Source: Parietichytrium sp. I65-24A (lineage: Eukaryota > Sar > Bigyra > Thraustochytrida > Thraustochytriidae). Taken from it: a stretch of DNA of 64,000 nt. A program made the translations under genes and the position numbers. Of this stretch, positions 1 through 64,000 are shown one piece after another. Each line of letters begins with the position of its first letter. Position 1 is the first letter of the stretch. The stretch covers positions 62,001 to 126,000 of the forward strand of contig BLSF01000037.1 of assembly GCA_012862575.1 (NCBI GenBank). The letters are read 5' to 3'. The notes beneath the pieces were generated by a model. It worked only from the letters and a program-made list of their open reading frames with translations. It did not search any database and was not told the DNA's origin.

Positions 1-645
1 TTAATACCGTTTACGCGATCACTGAACTGTTCTATGTTGATTCTTGTCTTTAATTAAGCATCTCTAAGCATCTTTGAGCACTTTAAGCGCGAACATGCGT
101 TTTTGAGCTCCGCCTCAGGCTACATTGCATTGTTTACATTGTTTACATTGCATAGATTTGCATAGATTGATTGCATTGAATGCATTGGACAGCATTGCAG
201 GGTCGTGTGTGCATAGTGCTCCTACGTCTCATTTGTGTCTCCGCAAGTCATCGTTTTGTTATGTTTTGTTTCGATTTGCTGTGTTTCGCATTGCTTCGTG
301 TTTGCTTGCATTGCATTGTATTGTTTGTTTGTGTTGTGTTGTGTTTTGCATTATATGCACTGCTTTGCGTTCGTTTGCATTGTGTTTGTCTACTCTACAT
401 TGCGCGCCCGAGATGCGTCATTTCCACACATCTCACACAATTCTCAAAATCGATCAACCAAAATGAAAAATGAAAAGTGAACATACATTTTGCACACGTC
501 AAATCAGCGTCAACCATCTTCCCCCACGTCCTCATTCTCCTTCCATCCTTCCATCCTTCCGTCCCTATTGCCTCTTGCATCTTGCATCTTGCTTCCCCGC
601 AGCTCTGAGCTTGGTCAAGCAAGGTCCGCAGCGAGTACCGCAGGC
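1..645. other. Intergenic, low-complexity T/G-rich
   Basis: No credible gene. About 120-380 is dominated by CATTG, TTTACATTG and TTTGTTTGTGTTG repeats, and the short open frames across it are Cys/Leu-rich artefacts of that composition. The last 150 bases are pyrimidine-rich and are probably the 5' leader of the SAM-DUF445 gene that starts at 646. Confidence 0.6.
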
Positions 646-1309
646 ATGTCGGAGCGCGGCGAGGACGCGCACGCGTGGAGCGAGCAAGACGTGCTGGAGT
701 TTCTGAGGGAAGCAGCTCTGCTCAGCGCCGTGGACGGGCTCGGACTTGTGAATGGTGCGCAGCTGTGCCGGTTGACCCGCGAGGAATGCGTGCGAGCGGC
801 GAACGGGAACACGAAAGCTGGGGCGCAGCTGTTTGCGGCGATTCAGAGCGCGAAGAAGGGGGCTCTGGTGAAGAGTAAAAGCGCCTTGGCGGATTATGGG
901 GATTATGGGGATGGCGAGGACGACGGGTTTCAGTACCGCCGCATGGAAGAGTACATGTTTGCGGCGGAGCACGACCTGGAGGCGAGCTTGTGCGACGACA
1001 GCGATGGACAAGTGTCCGAGGTGGACCCAAGCAAACACGGCTTCCCCCCGCTGTTCGAACGCCCAGGACTCGCCACAATCACTGCTGTGACGATTGTTTT
1101 AGGCGGCAGTGCACTGGTGTGCACTGTTCTCAAAGACACCTTGGCCGAACTCGCCGGGTACGACGACTCAGATCAGTTTGTGAAGGCCTATTTACGTTAT
1201 TCCAGTATACCGATTCTCATGGTGCCTTTCACGTACGCGCACATCTGGGCTGCGCTGTGGATGACTTTTGTAAGTTCGCCAAGTGGGCTCTCCCGCCGAT
1301 TTTTGCTTC

Positions 1310-1347
<38 letters not shown>

Positions 1348-2531
1348 ATGTATCTCTCTAACGTTTCCTCGGCTTGCAGTATCCAATCAAGTTCTTCGGT
1401 TGCTGGCAGATTCCAGGAACAAACGTCGGTTTCCCTATCGGTTGGCAGGGAATCGTACCGTTCAAGTGCGTAAAAATGGCGAAAATGGCCGTCAAGATGC
1501 TCACCGAAAAGCTGTTAAAGGTGGACGAAGTGTTCAGCCGGCTCGACCCTGAGGAGTTCGCAAAAGTCCTGGAACCAGAGATATCAAAGCAGATGGCTCA
1601 GGTAGTAGACTCCATCGCCAATGAGGAGGCCCCAAGACTGTGGGGGATGCTCCCGAGCAAAGTGAAGGAGCAGATCTTCAAAGAAGCCGCCAAAGAGTCT
1701 CCTGCTGTAGTGGACGGTATGGTCAAGGAGCTCCAGACTAGAGTGGAGGAGTGCTTCGACCTGGAAGGCCTTGTGGTCGACATGATGACAAGCGACATGG
1801 AGATGAGCAACAACATGTTTATTCAGTGCGCCGACCGCGAGCTTGCCTTCATTAGGAACTCTGGCGCGTGGATGGGGGGCCTTTTTGGGCTTGGTCAGAT
1901 GGTTATTAGTATTTATTACAAAGACATATGGGTGCTCCCTGTCGTCGGGCTAGTCGCGGGAGCGATCACCAACTGGATTGCCTTGCTGGCCATCTTCAAC
2001 CCGGTGAACCCAGTGCGTCTCTGCAACGGCCGGATTGTACTGCAGGGCCTCTTCCTCACAAGACAGGCAAAGGTCTCCGCGCTGTACGGCCACATTGTTC
2101 AAACAAAAATTTTAACCGCAGAAAACCTCAACAGAGCCTTGATGCAGGGCCCCCGAAGTCACAAGACGAGAGAGATCGCCAAGAAACACATTCGCCAAGC
2201 TTTTGAAAAGTCGGTCGCCCCTCTCCGCAGCGGACCTCTCTCGCTGACTTTGCCAGGCTCCGTCCAGACCTCCTTGGACAGAATCGGGGAGGAGATGTCG
2301 GAAAAGATGTCGAAGGATATGTATCACATCATGAGGCATGGCGAGTCCTTTATGGACAAGTCGTTCGACCTAGAAAACACCCTGCGAAGGCGCATGCGAG
2401 CACTACCACCGAAAGACTTTGAAAGATTGCTGCACCCCATCTTCGAGGAGGACGAGTTCAAGCTAGTCATATGCGGCGGCGCCCTCGGCGCAGTCTTTGG
2501 TATCATGCAAGCCAAGCTTATTGGATTCTAA
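646..2531 (+). CDS. SAM-domain / DUF445 membrane protein
   Basis: Two exons, 646-1269 and 1380-2531, give 591 residues. The 110-base phase-0 intron runs from GTAAGT to CTTGCAG and holds a long CT tract. Residues about 9-70 (AWSEQDVLEFLREAALLSAV) resemble a SAM domain, a protein-interaction module. A hydrophobic segment lies before the exon junction. The second exon carries DUF445 features: IGWQGIVPFK, then VFSRLDPEEF, then the signature AGAITNWIALLAIFNPV, and a glycine-rich hydrophobic C-terminus GALGAVFGIMQAKLIGF. DUF445 (YheB/YjiN-like) proteins are bacterial membrane proteins of uncertain role and also occur in algae. The first ATG in the exon-1 frame is at 646. The stop lies 11 bases from the stop of the opposite-strand acyltransferase. 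Function is unknown; the DUF445 call is firm and the SAM call moderate. Confidence 0.8.
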
Positions 2532-2542
2532 TACCGTTCTAT

Positions 2543-3751
2543 TTATCTCAATTTCTTCTGTGTGACTCCACAATCCTTTTCTTCATCCCTGCCCGCATCC
2601 TCAAGCGCGCGGCGCCGAGCAAGCTCCAGATCTGGCCGCACATACTTGTACAGTGCAAGGCCTCCGAGTGTCTGCAAGTCTTTCCGCAGCAAACCGTGAT
2701 AAGTCAGCTTGTCTGCGTACGACTGGTCGCACATCGGGAGCTCGAGCCGCTGTGCCATCTTCTTTCGCACATTCTGCGCAAACACAGCGGGGTCTGCCTG
2801 CTCTTCGTCACTGGGGTGATAGACGTCCAAATACGAGACGCGCAGTCGATTCGTCAACTGACACAACATTCTGATGCAGAATACTGGCGTTGAAATGCTC
2901 TCGTAAGCCAAGCTAAATCCGCCATCTTCGAGGGGGAACTCAATCACGACGGGCAGTACAGGCTTGGCTGGCAAGAATGCACCTCTGCGAAATTGAAGCA
3001 AGCAGCTTCCATTCGAAGTTGTTCCTTCGGGAAACACGAGGAGTGGTTGAACCGCCGTATCTGGCTTTTCTGCCGCCTCTTTCTCAATCGCTCGAACTTT
3101 CTCTAGCAACACTTTGGCCGAGCCGCCAAGCTTCGCGTCTGCGTTTCTGTCTACCGTGATGCCACCGAGTTTCATGGCCACTGATCCTATGAACGGCACC
3201 TCGAGGCAGGTTGCCTTCATCAAGAACGCCGGACATAGTCGCGACGATGTAAAGTACAGGATTTCCAGCACGGAAACGTGATTCGACACTACGATCAAGG
3301 GCCTCTCCTTGCGCAGCTGCTCATACGAAGGCTCGCCGTGCACCTCGATCCTCCAAAATCCCCACACGAAGAGCAGCAAACGCGAAGCCGGCCTCGTCAC
3401 CCTCAAAATGGCTTCTTTTGACGCGCCAAAGGCCATCATCGCCCTGAGCAACCCCGCGTACCCGCAAACCAGTCCCAGCGACACGGCTAGCCGCACGGGC
3501 AGTATCGTTGCACACCCAACCGCGAGCTTTGCCCATCCGAGCGCTCCGAGGTTGCTGTCTCGCCGCTGAAAGGGTTTAGCTTCCATCATTTGCACTTGCG
3601 TTTGCGTTTTGCAACTCGGGATCTGCCAGAGCTCCAAGATCCCACCCAGTTTTCCAGTTTTCCTGCTTCTTTGTCCTCTTCCAATCAGACCGTTGTGCAC
3701 GGCCTTCGAAGACGAAGGTCGAAAGTATCTGCGCTCCTTGCTTTCCTTCAT
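2543..3751 (-). CDS. LPEAT/LPCAT-like lysophospholipid acyltransferase
   Basis: Glycerophospholipid acyltransferase of the PlsC family, predicted to transfer acyl-CoA to a lysophospholipid at the ER membrane. Counting from the ATG at 3751 (402 residues), motif I is SNHVSVLEILYF with His158 and Glu163, an HX4E form like the one I recall from plant LPEAT2, not the usual HX4D. Motif III is VFPEGTTSNG near residue 242, typical of LPCAT/LPEAT. PFIGSVAMKLGGITVDR matches the motif II region. A hydrophobic segment (about 76-105) should anchor the N-terminus. Two in-frame ATGs at 3589 and 3586 (MMEAKPF) give a more family-like N-terminus and may be the true start. No intron is needed. Substrate cannot be read from sequence. 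Confidence 0.85.
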   Translation of the reverse strand: MKESKERRYFRPSSSKAVHNGLIGRGQRSRKTGKLGGILELWQIPSCKTQTQVQMMEAKPFQRRDSNLGALGWAKLAVGCATILPVRLAVSLGLVCGYAGLLRAMMAFGASKEAILRVTRPASRLLLFVWGFWRIEVHGEPSYEQLRKERPLIVVSNHVSVLEILYFTSSRLCPAFLMKATCLEVPFIGSVAMKLGGITVDRNADAKLGGSAKVLLEKVRAIEKEAAEKPDTAVQPLLVFPEGTTSNGSCLLQFRRGAFLPAKPVLPVVIEFPLEDGGFSLAYESISTPVFCIRMLCQLTNRLRVSYLDVYHPSDEEQADPAVFAQNVRKKMAQRLELPMCDQSYADKLTYHGLLRKDLQTLGGLALYKYVRPDLELARRRALEDAGRDEEKDCGVTQKKLR

Positions 3752-4867
3752 TCATTGAATGAACATTGACTTTGTTGTTCAATGTTCATTCATTCTTGAT
3801 CAATGAATGACAACATTGAACATTGAACATTGATCAAAGTCTTTCGAGCTCATAAAGATTGAGGTAAGTTAACCATGCAATCATGCACAGTCAATCAAGA
3901 TCAGACCCTTGAAAGTTGGTACTCGGCGAATGCTGTCGGTATGAATCATATCTCTGCGAATACGATTAATAAAATTTATCCGTTCAGAATATCTCGCTCA
4001 GGCTCAATGACACTTATGGATTGTGATGTTCATTCATTGATTGATTTGATCAAGAATGAATGAATGAAAGTGGCGATGGGAATGAAGACGAAGATGAAAG
4101 AGTGGAGGAAGATGGGAATAATGATCAAAGTGGTCAAGGAGGATGACTGCTACATGGCGGGTCGAAATCGCTGCCGCTGTTTAGAACTTTTTGGACTCTC
4201 GTTCTTTGCAGAACTCAGAAATCAGAATTCAGAAGTCGCGTTTACTTTTCTCTAGTTGCCACGCTCTTCTTTCTCTTATCTATTGGCTTTGACTTTGGCA
4301 TTAACACGACGAAACGCTTTGAAATGGAAGGGTCCATGCGAATGCGAGAAAAGCAGTCCGCGCCTCGTTGCACAAAGCTGGCGTGTAAACATGTGTAAAC
4401 CGGCGAGCTAGTCAATTGCTTCTTCCTTCGCACTCACAGCTGCTTTTTAAAGCCCTGCTCACGCTCACGCTCACACTGACCAAGGCCACGGACTGATTAT
4501 ACGCAACATAATCCCGCTTGCAAAGCTATTGCACACAAAGGCGGTGGCCATTTGCTAGTAGCCAGCTCGTGCAATGGTTCAATAAGCTGCTGCTCTCGAG
4601 TCTCCGCAGAAACGGAACTAACAGTAGGGCAGGTCACCGCCAACAACAGCCATAACCAATGCACGAGGACTACGAGGACGTAGAATAGCTTGGTTTGGAT
4701 CGTTCTTTTCTGCCCGCATGCCGGTTGAAACACTCGCTCCACGCTCTTCTTTTCACTCGTCTTGACTCGGCCTGACCAGCGCGCAACCGACGCTTGGCGG
4801 CCCGTGCATCCGTGCGATTGGAGGCGGCGACCCAGGTCAGGCGCGCGGACGCGACATGTTGTAGAGT
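3752..4867. other. Intergenic with inverted-repeat element
   Basis: No convincing gene. The left part is rich in TTCA/TGAA repeats and contains the inverted repeat listed at 3785-4064. The rest, toward the IQ-motif gene, shows no recognisable RNA gene or coding pattern. Confidence 0.55.
3785..4064. repeat. 280-base segment with 19-base inverted ends
   Basis: TTCATTCATTCTTGATCAA at 3785-3803 is matched exactly by its reverse complement at 4046-4064. The interior of about 240 bases has no open frame of note. This is the shape of a small MITE-like element, but the arms are built largely of TTCA units that also occur elsewhere in the window, so chance or microsatellite origin is possible. No clean target-site duplication can be called. 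Confidence 0.4.
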
Positions 4868-6704
4868 ATGTCGAGGGAAGAATCGTCGTGCTGTAGGAGA
4901 TGCGGCTTCGTGGACTCGAGGCCCAAGACGCCGCAGAGGCCGAAGAGCGCTTGGGCAAGAAACAAGGTACGTTTGTTTGTTTGTTTGTTTGATTGGTTGG
5001 TTGGTTGGTTGATTGATTGTCGCGTGGGCGTCGCGACAGGCGTTGGAAACGTGGCAATGCGAAGGAGTGCTGACGTGATGTGACTGTGACTGTGATGAAT
5101 CGCAGCCGGCATCCCCGAGGACATCGCGAGGGGAAAGGAGCGGCGGCAGCGGGAAGAGCGCGATAGAGCAGAGTGGCAAGCAGCGATGCCGCTCTGACGG
5201 AGCTGGCACAAGAAATTGGAATCAGCAGCAGCAGCAGCAACAACAACAACAACAACAGCAGCAGCAACCTCATGGCCGGCCGAGGACAGCGAGCTCTGCG
5301 ATGCTGTCGCAGTCCAAGTATAACAACTTGTGCTATGGGCGAGCGATGGGTTTCACAGAGAGTTTTCTAGGAGGTATGCAGCGAGACACCTCCCTTGATG
5401 CAGCGACACACGAAAAGTATTTAAAAGAGACAGAGGATGCGCGCAAGCGGAGTATTATGCTTGCCCGCATGAATCGTTTGGAGGACTTCCACGGCCGTAT
5501 GATTCAAGAGATTGGCTACTTGAAACTGAAGGAGGAGAGAGCGGTCATGCGCAAACAAAGGAAGGAGCAAATGCGGAGAGAACAAGAACAGCAGATGCAG
5601 ACAAGCAACTCGGTGATGATCCAAGCCTTTTTCAGGGGGATTGTCACCCGGAGGAAGTACCACCAGACGCTTGAGGAATACGCCTCGCCGTGCTATTTCG
5701 AAACGGACGGCAGGCCGAAGGATCTATCCACACGCTCCACCATGTTTCAGAAGATCTTCCAAGACCACGCCACTACGATTCAAGCCTATTGCCGAGGTTT
5801 CTTTGCACACAAGAAACACTTTAAGCGCAAGGGTGCAGCAATTCGCATCCAGCACTTTATTCGAATCAGTTCTCGCCGGCGAGAGAAAGTGAGGTTCCGC
5901 AAAGCGCTAGATCGCTTGCAAGCTGCTTGCAGAGGTTACCTTGTTCGCCAAATGCTCAACGACACTGACGAAAACGAGTCGGATCACGACAATGAGGATG
6001 GTGCAGACGATCAACTTGATACCGATGCGTTTAGCAGCGAACAATCCAAGGGCCAGGGTCGGTCGGATCGGGAGCGGTCAGCTAGATCAAGGAATGGAAA
6101 TTTCGCATCCAAATCATTCAAGAAGGGTGGGGCAGACGAGCAGTCCAAACTTCGGAAGAGAAGAGCTCCTAGGCTCTCCAACCCAAATTTGATTCGTGCA
6201 AGAGAAGCAAAGTCTGCGCGCAAAAAGGCGGCCATGAGTTTACAAAAAACCTACCGCGGGTTTAAAGCAAGAAGAGGAGGCAAATCTGAGCCGGGATCAC
6301 CAGCAGGCTCTCGGGGAGCGACTCCAACTCGCTCATCTGAAGACTCGCAAGTGAACTTGCCTTTGTCCACAACGAATGGTTCTCCTCCGAGGTCCGCGCC
6401 GAGCTCTTCTGAATTGGCTGCCGCACAATCTCCAATGATTCGAGCACCAACTTCAAGTCGACTGCGCAAGGACGAGCGGCAGCCGGGATCTGCACCGTCC
6501 TCGCCGCAGAGGAGAAATAGGCCTCGACCAGGCAAATTGACCGCCCCGAGCAGTCCATCACCGTCCCCAAGGCGACAACCACAGCGACATCAAGAGAAAG
6601 AAAAGTCTATTGAGAGTGCGTCTGACAAGGCAGACAGCCTGGCAATAGAAGACATTGCTGATGAAGAATACGAGCAGGATTTTGAGGATGATTTTGAGGA
6701 ATAG
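4868..6704 (+). CDS. IQ-motif (calmodulin-binding) protein
   Basis: Two exons, 4868-4966 and 5106-6704, give 565 residues. The phase-0 intron (139 bases) begins GTACGTTTG and contains GTTT/GGTT repeats. Reading through the junction joins MSREESSCCRRCGF... to a Pro/Ser stretch, then a polyglutamine tract (about residues 74-87), then the long frame. Five IQ-like motifs are visible: 203-218 (IQAFFRGIVTRRKY), 253-272 (IQAYCRGFFAHKKHF), 277-293, 302-316 (LQAACRGYLVRQML) and 408-425 (LQKTYRGFKARRG). IQ motifs bind calmodulin or light chains. A charged helical region precedes them; the C-terminal third is Ser/Pro/Arg-rich and disordered, ending in a very acidic tail. No motor or enzyme domain is present, so a cytoskeletal or ciliary scaffold is only a guess. 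Further upstream exons cannot be excluded. Confidence 0.75.
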
Positions 6705-7025
6705 ATCGTCCCCGCATAATTGAGCTCAGTACTTGAAAATTACACAGGAATTTGTCATCATAAAAGTGTTTTTCAAATTGATTTCCAAGTTATAACTTTT
6801 GGCAATCGCAACCAGTGAATGAGAGGCAATCTACTCTTTCGTCAGTGAGAGATGAGTCTCGTGCGAAGAAGGGGACCATTGCGCCGTATCAAGGGTAGGT
6901 AGTCTCCAGGCCAAAGTATGCCAGGGCTCTTCACAAACAAGGAGCACTGAACTTTGTAGTTTGAATTTTTCAATTTGGTTTTAATTAATTAAGGAAAACA
7001 AAGTACTTCTGCAAATTTGAAGCTC
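6705..7025. other. Convergent intergenic spacer
   Basis: AT-rich spacer between two convergent stop codons, presumably holding both 3' UTRs and poly(A) sites. Nothing else seen. Confidence 0.6.
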
Positions 7026-9589
7026 TCAGCAGTTTGTGCCGCGCTGGATGATACACTCATTCAATTTGTTGAGAATCTCGTCGATATCGTCACCGGTGAC
7101 ATGTGTGCGTTCGCCAATGATCTTGTTTAGGTCTGTGGTGGTCAATTTGAGCTGGTAAAACTTTTGCACCTTCTCCTTGAACTCTCTTCTGGAAAGCGTT
7201 GTGACACTTGGGTCGTGGCCTGTGAATTCTTCCCAGACCATTCTATTTGTCATCATTTCCATGGACTTGAAGATCTTTTCGCGGAAGAACACTTTGCCCG
7301 CCAGCCTTCGAATTGAGAGAAAATATTCGCTGTCGATAGCCTCGAGCATTTTGCCCATAGCAGCACTGAAAGACGGATCGATATCCGACCGGTGGTAGGT
7401 GGCTACTGCATGGACCTTGTGCTGTCCCTTGTCGGTAATCTTGTCCAGCACTCGGCGAGCGGAGCGTTCAAGTTTGTGAAGCGCCACCTCGTCACGGATA
7501 GAAATGCCGCTCAGGTCAATATAAACGGTCTTGTTCTCGCGATCAAAGTGGAAACGGCTGTAGAACTTGGAGTTGTCCTTGAAAAAGTCTTCACTGATGG
7601 ACATTTTCTTGGAAGTGAAAATTCTCAGGTCCATCTCCTTAATCTTGGATCTGTCCACGATAGGCTCGAACTCCATGTGCGCGAGAATGTCCTTGTCGAT
7701 GTCAATGCCAGGGGCAACCTCGATCAGCTCGAGGCCAGCGTGTGTCAGTCTAAATACGGCGCGCTCTAGAAAAAGAAAGAAAAAAAATAGAAAAAGTCAG
7801 CGCCAGAGGTCAACGTTTGGGGCCTTCAGCATTCGACGTTTATTTATACAGCACAAGACTTACCGGTAATGTACACGACGTTCTGAGCGTGTTTTTTGGC
7901 CAAAGTCCCGTTGAATGTCACCTGCTTGACTGCTTTTTTGAACATTGGGATTTTACCTTCGCTAACAATCTTTAGCTTGGGCGCGATTGGATCTGTCTGG
8001 TCTACCTCGACCTGGAGTCCCTTCTTCATGAAGGTTCCTAAGAAACACACACGTTGCTAGAAAAGGGAAAGAAATCCAGAGCGTATGAAAAGTCAGTGTT
8101 CGCACGAGCGCAGTTTCAAATTGACTCACTGGTAGCTTTGCCTCTGGTGCTTCTACTTACTGTTGACTGACTAATGTCGATAAACCCGCCTGGCCCGGTA
8201 ATACTGTTTGGAGAAAGTTTCGACACGTTGATATTCCCGGCTTCGTCAACTTCGGCGCATCCAAGAAAACAAACGTTCAGACCGCCGCCGTTGTAAAAGT
8301 CAAATTGCATATTCATGTCCAACATGGCGCTGGCGTTGGTTGCAGGGCCAAAGTTGTGCCCGCTAGCTCCGATACCGCCAATCATTCCAGCTTCAGTGGT
8401 CATGGTAATGCTCGACAAGATGCCTTCCTCCGCGGCTACGTTGGCGACTCCCTCTGGCATACCGATTCCTAGATTCACAATGTCATCAGGGTTGAGCTCC
8501 ATGGCTGCTCGGCGAGCGATGATTTTCCGAATAGAATCGGGCATTGGCTTCAGTTGCTCAAGGTTTTCACGAAGCTCTCCGGACCAGTACGGGTTATAGT
8601 CCATATAGTAGCTCATGGGATGGTCCTCAGGCGGTGACACGACGACGCAGTCCACGAGAGGGCCGGGGACTTTGATATCTCGGAGGCGGAGAGAGCCTTT
8701 GGCTGCTAGACGTTCAACTTGAGCAATCACAATGCCACCGGACGCGCGCGCAGAGGTAGCGATTACATTGATATCGGGAGAAATGCTCTCGCGTTCGATT
8801 GTGAGGTTGCCGTCGCAGTCGGCTGTAGTGGCTCGAATTATTGCAACGTTGATTGGCACCGGCTTGTATCTTAGGTACTCTTGGTCGTCGATGTGCATGA
8901 CCTCCACAATATCTTCCGTGGTCACTTCATTGACGCGACCGCCACCGTTTCTGCGTCGTTCGCCAAACCAGAAACCAAAAGCAAACAAATTCATCAGGTC
9001 AGGTTGTAAGTTTCCCTCTTTGTCATTCCGTGACACCCATTGCGACTTACCTCGGGTCTACAAAGGTTCCCAGGCCAACTTTGGTGATATGCCCCGGGCT
9101 CCCAGCGGCCTTTGCGCGGACCATGCGGGAGATGGAGCCCATCGGCAAGCTGTAGGCTTGAATTTTGTTGGCAAAGATGAGGGGCTGCACGTCCGGCGAT
9201 TGCCCAAAGTGGCTGGCAATGACCCTGCGCAGCATGCCCTCGTGCCTAAAGTGGTTGGTCCCTCGTTTCCCGAGCGGATCTCCGCACCCGTAAAATATCA
9301 GCGTCATGTTTTTCGGGGAGTTCTCCGCGAGGAATCTCTTCTCCAGCTGCTTGAGCACATTCTCCGGCAGCGCCTGGGTCACAAACCCTGAAATGCACAC
9401 CGTGTCCCCGTCCCTAATCAGCGAAGCGGCGTCTTCAACCGTCACCACCTTGTCCCTGAACCCCTGCACAAGGGACCCTTTCTCCACGTCTTCCTCCGAC
9501 GAAAACGCCCTCACACACAATCTAGTCGCCTTGCTGTTCGTCCACAGCGCTTTCTGGCGCCTCATCGCGCCCGACACAGTCCTCAACAT
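7026..9589 (-). CDS. Mitochondrial propionate/acetate CoA-transferase, extended
   Basis: Four exons on the minus strand: 9589-9051, 8950-8161, 8056-7864 and 7765-7026 (753 residues). Introns of 100, 104 and 98 bases all have GTAAGT donors; joining restores family-conserved text at each junction (TFVDPRNGGGRVN, ISQSTQRVCFLGTF, VYITERAVFRL). The first ATG is at 9589 and is followed by an Arg-rich, acid-poor leader like a mitochondrial presequence. Residues about 31-555 match bacterial-type Pct/YdiF CoA-transferases, which swap CoA between acyl-CoA and acetate, propionate or similar acids; the expected glutamyl-CoA nucleophile is Glu366 in TTEAGMIGG. After the usual end at MEFEPIV...LRIF comes an added region (556-675) like that of longer bacterial homologues, then about 78 unrecognised residues ending in IIQRGTNC. 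Substrate is uncertain. Confidence 0.88.
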
Positions 9590-11385
9590 CTTTTCCTTTT
9601 CCTTTTCCTTTTCCTTTTCCTTTTCCTCCTTCTGCTGTTGCTTTTGCTGTTGCTTTTGCTGTTGCGACACAAACGCCGCACGTGTCAAGCCTCTCAGAAG
9701 CTCGCGAGTTTCTCAGCTCGAACCGTTCGTTGTCTGTAAACCGATGTATGTATGTCTGTCAATGTGCGCCTCTTGCGCGTTGTGAGTGCGTTGTGTACGT
9801 TTGGGAACTGCTGCGTTTGGAGCGTTTGTTTGGGCAGCTCTTCACTTTCATTTCACTTTCATCGCTTTCACTGATTCATTGATTCGCTCATTCACTCATT
9901 GATACTTTCACTTTCACATCTTTCACTTCTTTCACATCTCTCATTCTTCAGTGAACTCTGTAAACGAAAAATATCCATCGCTGGGACTACCATTTTGGTT
10001 AATTGTGGGCATAGTCCCTCGGGGGTGTTCATTTGCGTGATTTGCACAGAGGGTGTTTGAATAGTGGATGGCTAAGGGAAATGGTAGTAGCGCGACCGGC
10101 AGTGAGGGGTGTGAGGGGCACGTTGAGGAATGCGGAGGTCGTAGACGCAGCTAATGGTGTGGCGTAGAGTGCACCCTGGAGCGCCCGAGCTCTCCCGCAA
10201 CTTGCGCTGACCTTTAATTGAGTTTGTTCGTTTTGTTCGTTGGCGATCACTGTCCGAAAACCTCACAAGGTCAGATCAGATCTATCAATCACTCAGTCAC
10301 TCAATCACTGTCAATCACTCAATCACTCAATCAATCAATCAATCAATCACTCAATCACTCAATCAATCAATGGAGCGATGGAACGGTTTCGGTAATCAAA
10401 GGCTCTAAAATCGATCACTTCACTCGCTTCACCTTTTGCCAAGATTTGCCAAGTTGGCAATGCTCGTACTGAGTATCGGTTAGTAAGCTCATTTGGGGGA
10501 GCAACCAGCAACCTGGACGACTTCTTGGCGCGCCGTTCCGCGTGTTCCGCCGTCGCGATGTGCTGCGCAGTGCATCGGTTCGGGCAGTCGTTGCAACTCG
10601 CGAAGAGCGCGTCGCACTGGCGTCTTTTAAGCTGGAACTAAATTGCTAATTGCGCTTGGTGGTGTGTGTCTCTGTGTGTGTTTGTCCTCTGGTCGCTCCT
10701 TCCATCACTTTCATTCAACACATGAGCATATGATCGTGTGATCATGGCATGGCATGGCAGATGGCAAATGGCAATTGGCAATTGGCAGTGCAAGTTCTGC
10801 GCGTGCTTGCGTCTTTGCAACTTGCTCTCGCTTTCCGCATTTTTAGTGCCGCCAAGTCCTCACGCACGAAACATCAACACATCAACACATCAACATCAAC
10901 ATCAACAGAATAAGAAAATATTGAACAGTGAGAGGCTCTTCGACGCTTTTGTATACCTTCGCACATGTAGTACGTACGTTCCAGCGTTCCCGCATGTTCC
11001 CGCGGTTTCGTGCGGGCAATGCTCGCCAGTCATTGTCCTGTTTCCGAGCTGCGGGACCGCTGCGTCAACATTGGTATCGGCAGAGGCGGTCCTTGCTGTG
11101 AACGGGCCCAAATCGAAACAGAACAAACAAACACACAAACAACAAACAAATTCAAGAAAGTGTGTGTGTGTATGTGTGCGGCCACTGTTCTCGCGCAACG
11201 TTCTCCAGCGCAGGGTCCCGCATCGCAGAGCAGTTCCCTCGTCGCAGAGCAGATCCGGGTTCCCTGCAAGCCGAGACGTGTTCTCTCTCTCTTTCTGTCT
11301 CTGTCTGTCTCTGTCTGTCTCGCATAAGCGGGCGGTTGATGGGAGACGCACGCTGGGACTGGCGATTTTGGATGAGGCGGACTAG
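9590..11385. other. Divergent intergenic region with simple repeats
   Basis: Separates the CoA-transferase and ENT genes, which point away from each other, so it holds both promoters. It includes a TTTTCC hexamer run (9595-9638) in the CoA-transferase leader, CTTTCA/ATTCA repeats (9840-9955), an AATCACTC/AATC run (10285-10370), ACATCAAC repeats (10868-10905) and CTGTCT repeats (11285-11320). Open frames here have poor codon content and no recognisable domain. Confidence 0.6.
10285..10370. repeat. AATC/ACTC simple repeat
   Basis: Tandem CAATCACT, AATCACTC and AATC units, imperfect, about 85 bases, in noncoding DNA. Confidence 0.8.
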
Positions 11386-12801
11386 ATGGGAGAAGATGGT
11401 GATGGTTTTACGGACGCTGGAGTTGGCGATGAAGATGAGGACGAGGATGAGGATGAGGATGACAAGTGCTCCGAGGAGCTGGGCACAGCGGAATTGATCG
11501 GCAGCGAGGACGACGCGGATGATGGCGACGATGAAATGGCGATGCTGGTGAGGAAAAGCTCCGCCAAGGCGGGCTCGGAGATGGGATTGAATGGCTATAC
11601 TCGGCAGCGGTTTTGGGCTGTGTATATTGCCGGGCTTGGTATTCACATGGGCGTGAATACGCTGCAAGGCGCAGTGGGGTACCTCAAAATGCGATATGGA
11701 AACGAGAGCTTTCTGTGGATGAACATCGCCATCTACTTTCCGATGCTCCCGGTAATGTTCCTGTCGAGAAAGTTCAAGTTCGGGCCAAGACTGGAGAGAT
11801 GGTCACCAAATTCGGTTTTCACAAGCTCATGGACAGTAGTGCATTGCTTTCTCGCGAGCGCGGGGCTGCTTTGGCTACTCCCGCTCGTCTTTCGCTCGTT
11901 ACATATGGTCGTCTTTGTCTCGCTATTGGTGGGAAGCCTGAATGCATTTCAATACAGCGCGCTGTTTGTGATAGTGATGCAGGTGCAGTCTGGTGGTTGG
12001 TTCGAAATGGCCTTGTCCTTCGGATTTCAAGCGTCCTGCTTTCTGGTACTTTTTGCGAAAGAATCCACAGGATTCACTCCGTCGGCCTCGGATGGCAGCC
12101 TGGGTTGGTATTCGTTGATTTGCTCATCACTTATGCTCCTTACAACAGCCGGTGTTTTGTATTTTTGCACTGACGCCGAAAGAACAACGGAATCCTTGCA
12201 AGGCCATGCTAAGGCAATGGTCCCTCTTTCAGAATCAGAAACAAGGGGGATGGACGAAGCAGCAAAAAGCGGCTCGTTCAAGCTCACCCGGGAATTGTCG
12301 GAAAAGGTGTGGCCCTGCGCGCTCTCGATTCTCTTCACAATATTTGGCTCACTTGTTGTGTTCCCCTTTTACTCATACGTGCCATCTACAGCTTCCGACG
12401 CTCACGGCCGCGCAGAGTACGCTGTTCTGCTCTTTTACGCAAAATCAATCTCTGACACTTTGGCAAGGCCGTTAACTGTCAGCTACCGCTTTTTTCGGAA
12501 GCGAGAAATACTCTGCGCGGTATCACTTGTGCGACTTGTGCTCTGTGTGCCATACTTTTTCATGTACACTTTTGTGCCTGGTTTCTTTTTGCGCAACGAC
12601 ACGGGATTCGCGATCTTCATAAGCCTATTCTCCGCGACAAGCGGGCTTTTTATAACTTGCGCATATCAACTAGCCTCGGAGCTGACGAGCTCCCCTGAAG
12701 AGGCCAAACTCGTGTCCTCTTATTTGAACAGCTGCTTCCAATTTGGAGCCTTTACTGCTCTTGCGTGCGTCCTAGCTTTGCACTTCATCACTGGTGTGTG
12801 A
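11386..12801 (+). CDS. Equilibrative nucleoside transporter (SLC29-like)
   Basis: 471 residues, intronless. The ATG at 11386 follows immediately after an in-frame TAG, so the start is well bounded. An acidic cytoplasmic N-terminus of about 60 residues precedes a polytopic membrane domain with about ten or eleven hydrophobic segments. ENT-like features include the first helix (FWAVYIAGLGIHMGVNTLQ), the cytoplasmic basic loop RPLTVSYRFFRKREIL before helix 8, the following LVRLVLCVPYFF, and the late SELTSSPEEAKLVSSYLN before the last helix. ENT proteins move nucleosides or nucleobases down their gradient, sometimes proton-coupled. The DEDEDEDE-type N-terminus is unusual. Membrane (plasma or organelle) and substrate cannot be decided. 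Confidence 0.78.
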   Translation: MGEDGDGFTDAGVGDEDEDEDEDEDDKCSEELGTAELIGSEDDADDGDDEMAMLVRKSSAKAGSEMGLNGYTRQRFWAVYIAGLGIHMGVNTLQGAVGYLKMRYGNESFLWMNIAIYFPMLPVMFLSRKFKFGPRLERWSPNSVFTSSWTVVHCFLASAGLLWLLPLVFRSLHMVVFVSLLVGSLNAFQYSALFVIVMQVQSGGWFEMALSFGFQASCFLVLFAKESTGFTPSASDGSLGWYSLICSSLMLLTTAGVLYFCTDAERTTESLQGHAKAMVPLSESETRGMDEAAKSGSFKLTRELSEKVWPCALSILFTIFGSLVVFPFYSYVPSTASDAHGRAEYAVLLFYAKSISDTLARPLTVSYRFFRKREILCAVSLVRLVLCVPYFFMYTFVPGFFLRNDTGFAIFISLFSATSGLFITCAYQLASELTSSPEEAKLVSSYLNSCFQFGAFTALACVLALHFITGV

Positions 12802-13320
12802 GCAGCAACGGACCACTCAATTGCACCATCAATCCTGAATGTTTTCCAATTCACAGCGATTATTACAGCAACGAAACTTTTCGTGGGTTTTCCATGCTGG
12901 CAAAATAAAAACATACAAATTTTCAACCCATCAACCAAGTTACAACAACTTTCCACTACCTTATCAGTTTCCGCTAATTGCCTTCATTAGAGAATAAAAT
13001 CGAACATACGTTGTTCCTTACGAACGTGATTCGGGGGCCAATTTCGCGGACTCTGTCGCGAACGAATGTCCAGGTTGGCACATGCGAGATCTGCTGCGAG
13101 ATGAGAGAGAGAGAGAGAACGTTGCGATCGATCGCACTGTGAGCGTTGAAATCGCGTCGATAGTGGCACTGGCACTGGCACTGGCGCACGATCGTTCGTT
13201 TTGCTGCTAAACAACGACAAGGAGGTTGCGGAAGAGCCGGATTTTGCAGAGATCCTGTAAACCGTCGGTGAGCAGAAAGATTGCGGTGGGCAGGTCTTGG
13301 CGAACGAAGCAGGCGAGAAA
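12802..13320. other. Intergenic spacer
   Basis: Holds the 3' end of the transporter gene and the leader of the next gene. A GAGAGA run lies near 13105-13118. Nothing else recognisable. Confidence 0.55.
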
Positions 13321-14115
13321 ATGAAGTACACGGTGTTCTTGGGGCTGATGATGGTGATGCTAGGGCTCGCAGAAGGCGGCAAGAGGAAGCGGCGAAAGGG
13401 AAATAGTGATGAAAAGTTCTTTAGTTCAGGAGCTACACCAGCTGGGTCCACCGTCTGGAAAGCCGAGGCGAAAGGGGTGATTTACACCGATGTGGACACT
13501 AGCCACCTCAAGTTCGATCGCGTGCCGACGTACTATTGCTCAGTGATGGCAGACTCCAGGAAGCAGTTCTTGCCAGTCAACGTGACCGTAGACCGGATGA
13601 CTGCTCTGACACCGCTTGTGAATGTGACCGGAAAAAATATTCCAGTGAAACCTACCACCACCGGCTTTCGAGTTCGATTGCGCTACAAGCCAGAGATGGA
13701 GAAAGACTTGACTGATTCCGTCGCGCGTCTTGGTGGATGGAGAGTTCGTTGGACCGCCATCTCTGAAGGCCATAGCATTATCAACAGCGCCCGTGACGAG
13801 GTGCAAAACCCAAAGTACGATACTGGCATTGACGAGAAGCCTGTGAGCCAGAGCCTCGGGTACGTAAAGTTGCTCGAGTCTTTTGTCAAAGAGCAGCCTG
13901 CCCTCGTCCAAGCCATAATGGGCGTAGAATACGAGCTTCCTGCTAGTAAGCGGCCAAAGAAGAAAGAGCCGAAGGAGGCTAAAGAGCAGAAGAAGAAGAA
14001 AGAGGAGGAGGAGGGCGAGAAGGCCAAGGAGGAGGCTTCCGAGGATAGCAACGCCAGAGAGGGCGAGGCGCCAGAAAGCGAAACGCCAGGAGATGCCGAG
14101 CAAGCAGAGGCTTAG
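13321..14115 (+). CDS. Secreted protein, possible H-type-lectin-like fold
   Basis: 264 residues from the ATG at 13321; the frame extends upstream only by a TTG. Residues 1-18 (MKYTVFLGLMMVMLGLAEGG) form a signal peptide, followed by a basic patch (GKRKRRKG). The middle (about 45-155) has a beta-rich pattern: FDRVPTYYCSVM, then NVTGKNIPVKPTTTGFRVRL, then GGWRVRWTAIS. This order (P-x-x-x-x-S, N-V-T, G-F-x-V, W-x-A-I) is like the H-type lectin/discoidin-II domain, which binds sugars, but I could not align it formally. Two NVT sequons suggest glycosylation. The C-terminal 75 residues are Lys/Glu-rich and probably disordered or helical. No ER-retention signal (ends EQAEA). Confidence 0.55.
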   Translation: MKYTVFLGLMMVMLGLAEGGKRKRRKGNSDEKFFSSGATPAGSTVWKAEAKGVIYTDVDTSHLKFDRVPTYYCSVMADSRKQFLPVNVTVDRMTALTPLVNVTGKNIPVKPTTTGFRVRLRYKPEMEKDLTDSVARLGGWRVRWTAISEGHSIINSARDEVQNPKYDTGIDEKPVSQSLGYVKLLESFVKEQPALVQAIMGVEYELPASKRPKKKEPKEAKEQKKKKEEEEGEKAKEEASEDSNAREGEAPESETPGDAEQAEA

Positions 14116-14419
14116 ATTAACTGCAAAGGACTAAATTTTCGGTATCTTTTCATGTTGCCATAAATATACTACACATCAGTTTTCACATCTTTTGTTGAAA
14201 AAAAGCTGCGAGTTTCAACTCTTCATCATCATCAGAACCGCTCCAACGATCGCGAAACAGACATTTCAATCGAATCTTATATAAAACAGTTAAAAAAAGA
14301 AAAGTGAAGGACGGGGCTTTGTGAAAGACAAGGAATAGGTTTGGAGAACGTGCAATCTCTAGTCTATCAAAATTTAACAATTTGCAAACGGTGGAAAGAA
14401 AGAGCGCCGGAAAAGCAGC
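14116..14419. other. Convergent intergenic spacer
   Basis: AT-rich spacer between two convergent genes; nothing beyond presumed 3' UTRs. Confidence 0.55.
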
Positions 14420-15916
14420 TCATGCAAGACAGTGATCAAAGAGAGCGTCGTTGGCGCAGGAGCCATCAAAGCGGGTGCGGCAATCTGACCCGCACCAAAT
14501 ACAAAGCTTCCTTCGGCTTTTTGATCTCCGGCATGACTTCTTGCTCCTCAAAAGAGTGCACCCAGGAACATAATTATCACATGACGGAGGGGTGCTTGTG
14601 CAGCCAGATAAGCGGAAAAACGCTCCCTCGTGGGACTCCAAGGTGAGCGAAGCTGAGTCGGCGAGCGTTGTTGTCGTCCCAGTCCAAAGGTCCTTCGCCT
14701 GGCACGAAAGTCCTTCTCCGCTGCTAATATCAGGGAGAAGGTGCAAAATGCTCTCGGAGTCGTATTTTTGCAATGCATCAAAGGTCACTGAGACTGATGC
14801 GGTGTTCGAATTGCCGCTATTGAGAACCAATACTGCCAACTCATTGTCTGGGAGGCGCTTGGCCCAGACTGTAAAGCCACTTTGCGAGTATACAAAATGG
14901 CCCCCATCATCTACGTATTGTTGATTGACTTGAATTGCGTCTTCGTTCTTGAAAATTGCCAACACGTCATCTTCTATCGTCCGAAGATCAGTCCCAATAA
15001 TCAGAGGAGAAGAAAGGATGCACCAGAGCGAAAAGTGGGCCTTATTTTCAACTGCATTGAGGCCCGTATTTCCCACGTCCAAAGAGTCTAAATGAAGCCA
15101 GTGCCCAGGACCAGCCAAGTGCTCGATACCTCGAGTCGCAAGTGCGTTGAACATGATCGAGCCCCAGTCTGCGACCCGAACTCCATCCAAGCCATCTTGG
15201 TTAAACGTGTACTTGCCAATATCGCGAGAAATACGCCAGAGATGTGCAGTGTCTGGGCACCAACTCTCAATTTTGTTCTTCTTGGGAGACACTAGCTTGT
15301 TGTTTTTTGTGCGACTCATGCACCCCACACGGCAGTTTTCAAGGATGATGCCAGTGTCTCTGATGCGATCGCTCCAGTCCAGCATGACCGCCTTTTTGCT
15401 CTTTCCATTGTCCTTGCCGCAGTTGTCCACTTTGAAGTAATCGACTCCCCATTCGTGAATCCGCTCAAAATCCTGCTCCTCGTAACCTTGGCTCATTGGC
15501 TGCATCTTTTTGTTGTTGCAGCAGCACGCAGTTTTGCGCGCGGACGTGTACCATCCAAGCTTCAGATCCTTTTCATGGACGTAATCGCTCAGAGCCTTCA
15601 CTCCTGACGGAAACTTGGTCGTGGGCTCCACCCAATGTCCTGAGTCATTTCGGTACACGATACCGTTTTCATAATCCCCGTTCCACCAAACGCCGTCGAC
15701 GTTGAGATAGTCGTAACCCAATTCAGCGAGGCCAAGGCTCACGAGAAGATCTGCAGTCTCGTAAAGGTCGGTCTCATTGTACTCGCGAAAGAGAGCATTG
15801 TATGTGCTCCAACCTCCCATGGGTCTCTGGTGTCTGCCATCGTCAAGCGCCGAAACATGTGGAGATGTCGCAACAAATGCTGCCAACGTGGCCGAGAGCG
15901 CGCGCATGATGTGCAT
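14420..15916 (-). CDS. GH27 alpha-galactosidase, secreted
   Basis: 498 residues with an N-terminal signal peptide (about 1-23, ending near HVSA). Glycoside hydrolase family 27 hydrolyses terminal alpha-linked galactose (or N-acetylgalactosamine) with retention. Family landmarks: PMGGWSTYNAL (31-42), YDYLNVDGVWW (68-78), the nucleophile in YFKVDNCG (Asp164) and the acid/base in LWRISRDIG (Asp232, equivalent to Asp231 of human GLA). AGPGHWLHLDSLDVGN replaces the usual AGPGGWNDPDMLxVGN. A C-terminal beta domain ends at EGAFFRLSG. A Cys-rich tail of about 70 residues (CDNYVPGC, LCIWCGSDC) follows and is not part of the usual enzyme. Secreted or vacuolar action is likely. Catalytic residues are intact. 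Confidence 0.9.
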   Translation of the reverse strand: MHIMRALSATLAAFVATSPHVSALDDGRHQRPMGGWSTYNALFREYNETDLYETADLLVSLGLAELGYDYLNVDGVWWNGDYENGIVYRNDSGHWVEPTTKFPSGVKALSDYVHEKDLKLGWYTSARKTACCCNNKKMQPMSQGYEEQDFERIHEWGVDYFKVDNCGKDNGKSKKAVMLDWSDRIRDTGIILENCRVGCMSRTKNNKLVSPKKNKIESWCPDTAHLWRISRDIGKYTFNQDGLDGVRVADWGSIMFNALATRGIEHLAGPGHWLHLDSLDVGNTGLNAVENKAHFSLWCILSSPLIIGTDLRTIEDDVLAIFKNEDAIQVNQQYVDDGGHFVYSQSGFTVWAKRLPDNELAVLVLNSGNSNTASVSVTFDALQKYDSESILHLLPDISSGEGLSCQAKDLWTGTTTTLADSASLTLESHEGAFFRLSGCTSTPPSCDNYVPGCTLLRSKKSCRRSKSRRKLCIWCGSDCRTRFDGSCANDALFDHCLA

Positions 15917-16937
15917 TAACTATTTCCGCCGATTGCGTGCAAAGCGACCAAGACGATCAATCGCCACCCTCGACCAAAAAGTCCAAAAGCCCAAAATATC
16001 AAAGTGTCAAATCGAATGAATGAGTGAATGAGTAAGGAAGGTTCGGGTTTTGCGGGGAGTAGACTTTTCCAGCTGCCACCTGTATATTGCAAATTTCGGA
16101 TCGACCCTACCTGTTACAAACACTCACTCCCAAGCCCAAACTGTTTTTTGCCAAGCCGGTCACGGTCTCGACTTGCGCAACGAACACATGGTTCTCTCTC
16201 TCTTTTTAAGGGATCGCTCCAAGCTCCGCTAGTGAAGGTCGGCCAGGCGAGTGATGATTGGACGGATGGATGGATGGACGGTCGTCCGTTGTAATGCGTG
16301 CCCGTAAACTTCCTAACTGATTGACTTACAGTGTGAGTGCACCATGAATGATTGACACAAAACTAACCCATCCCAATACTTTCGCACCGTTGGCGCTGCC
16401 CGTCACCTTTCTCTCTTTGAACGAGAAGACAGATCCCGCCGGCCGTTTATTGAAGATGATTCGAATCGAATTGTCCAGACAACTTCTTCAACTTATTCTT
16501 TGTTTCTCTCTTCCATCAAGTATGAACGAAGCCTTTTTGGTTGCAAATGCACATCCCAAAGTTTTCGGCTCGGGGAGGTGGTCGATTCGAATATGGCGAA
16601 ACTCTCCCCCCTGCCTATTTCCTCCTTAGCAGCCTTGCGGACGTTCGTTGGGCGCACACTGCGAAACGTCAGCGGCCGAGAAAAGCTCGTAGCATTTCAG
16701 GTTAGAGACTTTAGAGACCTATGTGGATACGACCGCGACTTGTGACTAGGCTGTGACTACTAGTAGAGGCTGAGCGACGAGAAGAAAGAGGAAATGAGGG
16801 GAAGGATGGTAAAAAAGATAAGCTTCTAGTTCGACTTGGCCCACAACCAATGAAAATGTGTTCGGTTCAGCGAGGACGAAAGATGGTCCAGGTGCTGCAC
16901 ATGGCTTTGCCGGAGTGTTTGCGTCCATTTACTTCAT
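15917..16937. other. Intergenic spacer
   Basis: About 1 kb upstream of the alpha-galactosidase and downstream of PGK. Contains TGAATGAG units (16014-16035) and GGAT/GGAC repeats (16258-16285). No recognisable gene. Confidence 0.55.
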
Positions 16938-18451
16938 TTACTTTTTTTTGGTTAGAGCGGCAATCAACATAACACCAAGAGCGACGCCACCTGCTGCCAC
17001 AATTGGGTTTCGCTCAAAGAAGGACAAACCAAAATCGTTTCCACTTGCCTGAGATTTGCCTGCTTTACCTACCTTCTTCTCGCTAAGCGCAGCGACACCA
17101 GGAAGGACCTTCCCTTCCAAAAGCTCCAAACTGGCACCGCCTCCGGTAGACACGTGCGAGACCTTGTCTTCAGTGTCAAAATACTCTGGGGTGCAGCAAG
17201 TTGCGGTATCTCCACCTCCGATGATGGTGAGTGCACCATTCTTGGTGGCATCAACGACAGCATCCATCACAGCCTACAGCGATAACAACCAAGTCACAAC
17301 CAGATGTGCAAAACACAAAGTTGTCAGCTCCGTCTTTTGACGTTCCCTCCAGGTGACAGACAAAGCAAACAATAAAATCATCCACGTACCTTGGTGCCGT
17401 TGGCAAAGTTTGGAAACTCAAAGACTCCCATAGGTCCGTTCCAAACGACGAGCTTGGCGCGCTTGACCGCCTCAGCGAAGAGCTTCTGGCTCTCCGGGCC
17501 CACATCAAGACCCATCCAGGATGCCTCAATGCCTTCCTCTTGAGTGGCTACTTTGTGGTTGGCATCCTTTTTGAAGCCGTCAGCAACCACAAAGTCCACA
17601 GGAAGATGGATCTTGACGTTCTTGGACTTTGCCTTCTCAACGATGTCCTTTACGATTCCAGCGCCTTTTTCGTCATAGAGGGATCCACCGATCTCCATAT
17701 TGTCAAGGACCTTCTTGAAAGTAAACGCCATTCCTCCGCCAATAATCATCTCGTCAACCTTGTCTAATAGACTCATGATGAGCTGGATCTTGTCCTCCAC
17801 CTTTGCGCCTCCCAAGATGCTGAGGAATGGACGGCTCGGGTTTTCCAGAGCCTTCGCGAAGTAGTCGAGCTCCTTCTTCATGCAGAAACCAGCAGCGCGG
17901 TCCTCGAGACTCACTCCAACCATCGAGGAGTGCGCGCGATGCGCGGTTCCGAAAGCGTCATTCACGTAGACGTCGCCAAGTTTGGTCAGAGACTCGCGGA
18001 ATGACTTGACCTTCTCAGCGTCAGCCTTGGTCTTGTTGCCCTGTTCGTCCACTCCTTTGCCTTCCTCTTCAATGTGGAATCGCAAGTTTTCCAAAAGGAT
18101 GATGGATCCTGGCGCAGGGTCAGCGCAGGCCTGCTCAGTTTCTGCTCCGACGCAATCTGGAAGAAACTTGACTGGCTTGCTCATGATCTTCTCGAGTCTC
18201 TCCGCCACCGGCTTGAGCGAGAATTTTGGCACGACCTTGCCATCAGGGCGACCGAGGTGTGACATGAGCACCACCGCTTTGGCGCCATTGTCCAGAGCAT
18301 ACTTGATGGACGGGATCGCAGCGAGAATTCTCTGGTCATTCGAGATCTCCTTGGTCTCCTTGTTGAACGGCACGTTGAAGTCCACGCGCATGAGCACGCG
18401 TTTTCCCTTCACGTCCACCTGGTCAACACTCAGCTTGTTGGAGAGGCTCAT
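16938..18451 (-). CDS. PGK: Phosphoglycerate kinase with C-terminal membrane tail
   Basis: Exons 18451-17390 and 17273-16938, with a 116-base phase-0 intron (GTACGT...CTGTAG) splitting NGTK from AVMDAVV. 465 residues, about 50 longer than usual. The enzyme transfers phosphate between 1,3-bisphosphoglycerate and ADP in glycolysis. Conserved blocks: [73 protein letters not shown] and [14 protein letters not shown]. The N-terminus ([17 protein letters not shown]) shows no targeting leader. After the normal end at VLPGVAALS, a Ser/Lys linker leads to [20 protein letters not shown] and a terminal KKK, a hydrophobic helix with a basic end like a tail anchor. Membrane attachment is inferred. The start is the first ATG. 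Confidence 0.95.
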
Positions 18452-19006
18452 TTTCCTGCTTCGCAATCCTTTTTGCTACCTTCGCCGCCGTAAATGAATG
18501 TATTTTGCCCTCTTGTCTTCCTCTTCTTCGCAGTCTTGGGCTCGGGTGCTTTCGAGGCTGTGATCAAAACTTTGCCACGTCGTCTTCTTTAGATGGACAT
18601 GCGTCTTTACTCTAACCAGTCTAACCAGCTGGTTTCGTGCGTGTTTCTCGATCTGAAATATCTTGCGCGGATTTTCGGCAGAGTCTGTGAGTAGCGCCCT
18701 CGATATTCGTCCTGGCACTCCGCTATATTCCCTACTGCCGAGGGTATGGCGTGGGAGGAGGAAAAAATTGCGGAGTCTGCGAGGGACATTCATAGATAGA
18801 TCTGTTGAGTTGACTGATTAGTACTACACTGATTACCTGTGATCTTGAAGAAGCACCATTGCATACCATTGCTCTCGCTAGCTAGAGCAGGACAAGGATG
18901 TTTTGGATGAAAGAACGGATGAATGGGAGAAACGAAAAACAAAAGATTTTAAACTCAGGAGAAAACAACTGCAAGCTATGTTTGTTTTTGGAGAGATAAT
19001 TATTAT
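18452..19006. other. Intergenic spacer
   Basis: Promoter side of PGK and the 3' side of the CDC50 gene. Contains ACTGCCGAGGGTA near 18732, similar to a sequence near 50472. Nothing else recognisable. Confidence 0.5.
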
Positions 19007-20479
19007 TTACTTGTTCTTCCACTGCAAATACTGAGGATCGCCGAGCTTGCGAGGATGGACTTTCATCTTGATAGCGAACATGATGGCCAGAAACAGGCAG
19101 ATAGCTCCCACGGTCATGTACGCGATGCCTAGGATGTCGTTCTTTCCCCCGAGCGGCGAGGTGGTTCCGAGGACAACCGCTTTACTTCCGGAAATGGTGG
19201 ATACCAAAAAGTTGGAGACGATGGTGAACTTGACTTTGTCACCCTGCTTGAACCCGCCGTCTGGAGCAAGTAGCTTGCCGTAGAGTTTGCGGAAGACTGG
19301 AAGGCCGGCGGTACGCATCCAGACCACAAAAGACTCATCGCGAACTCCGTTGGTGCTTTCGGTGTTGTTTTCCTCAGACTGAGGTGGGCGCTGGATACCT
19401 CCAGCGGAAACCCAGACATCGTCATTCTGGCACATTGCGCATCCCTCGCCGAAGAACTGGTTTTTTCCAGCAAAGTTGGTGCTGACAAAGTTTGTCCACG
19501 CCGCTTCACCAAAACGCTGTGCACCTTGCTCGTTGACGTACGAGGTGTAGTTCATGCACTCGGATGGAGATTGCGAAAGGTCCGGGGTGCCGTCCGACAG
19601 AGGCGGGTAGCAAAGAAATTGATCGTAGGTCTGCCACAGATACTGGTACTGAAAGTAGCGCGTTGGGCAAAGATTGTCACCAGCGTCTGCCACATCGAGA
19701 TTGCAAGTCTGGGCAACAGGGTTCTTGTACTTGTTGTCCAAATCGGAGGACCACGCGATTCCAGTCTGGTTGATGCTGAGACTCGTGGTCACGTTGTTCT
19801 GTGCGACACCACCTGCAAACGTTATTGCGTCACCGGACGCTGGGGTGTAAGTGTTGAGCGCAATTTCGTCGTTAAAGTAGCTCAAAGCAATGAGACCGCA
19901 AGGGTAGAAGATGCGAGAAAATGAAGGCGCGGCAGACACGTTCGTTGAAAAGCTCTGTGGAGGGTCGCACGAGGTCTCCAACGTGTTGTCCGAGAGCGTG
20001 TTAAGCGGGTTGATGTCGGTATTTCCATCCAACTGATTCTCGGACACAGACTTGACGTAACGCCTGTGATTCTGGTAAAAGTTGTCGATCTGGTAGTACA
20101 CGTAAACCGTGTCCGACGAGTCGATATCCCTGTCGAAGGTGATCTCCACGGTGCAGTCGTTGAAGTTCGCACTGCCACTTTTAATGTTCTTGTATCCCTG
20201 GTTCATCGATGTGATCTGGCAGGCCGATGGCACTGAGGCTGCCACCAAGCTGCTGTCATAGCTGTCGTACGTCACCGTGGCCTCAAAGAGGTCGTCTGAG
20301 AGCTTCCAGAGGAACGCGCCCACCGGCACGAACACGATTCCAATGACGATAAACGTCCCAATCACCCACGCCGGGGTTAAAATCGGCTGCCAAGCATCTA
20401 ATTTCTGCTGCTTGAACTTTGTATTCTCGGGACGATTCGACTGCGCCTGTTCCCCGTCCTTCACGTCTGCTTTCGACAT
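19007..20479 (-). CDS. CDC50/LEM3 family P4-ATPase subunit
   Basis: 490 residues, intronless. CDC50 (TMEM30/LEM3) proteins are beta subunits that chaperone P4-ATPase lipid flippases out of the ER and support their transport. The layout is typical: a short cytoplasmic N-terminus with FKQQKLDAWQPILTPAWVIG, a first membrane helix (about 35-57, VFVPVGAFLW), a long lumenal domain with YYQIDNFYQNHRRYVKS, paired cysteines and several NxS/T sequons, WMRTAGLPVFRKLYG near the end, and a second helix (about 450-472) before a short basic tail. The lumenal domain is longer than in human TMEM30A, with an insert carrying extra cysteines (CAMCQNDD). The start is the first ATG and the N-terminal motif is complete. 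Confidence 0.93.
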   Translation of the reverse strand: MSKADVKDGEQAQSNRPENTKFKQQKLDAWQPILTPAWVIGTFIVIGIVFVPVGAFLWKLSDDLFEATVTYDSYDSSLVAASVPSACQITSMNQGYKNIKSGSANFNDCTVEITFDRDIDSSDTVYVYYQIDNFYQNHRRYVKSVSENQLDGNTDINPLNTLSDNTLETSCDPPQSFSTNVSAAPSFSRIFYPCGLIALSYFNDEIALNTYTPASGDAITFAGGVAQNNVTTSLSINQTGIAWSSDLDNKYKNPVAQTCNLDVADAGDNLCPTRYFQYQYLWQTYDQFLCYPPLSDGTPDLSQSPSECMNYTSYVNEQGAQRFGEAAWTNFVSTNFAGKNQFFGEGCAMCQNDDVWVSAGGIQRPPQSEENNTESTNGVRDESFVVWMRTAGLPVFRKLYGKLLAPDGGFKQGDKVKFTIVSNFLVSTISGSKAVVLGTTSPLGGKNDILGIAYMTVGAICLFLAIMFAIKMKVHPRKLGDPQYLQWKNK

Positions 20480-22794
20480 TCCTCCTCTCCTCGAGCACTT
20501 TGCAGCCCCGGTAACCCTTATGCGGTCGGATAAGACTTTAACTAAGGCCCTCCCTCTCTGCGCTGCTCGTGTGGTGAATGTTTCGTGCGTGCGAGTACCT
20601 TTTACGCGTCCTCTTCTCCGCGAACTAACAACAAATCAGGCACTGCAGAATTTCACCAAGTCTTTACCGCGCGGGGTCTGGCACTCTAACTCCTCACATA
20701 ATCGGCCTTCGGTTGCAAACTGCCCTTTTTAGTTAGGAGTTGGAGTAGTACAGTTACCGCCGCCCCATGAGGTCCTGTGCTCCTCTCATCCGCGGGATAG
20801 TATTATGAATGGGTGAATGGTATATCTTAGGTCCGCAATTTACAAGAACCAGGGCTCAATTGTCTCTGAAGTAAATAAGGTTTGAGCTATGAAAGGCTGG
20901 TAAGACCGTGTTGTCCATTAGGAGAATTCGGAAGATTGGGCTGACAAATGAGGATTATTAAGGATTTAAGTAGCACACCATAGAGTACGCGTGTGATGAA
21001 TGGAGCAATTGGCCGTTGCGTCTCACTAAAGTCGTTTAACACAGAAAAATATCTCTTCTCTCCCCATACTAACCCCTGCCCCAGCTAAGCTTAATCGCTC
21101 TCACCGTGTAGGTATTAACAGACAAAATCCTTCGGATACTGTCACGTATGCTTGTGAACGTTGCACATTTGTGTTCGTTTTGTTCTTGCCGCCAGACTCG
21201 GAAGTAGTAGAGCTGAGTGGGAAGAAGCAGTTTCTTCGGCTTGTAAAACTCCAAAATCCACTAGTTCAGTCATATAAGATTCAGTCCATCAGAGCGGAGA
21301 CGGAACCGCGTTTTTAAAAAGCCTGTGCATGACTGCGTAAGCGCATAAATGCGTAAATGCATAACTTTGCTACAGAAGAAAGAAAAACAAAACAAAAGAA
21401 AGTGCGACGAAGCTGACGCGGGGCTAATCATTATCTACTATTTGCGCTAATAGCCATCTTCAGGGCGGACGGGCTCTTACTACAATGCATAAGCGAGCCA
21501 GTTCTACCGTGCAGGTATATGATGCTATGCGAATCGTTGGAAATGTTGGACCTCAGTCCGCCAGATGCTAAGCCCAGTCCGCCATTGGCAGGTCATTGCG
21601 CAAAACAATTGGTTCCTGGTTCCCGGTTCCCGGTTCTTGAGTGGATAAAACGCGGTTCCAGTCGGTGCCTCGGCGAATTTGTTTCGCCGAATCAATGTCC
21701 GCTGTGCAATTTTTTTGCCGAGCGGAACGATTCTGCCAACCTCACAGCAGTCACAGCAGCCCAAACCTTTTCACTTTTCATCACTGTCATGAATGTTATT
21801 GCGGCGCAAATGCTCCGTGATGTTTTATGTGTTTCGTTTTCAGTGTAACTATTCAACCAAAAACTTGAGTTGAAGAAAACAATATTAGATTTATAGAGGC
21901 TCAACCATTTGACAGAAATGTGCCTTCTCGTTCACCTGAAGGGGATAAAGACCGAACACAAAAAGCACTAATCACCAGTATTCGTATTTAGTTTTTGCCT
22001 TTCGCAAGCTTTTACATTCAGTGCTCTCTACTTTCTCTTCATTCTTTCGTTCAAGTTTTTTTCTTTTTTCACTTCACTGCACTTGACACAAGCGAGCTCT
22101 TGTTATTACAAAACTCGGCAAGAAAACTAACCATGAACAATGACTCGTACTACCCTAGCTGATCCAACAACACTGGGTCTGTTAATTGAGTTTAGAGCCA
22201 AACGCAGAGATATACACTTCATAAGCATCGAAACTGTCCATCTTACTCAGCGGAATAGTCCCTTCCCTAGCCATCGCAGTACCGTTGGAGCCTATTATCA
22301 CCCACATAGCCATTCCAGCTAAGAGCGCGAAAGCTACAGACCAGTGACTAACAGAGAACAGTAGCCGCGCACCATTAAAACCTAATCCTAACTCCAACTA
22401 TTCAGCACTTACCACTGGAATAGCGTTCTTTAAACCACACCTCCCCATCCACACTTTTCGCACCCAAGAGCAATCCATGTCCGCGAGTACTCTCTGGCAT
22501 ACGCAAGTCCACCTCAACGGATAGGAACAACACCTCGCGGCTCTACTCGGGCTGTCTAATGGAACCATATACCAGCTAGGGCCAGCACTTCAGGTACACA
22601 CATATACATCCATACGTCCATACGTCCATACGTCCATACGTGCATACACACGCATAACGCCGTCGTTTGGAGAGGTCAAGTGCGAGGCTGACACGTGGCA
22701 AGTGTGTTTGAGGAAAGAATCGCAGTAGAAATCTCAAAGTGTGGCAGTAGTTTTGGAGAGAAAAAGTGCGAAGAAGAAGCTTAGTGCTGGTGAA
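20480..22794. other. Gene-free region, 2.3 kb
   Basis: No credible coding region or structured RNA seen on either strand. Mostly moderately AT-rich unique DNA; a CCATACGT octamer run lies at 22609-22645. It holds the promoters of the two flanking divergent genes. Confidence 0.55.
22609..22645. repeat. CCATACGT tandem repeat
   Basis: Four to five copies of an eight-base unit, about 150 bases before the next start codon. Confidence 0.8.
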
Positions 22795-24003
22795 ATGAAT
22801 TCGGCAAGACTGCAGGGACGGAGATGGACGTCCGTGTTGGCGGTGTTGCTGCTCTTTTGGGTTGTCTTTTTCTTCCGATGGCTCATGCCTCTGCATGTGG
22901 GTATGACGGGGAGAGAGGCGCTGGAAGTGGTTGGAACGGAATGGAAGCAAGATGGAGAGGTAATATCAGTTGAGGAGGCTTCAACGCGCAACTGGCTTAC
23001 GGATGAAGAACAAGAGGAAGGGGAAGAGGAAGAAGAAGAAGAAGGCTTCGTAGAACAAGTACAATTCCCGGCCATGAACGCGCTGGCGCATAAATGGCCT
23101 CGGGAGGGTCCTTCGCTGCTTGAAGCTCTCGCGCTTGGGTCCTTCGTCCGTGCTGATCCTGCTGAGAGCTGGTCGCATATGCACTGGCAGCCGACATCTG
23201 CCCGAGCCGGGGAACTATTTCAGCAGATGGCTGGCTCTCGCCAAATTCTCCTCGAGTGTCTGCGCAACAAGAGGATTTTCATGTACGGAACGTCGTTTAC
23301 CCGAGCAATATATTTTGAGATTGCCAAGCTTTTGAGAAATTCGCAGGAGCTTCCCGTCATGGACATCTTTATTCCTTCTAGCGAAACGCCGCTCGGAAGA
23401 GGTGAAAAAGAGTGTCAAGGCAGGAAACCGTTACCGGGAGCTTCGGATGGAATCATCTACTGCACACTCGCGAATCGTGCCTCACAAGGATGCAACCTTC
23501 CTGGACCTGCAGGGCATGATATTGAGAAATGCGGTTTCCCAGGAAATCACACAATTTACAATTCAGAGTTCAACATCACGTTGACGTACCAGTTCAAGAC
23601 GTATATCAGCACACCGCATGCTGATAGAGCTGTTCTCGACTTTCTTGCGCGTGAACCGCCGTATGATCTGATGATTCTCGGGTCTGCGGAATGGGGAAGG
23701 AACAAATATCTCGGAGAGGCGTCCACTTACGAGATTCAAGCGAAAGAGTTTGTCGACCCTTTATTCCGCTTTTTCAAAAACCGAAAGATTTTCGTGTATG
23801 ACAAAGGGTACAACACTTCGACGGAAAAGCTGTACCAATACATTCTCTCACTTCAAGCACAAGACCCAAGTATTGAGATCTTCTCGATGAGAGGCGTCGC
23901 AAAAGGGGGTTCAGGGATGGAGCTTGGGCATGGGTTCGCTGGTCCTCCAACTGAAGTTGCTGCTCGGAGCTCAATAATAGCAACATGCCTCAAGCACAAT
24001 TAG
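22795..24003 (+). CDS. Type II membrane protein, SGNH/PC-esterase-like
   Basis: 402 residues from the ATG at 22795 (the frame opens earlier only at a GTG). A basic N-terminus is followed by one hydrophobic segment (about 13-30), the pattern of a Golgi type II protein, then an acidic Glu-rich stem. The lumenal part begins NKRIFMYGTSFTRAIYFEIAK, similar to the GDS block (Ser nucleophile) of PC-esterase/TBL-type acyltransferases, and ends with MELGHGFAGPPTEVAAR, where a late His would fit block V. YDLMILGSAEWGRNKY could be the middle block. Five or so cysteines and three NxT/S sequons suit the secretory pathway. Such enzymes acylate or deacylate glycans. The fold assignment is tentative; it might be an unrelated glycan-processing protein. 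Confidence 0.5.
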   Translation: MNSARLQGRRWTSVLAVLLLFWVVFFFRWLMPLHVGMTGREALEVVGTEWKQDGEVISVEEASTRNWLTDEEQEEGEEEEEEEGFVEQVQFPAMNALAHKWPREGPSLLEALALGSFVRADPAESWSHMHWQPTSARAGELFQQMAGSRQILLECLRNKRIFMYGTSFTRAIYFEIAKLLRNSQELPVMDIFIPSSETPLGRGEKECQGRKPLPGASDGIIYCTLANRASQGCNLPGPAGHDIEKCGFPGNHTIYNSEFNITLTYQFKTYISTPHADRAVLDFLAREPPYDLMILGSAEWGRNKYLGEASTYEIQAKEFVDPLFRFFKNRKIFVYDKGYNTSTEKLYQYILSLQAQDPSIEIFSMRGVAKGGSGMELGHGFAGPPTEVAARSSIIATCLKHN

Positions 24004-24190
24004 CGCGCTTGCCTGTTCTGCTCGTGTAGCGTTTGCAGAGTTCTGTGTTCTATACCCCGTTGGCGCTCTAGTAGCTAGAGGTGCGCCTCCCAATGTCTAA
24101 AAATCGGGACTAACACTTCAATTTTGTTGGGTCTGGAAACTAACAATAGAGATTTGTAGTAGTTTTAAAAAAATTCTGTTGAGATATTTA

Positions 24191-27100
24191 TCACTTTCGC
24201 GGCTTCTTGATCCGCTTTGCTTGCTTGGCAGCTTTCGCGGCCTTGCTCGTGTTCTTCACGCCAGGAGCAACAATTTTTACGTTGCCTTGAATTGTCCTAA
24301 CGACCTCGTTGTCTGGCATTGAGAAAATCAAGTCTTGCTCAACTTTGGACGCATTTGGTTGCTTGCACAGCACCTCTTGTGCTTGCTTACCAGCGCGGCC
24401 TTTCTTCAAAGCTCCAGGCACAAGCTTGACCCGATATTTGTAGCCTAGAGTAGACGGCGGCGGCCCGCACACCGGCAGCGCGTACAAGATGCCGTCATCC
24501 GGTTGTGGGTTGAATGTGAACGATTTGAGATTGAGCTCGTCATCAAAAGTTTCGTCATCCTCCTCACTTTGCTTGACTTTCGGCTGCCGAACGTGCGGCT
24601 TTTTGGCTTTGTTTGGGTTCTCGTGCGAGGGTGTCTGAGCATCAGTCTCGCTCGCGCTTTCGTCGTGGGCGTCTCTTTCCCCTGCGCTATTGCCATCGTC
24701 GTCCTCGTCTTCAATCTTGTGTCCGAGAGCCATCATCGCCAGTTTCCTATCCTCCTCAGTCTGGTCTTGGTACTTCTTTTTCATTTTCTTCATCTTTCCT
24801 CGCTTTCCGCGCGGAAGAGGGGCGTTCTTTTGCTTGGCACTCTGCGGTGCGGCTCCTTCTTTGCGAGCATCCTTGCCCTTGCCCTTTTCGCGGCGATTCT
24901 GTGTCTCCGACTGCCGCTGGTCTGCTACTGGCTTATGCGAACGGGGCCGTTCTAGGGCATCGGGATCTACATCGGACGCATCATCCTTGGTGTGGCTTGT
25001 TTCCAGATCACTTGTGCTTGGCGGTGGACCGGGGGGAGGAGCCGCAATGGGCTCAGCCTCATCTCCAAGTTTGTCGCCTCCTTTCTGTATACCTTCGTTG
25101 GCGCCATCATCTTCCATTCCTTTCACGTCGCCCTCATTGCTGCCGTTGACCACCACATTGTCTTCCTCCTCCTCGCTCGCCCCACCGACGTCGTCTACAC
25201 TCTCATTCTCGCCCCCTTCGTCCCCATCGTCTTCTCCTGCGTTCTTGCCATCCTCGGTTTCACCGTCCTCCTGAGTTTGGCCGAGACCTTCACTTTGTGC
25301 ACGCCAGTCTATTTTGCGGTTGTCGTACGACTCTTGGGTTTCGTCCAGCTTGAACAAGATGCCAAAGGTGAGCTCTAGTCGGCAAGGTGGAAGGTAGTTT
25401 TTCTTTCCCCTGATCATAAAACTACCAGTCGAAAGATACTCTCCAGTCGGGGCAGTCTTGGAAACTTGGTCTGCGTTGACCCACCAAGCACTGGTAATTA
25501 TCTTCGCATTCCAAGCGGAGGATTGGCACATGGTCATCTGCCCAGCTTGACGCAAGGACTCTGGAGGGATCGCCACCCCGGGTCGCGGGCTACGCACAAC
25601 ACAGGAGGATGCACCGTGAACATCGGCATGTACGTAAATATCACCATGTGATTTCCGCAAAAATCGCTTCACAATCAGCTCGTTCTGCTGTGCGTCACGG
25701 CCGCTAATCACCAAAAAGCCTTCGCTTGTTATGAACCAGTTGAACTTCTCAAACCAATTCACCTTTCTCTGCAATTTGACGAGAGTACGATTCCTTTCGT
25801 GCTTTTCGAGATCGCGTTTAAATTTCCGCTCTGCGTCCTCGAGGACTTTGGCAGATGCCTCAAGTGTTCGCTCTGCCTTGCTCACAGCCTGCTTCTTGTT
25901 CGAGTAAAGCGCAGAGATGTTTGCAAAGGCGGACTGATTGATGTCCACAGTTGCCAACACCGTTTGCGGGCCCTTCTTTTTTGCCTCGTCAACGTACTCC
26001 GCGGGGAGCGGAAGGCGCAAAACAAGTTCGTTTGTCTCCAGTTTGGTAGTCTCGATGAGCATGGCGATTGGGTTCCGCTTCGCCTTCTCCGCCAAAATGA
26101 GCTGATCCAAATCTTCCCAAGACATTCCGCTTGCGACAGCGGAGCGGACAATGAGAATCGCGCGGTCTACGTTTTCCAAGTCATTTGCAATTGCCTCTGC
26201 GCCTTGCTCCTTTTTGAGGATATCCCCCTGGAGCATCTCTACGCGACGTTCTTGATCCTGGCGGATCGACTCCACCTTCTTGGCAGCTTGCTTGCGGTGA
26301 GCAATTGCAGATTTTTCCTCGCGCTGTGCTTCAATCTTTGAAAAGTATTCGTCGACAGCGTCATTGAATGACTCAAACTCCAAGTGTTTAGAGTCCTTGA
26401 ACTGCTCCAGCAGGACTGGGTCAAAGCGCTCGAAAAATACCGAGCTCGTGTCGTTGATTGTGGCGTCCTTGATCTCAGATGACTTTTCAAGCACCAAAAA
26501 GCCCAATTTGGCACTTGCATCGTCGATCTTCTCGTACAAAGCTCGGGGGTTCGACGAGAGCGACTCTGCGACTGCTCGAATTTTCGCCGCGTCTTCGATG
26601 AATTCTTCTGTGATCTTCTGACTGGGCTGCACACCAGCGAGTAAGAGGCAGTGTTCGATGACGTCCGGCCCGAGGATGTTTACGACACTACTACGAATGG
26701 AAAGCGAGTTTTTTAGTGAAGGCACGCCGCCAGCTTGCTTCTTCCTCCGCGCCGGCTGAGCGTCGGCAGGCTCCTGATCCTCGGCTTGATTCAACACTGC
26801 CCGAAGATGGTCAGCCAACGCGCGCTCTGACACCTGCACTGAGTCGCTGCCATCTACGTCCGCCTCGGCTTCGGAAGGTGCATCGCCCTGCCCTTTCCTG
26901 ATCGCCTCCAGGTAATTTTCGCCCACGGCGAATCGAACTTCGTCGTCTTTGAACACACGGATGAGAGAGAGAACCTTGTACGTGTAGTCAGTGAGCACGA
27001 CGTTTCCCTGCGCATACATCTCCAGCAAGATGTGGTACTGGCTCTCCTCTTTATCATAGAGCCCGAAACAAAAGTCCACCACACGGTCTTGGCCGAGCTG

Positions 27101-27379
27101 CTTGATCGAGATGAGCCGTTTCGAGCGAATGTGTTTGCGCAACTTCATCGAGAACCCGCTTGGGATGTCCGCCTTCTCTTTGTGAAACTTTGTGGCATGA
27201 AAGCGAACTCCAGATTCGATCACCACCAACTCCTTGTCCTTTCCCGGCGCAGTCAGCTTGAGCAGGAATGTTTTCGAGTCCACATCGTACACATTGTTCA
27301 CCCAGTACCCGCTCAGCTTGTTGTTCAGCTCCAGAGACACTCGCCTGATGTCCAGCTTGCTAAATTTGTTCTTCGGCAT
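24191..27379 (-). CDS. NEMF: Ribosome quality control factor NEMF/Rqc2
   Basis: 1062 residues from the ATG at 27379; an in-frame ATG at 27406 would add nine residues. NEMF/Rqc2 binds 60S subunits with a stalled peptidyl-tRNA, recruits the Listerin ligase and can add C-terminal Ala/Thr tails. NFACT-N covers about 1-520 and keeps the residues needed for tailing in yeast: Asp10 (KFSKLDIRR) and Asp98-Arg99 (LGQDRVVDF). A coiled coil (about 350-540) precedes NFACT-R (about 560-690; KFNWFITSEGFLVISGRDAQQNE, HADVHGASSCVV, LPPCRLELTFGILFKLDE). An acidic low-complexity region (about 695-955) leads to NFACT-C (GILYALPVCGPPPS to VKIVAPGVK). Single exon. The tail is Lys-rich. Converges on the SGNH-like gene with a spacer of about 190 bases. 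Confidence 0.95.
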   Translation of the reverse strand: MPKNKFSKLDIRRVSLELNNKLSGYWVNNVYDVDSKTFLLKLTAPGKDKELVVIESGVRFHATKFHKEKADIPSGFSMKLRKHIRSKRLISIKQLGQDRVVDFCFGLYDKEESQYHILLEMYAQGNVVLTDYTYKVLSLIRVFKDDEVRFAVGENYLEAIRKGQGDAPSEAEADVDGSDSVQVSERALADHLRAVLNQAEDQEPADAQPARRKKQAGGVPSLKNSLSIRSSVVNILGPDVIEHCLLLAGVQPSQKITEEFIEDAAKIRAVAESLSSNPRALYEKIDDASAKLGFLVLEKSSEIKDATINDTSSVFFERFDPVLLEQFKDSKHLEFESFNDAVDEYFSKIEAQREEKSAIAHRKQAAKKVESIRQDQERRVEMLQGDILKKEQGAEAIANDLENVDRAILIVRSAVASGMSWEDLDQLILAEKAKRNPIAMLIETTKLETNELVLRLPLPAEYVDEAKKKGPQTVLATVDINQSAFANISALYSNKKQAVSKAERTLEASAKVLEDAERKFKRDLEKHERNRTLVKLQRKVNWFEKFNWFITSEGFLVISGRDAQQNELIVKRFLRKSHGDIYVHADVHGASSCVVRSPRPGVAIPPESLRQAGQMTMCQSSAWNAKIITSAWWVNADQVSKTAPTGEYLSTGSFMIRGKKNYLPPCRLELTFGILFKLDETQESYDNRKIDWRAQSEGLGQTQEDGETEDGKNAGEDDGDEGGENESVDDVGGASEEEEDNVVVNGSNEGDVKGMEDDGANEGIQKGGDKLGDEAEPIAAPPPGPPPSTSDLETSHTKDDASDVDPDALERPRSHKPVADQRQSETQNRREKGKGKDARKEGAAPQSAKQKNAPLPRGKRGKMKKMKKKYQDQTEEDRKLAMMALGHKIEDEDDDGNSAGERDAHDESASETDAQTPSHENPNKAKKPHVRQPKVKQSEEDDETFDDELNLKSFTFNPQPDDGILYALPVCGPPPSTLGYKYRVKLVPGALKKGRAGKQAQEVLCKQPNASKVEQDLIFSMPDNEVVRTIQGNVKIVAPGVKNTSKAAKAAKQAKRIKKPRK

Positions 27380-28107
27380 CTTTCCTTCTCTCCTTCTCTC
27401 CTCCAAAACTAGCTACCTATCTATATATATATGTATCTTTCCGAGCTTCTTTCTCTCCTCCTCCCACAAAAGAAAGGCAATAAAAAAGAGAGTTTGTATT
27501 CGGGGTCTGCGACTCGGCACACCAGCCAAGCGGGGAGCTAGTCGTTACAAGCCAGCGGCCGTTTCTAGGCGTTCGGGCGTTCGGGCGTTTCGCGAATGAG
27601 TCCTCGTGAACCAAAGAAGCGTGACTGCATTGCTCTTCTGGAAGGAGCTCGTTGGTTTTTGCAAGTACGAGCTGGTGGATGGGGAAAAACCCTGGAGCGG
27701 CTGCGGAACGTGACCGGAACGTGCCGGGAATGGGTGGAAACGGGTTCTAGTCTCCGCTAACGGTAAGAGTACTACGTTGAAAGCAACTTTTTGATTGACA
27801 CTGTGAGAGTGAGGTTTTTGTGTGAATGTGAATGTGAATTTCAGTTTTTTGAGTTTGTTGATTGAATCGATTGAACAGAAGTTTAGGTAGTCTTCAGGAC
27901 TCGGTCGAGGCGTTTCGGCGTCGGCGGTATGATGTTTTTTTTGCACAAATTGGCAGATCTATAAAATCTAACGAGCGAATCGTCGATTGACTAGATATGG
28001 TACGGTAGGTGGAACGTTGTTTTGCAAGGGGGCCGAAATGATAATGATAATGATAATCCCGAGCCAATCGAGGGACATTGACTCGTCGATTCAGGGCAGC
28101 TTGGCGA
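27380..28107. other. Intergenic spacer
   Basis: Promoter of NEMF and 3' side of the PPP1R21-like gene. A (TA)n run sits near 27421-27432, and GAATGTGAATGTGAAT near 27822. Open frames here show no domain. Confidence 0.5.
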
Positions 28108-30228
28108 TCAGAGCTCCGCAACACCAGGGGTCTCCGTCGACTGGCTGCTCGTGAGCATTTCAGTGAGTTGCCGCAGCTGCTTGTCATAATTGGACCTCGT
28201 CACCGCTAGCTCCTCGCCCATTGAAGTTTTCACTTGCAAAAGCTGGCGCTCAAGCTCGGTGGCCTCCTTTTGAAGCCGAGTTCGTTCACTTTGCAGCCAT
28301 TCCTCTTGCGCCTGAGCACTCTCCAGCACGGCTGCCCGTTGTTGAGCCAGCGACTCGGCAGCTGCAATTCGCTCTGCAAAGTGATCCAGCTCGGCAGGCA
28401 GGTCGGAGGGCAAAAAACGGAACTCTGTGCTCTCCGGGCGCAAGGTCTCCAAAGCTGCTGTGATGCTCTCTGAAAGCGACTGGGACTGGGTGTTGAGGAC
28501 GACGAACTTGCTCTTGATGCTGGCCCCCCCTTGCGTATTTAAAGACGTATGTTCGTAGTTGGTGACTGGGTGCTCCTCTGCCTGATGGTCGGGCACAGGC
28601 GAACGCTTTTCCTCGCAAGTGAGTCGGAGCTCAAGTTGCTTGATGTGTTTTTCCTTCGCCGTGAGCTGGGACCGGGCCTGAGCATAACTCGCCTCGAGGG
28701 CCTCTAGCTTTGATGTCTGCTCTGCGCAGTACGTCTCCAGAGCCGCAAAAGACTTTTCGAGGCCGTCACTCTGCTGTTTGGAAGCCCGGGTATTCGCAGC
28801 AGACACAGCATGGATGTGCTGCATGAAGGCCCGAGCCTGTTTCCGCGATGGCGTATCCACTTGAACGCCTCTCAGGAAGGTGAGATATTCGTGCAAACTC
28901 TTGGCGAGAGAACTGAAGCGCTCTGCCATGCCGTCGCAACACCGTGTGACCAAAGCAACGAACGAGGGCGGATGCTGGTCACTCGCCTCATCTTCACGTT
29001 CCGTCGCGTTCTGCCCCTTGCTCCGCAGTGCGCTGGCACATTCGGAGAGTTGATGCACAGCTTCCTCCAGCCTGATTGGTTCGGAGGCAAGGGCTTGCTT
29101 AAGCGCCAACGACGGGCCTCTTGTGGCACCGAAGGCCTTTTTCAAGAGCTGCACGTCGGGACTCGCCACCTCGTTCGAGTCCAACGAATCCAGAAAAGCA
29201 ACGAAGGCTTTGCCGACCAGCTCCACCTCGGAGCGCATCTTGCGCACCGCGCGATTGGCGGAGTGTCCCGCTCCCGCTACGGAGGACGAGGCAACGGGTC
29301 TGCAAATGCGGCCGGAATCGGCGAATGCATGGAAGGATCCGAGCGCCGATTGCAGAGAAGAGCACAGCGAAGTGAGCGAAGATGTAATATGCGCAGGTAA
29401 GCTGTTCTGTTTGCATTCTCCAAGAAAGACAAACCAAGACGAGTTGATGCCTCCGAGCTCCTGCGTGACAGAGTCCTCGAGCTCCGTGCGCTGCTGGTGC
29501 TTCAATGCACTCTGCGGCACCGTAGCGTGTGCTTTCACAACATCCACATCCGCGGTGTCGTCAAAGGGAACCTTGTTGGCAAATTTCTCCCTCAGCGCGG
29601 CCACGTCCGATTCCCGCAATTGCTGCACGTATTTGAGCTGCTCAGTCTTGTGCTTGAGCTTCCGACTGAGTTCCTGCACGAGTGCAGTTTTCGCGCCCAG
29701 CTGCGTTTTGAGTTCCGCAATCTCCTTCTTCGCGAAACCCAGCTCACTCTTCGCCGCTTCCGTCTCCTCCGCGAAGCGCTCCATTTCGCCCAGCGCCTGG
29801 TCCGCCTTAGCCTTTAGCTTAGCGATCTCCTGAGCGTGGATCTTGCGCTGCACATGTCCGTCTTCGCGCAGTTTCCCCGCGGTCTTGACCTGCTCCTGCA
29901 GCTGCTCTTCCGCCAGCCGCACGTGCTCCTGGAGCCTGGCAATCTCGGCCGTGCTGCCGTCAGCTGACGACAGCAGCGTGTTGAACATGCTGCCGCCCGT
30001 GATGTTGATGCTCGCGGTCTGGCGCTCCATGTGCAGCTGCTGCCGCAGCTGCGTGACACTAGCGCCCAGGCGGGACTTGTCCGCGGTGAGGTCGTCCACC
30101 TGCTGCCGCAGAGACCGCAGCTCGCCGTCCAGCCGACGCAGAGAGTCCTTGGACTGAGAGTTGGCCTCGCGCTCGGAGAGAAGAGCGCGCTTTAGAGCGC
30201 TGCGCTCCTGACGAAGCTTGTCCTCCAT
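28108..30228 (-). CDS. PPP1R21-like coiled-coil protein (KLRAQ domain)
   Basis: 706 residues from the ATG at 30228. The frame runs on upstream through repeat DNA, but the match begins at this ATG. Residues 1-65 (KLRQERSALKRALLSEREAN, then LRSLRQQVDDLTADKSRL) follow the KLRAQ pattern of human PPP1R21, and the C-terminal TRSNYDKQLRQLTEMLTSSQ resembles its conserved end (TKRSYEDQLSMMSDHL). Long coiled coils fill about 1-270; a mid region with helical repeats (WFVFLGECKQ, SFVALVTRCCDGMAERFSS) precedes another coiled coil. PPP1R21 is part of the FERRY complex, which links early endosomes (Rab5) to mRNA and ribosomes. That role here is inference. Intronless. Confidence 0.68.
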   Translation of the reverse strand: MEDKLRQERSALKRALLSEREANSQSKDSLRRLDGELRSLRQQVDDLTADKSRLGASVTQLRQQLHMERQTASINITGGSMFNTLLSSADGSTAEIARLQEHVRLAEEQLQEQVKTAGKLREDGHVQRKIHAQEIAKLKAKADQALGEMERFAEETEAAKSELGFAKKEIAELKTQLGAKTALVQELSRKLKHKTEQLKYVQQLRESDVAALREKFANKVPFDDTADVDVVKAHATVPQSALKHQQRTELEDSVTQELGGINSSWFVFLGECKQNSLPAHITSSLTSLCSSLQSALGSFHAFADSGRICRPVASSSVAGAGHSANRAVRKMRSEVELVGKAFVAFLDSLDSNEVASPDVQLLKKAFGATRGPSLALKQALASEPIRLEEAVHQLSECASALRSKGQNATEREDEASDQHPPSFVALVTRCCDGMAERFSSLAKSLHEYLTFLRGVQVDTPSRKQARAFMQHIHAVSAANTRASKQQSDGLEKSFAALETYCAEQTSKLEALEASYAQARSQLTAKEKHIKQLELRLTCEEKRSPVPDHQAEEHPVTNYEHTSLNTQGGASIKSKFVVLNTQSQSLSESITAALETLRPESTEFRFLPSDLPAELDHFAERIAAAESLAQQRAAVLESAQAQEEWLQSERTRLQKEATELERQLLQVKTSMGEELAVTRSNYDKQLRQLTEMLTSSQSTETPGVAEL

Positions 30229-31112
30229 CGCACCATGCGATAATGAGAGACACCTCGCAGAAATTAGCAAGTTACCACCGACTTTGCCGTCTTTCTCCTC
30301 CTCTCTTTTCTTTTCTTTTTTATTTCTGTTTGTCTGTTTGTCTGTTTCTCTGTTTGCCTGTTTGTCTGTTTCTCTGTTTGCCTGTTTGTCTGTTTTCTGT
30401 TTGTCTGTGTGTCTTTCTCTCTCTGTTTGCTTGCCTGTCTTTGTGGGTGTGGGTGTGGGTGAGGTGATTGCGTACCCCACGCGGTCTCACTGTGTGGGGG
30501 AGAGAGAGAAGGAGAGGAAGAGAAGGAAGGGGAGAAAAATGTCCAAGGGAAAACGACGAAAAGAGAGAAGAGAGAAAAGAAGAGAGAAAAGAGATCGAAA
30601 ATGAGAGAGAGTTTCTATCTACTAAAGAATAGGCTGAGTAGAGTACCGGTACCCTTGCATAGTGATTGAGTAGCCTGAAACAAGGATTGTACTCGAGTAA
30701 TTATAACTAATAAGTAGGTGTCCTCGGATAGGAGGTCTATCAAAGGTTACTAAAATGTCGCTAGAGCTAGATTAAAGCTGGCTCTAGAGATAGAGCTACC
30801 CACAGGTGGGATGGGTGGCTATGGTATCAATAACACCTATTCGTAAATATAAGAGGAGCACGATCTAAGGCGTTTCCCGTATCTGACACTAGTCCCACTT
30901 CAAATTTTCTCCATTACTTTTTTGAATTTGGCTAATTTGGCCATTAGAGAAGAAAAGAAAAGAAAAAAGAAAAGAAAAAAAAGAGGGGAATAGATCTTGG
31001 TGCTAATTCAGTGCGGAGAGAGGCCTTAACATAAATTAACATAGACTGTGTTGCGCATCGCGCACCCCTCTTCCCCTTCCCTTTCCCTTCCCTGCGAGTA
31101 CCCCTGTCCGCC
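30229..31112. other. Divergent promoter region with repeats
   Basis: Between two head-to-head genes. Holds a TGTTTGTC/TGTTTCTC/TGTTTGCC repeat (30322-30428), a purine-rich GAGAAA stretch (30495-30610), then unique AT-rich DNA with CTAGAGCTAG-type short palindromes (30765-30805). Confidence 0.6.
30322..30428. repeat. TGTTTGYC minisatellite-like repeat
   Basis: Imperfect eight-base units in the leader of the PPP1R21-like gene; they translate to a Gln/Thr/Asn/Lys-rich stretch if read on the minus strand, which is why the open frame extends upstream of the true start. Confidence 0.8.
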
Positions 31113-31991
31113 ATGTACCGGCCCCTGGACGCGGCCGCGTTCAACGGAGGGTCCCGTTCCGCGTGGCTGTCCCTCGGGCTGTGGGGCGCGCGCCCAGCGG
31201 ATGGGTTCTCGGCCGGAGAACCGGGCGCGGAACCGGGTGTCCCCGGCGCGTACGCCCAGGCGTGCCGCAGCATGACGCTGAGCGTGGGACGCGTGGCGCG
31301 GGTGGGACGCGGGAGCAGCGTGGTTGAAGTTGGCTGCGGGTGCGGCGAGGCGCTGGCGGTTTGGGCGCAAGACTTTGGCTTCCAGCGCGTCCTCGCGCTG
31401 AACATCACGCCGCAGGAGTGCGCGCAGGCGTCCGCGCGCGCCGCGAGTCTTAGCGGGCAGATAGACGCGCGGGTAGAGTGCGCGGACGCCCTGGCGGCCG
31501 TGAAGCTGCTCGCGGACGACGGCGGCTTGAGCGCGTACCAGGCCGTGCTCGCCGTCGACGCGCTCTACCACATCGAGACTCGTGCTGAACTCCTGGCCGC
31601 GCTGCGTCGCGGCTGGCCTCGGGGAGGCTCCCGGCGCGTGCTGGCGGCCGTGGACGTGTTCGGTGCGGTAGCGGATCCTAGCGCGCCGCGTAGGGCCGCG
31701 CTGCGGTTGCTGGGGTGGGCGGGCGGCCTGCCGGTGCACAACTTGCTGTACCCGGCGCGGAACCTTCTCGAGGCGGCGCGCGTTCCCGGAACGCGCCTGG
31801 AGCACTGCGAGGACGTGACGCGCCGCGTGCTGCGGCCGTTTGCGGTGCATATGATCACGGAAGCGGCGCGGGCGGCCAGGGCGTGCCACGTGAGGAGGGC
31901 TGCCACGCTGGCGGCGGCGGCGCTCTTCATGTGGGCGCTGGATGCCTCGGGTCTGGTACAAGTCGCGCTCTACGCCGTCGCGTTCGAGTGA
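31113..31991 (+). CDS. SAM-dependent methyltransferase, class I
   Basis: 292 residues, intronless. VVEVGCGCGEAL (about 70-81) is the SAM-binding motif I; LALNITPQECAQASARA follows as in UbiE, sterol C-methyltransferase and cyclopropane-synthase relatives, where NITPxQ is common; VLAVDALYHIETRAELLAAL gives the later motif. These enzymes methylate small molecules such as lipids or sterols. The C-terminal 30 residues are hydrophobic (AATLAAAALFMWALDASG), a possible membrane contact. The coding sequence is strikingly G+C-rich with Ala/Arg-heavy protein, unlike its neighbours, which may mean lateral transfer, a local GC-rich isochore, or relaxed constraint. A GTGAGT sits right at the stop codon, so a spliced C-terminal variant is possible. 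Substrate not assignable. Confidence 0.75.
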   Translation: MYRPLDAAAFNGGSRSAWLSLGLWGARPADGFSAGEPGAEPGVPGAYAQACRSMTLSVGRVARVGRGSSVVEVGCGCGEALAVWAQDFGFQRVLALNITPQECAQASARAASLSGQIDARVECADALAAVKLLADDGGLSAYQAVLAVDALYHIETRAELLAALRRGWPRGGSRRVLAAVDVFGAVADPSAPRRAALRLLGWAGGLPVHNLLYPARNLLEAARVPGTRLEHCEDVTRRVLRPFAVHMITEAARAARACHVRRAATLAAAALFMWALDASGLVQVALYAVAFE

Positions 31992-32511
31992 GTGAGTGAC
32001 TGAGTCAACCTTTCGCGTGAGACTGACTGACTGCCAACTGATCTGTTGCGCGGACATGTGTGCTGGCTGTGTGGAGAGTGGAGAGAGGAGACTCTATGCG
32101 GCTGCGCAGAGCGGCGGAATGGCTGGCTGTTGGGAGAACCAAATGTTGCCAGGAGATCGGAATCATCACACAGCTGGACTGGGTTTGTTTGTTTGTTTGT
32201 TTGTTGGTCGGCTGGTTGGTGTGTTTCTCAGTAGATCGTCTTTCTTTCGTCGTGCTTACTTACAACAACGACGCGAACGAAGACCAATTCTGTACATGAA
32301 GAAACAAGACGGAGGGGAAAAGCACCACACGCCACTCCAACCCAATCCACCCACCCACCCACCCACCCACCCACCCACCAACCAACTGTCGGGGAGAAAC
32401 AAAAACAAATATGACAACACACGAAAAGAAAGAACCTTTACAGCAGCAGCAGCAGCAGCAGCTACAACCTTGAAAAGTGTTTCCATAATAATCATGACAA
32501 AATACGGTCAG
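31992..32511. other. Convergent intergenic spacer with CCCA repeat
   Basis: Contains TGAGTGAGTGAC repeats just after the methyltransferase stop, a GTTT/GGTT run (32180-32220), a (CCCA)n run (32346-32380) and (CAG)n (32442-32461). No gene seen. Confidence 0.6.
32346..32380. repeat. (CCCA)n microsatellite
   Basis: About eight CCCA units in the convergent spacer. Confidence 0.85.
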
Positions 32512-35413
32512 TCACACCAGCGCGGCCTGCTTGGGCGGCCTAGCGCGCGCCATGAGATACTCTGACAGTCGGCGGCACTGCCAATGCTCGCGGCACGAGG
32601 GGTGCGCTTTCAGTTCAATCTTCCTGAGCCGCACCTGTTTGAGCGTGGCGATTTTCAGCCCGGCCGCCTGCACGCGCAGGTGGTTGAGGAGCGAGACCAG
32701 AGGCAGCTGAACATCTCCCGATCCGAGAAATTGCTCGCACACGAACAGGAGCGCGGCCTCGTACACGCTGCCGTGGTCCACGTAGTCGGAACTGGTAATG
32801 TGCGCAGGCGAGGTGGCATTGGCATTGGCGGCGGCGGGTCTGTTGTCGCCCATGTACGACGTGCAGTTGCTGGGTCGCCGCGACATGGCGCAGTCCGCGA
32901 CGTCTGGCTGCGACGCGTCACAGCCGGCCACTGAGGCGGCGTAGCGGCTGCGGCGCAGGCCCCCGGTGGCGGCAATGCGTTCCGCATGGGCCTTCTCCTG
33001 CGCGGCGTGCGCGGCCGTGGTCGCGTTGGTCCAGATGTTCTCGCGGACCACGGGCGACCGAGCGTTCTGCTGCTGCGCGCGGAGGTCCTCCGCCTCCTTG
33101 GCCTTGTGCGCGACCACGAGACGGTGCAGGTTCTGCACCTGCCACTGCAGCTCCAGCTTCTGCATCTTGGTCAGTTTCAGCGCCGCGCGACGGTGGTGCT
33201 CGGCCTGCGGCTTTTTCGAACCGCGTTGCTGGGGGTGCTGGGTGTGTTGTGAGGCGGCGGGAGCGGACAGGTCGCCGCGCGGAGTGGCGGTCTCGAGAGA
33301 AGCGCGCAGGAACTTTTGTTTGGGAGATCCGTCGTCGAGAAGCAAAGGCGGCTGCTTCTGGGCCCTCAGTGCGGCCACCGTGTGCCTCGCAAAGCTCTGC
33401 TGTGCCTTGGCCTTGTCGTCGCAGGCGGCTTGCGCAGAGTTGAACGTAGCGGCGGCCAGGCTACCGTACAGATCGTCTTGCTTCCAGACCTGGATTCTGT
33501 CGATGCGGCGCCTGGTGAGCTGCGCCTGAAGGTCTTGGCTCATGCTCTTCTTGGTAGACTCGAAGCCTTGTCGCCACGTCGCCAGAGTCCGCTCGAACAC
33601 AGCCTCGGGGGACTGTCGCGGCTTACCTTGCGATTCCGGCCGCCGGGAGACCGACGTTGATTGGCTCTGGGGCCTCGAAGGCTGCGCCCCCGCGGCACCG
33701 TGGATCTCCATGGCGATGTAGGCTTGCGCTGCGAGAGGGTTGTCCAAATCCACACCCTCGCTCGGCTCGGTCTTCAGCTCGTTCTTCGGCTCGGCCTTGG
33801 ACTCTGTTTTGCTCTTTTGCCGCTGCAGGCTCTCGCTTCGCAAAAGCGCCTTTCGGGACGTTGCCTCTTTCCTCCGCGCAGAGGGCGAAATAGCCCTTGT
33901 CGCGGGCTGTTTCGGGATGGCGAATTGCATATCCATATCCCTGAATTTGGAGCTGAGCTTTTGCACGTAGTCCACGCGCTTGTTGGTCGCAAGAAACTTG
34001 GCAGCAAATGCTGCCGCGCTCTTCCCTGCCGGGGCGCCGCCCTTGCTCTCCTCCTCGTCGTCCTCGTCTTGGTCGTCAAGAGCGTTCAATTCGATTTCTT
34101 CGAGTATGTTCGCGCCAGGCGCGGTTAGGTAGGTTGGCGGCGTATCGAGAATGTGGCTACGCCTTCGCAGTCTGGAATCCAATGTGCTTGTCGTCTTGTA
34201 TGAAGTCTCCATCTGCTCCCACTCCTCTTTGGGCGATAAGGCTTGCTGCTCGGACAGCTGCGACACCAAGGGGACGAGGTTCACGTCAAGCTCGTCAGGC
34301 TCCTCGAGATAGCTCCGCATTGTCCGCGTTCCGGTTTGAATCATCTGTATCTTTTCGTCCGATGTCTGGATCTCTTTTGTTGGGAAGCAATTCTTGTAAT
34401 GCCGAGGCTTGGGACGCGTCTTAGGGTCCAAGTTATCTTCGGCCTCAGACAAAAGCTGCGCCAAAACATTTCTGTAGTCTACCATCGCCTTTGTCTCTCT
34501 GCCGCCCTTGTGCATCATTTCCGCCCCAGAAATGTCTTGCGAACGCCTTTCTCCAACGGCATCGCCGGGCGAAGCTCGAATCGTTTTGTCATTCTCTTTC
34601 CTCCTGCTCCTTCTGGACATGCTTCGGATTGGCGACGCAGGAGCATCAGGGTTCACACGTTTCTCAGACTCCCGCTCCCTGTGGCGCTCGACTTTGCGCT
34701 GCGCAACTTGGTCCACTAATTCGCAGTGCATGGAAAACTGTCCACCAAGAGGCACATATGGCTTCCCCCGCGGGCTGAAACACCCCGAAACTGCTGCGCC
34801 TTTACTCTCCCGTGCTGCTTTTCCAGCTGGCGAAGTTGATCGACCTGCCACATGGTGATGATGATGATGATGATGATGGTGATGGCTTTCGCGGTCCTCA
34901 GCCCCCTCCATGGGGTCATTTGCTTGTTCCGATGACTTGTACCTTTACAAAGCGAGAAAATTAAATTCCCATAAAAAAGCCCATTTTTCATCAAACAATT
35001 TGGATAGAATGTCAGCGATCAAGTCAGGGGCCCATTAAGCGCCAACCGGCAAGCATCTCACTTACAAAGAGGCCAAATACGCGTTGGAAGACTGCAGCTC
35101 AACCATCTTCTGCCTAGATTTGCGCATCGCCGCAGTAAGTCGTGCATTTTCCCCGTCTGCAAACGCGCACCCAGTCAGTCAGCCACGCCGCGGTCGATCA
35201 TCATTTCGTCAGTCACAAAAGTCCATTGCCGCCATGTCCCGCCACCCCGCCAGCCACGAAACATGTCTCCCAGAAGAACAAAAACAAAAAAGAAAGGGCA
35301 CACCAACCAACAACTAACAACAACAACAACAACTCACCGATGTTGGACGCGAACGTGATGTGGCGCACCCCATCGCCGTCAATGCTTATGACGCCTTCGT
35401 GCGCCATTATCAT
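32512..35413 (-). CDS. Unrecognised three-exon protein with poly-His
   Basis: Exons 35413-35338, 35156-35066 and 34942-32512, 865 residues. Introns of 181 and 123 bases (GTGAGT...TTTGCAG and GTAAGT...GTAAAG) join the frames without a stop: ITFASNI-DGENARLTAAMR and SNAYLASL-YKSSEQANDP. ATGs at 35413 and 35407 are both possible starts. The first 50 residues end in a short coiled coil (ARLTAAMRKSRQKMVELQSS). A run of 11 His follows near residue 68, coded by a CAT/CAC repeat. The rest is charged and Ala/Arg/Gln-rich, with helical stretches such as KMQKLELQWQVQNLHRLVVA; the last 100 residues (YVDHGSVYEAALLFVCEQFL to CQRLSEYLMA-like text) look folded. I recognise no domain. Possibly cytoskeletal or disordered scaffold; not assigned. 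Confidence 0.65.
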
Positions 35414-36221
35414 CTGCTACTTTGTTCATTCGCACTTGCAGCTACCTTCCCCGCCGCACGCCACTTGCGCCGGTCCGCGTCTTCGTCTTCGTCTCGCACA
35501 AAGAGTGACGGAGAGATCCGTTTTGTGTGTGGGGAACGCATTTTCTGCGCTCATTTTCGCTGAGCTAGTACGCTCGCTTAAAGATGCTTAAAGTGGATAA
35601 TGCAGAAGGATTAAGATCTCGATACCGAAATGGGGTGGTGGGTTTGCGGAACGGCTTAGATGTGGAAGTAGCGCGGCAATGATTGGTCTCGTTTGCTTTG
35701 CTTTGCTTTGGTTTTGGTTTGGTTTGATTTGATCTGCTTTGATTTGATTTGATTTGCTTTAAAACGGCGGGTGTCACTCCTTTTAGCTATGTCCCTGCCG
35801 GAGCGCTCGGATCATCGCTGAAGGCTTCTTGTGTGGGAATTGCAGTGAAACGAGCGGTTTGGTTTCACGACTATATAGACTCGCGTTCTTCGCGCGGAAG
35901 AAGGACGAAAGTTGATGGGGAATGTTCGAGTTAAAAATGTGTTACATTTATACGGAAGGATAGTTTAAATAGTGTGTTGTACATGGGTTTTGGGTTCTCA
36001 TGAGACCAGTGAGAATTCCCAATACTGATGGTGAAAAGCAAAGGTGGCCGTCGCTGTGCCTTCGAAGCTCCAGCGGTTTTGCCATTTATGCTTTGTACAT
36101 GATACAGTGCAGACGAGATCTGCGGAGACTACTACTATACTGGGCTCTGTGGCCAAGTGAAAAAAGAAAAAGGTTACAAATCGAACCAACCCAAAAAGAC
36201 TGTTGAAGAGGCAAAGCCCGG
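35414..36221. other. Intergenic spacer
   Basis: Holds TTTGCTTTG/TTTGATTTG repeats (35693-35760). No gene recognised. Confidence 0.5.
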
Positions 36222-37061
36222 TCAGTATCCCGGGTCAGAGTAAGCTGGCGAGGCTGGGGCAGAACCGTTTGTGCAAGTATGAAGATCAGAACCCCGAAAA
36301 GGCGAGCCAAACGCCCACATTCCGGTTTTCGTGCACTCTCGTCGGCTGTCCCTTCGTTTGGCACAAGGCGAGTAGCGCTGGAATCGAGACTCCTTGCTGT
36401 CAAAGTACCTGGCGAGTCCGGCGATCTTGAATTGCTCCTCCAGAGACAGCGGTTCGGAGGCTTCCGATTCTTCATCGTCAGCATCTGCGCATTTCTGCTC
36501 TTTGATATTGATTTCCATGGACAATTGCGCGTGTGGGCGTTTGCGACCCGTTTTGAATGTCTTTTGGGCGTCTTCCCTTATCCCGAGTGTGGACATTGAT
36601 GCCACAAGCGTGTTTTGTAGCTCTGAAGGAGCGCCGACTCGAGCGTTCCCTAGCCCATGAAGGGCGCTCGTGAGCGAGTCTCTGAAAGAGAGCACCTTTT
36701 CTCTCAACCAGAGCGAGTCTGATGACAATGGCTCCCAGTCGCCATCAACAAGTTGGAGCCACTTGCGCTCCAGCGAGAAGTGCAGGCCACTCACGCTCTT
36801 GACCGTCTGAATGACCTTGACATGCTGGCTCGATGCCTCCTGAACCAGAGACGAGGAAGATGGACAAACGTTGTATAAAAGCCTTCTGCAGGCGACCTGA
36901 AACGCGGCAAGTATATTTGCAAAGCCAGCTTCTTGGTCCCCCGTCAAGAAGGTCACTGAGCCTTGCTCGACGAGATCGCCTCCGCGGTTTGATTGCTGCA
37001 GGGACGCAAAAAACATACCGGCTGCTTTGAAGGTTGCTCGAGGAGCATGGTGCCGCTCCAT
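36222..37061 (-). CDS. Unrecognised helical protein
   Basis: 279 residues from the only ATG near the start, at 37061; the frame opens further upstream only from a TTG through TCGTG repeat DNA. Predicted mostly helical: GFANILAAFQVACRRLLYNV, KWLQLVDGDWEPLSSDSLW and REKVLSFRDSLTSALHGL. A basic TGRKRPHAQ could act in nuclear import. An acidic patch (DADDEESEASEPLSLEEQF) follows, and the end is Ser/Gly/Pro-rich (NGSAPASPAYSDPGY). Codon use looks like that of real genes here. No family recognised; it might miss a further exon. Confidence 0.5.
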   Translation of the reverse strand: MERHHAPRATFKAAGMFFASLQQSNRGGDLVEQGSVTFLTGDQEAGFANILAAFQVACRRLLYNVCPSSSSLVQEASSQHVKVIQTVKSVSGLHFSLERKWLQLVDGDWEPLSSDSLWLREKVLSFRDSLTSALHGLGNARVGAPSELQNTLVASMSTLGIREDAQKTFKTGRKRPHAQLSMEINIKEQKCADADDEESEASEPLSLEEQFKIAGLARYFDSKESRFQRYSPCAKRRDSRRECTKTGMWAFGSPFRGSDLHTCTNGSAPASPAYSDPGY

Positions 37062-38107
37062 TATATTGCAACTTTTTGCCACGGCTCGCGGCGCGCGACG
37101 AGCGACGAGCTCGTTCTGCAACCTACTACACTCGTCCTGCTGCAAGCCCTCTTCGTGGCATTCGTTCGATACCGCCTCGTATCTTGTCGCGCTGTGTCGT
37201 GTCGTGTCGTGTCGTGTCGTCAAGTCGAAGTAGTACTCGCCAAAGTTCGAGTTGCGAGGCTCTGTCTGCCCGAGGTGGTTGTTTCGATCTCTGCTTTGCT
37301 ATGCCGAGAATGGCTCGGAAATTGAGCCCACTGGCGAGAGAAGAAGAGGAAGAAGAGGAAGTAGAAGCCACCGTTGCGGTTGCGTCGAGTGTGAGATTGA
37401 GTTGGCTACCTGGTACGAAGTACGGAGTACGAGCATCTATTCGGAACAGAGGTTTACCAAACGTCTGTTCTGCGGTTCTGAGTACACAAAGGCCAACGAT
37501 TAGTTTTGCCTCGAGAAACTCAAGACAATGGGGGAAATAAATTGAAAGAAGACGCAAAGCCTTTTGGCTGCCAAATTGACTTGCAGACTGTGCTGAAAGC
37601 TATTCTTTCTCGCTCCACCCACTGCCTCCCTCACTCGCCCCCTCCTTCCTCTCTCTCTCTCTCTCTTTATCTCTCACTGCGCATGTGGAACGAGCAATCA
37701 GTCGCTGACGACGACACTGGCCAAGCAAGCACCTTACCGATATGTCACAACGTTCTGTTTGCCGTTAGTCGGCAGCCTTTCAGAGTGAAGTTCCAGCCAC
37801 ACTATTTTCAGCTCCCCACGTTCCACTTTCCACTTTCCACTTCTCACTTTCCACTGTACTGGTACACATTCTCTTTTTTCTTCTCCCGCTTTCTTGATCA
37901 ATTCCATTCACTGTCAATTCAATTCAGTCGATGTTCCAATCAAGTCGTCAAAAGCGAGTCTCCCTCGCAAAGTTCAAAGTATCTTAAAATCTGTTGTCTT
38001 TGTCCTGTTCTTGACCGACCTGCTATGACCTGCTTTTGGGCAGCGAAGAGGAAAAGAGGAAGATGGCTGAATTAGAGTTTACGCGTTAGATCATTCGCAT
38101 CCGGCCA

Positions 38108-38108
38108 G

Positions 38109-38140
<32 letters not shown>

Positions 38141-38147
38141 AAGAAAG
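38108..38147. repeat. (GA)n / (GAAA)n microsatellite
   Basis: Uninterrupted GA units pass into AAAG units, then into GAATGAAT. Confidence 0.85.
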
Positions 38148-38709
38148 AATGAATGAATGATTGAATGAGGTGCTAGTTTCCTTCTCAGTCAGTCAACTGA
38201 GCATACATTCACCTGAACTACTTGAACAAGCTCCTCAAGCGAGATGCCGTGAGAGGCTAGCATGAGAGGGTGGCGCATGAGGGGGTGGCGCGGGAGGGGG
38301 AAAGGAGAAAGAAAGAAAGAAAAGAAAGAAAAGAAGGAAGGAAGATGGCGATGGCAGAAGGGGGAAAACAGCTTCCGTGAAGACGCCTCTCAGTCAATAA
38401 GTGGGTCAGGTACACGTAGCATGTGGCTATCTCCCGGTGTTCTTGAAGCGACCGTCTTTTACATGCCTGATCCCTCTCGCCATTCGCCTCTTTTCTGTTG
38501 TCTGTTGTCTGTTGTCTGTTTTCTGTTTTCTGTTGTCTGCAGTGGTGATGATGATGGTGATGAAGAAGGGCCAACGCGCTGCAGTTTGCTTGCCAACGAA
38601 CGAAGGGAGTGCGGCATGTTAGAGTACTCACTCAGTACTGGCGGCTGAGTGTTTTAAGGCCATCATCGCACAACTACAAACGAGTCCAAAGCGTCGAGAC
38701 TTTGTACAT

Positions 38710-38970
38710 TCATAGGTTCACATTCCCGCGGAGAGCGAGGGTGGGTTTCGTCGTCGAGGGTAGCGCTTTGTGTAGATTGCGAAGGGGCTGCGCCGAGGCA
38801 AGCGGAAAAGATACCTTGGCACGACCTCGAAAAGCTTCAAATTGGACTTTGAGCGGACCTAGAGGCGCTTTTTTGGGCATGAGCTTTGCCGTGAAGCTGC
38901 CGTGAACCGAGATTTTCTCGCGGCCAGCCCGCCTCAGATACGCTTCGTCACTGCTGTCACTGCGCCACAT
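38710..38970 (-). CDS. Small hypothetical open frame
   Basis: 86 residues beginning MWRSDSSDEAYLRRAGREK. Codon composition is similar to real genes and the ATG has a plausible context, but there is no recognisable domain and no homology I can name. A GTATCT after GCCAAG could be a splice donor, so this might be the first exon of a longer gene. Could equally be chance. Confidence 0.25.
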   Translation of the reverse strand: MWRSDSSDEAYLRRAGREKISVHGSFTAKLMPKKAPLGPLKVQFEAFRGRAKVSFPLASAQPLRNLHKALPSTTKPTLALRGNVNL

Positions 38971-40311
38971 GGTGATCTTGCGGCTACTGCGGCTACTGCG
39001 GCTGCCTGAAAGTGTGAAACCATCCTGGGCTGTTTACCAACCAAACCTCTTCCTCTTCTTCCTCTTTGCCATTCTTTGCCTTCGTAAGCAACCTTCCGAG
39101 TATCTCCGAGTCGAGTGTGTGTGTCTGTGCACAAGAGACACAAGAGCCACTTTCCGTTCGCATATCGTCAAGGTTGCGGCAACAGGAAGCGATTGCGGCC
39201 ACAAACTAGCGAAAGATTGATTTCTTTTTACATTTTCACGAACGTAAAAAGTAATCCTTTGACGTTCAGTTTTCTTTCTTTTCTTACATTTCGCCAAGTC
39301 TTTCTCTGTTTCACTGTTACACCGACGACAACTGACGACAACGACGGTAACTGATGAATGAACGGCGGACAACCAAACATCTTTTGCTTTTTCCCAATGT
39401 CCATTTGAATGGAATGTTATGAACAGTGAAACACAATGTTCAATGTTGAAATAATCAATCAACTTTTTTTAAAAATGTTCAAAATGTGGAATATGTGTTC
39501 AGCTGTCTGGTCAATTTTCCTGCCAGTTCCGAATTTCGAGAGTGGTCGATTCCTTGTGGGACGCTTTCCCTATCTTTCCCTATCTTTCCCTTTCTATCCT
39601 TCCTTCCTTTCCCGCCAATAGAACTATACTAATGGATAGTTATATGACCCTATGCTACTGCTACTCTGTACGGGCTGCGAAGCCAGTTTGGAGACTGATC
39701 CAAAAGCCTTCCCTCGTGGGCACTACGATCACGGCACGTATTTCTATCGTTTGAGCTAAACTATTCCTACGTTCGCTGGGGACTCGTACGGCACTAGGAC
39801 CGAGTCGTTCTCGGCTATTGTGCAGTAGCACTCGATTGTTTGTCCTACTTTGCCACGTAGCATCGGCATAATCCAACAGTGATTTATAACGAAAAGCCTA
39901 CATGGACTTCGGTTGCTCGCTAGTCTCCCGCCTACGATTTCAGGTGAGGACGGGGTGCTAGGACACTCTCAGCCGCTTCACAAGCCCTACCTTTGCCGAG
40001 AATACGACCTAACCGAGCAACCTCAACCCTAACCAGACGGACGTCGTATTCATTGCGTACAATCTATATGCGAAATTGTATCTGCGTAGTTTTCGATACG
40101 ATTTTATGTGGTCCCTGCAGTCCCTGCGCTAGCTCGAGTTTACGCTCGTGCGTTCGTCCTCGCCGCGTACTGAGTACTCACAGTTACACAAAGAGCAACA
40201 TAAGCAAACTGGGCAAAAAAGGCGTTAAAAAAAGGTCAAATAATTGAGTGAGCAAAAGTTGTAAAAAGGAAAAGAGGAAGAGGAAAAGAGGTGCACTCTC
40301 AAGTTGAAAAG

Positions 40312-40626
40312 ATGAGCGCTTTCAGGTTTATGCGAAAGGCCACAGTGCACATTGCCTCTTTCGAAAAGTCCTCGGCGCAGACGAAGGAGATCTTTAGAAG
40401 GGCGCGCGCTGCGGCTTCCAAGAGCTCTGCGTTCGAATTGAACGTGTTCACAATCGATCCTCCGAGGAATTTGACGGTGGACCAGGTGAAGAACGGCGCT
40501 TCGTCCAAGGTGGTTTTCGAGTTTAATGACGGCAGCAAGTGGGAAGTCACTCCTGGTGAGCGCGCAGAGGACGTGCTGAGAAGGCTCGTTGGTCATGCGG
40601 TGCAGAACGGCATTCCTGAGAAATAA
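40312..40626 (+). CDS. MRPL53: Mitochondrial ribosomal protein mL53-like
   Basis: 104 residues from the ATG at 40312 (upstream in-frame opening is a GTG). The order VHIASFEKSSAQTKEIFRRA, then FELNVFTIDPPRNL, then KVVFEFNDGSKWEVTPGE, then EDVLRRLVGHA follows the thioredoxin-like mL53 family (human MRPL53, yeast Mrpl44), a small protein of the mitochondrial large ribosomal subunit. The length fits (about 100-112). The start RFMRKATVH is basic, as expected for a mitochondrial protein. The family is divergent, so the call rests on overall pattern. Confidence 0.65.
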   Translation: MSAFRFMRKATVHIASFEKSSAQTKEIFRRARAAASKSSAFELNVFTIDPPRNLTVDQVKNGASSKVVFEFNDGSKWEVTPGERAEDVLRRLVGHAVQNGIPEK

Positions 40627-41329
40627 ATGCATGCGACGGGCGACGGGGACTTGGATATATTTTCTGTTTGTGGTGACATGACGTGGTAAAAGAATCCGCT
40701 CTTTTACTTTCAATTGACAGTGTGAGAGAGAGAGAGAGCCACACAAGTTCGCGGCTTTGTTTTGTGAATAGGCAAATTATTGGCGCAATTTGGGAGCTGT
40801 AGAGCCCACCAAACCAAGCGAGAAGAATAAAGTACGGAGAAAAGAACGGTAAAAAGTAAAAGAATGTCATCTCGAGCCGCGCGATTGTTTTGGTTTATAA
40901 ATAAAAAAAAAATAAAAATTACTAAAAAGTTTCCATCTTTTACCACACCTCGTGCTAATTGGGTATCGGCTTTTGTTTTGTTCCTCTCTTGTAGAACAAA
41001 AAGGGAATGAAAGAGAATGCAAAATGCTCACACAAATTGTTCATGAATGAAGGAAAGAAAAAGAAACTAGTGAACAAGCGATGGCTGTGACCGTCGAGAC
41101 GCATCCAAAGCGCAAAAAGAAAACTCATTCGTTGTTTTTTAATTAAAATCTTTGTTGGAGAAAAGCTAGCTCTAGGAAAGAAAAGGTGAAACAAGTTGCA
41201 AAGCTAAATCAATCACAATTCAAGCGTCGTTCGCAGCGACGTTGGAAGCAGTTTCGGGCCTCATCGCGAAAGCCTGCGCGCACAAGAGGGGACAGTTGGA
41301 AACAAGACCTCGATACAGTTGAATCTGAG
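40627..41329. other. Intergenic spacer
   Basis: AT-rich convergent spacer with A-runs near 40904-40920. A GAGAGA run lies near 40723-40737. No gene seen; the histone H3 3' hairpin begins at 41330. Confidence 0.5.
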
Positions 41330-41347
41330 TGGTGTTGATAAACACCA
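41330..41347 (-). promoter_or_regulatory. Histone 3' stem-loop (H3)
   Basis: Seven-base-pair hairpin, sense TGGTGTT-TATC-AACACCA, preceded by ACCAAAA and followed by CTC, 136 bases after the H3 stop. Size, the GG...CC base, the four-base loop and the CCAAA flank match the replication-dependent histone mRNA stem-loop bound by SLBP. A nearly identical element follows H4. Confidence 0.75.
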
Positions 41348-41482
41348 TTTTGGTTTGGTTGGTTTGGTTTGCCATGTGCGCACGCGACCAGCGCGACGCG
41401 GCAAAAGTTGGAAGGGCCCAAGGAGCCTCGCCACGATCTTTTCCGCCACAGGAAGAAGAAGACTGAGGAAAGGTTTTTCCAT

Positions 41483-42809
<1,327 letters not shown>

Positions 42810-43796
42810 ATACATTGTCCGCTGCGCCGAGCGGGATGGGGAGTTGGGGGTCTTGCGTTTACGTTTACATTTACATGTACGTTCACGTTACGCGCCTGCA
42901 TTGGCGTTCGCAAGTGCTTCGGCGAGATAGCCTCCTCTCTCCTTCTCTTCCGCTCGAGCGACTCGGGGGGCACCGATGGCGTGGTGTCTCGCGCGGCTGG
43001 TGGGGCTCTTGATCGCGTTCGAGCCGCAAAGGCTTTGGTGGCTGGACTCTTACAGGGGAGAATTGCTGCGAGTGCAAGCTGGCGCTGCGTGGGTCGCGTG
43101 CGCCCTTGTTCGCGGCTTTTCTCATGGAGGCCGGCCTCCGACGCTTTTGCGGCGAGGATCGCGCTCAGGACGACTCTTACCAGCCGGGTGGGTCAACCGC
43201 GTGTCGTGGCGCTCCGAGCGCCGAGAGAAGAGGAGGAAAGGATGCGGCTGTTCACGAGCAATTGCGAGGCCAAATCCCCTCCCGAATCTTGGAAAAAGAA
43301 ACAAACAATTCACACAACCAAAATGGTGTTATTCAACACCACTCTTTACCATCGTCGAAGGATCTTGTATCACCTCTTTATATAAAATAGCTTTCTCGCA
43401 AGTGCCCTTGCTGGCGTTTGCGATGAAGACCAACCACACACAAGTATAGCATAGATGAACTAAAAACAGCCGTGAGCGCTGCAAACAATTTCTTCTCCGC
43501 TTTTGACGCTGCCGACTGATGAATGAAAGATCAACTGAGCTGTTTCAATTTTGATTCTTGTAGAATTTTAGACAAAGTAAGTACTTGCTCAGGACCTGTG
43601 TGTGCTGTGCCTCCTTCGGTCGACGGCGATGATGTCCAACGCGGTAAACGGAAGAGCTAGCTCTCAACGCTTCTTGTACTTCCGAGAGAAACACGCTGGG
43701 GGCGGTGAGCTCACATTCAACGAAAGGTATGGAGAGTTTTAGTCTTCATGTCAGTTAATATATTCTCAGATTGGGGCACGGGTGCTCGCGATAGCG
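42810..43796. other. Intergenic region downstream of H4
   Basis: GC-rich first half with overlapping open frames (42976-43449) that show no domain, the second histone hairpin (43324-43341), then AT-rich DNA. No further gene supported. Confidence 0.5.
43324..43341 (+). promoter_or_regulatory. Histone 3' stem-loop (H4 side)
   Basis: TGGTGTT-ATTC-AACACCA with the same ACCAAAA flank before and CTC after as the H3 element; only the loop differs (ATTC versus TATC). About 20 bases downstream both copies carry a TCGA(A)GG(A)TCTTGT stretch, which could be a histone downstream element recognised by U7 snRNA. Confidence 0.7.
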
Positions 43797-44444
43797 TTAA
43801 TATTCGATGAGCTTGGAGCCGTCCGCTTTGCACCGCACTCCCTGCCGCTTCTGGTCCCTGCCGTACCTGAACCTGAGCAACTCGCACGATGGGCTTAGCT
43901 CCACCCAATGGGTCTGATTGCACTGGTTCGCCAGTACCTCGTCCACATCGGTCCTCGGGCAGTGCGCCACGTCGCAACCCCAAAACTGCCCGTCTGTGCC
44001 TCGTGCAATGTGGTTCGACAAACAAACGCCGAGCTCCCACTCCTGTCGCAGCGCAACGCAGGCTTCCCTGTCGGCCCTCCTCTCCCCGATGTTGGCGCAA
44101 AGTGCCGCCGTGTCCACCGCACCATTGTCCGCATAAAAGTGCAGCGCTTTCGCCAGCGAGCAATACCTGCGGCACGTGTTGTACGCCGTGAACAGATTGA
44201 TCCTTTCCTCCGTCGTCAGCAGATTGCTCGCGCTCGCCATTACACCCGCGTCCAGCTCCACAACCGCGTCTATCCTCCCCGTCTCCGCGTCGTTCACGCT
44301 GCCAACTTTGCCAACTCCGCCAGCCAGCCGCGCGACGTCCGCACGAGCGTCTCGCACGGAAAACACATAAGCCCCCAGCAAAGTCATCACCGCCAGCGCC
44401 AGCGTGAACATCGCGCCAAACGGCCTCCTGCCCAGCAGCTCCAT
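43797..44444 (-). CDS. Single-pass membrane protein, Cys-rich lumenal part
   Basis: 215 residues from the ATG at 44444 (upstream frame opens only at a TTG). Residues about 11-30 (AMFTLALAVMTLLGAYVFSV) form one membrane segment after a short basic cytoplasmic tail, giving a type II or signal-anchor layout. The lumenal part has about ten cysteines in pairs (CRRYCSLAKALHFYADNG, GVCLSNHIARG, FWGCDVAHCP, NQCNQTHW) and one NQT sequon, as for a disulfide-bonded domain in the secretory pathway. No family recognised. Confidence 0.55.
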   Translation of the reverse strand: MELLGRRPFGAMFTLALAVMTLLGAYVFSVRDARADVARLAGGVGKVGSVNDAETGRIDAVVELDAGVMASASNLLTTEERINLFTAYNTCRRYCSLAKALHFYADNGAVDTAALCANIGERRADREACVALRQEWELGVCLSNHIARGTDGQFWGCDVAHCPRTDVDEVLANQCNQTHWVELSPSCELLRFRYGRDQKRQGVRCKADGSKLIEY

Positions 44445-46353
44445 GGTCGCGGCAACTGGGAACGACAGACGCAGATGAAAGGATGGTGCCAAGCCTTCTC
44501 GTCGTCGTCGTCGTCGTATGGCCGCACGTCAGACACGACAGACACGACAGAGCGTGCTGGGTGGGCTGAATGTCGTATCGCGACCAACTCCAGGTACTCG
44601 TCGAGGACTTGACGGTTGCGTGTGCGTACTACTGTATCCGGGTGAGGTTCCAGCAGATGTGAGAGAAAATTGGGTTCCCAACACGTGACTGTCGCCGAGG
44701 ACACTGGTGGCGGATGCATTCAAAGTAGCGGGAAGAGATGTGTCCGCGCTCGTCGAAGGGCAATCTTGAGCGACCCTAACGATGAGCGGAACCGGGGGAA
44801 AAATAGAGAAATCTGCAAGAGAATGCATGGCACAGCTCGAGAATGACAAATTTCTGTTCGACGACGCCGAGTTAGATCGTGAAATTGCGCGCAGGCGTTG
44901 CGAGTTACCGCGTTGCGGCAGCTGCACTCGGAGAGCGTGAAGCTGTTTCGCATCCCATGATCCATGATCCACAATCCACGAATGAACACGAACTAGTTTG
45001 CCATTGAATGTACACCCGCACGCCAAACCTTCGCAGTGTCCGGGTAGTCCGGGACCAAAAGGACCGAGGGAACCAAAGGCTTTCTAACTGTCGCCAAGTC
45101 CCTCGAGCCCTGCGACCAAGTTTCTCACGGATGTGACATTATTTACTCGTTTGTTCATTCTTCATTCATAATTGATCATTCATGGCTTGTGTATCATGTA
45201 TACCGAGCCCGGTCCGTGACATTGTTGCCAAGGACTGCGTTTGTGTTTGCTTGCTTGCTCTTTTTTTCCTTGACCAGAAAGTCAACCGGCCCGCGCACAC
45301 CATCTCAAATTAGAATTTAGGTGACAGGTCTTGTTCGTTATTTTGTACGAGTTGAGGCAGCAAAGCCAGAACCGAACCCCAAATTCAACAGATTCCAGAG
45401 ACCAATTCTGCAAACTGCAACCTATGCTTTTCGAATACGCTATTTTCATTTTGTCTTCAACTTTCAAGCGATGAACAACGCTTTCCCATTCCAAATTGAA
45501 ATCGAAATCGAAATTGACAGTGAAAACAAACAACAACACCAACAGCTATCCAATCCGAACATATCCGAACTTACAGTTAGCCTCTAAGACATCCCAGCGC
45601 ACACTACCACTTATCCATCCACTACCATTTACCCCTTCCTACCGCGCCAGCACTACTCCCGCCACCAGCGAAACCTCTAGCCGCTGCCACTATAACCCCT
45701 ACACTCTCTGTGGGTACCTTCTTCCCTCCATAGGACTACCTAACCCTATTACACTACGGCTCATTAACGCGTGCTACTAACGAAGCGCACTGGGCCAAGT
45801 TCCACTTCGCACACACTCTCCTCATCTCGGGCAGGGTGCTACCTTTCCAGCTAGACGCGGGATAGGACCGGAGATGGCGTGAGAGAGGGACGAAAAAGAG
45901 AGAGAGAGAGAGAGAGGGAAAGGAGCGCGTGAATCGCAGAATTTTGGGGGGCACGGAGAGTTGCCGCGAGCAAGAGCAGGGTGTCCGCGCTGGCGGTTAG
46001 GCTAGGTTTGCCGAGATTAGGCCTAACGGTGTCGCAGGTACTAGTAGTCTCACGGGAGGAGGAACAAGGAGCAAGGAGCAAAAAAGCAGTTGGACGTCTC
46101 TCTTTTATTTATTTACAGTTTATAAAGGGGCTTGGCGCGCGCTGTGCAGTGCGGTCGGCGGTGGGTCGATTTATTGATGGTCTAAGAAGAAGAAGAAGAA
46201 CAACAACAATAATTTCGCTCGGGAAATTGTTTATTGAAACGTGAAGAGGAAATAGCCTGTCGCGAAATAAGACTCCAGTGGACTCTGTTGAGCTGCGAGC
46301 TGGGCGCATAAGATAGGTGATTGTGCTCGCGTTGACTTGGCGACAACATTGAG
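44445..46353. other. Divergent intergenic region, 1.9 kb
   Basis: Holds CGT repeats (44495-44516), GA run (45896-45916) and GAAGAA/ACAACA repeats (46187-46209). Open frames are short and undomained. Promoters of the two flanking genes lie at its ends. Confidence 0.5.
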
Positions 46354-48411
46354 ATGGATAGACCCAGGTCTCTGTCGAGATCGCCGAGGTCGCTGAAAGG
46401 GCTTTCGGGCGTGCAGTTGAATCACGTGCTTGAGCTGGTACCATGCATGGTCTCGTGGCTCCGCGATGAAGTGAAAGAGGCCGGGGATCTGTTTCAGCAA
46501 GAGGGCGAGCCGGAGGACTCTCTGTTGGTTTTGATGGAGCTTCTGGACGTGCTCAACTCGGAAGGGGACCCGAGCATGGCGCACATCCGTAGTGTGCTAT
46601 CCAATTACACCCCGGACGCAGTTGCCAAGGGTGTTCGCAAAGTGATCATTGAAGCTCGACCGCCACTTATTCCCGAGCACTGCGCTCGCGCTGTTGTGGA
46701 GCGCCTTGACGACCTCAATGCGTGCCAGACAAGCAGGGACTGCGCAAACGTGCTTGGGCCATTTCTTGACGAGCTGCCGCGAAAGCATTACTACGCTCTT
46801 GCCGAGCTTTGCGCGCTGTGGAGGGACACGTGCACGAACCCAACGGAGCTCGCCTGCGACTGCGGGCCTGCGTTGTTTTGCTCTAGCATCAGCAACTTCT
46901 CCGGCGAAGACGACGCTGAAGAGGCGGAGCTGCTAGCGTCGGCGAGCGTGGTGATGGACTTGCTTATTCAGGACTCAGAGCTAGTCTTTGGCCGTATGGC
47001 GACCCCTTCTCGGCGAGCGGCCCTTGGCGAGCGAAAGCGGGACTACTTTGCAAACCAGGCGCTTCGAAAGCGGAGTGCAGCTGCGCATGAGGCGCAGCAC
47101 GACGACATGACCGAACCTCCGCCTCCACCTGCGGATGAGCACCCGAGTGCAGAAGGGTCGCGGGCGTCCAAGAGTCGCGGGGGCTCGTCTGGATCTGCTC
47201 GCCCGAGAGGCGCTGCGAACGACCAGGTTCTCTCTCTTTCCGCAATGGAGTCTTCTGCGAGACTTCAGCATCTTGTCCGGACCCTCACTTGGAACAATGA
47301 GACTGCCAAAGCAGAAAGGGCGTTTCTTTTATTTGAAAATTATGACTTCTTGCAAATTGCAAAGGGCGTCTTCACGAGGGCGCCAAAAATGATGCCGGCA
47401 GTATGGAAAATCGAGCTCGAGGAAATGGTAGAGGCTGGGGTGGAGGATCTGTCCTGGTTCACTGCGGGGGCTAGCAAAGGACGAAGTGATCGCGAAGCAG
47501 CGACCATCGCGGGACGACGGCGAGCGTCTTCTCAGGGCAGGTCTTCTATCAGACTGTTGTCGGCCCCTGCGCCCCCAGCGCCTCCGAAAGACCGAAGCGC
47601 TGTTGACTGTATTATCGACGAGATTATCGACACCGAACACTCGTATTGTGATTGTCTCTTGGAGGTCCTTGGCTTTGGTAAGCATATTCGGAACATTGCT
47701 CTTGGCCACAAGGGGGACGACGCGAAGAATCGCTTGGGTCTCACGCTCTCTCAAGTGGACATTGTGTTTGGGTTTCAGCTCAAGAATGTGGTGGATCTTA
47801 GCAAGCGCTTTCTCAGTCTTCTTGACGTTATCGATGTTGTTCGTGACGAGCCGCGCGATCCCATGGGTCGCGCTGGTTTTGTCTCTGATGCCATGACGGC
47901 TGTTTTGGAAGAGATGCACGTGTACTTGCCGTATGTGAGCTATCACAAGGTGATGCACAAAATCATCAAAGCAGCTACCGTGGCGGTGCATAAGAAGGTG
48001 TCTGGCAAACGAATGCCCAGTTTGAAAGGTACTTCAGCCGCGGAAAAGTACAAGGGGACTTTTGACGAGATTTGGACCAACATCTCCATGTCGAGCCGGA
48101 AGCTGAATGGACAGGCTCTACTGAGCGTGCTGATTATGCCTGTCCAGCGGCCGCCACGCTACGGTTTGTTGTTTCGCGACTTGCTCAAGAAATTGCCGGA
48201 TAGCCACCCGGCCTACGACAAGGTACTGGAAGTGGCTCAACAAGTCGAAGATATGACGGACGAGATCAACACCGCCCTCAAGCAGCACGAGAAGCTCGCT
48301 TCTGTTTTCGGCGAGGAAGACCTTCTTCCGAGCGGCTCGCAGCGTACTTTGCCACGCTCTGGCTCGTCCAAAGACCTCAAAATGAAGAATATCTACGAGA
48401 TGGCGTTGTGA
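46354..48411 (+). CDS. RhoGEF (DH) protein with RhoGAP-like N-terminus
   Basis: 685 residues. Residues about 418-655 are a DH (Dbl homology) domain that loads GTP on Rho-family GTPases: IIDEIIDTEHSYCDCLLEVL, NGQALLSVLIMPVQRPPRYG and LLFRDLLKKLPDSHPAYDKV. Residues about 28-180 look like a RhoGAP fold (LVPCMVSWLRDEV, RPPLIPEH, FLDELPRKHYYALAELCALW, CDCGPALF), but where GAPs have GLFRVSG this has DLFQQEG, so the arginine finger is absent and GAP activity is unlikely. No PH domain follows the DH. The stop overlaps a GTGAGT; splicing from 48407 to a CTTTCAG before 48520 would replace the last residue with a Ser-rich tail to 48805 (779 residues). Either end is possible. Confidence 0.85.
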   Translation: MDRPRSLSRSPRSLKGLSGVQLNHVLELVPCMVSWLRDEVKEAGDLFQQEGEPEDSLLVLMELLDVLNSEGDPSMAHIRSVLSNYTPDAVAKGVRKVIIEARPPLIPEHCARAVVERLDDLNACQTSRDCANVLGPFLDELPRKHYYALAELCALWRDTCTNPTELACDCGPALFCSSISNFSGEDDAEEAELLASASVVMDLLIQDSELVFGRMATPSRRAALGERKRDYFANQALRKRSAAAHEAQHDDMTEPPPPPADEHPSAEGSRASKSRGGSSGSARPRGAANDQVLSLSAMESSARLQHLVRTLTWNNETAKAERAFLLFENYDFLQIAKGVFTRAPKMMPAVWKIELEEMVEAGVEDLSWFTAGASKGRSDREAATIAGRRRASSQGRSSIRLLSAPAPPAPPKDRSAVDCIIDEIIDTEHSYCDCLLEVLGFGKHIRNIALGHKGDDAKNRLGLTLSQVDIVFGFQLKNVVDLSKRFLSLLDVIDVVRDEPRDPMGRAGFVSDAMTAVLEEMHVYLPYVSYHKVMHKIIKAATVAVHKKVSGKRMPSLKGTSAAEKYKGTFDEIWTNISMSSRKLNGQALLSVLIMPVQRPPRYGLLFRDLLKKLPDSHPAYDKVLEVAQQVEDMTDEINTALKQHEKLASVFGEEDLLPSGSQRTLPRSGSSKDLKMKNIYEMAL

Positions 48412-50530
48412 GTAGAGAGCCGTCTCGGACCGCCACAAATGATTACTATTTTTCTTATACCTTTTTCTTTCCGCGTTGCCGTTGTTGTTGTTGTCGTTGT
48501 TGTTGTTGTCCTCTTTCAGCCCCACCTCTCACTCCTCTGGACGGATACCCTCTTCGAACACTGGGCTCTTTTCTTCCACAGCTCGGCGAGGGAAACCATT
48601 TCAAGCAGCGAGTAGGACAATTCGCATTCTCTCGCTACTCTCGCTCACAAATTCCGCATCGTATTGGCGGCACTCGATTGATCCTTTTCGTGCGTGGCAT
48701 ACATTTCTGTGCATCGCACAGGCTCTAAATCATTCGTCAGTTCCTCTGCCCATCCCAACTCCATTGCTGCACGACCCTCATGGGACCATTGCCAGGAGGT
48801 GGTGAAAACTTGATTGTACAAAAACCCTGCATCCAAATTTTTGCCTACAGGTCCTATTAACTAGCTATTACTGGTACTCTAGTTCAAATTAACGCCCACA
48901 GCGTGGCGTACGCAGGTTAGTTCGACGGATTGCTCGCAGATTTTGGAAACAGCGACGCGAGCGAACACGTGCGTTTGGTTCATTCATTGAACAGTGAACA
49001 GTGAAAAATGAACACTAGCGAAAGAATGGAATGACTCGCCTCCCTTTCGAGATTTTTTTGCAGTTTTAAAAAATGAAAGTAAAATTTGTTCGCCTTGTTT
49101 GGGTCTTCACAAGGCAGTTCGGTTTGAAAACACGAAATTACACACAAGTAGCGTTCTAATTCTGGAAAGCAAGTTTGCCCACCTCGACATTCCTCGCATT
49201 TTGCATGGAAAGTGAGTCATGCTAACGAGTCCTCCGGCTCCTCCTGCTCTGGCCGTCCTTCTCTTCTCCCCTCTTCAAATTTTCTCATCAATCGTCAATC
49301 ATCAATCATCAACCGTGGCGTCCTGAAGGGAGAAGATCTTGACTACCTGTAAGGAACAGCTTTGTTCTCCTTCGAAAAGTCAAAACCAGCCAAGTGAGTC
49401 GAACTTTCAAGTGGCCCCATTGCAGTCAACTCTAATTTTTAAAGTTCAACTTTTTCCAATCAAACGAACTTTGAGTGTGGATTTGCTCTATCATCTGGGC
49501 TTCCAACTCGTTTGACTCTCAAGTCTGTAAGTTTACTCTCGAGTAAACCAAACCAAACAACTAAGACAAGACAAGCTGCCTCATACACAGTACATCACAG
49601 TACCAGTGGTACTGTGAGTAGCGCATTACGATGCGTTTGAGTGAGGGTGGTGGTGTGAACAGGATGGAGCTCCTCTAGTAATCGGATAGGAATCGCCACC
49701 TCTTCCTTCAAAACTAATTATTTTGCGAACACTACTTTCAGGGATTAAATTTTCCTATTGCTGGGCAACACGAACAACGTCCTTCTTGAATACCGTTCCA
49801 GGTAAGCAGTCCTTGATGAAAATACATACTCCGACGCTAATGTGTCTGGAGTAGCGCGAGTTAGCATTGTCCCTCCTTGGGCTTACTATCCCCTATCTGT
49901 CCATTAGTGCGATGCATCCATGGGCAGTATCTAGTTGGAATAAGAATATATAGGGTAAATGGATAGGACTCTGGTCGTCACGTTGCTCGTTTCTCCGTCA
50001 GACAAGCAGTCAGCCAACACTATGCAATGCTATTATTTAACGTAGATCAGCCTATAGAATCAGCCGCCAGAGATGGCCATTTTCATCTGCCAGTGCCTAC
50101 CCCAAACTGTATACCCTACTAAGCCACTGCTCATCTCCGCTATCTCACTCTCTCCCTCCCCCTCCCTACGCACCGCTACCATTAGCTGTTAAGTACTCTA
50201 GAATTCGGGCTCGCCTACGCGTCCTTCAACCACCTCTCTAGTCCCCTTCACACACTGCTCACACAGAGAAGAGTGAAAAGCTAGCCAGCCCAGCCGTAGC
50301 TACCTCTACCATCGATAGAACGCTCTCACCCACCGGTCTTACCACCACAGCTACAGCATCGCATAGCAATCAGCCCTAACATTGCTATACGCTCCTACGC
50401 TCCGTCGGTTCTGTGCGCCGTAAGGAGCGTTACGCGCCAACTATTCCACTACCAGATTGGCTTAACAGACCCTACTACCGAGGGTAACATATGAACAAAC
50501 AAAGAAACAAACAAAAAAACGAACACACCA

Positions 50531-50574
<44 letters not shown>

Positions 50575-50846
50575 TTCCTTCTTTCCTTCTCTCTCACTTT
50601 CCTCTCGCTCCACACAACAGCGAGAGCTACCTGACCTGCGCGCACAGCAAGCGAGGCACGCACACACACACAGACACACACACACAGAGAGAGAGAGAGA
50701 AGGCGGGAGAGGGAAGGAGGTAGGTGTGGGGAGCGAGCGGGTGCGGAGCTGTTGAGTGTGGGGACAGGAGGAGGAAGGGAGGAAGGGAGGGAGGGAAGGT
50801 CGAGCGTGTTGAGGGGTGGAGTAAGTGGGTATAGGTGCGAGGAAAG
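48412..50846. other. Gene-free region, 2.4 kb
   Basis: 48520-48805 may be an alternative last exon of the RhoGEF gene. Beyond that I find no coding region or RNA gene. Near the right end: CT runs (50524-50575), CACA then GAGA (50659-50701) and GGGA repeats (50770-50800) in the leader of the next gene. Confidence 0.5.
50524..50575. repeat. (CT)n microsatellite
   Basis: Near-pure CT run upstream of the cNMP-RGS gene. Confidence 0.85.
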
Positions 50847-52574
50847 ATGGGGTGCGGGGGAAGCAAGCAGGAGGAGATGATCTCCGACGAGGAGTCGGTG
50901 TTTGACTTTCTGTCGACGAATGCGTTCTTCAAAGGGCTGAGCCCGCAGCAGATCTCGAACGCGGTGTCCAAGTTCACAGTGGTCAAGTTCAACGCCGGAG
51001 ATAAGGTCATCTCGCAGGGCGAGGTGTCGGACGCGCTGTACTGCGTCGCGCTGGGAGCCGTGGATTTCATCGCGGAGGGAGAAGATGGGTCAACCAAGAA
51101 GCTGCGGACGATGGGGCGGCATGAATTCTTTGGGGAATTTGGGCTCATTCACAGCACTCCGAGGACGGTGAGCGTGGTGGCGGTGACGGATGTGGTGCTG
51201 CTGCAGCTGACCCGCGTTGTGTACGAAAAGTTCAAGACGGATTCTTGCATGAAGAACCTGTCGCGCTGGGTGAATGCCACGGCTTCTTCCATCGTGGCGA
51301 GCGGGCTTAAGGAGATTGGCTTTTTGTCAGACCTCTCGGACAAGCAGCTCAACTTGATCGGTCGGCTCTTCAAATGTGAGGTGATTCCCCCAGGCACGAT
51401 CATTGCCAAGGAAGGCGAGATTGGCGATCGCTTTTACATCTTGTCGCGCGGGCAATTGGTGCTCACCACTCGGGACGAGCTGGGATTGTACGTTGAGCTC
51501 ACCCGCCTCCAGAGAGGGAGCACATTCGGCGAGCTTTCGTTGCTCAAGGACCAGCCTCGTAACGCGACCATCACAACGCTCGAGGAGTGCGTGCTGTTCA
51601 GCCTCGGTCGCGAGGAGTTTGGCTACTTTATGAAGTCTCTTCCAAAGCTCGGAGAAGTTATCGAACGGAGCGTAAACGAGCGTGCGACCGTGAATGTGAT
51701 TGCGGAGAAGATATCTGTGTTCAAATCACTGAGCAAGCGAAAGCAGCATCTGCTCGCAGAAGTATGCACAATGCATCGCCATGAAGCAGGGGAAGTGATC
51801 TTGAAGGAAGGTGGAATGGAGCCCCGCAAGTTCTTTATTTTGACACGTGGAAAGGTTGGCGTGTATCTCGGAAAGGAGCTGGTACGCACGCTCAATCCGG
51901 GCTCGTACTTTGGAGAGGTCGGCCTCGTGTCGGAGTCTCCGCACACTGCCACCGTCAAAGTTACGGATGATTCCGACGCATACCTACTCGAGTGCTCTCA
52001 GGACGACTTTCGCGCGCTCTTTGTAGGCGAGCCGGGAATTCTTGCCGAGATTTCTCTCAGAGTTCTGGGTACGCGCGCCCCTCTTGAGGACATTCTTCGC
52101 CATCACCTGGGCAGGGAATATTTTCAAAAGCACGTCGAAAAAGAGTTTGCAAAGGAAAATATTGAATTCTGGAACGCTGTGGAGAGGCTAGAGTCTATCA
52201 GTCGCCGCAGGGTGCGGAAATCTGTTCTCGGAGCGCTGAGCGTGAGTGCTGACACGGTCAAGTCAAAGAAGGACGAGATGCTCAAGAAAAATGCCATGGA
52301 GATTTATCGTACGTTTATTGCAGACGATGCACCGAGCCAGGTAAATCTTCCCGGCACCATTCTTGCCGAGATTAAGAAGCAGATCGAAGCAGACGAGTTT
52401 GACTTTTACATGTTCAACGACGCCAAGCACGAAATTTTTTCGCTCATGTCTAAGGACAGTTTCTCACGATTCCAAGCATCTCAGGAGTATTACAGATTCC
52501 TGACACGAATCGGAGTCTACGAGCAAAGCCGAGGACCCGCGAGCTCCACAGATTCTGAGGAGGCAGAAGAATGA
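50847..52574 (+). CDS. Triple cyclic-nucleotide-binding / RGS protein
   Basis: 575 residues from the ATG at 50847, which places MGCGGSKQ first: Gly2 and Ser6 fit N-myristoylation and Cys3 palmitoylation, so membrane attachment is likely. Three cNMP-binding domains follow: about 25-135 (FFGEFGLIHSTPRTVSV), 155-270 (TFGELSLLKDQPRNATI) and 280-400 (YFGEVGLVSESPHTATV). The first two keep the Arg that binds the cyclic phosphate; the third has His there, so it may not bind. Residues about 411-560 are an RGS domain (LEDILRHHLGREYFQKHV, KENIEFWNAVERL, FSRFQASQEYYRFL), which speeds GTP hydrolysis by G-alpha. There is no kinase or channel domain. The combination suggests cAMP or cGMP control of G-protein shut-off at a membrane. 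Intronless. Confidence 0.92.
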   Translation: MGCGGSKQEEMISDEESVFDFLSTNAFFKGLSPQQISNAVSKFTVVKFNAGDKVISQGEVSDALYCVALGAVDFIAEGEDGSTKKLRTMGRHEFFGEFGLIHSTPRTVSVVAVTDVVLLQLTRVVYEKFKTDSCMKNLSRWVNATASSIVASGLKEIGFLSDLSDKQLNLIGRLFKCEVIPPGTIIAKEGEIGDRFYILSRGQLVLTTRDELGLYVELTRLQRGSTFGELSLLKDQPRNATITTLEECVLFSLGREEFGYFMKSLPKLGEVIERSVNERATVNVIAEKISVFKSLSKRKQHLLAEVCTMHRHEAGEVILKEGGMEPRKFFILTRGKVGVYLGKELVRTLNPGSYFGEVGLVSESPHTATVKVTDDSDAYLLECSQDDFRALFVGEPGILAEISLRVLGTRAPLEDILRHHLGREYFQKHVEKEFAKENIEFWNAVERLESISRRRVRKSVLGALSVSADTVKSKKDEMLKKNAMEIYRTFIADDAPSQVNLPGTILAEIKKQIEADEFDFYMFNDAKHEIFSLMSKDSFSRFQASQEYYRFLTRIGVYEQSRGPASSTDSEEAEE

Positions 52575-53989
52575 GCCCGTCGCGGCGAGTAGAATCATCT
52601 ACCATTCTAATTATACACAGTCATTTGTGCAGTCCCGTGCGGTTGATTCGCGCAGAGCGGGTGCAAGCGTGCCCCGCGAGCTTTGATGACCATAGAAAAA
52701 CAAAAACAAAAAAGCAAAAGTAGCTTTGCACGAATGGCTGCCTCGCAAAAGGTTGGGAAGAGGGCGCACGCTCTTTGTTTGGTTTTTGGGACCTTGTCTC
52801 AGAAGCACTTTCTCCGTTTTTCGTACAATGAAGGTTTCTACTCGATTCCAACCAGAAATAAGATATATATTTTGTCGATGTAGCGAGCGCAGGCAAAATT
52901 ACGGTACCGGCACGCGAATATTCGAATATCTGTACCCCATGACATACATCAATCAGATCTTAACCTAATCTGTCTTCATCTTCTTCTCCCCTTCACCCAA
53001 AAGAGTATCCTCCCCATCATTCGGAACCCACTCGACCGATTCATCTCCATGGAAAAAATAAATAAATAAATAAACTCTTTCTTAGTTTCACCGCTCGTCC
53101 ACAAGGAAACCATTCTCCTTTTCGGTCGGCGAAACTCAAGTTTGAAGCAATGGAATCTCATCATGATGTCATGTCAAAATTGTTCTCTGTCTCAACAATG
53201 TTCAAAGTAAGTAAGAAAACAAACCCAAAAAAAAGGAAGAAAAGAGGCAAAAATCCGCGGAAAAGGGAAATTTAAATCCTGCCCACCCTACCGTCTTCCC
53301 ACTCAAAACAATAGCACCCAGTGGAAATAAATCGCAACCGCCCACTTCCCAGTCTCGTCTTGTCCCCTTTTTGCGCACCGCAAAGTGTCCTCGCCGCCAC
53401 TCTCGCAGGGGACCTGCTCACGACGCGTCCCATCTTAACCATATCGCTATCCTTCCTTTACTACCTGCGGGAGGACCTTTGTTCTGGCAAGCGGCCTGCC
53501 ACTCTCGCCCATCCAAAGAATCCACAGATTCCAGAGATTCCAGAGAAAAAAAAAACGAAAAAAAAAGTTGGCGGGAAAGGAATAGCTCCGGGGACGTCCG
53601 CAAGAGAAACTGTTGGTTCGTTACTGCGGGGGACAGGGGACAGGGGACAGGGGACGGGGACAGATCTCTTACGCCCAGCTGGGGTGGCGGGCGGGAGTGG
53701 GTGGTGGTGCCAACACACAGTGTGGTGACACGGTGTACTTGCTGGGGACGGGGACGGGTTTCGGAGCGTATGTAGAAGAGTTGGAAAAAGGGAAAGAAGG
53801 AAAGATAGATTGATAGATTGATAGATAGCGCAGGAGATATTTGTCCGGGGGCAAAGGCAGAGATAATTGTGAAGCAAGAAGGCCGTTCTGGATCGAAGAA
53901 TCAGTCTAGTTTTGGATCGAACAAAGGTTGGTTTTGGTTTCTGTTTTCTGGGGTTTGTTTGGAGCTGGCGTGAAGAAAGGAGGGTCCGC
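52575..53989. other. Intergenic spacer, 1.4 kb
   Basis: Holds an AAATAAAT run (53053-53072), GACAGGG repeats (53630-53660) and TAGATTGA repeats (53800-53828). Leader and promoter of the NELF-B gene. No gene seen. Confidence 0.55.
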
Positions 53990-56920
53990 ATGGCCGCCGA
54001 CTCGGACTCCGCCATGGAGGACAAAGCTGCAAAGACCGCCGGGGAAGATGAGGGAGAGAAGATGCAAGGTGTGCTCGTGTCTCAAGAGTACCTGCGCTCG
54101 ATGTTTCTGCGATCCGAGGATCCGCTCAAGTTGGTAGATGAGATTCAAAAGGACCATGCGCCCAAATTGGAAGCTTGCGAGCCAGTGATGGGGCTTCTAG
54201 AGGTGGCAGGGTTCAAGAGATTCAACTTGTACCGAGCCTTGTACGAGAACTTGAAAGACGCGCTCATCCGAGAGGTGCGGATGGCGCCACGCGAGTCGAT
54301 GTCCAGACTCTTGCTCGAATCGCTGCCATTTTTGGAGTTTCAGCCGCTCGCAAACGTTCCTATCACAATTCTTGGGGCAGTTCCAAACCCGCCAAACGCT
54401 GTATTAGAACGGCTAAGCCAAATGGACCACCAGGTGTTTGATAAGCTCCCGCGCCACGTTCGTCAGCAGGTTTGGGAGCGGTTTCCCGACACGTTCCAGG
54501 CGCACGTGGATGGACTGATTGAAAAATATTTGACCGACAGCTCTGCAGTGACTTGGGCGGAGGAAATGCACCCTGACACACAGTACCCTCCTCCTCACAA
54601 ACGTCGCCAACGCAACGCGCCGTTGCAGGAAATAGTCAACTCGGTGGGATCCTCATCGAGGCTGTACCGCTACTTTGTGGACGAGGTTCGGGAGCGTTTC
54701 GCAAAGACGCAAAATGTGCGGTACTGTGCGCTGCGTGCGGACATTTTGATGGCCATGCACGACCTGGCGGCATATTCCATCCTGAAATCCGAGCCTTGTC
54801 ACGATTTCGCCTTCCACCTTGACTCGTTCGTGAAGCAGATTTTTACATGTACAGCGCAGGGAGCAATGGACATGAAGACTGCACAGCGGGAAAAACCAGT
54901 TGTTAACGAGCTTCTGAAGTTGATGAACGCGCAGTATAAACCAGACCTTATCTCGGCCTTTGCGGGGCCGGACGAACGCGCGAGTAGCCAGGGAAGAGGA
55001 TCAATGTTCGGTGGTGCAGCCGCGGGCAGTAGCAAGAGCGGAGGCGGTGGGGGCGCAAGCCGTAATCGAAACCGTTCTTCCGCGCCCACAGAGAAGAAAA
55101 CGATGGACTTGACCACCGTGCTCTTGGACGCACTAAGGAAGATCAAAGGGCTGGACCGGGACCGTCTCTTCTGGCTTCCCGTCATCGAAAGCTATCCCCA
55201 CCTCGAGAGTCAATACCTGTCGGTGATTAAAACTCCTATGGATCTGCAAACAATAGAGGAGAAGATCCGCAAGGCCAAGTACAAAACGGTGGAGGACATG
55301 CGCTCTGATTTGCACTTGATTGCTCAAAATGCCCGGCTGTTTAATGGTGAAGGGAATCAGATTACCAAGACTGCAGAGCGCCTCATGAGAGGCAAGGCTC
55401 AGACGTACTTGAACAAGGCCAACTCCCTTCTTGAACACGCACGCATGGAGGAAAGACAGGCAGAAGAGAGGCGGAAGGCGGAACTGGAGGCGAAGAAGCA
55501 GGAGGCTGCCAACGGTGGTGACAATGAGGGCGATCAGGACACTCAAGAGCCTTCGGAGCCCGTGCTTTCCCCGGAAGAAGCGCGGAGGAAGAGAGAGGAG
55601 GAAGAGGAAGAGCAGCGCATCAAGGAGTGGAACGACGAGGTTGAGCGTCTCACCTATCAAGAGTCACGGATGCGTTACTCCCGTGTTTTGAGCGACGCCG
55701 CAATGATTTTGCACAGCGGGTTTACCGTTAATGCTCTCTCAAACACTCTCTGGTATCTCATCGGGGAGGAGATCATCAAGCGTGAAGTACTTCCTAGGGA
55801 CGCGGCCCTGACCAGGAATATTGCATGGTTGCTTGAGGTAGGAAGTCAGGCACACGAAATGACCTCTTCGGCACAGCGCGGGGGCGCAGTTACGTTAAAA
55901 GAGCTTTCGCCGCTCTTTGAGAAGCAGGTGTTGCCAGTACTTGCAAGTATGCTCCTGGACTCGTCTGACTACGGAGCTGCGGGCGGGACAGCGGAAGTGG
56001 AGCCAATGAATCCGGAGCTATTAAATTGGTGTAAAGAAGATTGGCTCACACGGAATAGCATCTTGCATCTTTTTTGCAACATGATCTGCAGGCGTGACAT
56101 GGCCATTGTAAGGCCGCTCTTTGAGCTCGTAAAGGACCTTCACAGTGCTGCGACGGACCATCCTGCGTTTCTCCATTCCTTAGTGACTAGCTTTTACATT
56201 TCGTCCACGAGCGGCAAGCAGCAGAAGGACACCGGCCCGGCATCCGGAAGCAGCAAGTATTCTTCGAAGCGCTCGCCGATGCATTCAGTCAGCGGGCCTG
56301 GGGCCCACTTGCCGTCAATCCCGGTAGAGTTTTTGGTCGAGGTCATGAAGGGGCTCTTTCTGCCTGCGGTTTTGCGCACGTCTTCTTTGAGCACTCCGCC
56401 ATTCAAAACAGAAAGACAACACTCGCATTTTAGCCGGCTGGTGAACCTGGAGATTTGCCAGCACGGCATCTCTCAGACAGAGCTGTTAAAATTTCTTCGC
56501 GCCGCAATCTTGTCCCTCGCCGGTCTAAACAAAGACGATGATCCTTTGCAGGTCTTGGGCTCACCAGAGTTGAAGGACGTCATTTACAAGCGGTACTGTG
56601 ACCAGTCCTTTTATCGCGCCCAAAAGCAATACGAGAAGGTTTTCAGAAAATTCCCGACGTTTCGAACCCAGTGCGGCTTACCGCCCCTCATGCTTGGACA
56701 GCGCGGGCCTGGGCTGCCTTCCCCTTCACCTTCGCCATCTCCAATGATCACGCCTTCGCCATCTCCGTCCCCAATCGCACCGTCACCTTATACTGTTACC
56801 TCACCAGGTGTAGACAACGTGTACACTTCGCCACAGAAGCGAGCGCTGGAGCAAGCGCTCGAGTCAGGAGGGCAAGATGTTGACGACCCTTTCAAGCGTC
56901 AGAGAGGCATGGACTCGTGA
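53990..56920 (+). CDS. NELFB: NELF-B (COBRA1) with inserted bromodomain
   Basis: 976 residues from the ATG at 53990 (upstream frame opens only at a TTG), intronless. NELF-B is a core subunit of negative elongation factor, which holds RNA polymerase II paused near promoters. Residues about 35-318 follow the N-terminal half of human NELF-B (LPRHVRQQVWERF; IVNSVGSSSRLYRYFVDEV; TQNVRYCALRADILMAMHDL; SEPCHDFAFHLDSF). Residues about 555-930 follow the C-terminal half (VLSDAAMILHSGFTVNALSN; EVLPRDAAL; NSILHLFCNMICRR). Between them sits an intact bromodomain (about 374-470: LFWLPVIESYPHLESQYL, IKTPMDLQTIEEKI, IAQNARLFN) with the acetyl-lysine Asn at 452, flanked by Gly/Ser/Arg and Glu-rich linkers. 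The C-terminus is Ser/Pro-rich. The reading frame is continuous across all parts. Confidence 0.93.
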   Translation: MAADSDSAMEDKAAKTAGEDEGEKMQGVLVSQEYLRSMFLRSEDPLKLVDEIQKDHAPKLEACEPVMGLLEVAGFKRFNLYRALYENLKDALIREVRMAPRESMSRLLLESLPFLEFQPLANVPITILGAVPNPPNAVLERLSQMDHQVFDKLPRHVRQQVWERFPDTFQAHVDGLIEKYLTDSSAVTWAEEMHPDTQYPPPHKRRQRNAPLQEIVNSVGSSSRLYRYFVDEVRERFAKTQNVRYCALRADILMAMHDLAAYSILKSEPCHDFAFHLDSFVKQIFTCTAQGAMDMKTAQREKPVVNELLKLMNAQYKPDLISAFAGPDERASSQGRGSMFGGAAAGSSKSGGGGGASRNRNRSSAPTEKKTMDLTTVLLDALRKIKGLDRDRLFWLPVIESYPHLESQYLSVIKTPMDLQTIEEKIRKAKYKTVEDMRSDLHLIAQNARLFNGEGNQITKTAERLMRGKAQTYLNKANSLLEHARMEERQAEERRKAELEAKKQEAANGGDNEGDQDTQEPSEPVLSPEEARRKREEEEEEQRIKEWNDEVERLTYQESRMRYSRVLSDAAMILHSGFTVNALSNTLWYLIGEEIIKREVLPRDAALTRNIAWLLEVGSQAHEMTSSAQRGGAVTLKELSPLFEKQVLPVLASMLLDSSDYGAAGGTAEVEPMNPELLNWCKEDWLTRNSILHLFCNMICRRDMAIVRPLFELVKDLHSAATDHPAFLHSLVTSFYISSTSGKQQKDTGPASGSSKYSSKRSPMHSVSGPGAHLPSIPVEFLVEVMKGLFLPAVLRTSSLSTPPFKTERQHSHFSRLVNLEICQHGISQTELLKFLRAAILSLAGLNKDDDPLQVLGSPELKDVIYKRYCDQSFYRAQKQYEKVFRKFPTFRTQCGLPPLMLGQRGPGLPSPSPSPSPMITPSPSPSPIAPSPYTVTSPGVDNVYTSPQKRALEQALESGGQDVDDPFKRQRGMDS

Positions 56921-57123
56921 ATCTTGCTCCAGACGAGGACACATACACACACACACACTCTCTCTCTCTCGGCCGCAAAGAAGGAAGGAGCACAGGACGA
57001 CAAGCGTGAAAAGCGCAAGTATGCATTTCCGAAAGCATTTTAACTGAATTATTTTAATTTCACTCAAAAGATCATTATTTCAACTTTCTTGTGGCTAGCA
57101 CTCTAGCAACCCTGCCTTTCATT
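56921..57123. other. Convergent spacer
   Basis: Short spacer with CACA/CTCT repeats (56941-56970) between convergent genes. Confidence 0.6.
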
Positions 57124-58086
57124 TCATTTTCTCAGCCAGTTCACCTCTGCTGCTTGTACTGGAGAAATTGACGGAGCGTGTGGGTGCAGCCTGAGCTCTG
57201 CGGTCCCGTCACCGCCATGGGTGATCACCAGGGTGTTTGGCTCAGATGAGTCAAGCTTGATGGATTTGCACGACTCCAAAGTGTGGCGGACAGAGTTCTC
57301 AATACCCCTCAGATGCGGTGGAGGCATCATCATGGTTGACATTGCCCCGCCGGAAGCAGCGTGCGGTGGGTCTGTGTCGATCTTGACACTAATTTGGTTC
57401 CCCACGTGTGCGGACAAGCGTCCACTTGACACATTGACGTTGAATGGCACGACATGTTGCTGACCGTTAACATCGGAATACGAGTGCGCCCACTCTCCTT
57501 CGACGGTTTCTCTTTCGCCGCCAGTCTGAGGCTCGAAAGCCTCGACCGGGGGAGCTTCGCCAAACTTAATTGTCACACTGGACTCTCCTTGGCTGAAAGA
57601 GACGACTGGATAGAGAGGTCCGCCAAGGTCCACCTCGCCATCGATCCCGTGGATCTCAAACGCCTTGCCGAGGCCCTTGCCGTTGACGGCAAAATGCATT
57701 ACAAGGGTTGACCCGTTGAGCACTTGGGCCCTGATTGCGATCTTGTCACCCTTCTTCGGGCTCGGGCCGACCCTCGACCGCATGAGGGCGCCACCATCGC
57801 TCAAGTTGCCTCCGAAGAAGAATCCCTTGCATTTCCAGCCTGCGCCAAAGTGCGCCTCGGAGCCGAGCCCGACAAAAATCTGTTTACCCTCATTCACCTC
57901 CATCTCCACAAAGAAAGGTCCTGCGCTCTTGGCGCTCACCCCTGGGCCCCCTTTCCAGAGCGCATTGAACTTTGTCGACTGTGTCGCCGGGTTCAAGCTG
58001 CGCACAGTGTTCCCTTCCGCCGCGAGGTTGTTGCTCGAGTCGAGCACCCACTGCCCGCTGCTCGTCTTGCCTTCAGAGTTGCCCAT
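57124..58086 (-). CDS. SPRY-domain protein
   Basis: 320 residues from the ATG at 58086 (upstream in-frame opening is a TTG). Residues about 50-177 form a SPRY/B30.2-type beta-sandwich: VEMEVNEGKQIFVGLG, FFFGGNLSDGG, KKGDKIAIRAQVL, HFAVNGKGLGKAFEI and GPLYPVVSFSQGESSVTIKFG. SPRY domains mediate protein binding. The N-terminal MGNSEGK could be N-myristoylated, though position 6 is Gly, not Ser. The C-terminal 130 residues (VEGEWAHSYSDVNGQQHVVP to AEVNWLRK) are beta-rich and unrecognised. No RING, LisH or kinase domain is present. Convergent with NELF-B. Confidence 0.8.
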   Translation of the reverse strand: MGNSEGKTSSGQWVLDSSNNLAAEGNTVRSLNPATQSTKFNALWKGGPGVSAKSAGPFFVEMEVNEGKQIFVGLGSEAHFGAGWKCKGFFFGGNLSDGGALMRSRVGPSPKKGDKIAIRAQVLNGSTLVMHFAVNGKGLGKAFEIHGIDGEVDLGGPLYPVVSFSQGESSVTIKFGEAPPVEAFEPQTGGERETVEGEWAHSYSDVNGQQHVVPFNVNVSSGRLSAHVGNQISVKIDTDPPHAASGGAMSTMMMPPPHLRGIENSVRHTLESCKSIKLDSSEPNTLVITHGGDGTAELRLHPHAPSISPVQAAEVNWLRK

Positions 58087-59172
58087 TTCGCGACCCAAAA
58101 CCAAACCAAACCAAACCAAGGCACAATCGCAGCGCCACCTAACGAGAAGAGCCTTTCAAGCCTTTCTTTCAAACCTTTCTTTCAAACCTTCCCAGCTGTG
58201 CAGACGCCGTGCAAAAACTGTGCTCACTCTTCTCACTCTCTTTGTTCCTTTGTTTTGTGTCTCTCGCGCTCTGATGTTGTCCAAGGAGTCCAAGGAGCGA
58301 GCGCACGGCATTTTCTAAATTAGATGTATGCAGGACTGTGTTTACCTATTACTTACTCTACCAAATGGTGGCGGAGAGTTGGTAGTGAGTGAACTTGGGT
58401 GAGTATCAGTGCAGTATCTTTCGTGACTGTCTTACTCATCATCTAAATTCTAAATTCTAATTTTTATCAGTGGAGTTTTTCTGGATTCTGAACTCTGTTC
58501 AAGTTGCCAATGCCTCGAGTCACTCAAGTGCCACTTTGCCAGGCTTTACTTTCCATACTTTGCCAACTTCTGTAACATTCTGTAACTACGATCTCGATGT
58601 CTCTCTGAACTCATTCCCGTCTCTGGAGGTACAGGTGGGTACTAGTGCTATGAGTATACCTCTTCAAGTAATCGCTTGTTGATGCTGGATTAAGTGCAGC
58701 CTAGAACCTCCTATACGTCTTGCTATCCAGTCGGTAATCATGCGCCGCGGTAGAAATATGCCAGTCCCCTATAGTCTCGTCCTAGTAGCCGTATATGGCT
58801 CTTATGCATTTGCTTAGCTAGGTGACAATGCAAATGCATGTTCAGACTGAACCCAGCTTGAAGAAGAAGAAGAAGAAGCAACTCTGCGAGGAGGTGATTG
58901 GATCAAATTGATCGAGGAGCGCTTTTAAACTATTACAATGTTCACGAAATAAATAAATAAAAAGCCAAGATGATGGCCTGGCCTGCAAGTAGAGTTCTTC
59001 AAGCATGCCGGGGAGTATTCATGTCGCCTTGGAGATCAGCAAACGGCAATGACGTTACGGAACTCAAGGAAGACTGTCTTTGCAACACATTGCATGACAC
59101 GAAGCGTTGGCGATACTTACTGTCTTCCAAAAAGCGGTGGCGACGCACGACTAACGAGAATGCCTTTCCCGG
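58087..59172. other. Intergenic spacer, 1.1 kb
   Basis: AAATTCTAA repeats (58443-58458), GAAGAA (58861-58876), AAATAAAT (58945-58960). The first 100 bases are the SPRY leader. No gene recognised. Confidence 0.55.
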
Positions 59173-60026
59173 TCAATACAAAAAGTCGACGATGATCTCG
59201 GCGATTGGTTCTGGTGCCGAGACTTGGGTTCTGTCCAGGCACCAGTTGGCCACCGCCTCTTTCATGCGCTCCCGGCGCACCCGCCAAGAGACGAAGTCGT
59301 CCCATTGATGTATGTTGTGCTCGGAAAAGACCTCCGAGACCTGGATTCGTCCAGAGGTGAGGAGGAAGGAAGTGACCTCGTGCATCCTAAATGCGAGCAC
59401 CACTTGCAGCAGGTCCGGGGCCACCGTGGGGAAAAGACGCTCATCCGCCAGTAGAGCGCGCACAATTTCAGCCGAGCCAAACTCGACCGCCAGGCACACC
59501 GCCTCCATCTTGGTCCGCTCGGCAATCAGCGGTCCCAGCGCAAGCAGATCCTTCACGACCTGCACCGCGCCGGTCTTGGCCGCAACAGGCAGAGCCACAC
59601 CGAGCGACGGCGAGCGCCTCACCCTCTCGTCTGCGAGCAACGCCTTGGCCACAGCCGAGCGGCGCTGCATGACCGCAAACCTCAAAGCATAGTGATCCGC
59701 GGCGCAAGGATCCGATTCGCCTTGCTCGAGGAGATACAGGACCACATCCACGTGCCCGCGCTCGGCCGCTTCGCGCAGCGCCAGGCTCTCGTGCGCGTTG
59801 ACCTCCACCCACGCATCGTGCTCCCCGTGCTCCCAAGTGCTCCCAAGTGCGTCTTGCCTGCTGCTTGGCGAGCGACGCAGCACCTCGCGCATGGCCGCCA
59901 AGCTGCCGCTGCGGGCGGCGGTGTTGAACGCTGCCTGCAGCGTCTTTCGAGGCACCAAACCTGCCATCTCTCGCGCCGCCGCCGCTTGGTTCCACCGGCA
60001 CGCCTGCACCAAAGCCGTTACCGGGC

Positions 60027-60065
<39 letters not shown>

Positions 60066-60195
60066 CGCCGTTACGACGACCGTTACCGCCTTGTGCGTCC
60101 TGCGCTTCGAGCAACCGACGCAGCCGACGCAGCGAGGACACGTCCCCGCTGGCGCCGGCCGAGGCCCACTCCCTCCCCTTCCGAGGACCTAGCAT
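59173..60195 (-). CDS. Ankyrin-repeat protein
   Basis: 340 residues, intronless, ATG at 60195. After a basic start comes an acidic run (EDEDEDEDEDED, about 45-56) coded by a CCTCGT repeat on the plus strand. Residues about 58-300 hold degenerate ankyrin repeats, e.g. LREAAERGHVDVVLYLLEQG, ALPVAAKTGAVQVVKDLLAL and AVCLAVEFGSAEIVRALLAD, giving a protein-binding surface. The C-terminus (REAMKEAVANWCLDRT-like, ending IAEIIVDFLY) is helical. Repeats are more irregular than the consensus, like ankyrins from large-genome protists. No enzymatic domain. Divergent from the pseudouridine synthase, 543 bases apart. Confidence 0.78.
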
Positions 60196-60738
60196 CCCGC
60201 GGCAGGGGACACTCTTTCCGCGGACGCTAGTGCCAGCCCCACACTCTCCTCTCTACACTCTGCGTGCGTCCCGTCCTCGCGCACACCTCGCACACCTCGC
60301 ACGGCGTATGCTGCGCGCACCTCTCTCTTGGGCTCTCTCAAGCTTTCAAGCTCTCAAGCTCTCAAGCTCTCAAGCTCTCAAGCTCTTGGGCTCTTGAGCT
60401 CTTGGACTCTTTGAGCTGTTGGGCTGTTGGGGTGTTGGGGTGTTGGGCTCGGCGGAGACAAAGGGAGTGCAGAGTGGAGAGAGTGGAGAGAGTGCGGAGA
60501 GTGCGCAGTGCGGCGCTGCCATCGTGGCGACGCACAAGCAGAGGCACAAGCACGAGCACAAGCACACACATTCACATAGAGAGAGAGAGAGAGAGAGAGA
60601 GAGGAGGAGGCAGTACAAAGGAGTTTAGTTTTTAGTTGGAGAGGTGTAATTGTTGTTGTTGTGGTGTGGGTGTTGGTGTGGGTGTGGTTGTTGTGTGGGT
60701 GTGGGGAAGGAGGGAGGGAGGGAGGGAGGGAGGGAAAG
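60196..60738. promoter_or_regulatory. Divergent promoter region with repeats
   Basis: Between the ankyrin and Pus1-like start codons. Contains AAGCTCTC tandem repeats (60338-60380), a GA run (60578-60605), GTTGTTGTGGTGTGGGTGT repeats and GGGA repeats (60710-60735) just before the ATG at 60739. Confidence 0.55.
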
Positions 60739-62004
60739 ATGAGGGCTGGGAAGCTGCGCGGGCTGTGCGTGAAGGGCGTGGAGCGCACGATGTTTGACAC
60801 GGCCAAGACGCAGCGGGTGGCGCTGCTTCTGGGGTACGTGGGAACCGGGTTCCGAGGGAGCCAGCTGAATCCTAGCACGGCGCGGGGCGAGACGGTGGAG
60901 GAAGCGGTGATGGACGCCCTTCTGAAGGCCGGCGGGATGCGCCCAGAAGCTTTCCTGGACCCGAAAGCGCTGAATTGGACAAGGAGCAGTCGAACAGATA
61001 AGAGCGCACATGCTTTGCTCAACTTAATTAGCACTGATGTATCAATACTAAGCACGCACGAGTGGTCGCGCGACCCGTACGGAGTGGATTTGGCGGAGCT
61101 ATTGAACGAACATTTGCCGGATGCCGTTCGGGTGTTTTCTGTGCAGCGAGTCCCGAAGACGTTTCAGGCTCGCGTGTTTTGCAAATCGCGCACGTATGAC
61201 TATTACTTTCCTGCTTGGATCCTCGGTGGCGACGGGTCCGAAGCTCAGACGCTAGAAAAATTAAAGCAGCTTCAACAAGCTTTGCAAATGTACGTGGGGC
61301 GCCGGGCGTTCCACAACTACACCAAGAGGGCAATTTACCAGCCTTACAAAGGCGGCAGGAGCGGACTCTCTGACCCAGACGAGGTCTTCTACTTTGAGTC
61401 GCCGAGCACCAAGCGGAGGTCCCTCGTTAGCTGGAAGCCAAACCCCAACACTTTTGACAGAATTGTCCCGTCGCACTACCGAACGGTCATTTCAGCGAGC
61501 TGCCACGGGCCGTGCGTGACAGGCCCAGGCTCTCCCAGCTTGCCTCTCGTTCGAGTGCAAATCCAAGGGGAATCTTTTGTCTTTAACCAAGTTCGGCACA
61601 TGGTGGGCGCCGCAGTTGCGTTGGTTCGCGGAAAACTGCCATTAGAATTCATGGAACTCACCATGGCCCCACCCGCTCGAATGAATCTTCCTTTGGTTCC
61701 AGCAGAGACCCTGGTCCTAGCGGACTCGATGTTCAACCTGCCACCTCGATCAGCGTTCGATTCAACCCTGAGGCTTGACAAGGTCACGAAGGAACGTCAA
61801 GCCTCGTTTGCTCACAAAACGTTGAACAATGTCTTGCATCGTGCTTCAGAGAAAAACCTGTGGAGCCCGGTCACCCAACGCTTTGACGAGCAGTTTCTTC
61901 CCCGGTTGCGAGACGAAGAAGAAATGAACCGCGCTCTCCTGGTGTATCGCAATTGGAGGCGGAGTTTGGAAGTTGAAATGCCTAACTCTGAGATGGCTGG
62001 TTAG
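60739..62004 (+). CDS. tRNA pseudouridine synthase, TruA/Pus1-type
   Basis: 421 residues from the ATG at 60739 (upstream in-frame opening is GTG through repeat DNA). Pseudouridine synthases of the TruA family isomerise uridines in tRNA (and in some eukaryotes mRNA and snRNA). The catalytic motif SSRTDKSAHAL contains Asp87. Other conserved parts: ALLLGYVGTGFRGSQ, KTFQARVFCKSRTYDYYFPA, GRRAFHNYTKRA, GESFVFNQVRHMVGAAVALV. The eukaryotic-type insert in the centre and a C-terminal extension suggest Pus1/Pus2 rather than the bacterial enzyme or Pus3. Nuclear or mitochondrial location is not clear from the N-terminus (KLRGLCVKGVERT, basic). Intronless. Confidence 0.93.
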   Translation: MRAGKLRGLCVKGVERTMFDTAKTQRVALLLGYVGTGFRGSQLNPSTARGETVEEAVMDALLKAGGMRPEAFLDPKALNWTRSSRTDKSAHALLNLISTDVSILSTHEWSRDPYGVDLAELLNEHLPDAVRVFSVQRVPKTFQARVFCKSRTYDYYFPAWILGGDGSEAQTLEKLKQLQQALQMYVGRRAFHNYTKRAIYQPYKGGRSGLSDPDEVFYFESPSTKRRSLVSWKPNPNTFDRIVPSHYRTVISASCHGPCVTGPGSPSLPLVRVQIQGESFVFNQVRHMVGAAVALVRGKLPLEFMELTMAPPARMNLPLVPAETLVLADSMFNLPPRSAFDSTLRLDKVTKERQASFAHKTLNNVLHRASEKNLWSPVTQRFDEQFLPRLRDEEEMNRALLVYRNWRRSLEVEMPNSEMAG

Positions 62005-64000
62005 GTTTCGCAGCTATAAATGTAAAACGTGTATCAAAGAAAAAGAGAGTCCAGTCTATCTAACCAAAAGCATGTCTTTTTCATTCGTTCGAAAGGTGTG
62101 CCGAGAACAAGCCCAACAACACGTTGCCAAAAACGAGTGCCTCATCTTCTCCTCTGCGTCCTTCTCTCGTTTACAGTTCAGTTCAAGGCGCGCTTTAAAA
62201 TGCAGTTTCATGCCCCCAGTCTCTCGCCACATTTAAATGAGTCCACAATCAGCAAGCTCGTCTTGTTTGCTTGCCATCACTTGCCTCCCATCCGCCCTGT
62301 CTTTCATGAAACCAGGGAAGCATGTCCCTCAAGGAATCGGTGCGGGTGTGCCTCACCTTTTCTCGTCCACACGATTCGAGCGTTGGCGTTGTGTAACTCA
62401 TTTGTTTCTTTGGGAGACGAAAGAAAGAAATGCTTACCTCTCTGGAACTGCAAGCGAAGTGTCACTCACACGTTCGTGAGAATCAAAAGTCACTCGCTCG
62501 CATTCGTTCTCGCCTCGGCCTCTCAACAACAGCCTTGCTCCATTCGACTTTTTCAAATTTAGCAGTTTTCTTCAAGGCAAAATGATGCTTCTTCATTTCA
62601 CTAAACAAGAACAACAAAAGCCAAGATACGAAGATGAAAACTTATGATTTCCTTCTTTCGGGCGAGAACAACGCAGGCGAAGCGCACTCTCTTGCGTGCG
62701 ATTTCGCGTTTTTCTTGGTACTCGTACCCAACAACCCATGACCTTTATCAGTACAACATTCTCACAGCCAGTCGAAAACTTGGCGGCGCAGTAGGGCTCC
62801 GTGGCTTTTAACAGTGATGATAGATGGGGCATATGCCCACGTGACAGTTACCACAGAAATTCCCTCCCAGTCAACACACCCGCTTTCGCTGCTATTTCTA
62901 TTCACTTGTTTATCTCTCGAATAATCAGGAAAAAAGTAGAATTTAAATTGTGGGTGGCTGTGTACTGTAGCGAATGAGTGCTAGTAGTACAGTCGCGCAC
63001 GTGTTGCAGCATTATGCAGGTAACTATCATTTAGTCTACAAGGCACATCTGGAGGAGAAGGTAACTTTCTTTACAGTTAGTTAAACTCTAAATTTTATCT
63101 GAGTTATAATAACTCCACATAAGTACTACTGATACCCAGAACAATACTTTTCCTTTCGAGCAACCACTCATTTAAACGGCGAATCGAGAAAACTGCGCGC
63201 CAGATCACCATCGCCTCGCCGCCCGGTTCCAGTGAATTGCAAAGCAAACTCCTAGCGGCGCACTCTTTGACAAAACCGCTCACTCTCCTTGCCTCCTCCC
63301 GCTCGAAACGCCACAGATCTCCTTCGAATCAGAGATTCTGAGAGAGAGCTTCGTGAGGATTTCACGGTCAATCGAGAAGGAGGAAGGAAGCGGGTGGGAA
63401 AAGGAAGGAAGGAAGAAAAGGGGGGAAAAGCCTAGGACATGGACACTCATTCTATTTCCACGAGGAAGGGTAACCTGTGGTGCCAACATTCTTCATCAGG
63501 AAGTCTCACTCGGTGTCGGGGATTGTGAGAGGGGCCGGGGCGGAGAAGATGACGGAGATGGCGGCGTCAGGTACTCCGAGTACTGCGTGGCTACTGAGTG
63601 CGGAGTAGTGTGGCTGCTCGCGTTGTGCATCCCTCCGCGCCCCTCGCGATGCCCTCAAGGCGAAAGTTGCCCCACGCCGGGAGCCACTCACTGCTCGTCG
63701 CCGAATTGTACGATATTGACTGTGAGGGAGGATAAGGATGCACAGTTGGCGCACCGCCCCGTGCTACTTGCACTTTGGGAGCGAGTGAAATTCTTAACTT
63801 GGATCGAGAATCCTGAATTGAGAGATTTCATTTCATTTTATTCTATTTCATTTTATTACTTCAAGCTCAGAAAAATAATAAAAAATTGAAAATTTCTTTT
63901 CAGAGAAAGAAGTTTACGGCGGTTCTATTCCTTTCCATAGAACTGAACATGCAAGTAAAGCGCCTCACGTTATTTAATTTACGCTATACTCGCTCAGGGA
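62005..64000. other. Intergenic region, 2.0 kb
   Basis: No gene supported. Overlapping short open frames across 62029-62562 have no domain and poor codon structure. 63375-63430 is purine-rich (GGAAGGAAG). The last 200 bases are AT-rich. Confidence 0.5.

Follow-up and report, generated by a model that had tools for sequence, protein, structure and literature searches.

We identified an open reading frame of 976 aa in Parietichytrium sp. I65-24A, whose sequence supports its assignment as the organism's NELF-B. This scaffold subunit of the negative elongation factor here carries a bromodomain, placed at the border between the N-terminal region and the hinge. NELF-B helps hold RNA polymerase at gene starts, and we know of no bromodomain in the human protein. 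The frame lies in a 64,000-nucleotide stretch of genomic DNA (the window), and its parts are listed below.

53990..56920 (+), whole ORF, 976 aa, NELF-B with inserted bromodomain; ATG at 53990, stop ends at 56920
54083..54850 (+), NELF-B N-terminal half, aa 32-287, corresponding to human 13-276 (phmmer to human NELF-B; COBRA1 profile positions 4-166 at aa 121-283)
54872..54958 (+), helix after the N-terminal half, at the start of the insert, aa 295-323 (AlphaFold2 model with block pLDDT of 44-77, low to middling confidence)
54980..55105 (+), flexible linker rich in Gly and Ser, aa 331-372 (composition; pLDDT mostly <50)
55106..55447 (+), bromodomain fold, aa 373-486, with Y409, N447 and N452 (Pfam, model, PDB matches, pocket residues)
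55394..55714 (+), pair of long charged helices, aa 469-511 and aa 528-575, separated by a disordered turn (AlphaFold2 model)
55679..55966 (+), recognisable part of the NELF-B C-terminal half, aa 564-659, corresponding to human 295-385 (Pfam COBRA1, phmmer)
56717..56809 (+), Ser-Pro-rich C-terminal tail, aa 910-940 (sequence)

The Pfam scan proposed by a first-pass annotation of this DNA returned COBRA1 (PF06209) at 1e-30 (107.4 bits, two stretches) and Bromodomain (PF00439) at 8.3e-19 in the whole protein. That annotation had described the two halves of NELF-B as recognisable and in order, and its coordinates, domain order and placement of the acetyl-lysine Asn at 452 were all correct. For the whole protein, phmmer searches against the PDB ranked human NELF-B/COBRA1 (PDB 7ycx chain f, 1.7e-30) first, and it has both halves in the same order. 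The annotation had also named COBRA1 scores near background for both halves as an outcome that would count against it. That outcome did not occur: scored separately against the cut-off of 22 bits, the N-terminal half (aa 1-370) gave 87.1 bits to profile positions 4-166, while the C-terminal half (aa 560-976) gave 24.0 bits to positions 190-278, barely above the cut-off. Pairwise matches of the C-terminal half were weak (about 15 bits, E about 0.1), and all six sequences found at E up to 10 were NELF-B. Between aa 32-287 and aa 564-659, the insertion occupies in frame the site of the human 277-294 link, with 276 residues including the bromodomain compared with 18 in the human protein. The Ser-Pro-rich repeat tail is a further feature unlike human NELF-B, and may serve as a CDK substrate or as a ligand for a WW domain. 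A full-length structure prediction made without relatives was all-helical, with a mean pLDDT of 41.7, too poor to use.

The insert carries both a bromodomain profile and the corresponding helical fold, in agreement with the earlier claim of a complete bromodomain inside NELF-B. The Pfam match spans aa 381-463, scoring 67.8 bits in the whole protein and 72.6 bits alone. The PMD motif is kept, as are N452 and Y409, the acetyl-lysine Asn and the ZA-loop Tyr. The domain is complete and apparently working. In the model, the helix at aa 469-511 starts out as the final helix of the bromodomain, and the helix pair joins the bromodomain to the C-terminal half of NELF-B; Glu makes up 23 of the 80 residues in aa 481-560. 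Sequence matches in the PDB favoured PBRM1 and TAF1 BD2, and structural matches favoured BRD1/BRPF1, with identities of about 21-31% among the structural matches listed. Most of the best structural matches are known histone readers. The Parietichytrium domain shares with these acetyl-lysine bromodomains the fold, the PMD motif and the Tyr and Asn pocket residues. Its setting differs from theirs: it is embedded in the scaffold of an elongation factor, whereas they belong to a chromatin remodeller, an acetyltransferase complex or TFIID.

The assembly (42.5 Mb, 172 contigs) was searched for NELF subunits and Spt4. A single COBRA1 match (one of two candidates) makes the ORF the sole recognisable NELF-B copy. 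TH1 (NELF-C/D), NELF-A_N and Spt4 each gave one match; as in human, NELF-C/D and NELF-A_N are encoded in the same genome as NELF-B. The NELF-A_N match scored 29.8 bits (cut-off 27) and matched human NELF-A at 5.6e-5. The NELF-C/D ORF carries an N-terminal WW domain (residues 38-67; cut-off 26.9 bits) whose best PDB match was PRP40A (5.8e-5). Of the three NELF subunits identified, two therefore bear an added reader-type module, a bromodomain in NELF-B and a WW domain in NELF-C/D. BET-domain matches occurred at three places (C15, C105 and C38).

G000:C98, L002:1135-3576 (+), NELF-C/D ORF, 814 aa, WW (31.3 bits) followed by TH1 (161.5 bits)
G000:C105 (L032) and C15 (L026), BET ORFs of 639 and 518 aa, each with one bromodomain, matched over nearly its full length, and a BET domain; both domains were found by whole-genome matches for C105 and by ORF scan for C15
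G000:C38 (L033), BET ORF of 221 aa, partial bromodomain and BET domain

The first-pass annotation had suggested that bromodomain NELF-B would make a separate BRD4-like reader unnecessary. This is not supported, since separate BET proteins are encoded in the genome, two of them with a near full-length bromodomain. Like BET proteins, bromodomain NELF-B would tie acetylated chromatin to pause control; unlike them, it has no match at E up to 1 to the BET domain (PF17035), and NELF acts as a negative factor instead of recruiting P-TEFb.

Several other features of the window and assembly were recorded. One ORF in the window (50835-52571, +) combines three cyclic-nucleotide-binding stretches with an RGS domain, a pairing that to our knowledge is unusual. 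On G000:C66, a single open frame of 5583 aa (about 8.5-22.5 kb) resembles a large type I polyketide synthase gene; of its matches to PfaA, four fall in one and the same N-terminal part, the ketosynthase region, and three in a later part; no PfaA PUFA synthase scored above cut-off in the assembly. No light-harvesting protein was matched in the assembly, while the control search was positive in Synechococcus. A search for HEXIM gave no hit in the assembly, but gave none in its controls, which makes that negative uninformative. The 3' ends of 18S rRNA were found at two places: the copy on C16 (L023) reaches the contig end and has a YVDD reverse-transcriptase-like motif upstream, and that on C61 (L024) appears by eye to be a short piece of 18S surrounded by other DNA.

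Of the 33 bromodomain matches in the genome, 20 were placed in a tree to trace the origin of the NELF-B domain. None of the 17 inner branches was starred, and the NELF-B bromodomain formed a long branch, grouping weakly with two BET bromodomains (82/76); the tree therefore does not settle its source within the genome. Sequence points to PBRM1/TAF1 BD2 and structure to BRD1/BRPF1, and we make no choice between them. In viral contigs, the search for relatives of the whole protein gave one pattern stretch and no relatives, and a degenerate NELF-B motif gave no stretches; in bacterial and archaeal genomes, aa 211-290 gave 33 pattern stretches and no relatives. These results are silent on spread among eukaryotes. 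Among the titles, abstract openings and passages of open-licence texts searched, neither a bromodomain in NELF-B nor a WW domain in NELF-C is reported. The same holds for passages of PMC11482795, PMC4940160 and PMC9719515, and the main text of PMC11482795 contains none of the terms bromodomain, WW domain, oomycete or thraustochytr. On this evidence, NELF-B with an inserted bromodomain adds a variant to a known family, and automated annotations may already include it.

A gene-model or assembly artefact, whether an intron that excises the bromodomain or a false joining of two genes, is very improbable and the least likely of the rival explanations. All three parts lie in one uninterrupted frame, as the first-pass annotation had stated. 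A codon score, trained on the window's other long ORFs and read in 40-codon blocks in three frames, was best for the NELF-B frame in most blocks, across the N-terminal half and on through the bromodomain and charged arm; the latter two score as coding in the frame that both halves share. At the aa 321 block a second frame scored equally well, and in parts of the C-terminal half the score was near zero (about -0.03 to 0.19) but still best. Over the Ser-Pro tail, two of the final three blocks scored slightly higher in another frame. The modelled helix at aa 528-575 continues from the insert into the C-half motif, the window contains no Ns, and no GTRNGT donor-like site occurs in the 2931-base ORF, nor any donor/acceptor pair around the bromodomain by the same test. 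On the other side, plain dinucleotides at the bromodomain edges (14 GT, 42 AG) form 176 in-frame pairs able to remove it, which leaves room, on these data, for an unusual intron. Furthermore, the genome probably has at least one intron: the Spt4 match (L034, G000:C13:363622-363843, -) contains an internal TGA and is split across two reading frames, with GTGAGT directly after its first part.

As the best explanation overall, which we favour slightly, we propose that the bromodomain tethers NELF to acetylated promoter chromatin, raising its occupancy and delaying early elongation. In this mechanism, NELF-B, NELF-C/D and NELF-A would assemble on Pol II-DSIF, while the bromodomain, carried on the charged helical arm, would project from the presumed HEAT-repeat scaffold. 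It would bind acetyl-lysine, most likely in the histone tails of the promoter-proximal (+1) nucleosome, and this contact would lead to higher NELF occupancy and thus to an early-elongation delay at acetylated promoters. The WW domain of NELF-C/D could recognise the Pol II CTD or some other partner rich in Ser-Pro or proline, and together the two modules would make NELF a multivalent reader. In the human complex, a cross-link (K278-K125) connects the link at the insertion site with the N-terminal portion of NELF-C, according to passages of PMC4940160, and by analogy the bromodomain and WW module could therefore sit side by side. The fuller proposal, a self-contained multivalent reader with the bromodomain on acetylated nucleosomes and the WW domain on the Pol II CTD or the NELF-B Ser-Pro tail, is possible but tentative.

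Several points stand against the chromatin tether. A shared bromodomain fold does not establish function, the C-terminal half of NELF-B scores weakly, and the domain could read non-histone acetyl-lysine or be structural. A non-histone ligand, such as the acetylated Pol II CTD, DSIF or P-TEFb subunits, would make the bromodomain a switch for assembly or release; we consider this unlikely. It would fit the kept pocket residues and an insertion in a subunit that binds paused Pol II in humans, and nothing specific speaks against it; most of the best structural matches are known histone readers, but a fold does not name its ligand. Somewhat less likely still, the bromodomain might act as a structural spacer or as a module for protein-protein contacts that binds little acetyl-lysine in vivo. 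The modelled long helical arm and linker would suit such a role, and some bromodomains do bind acetyl-lysine poorly, but the pocket Asn and Tyr are kept here, unlike in degenerate bromodomains.

Passages of PMC11482795 describe NELF-B and NELF-C/D as widely distributed in eukaryotes, whereas the Pol II-binding HDAg-like domain of NELF-A was detected in animals and Capsaspora alone, and NELF-E is found strongly only in metazoans; passages of PMC4940160 note NELF-A and NELF-C homologues in Chlorella and Dictyostelium. Given this restriction of the HDAg-like domain and NELF-E, metazoan-type stable pausing may be absent in Parietichytrium. The bromodomain in NELF-B and the WW domain in NELF-C/D suggest that another lineage has equipped the core complex with targeting modules of its own. 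If multivalent reading holds, chromatin and polymerase marks would recruit NELF, an alternative route to gene-specific pausing, and N452 offers a single-residue handle on whether histone acetylation directs a pausing factor. Bromodomain NELF-B could tie polymerase pausing directly to acetylated chromatin in a single-celled eukaryote.
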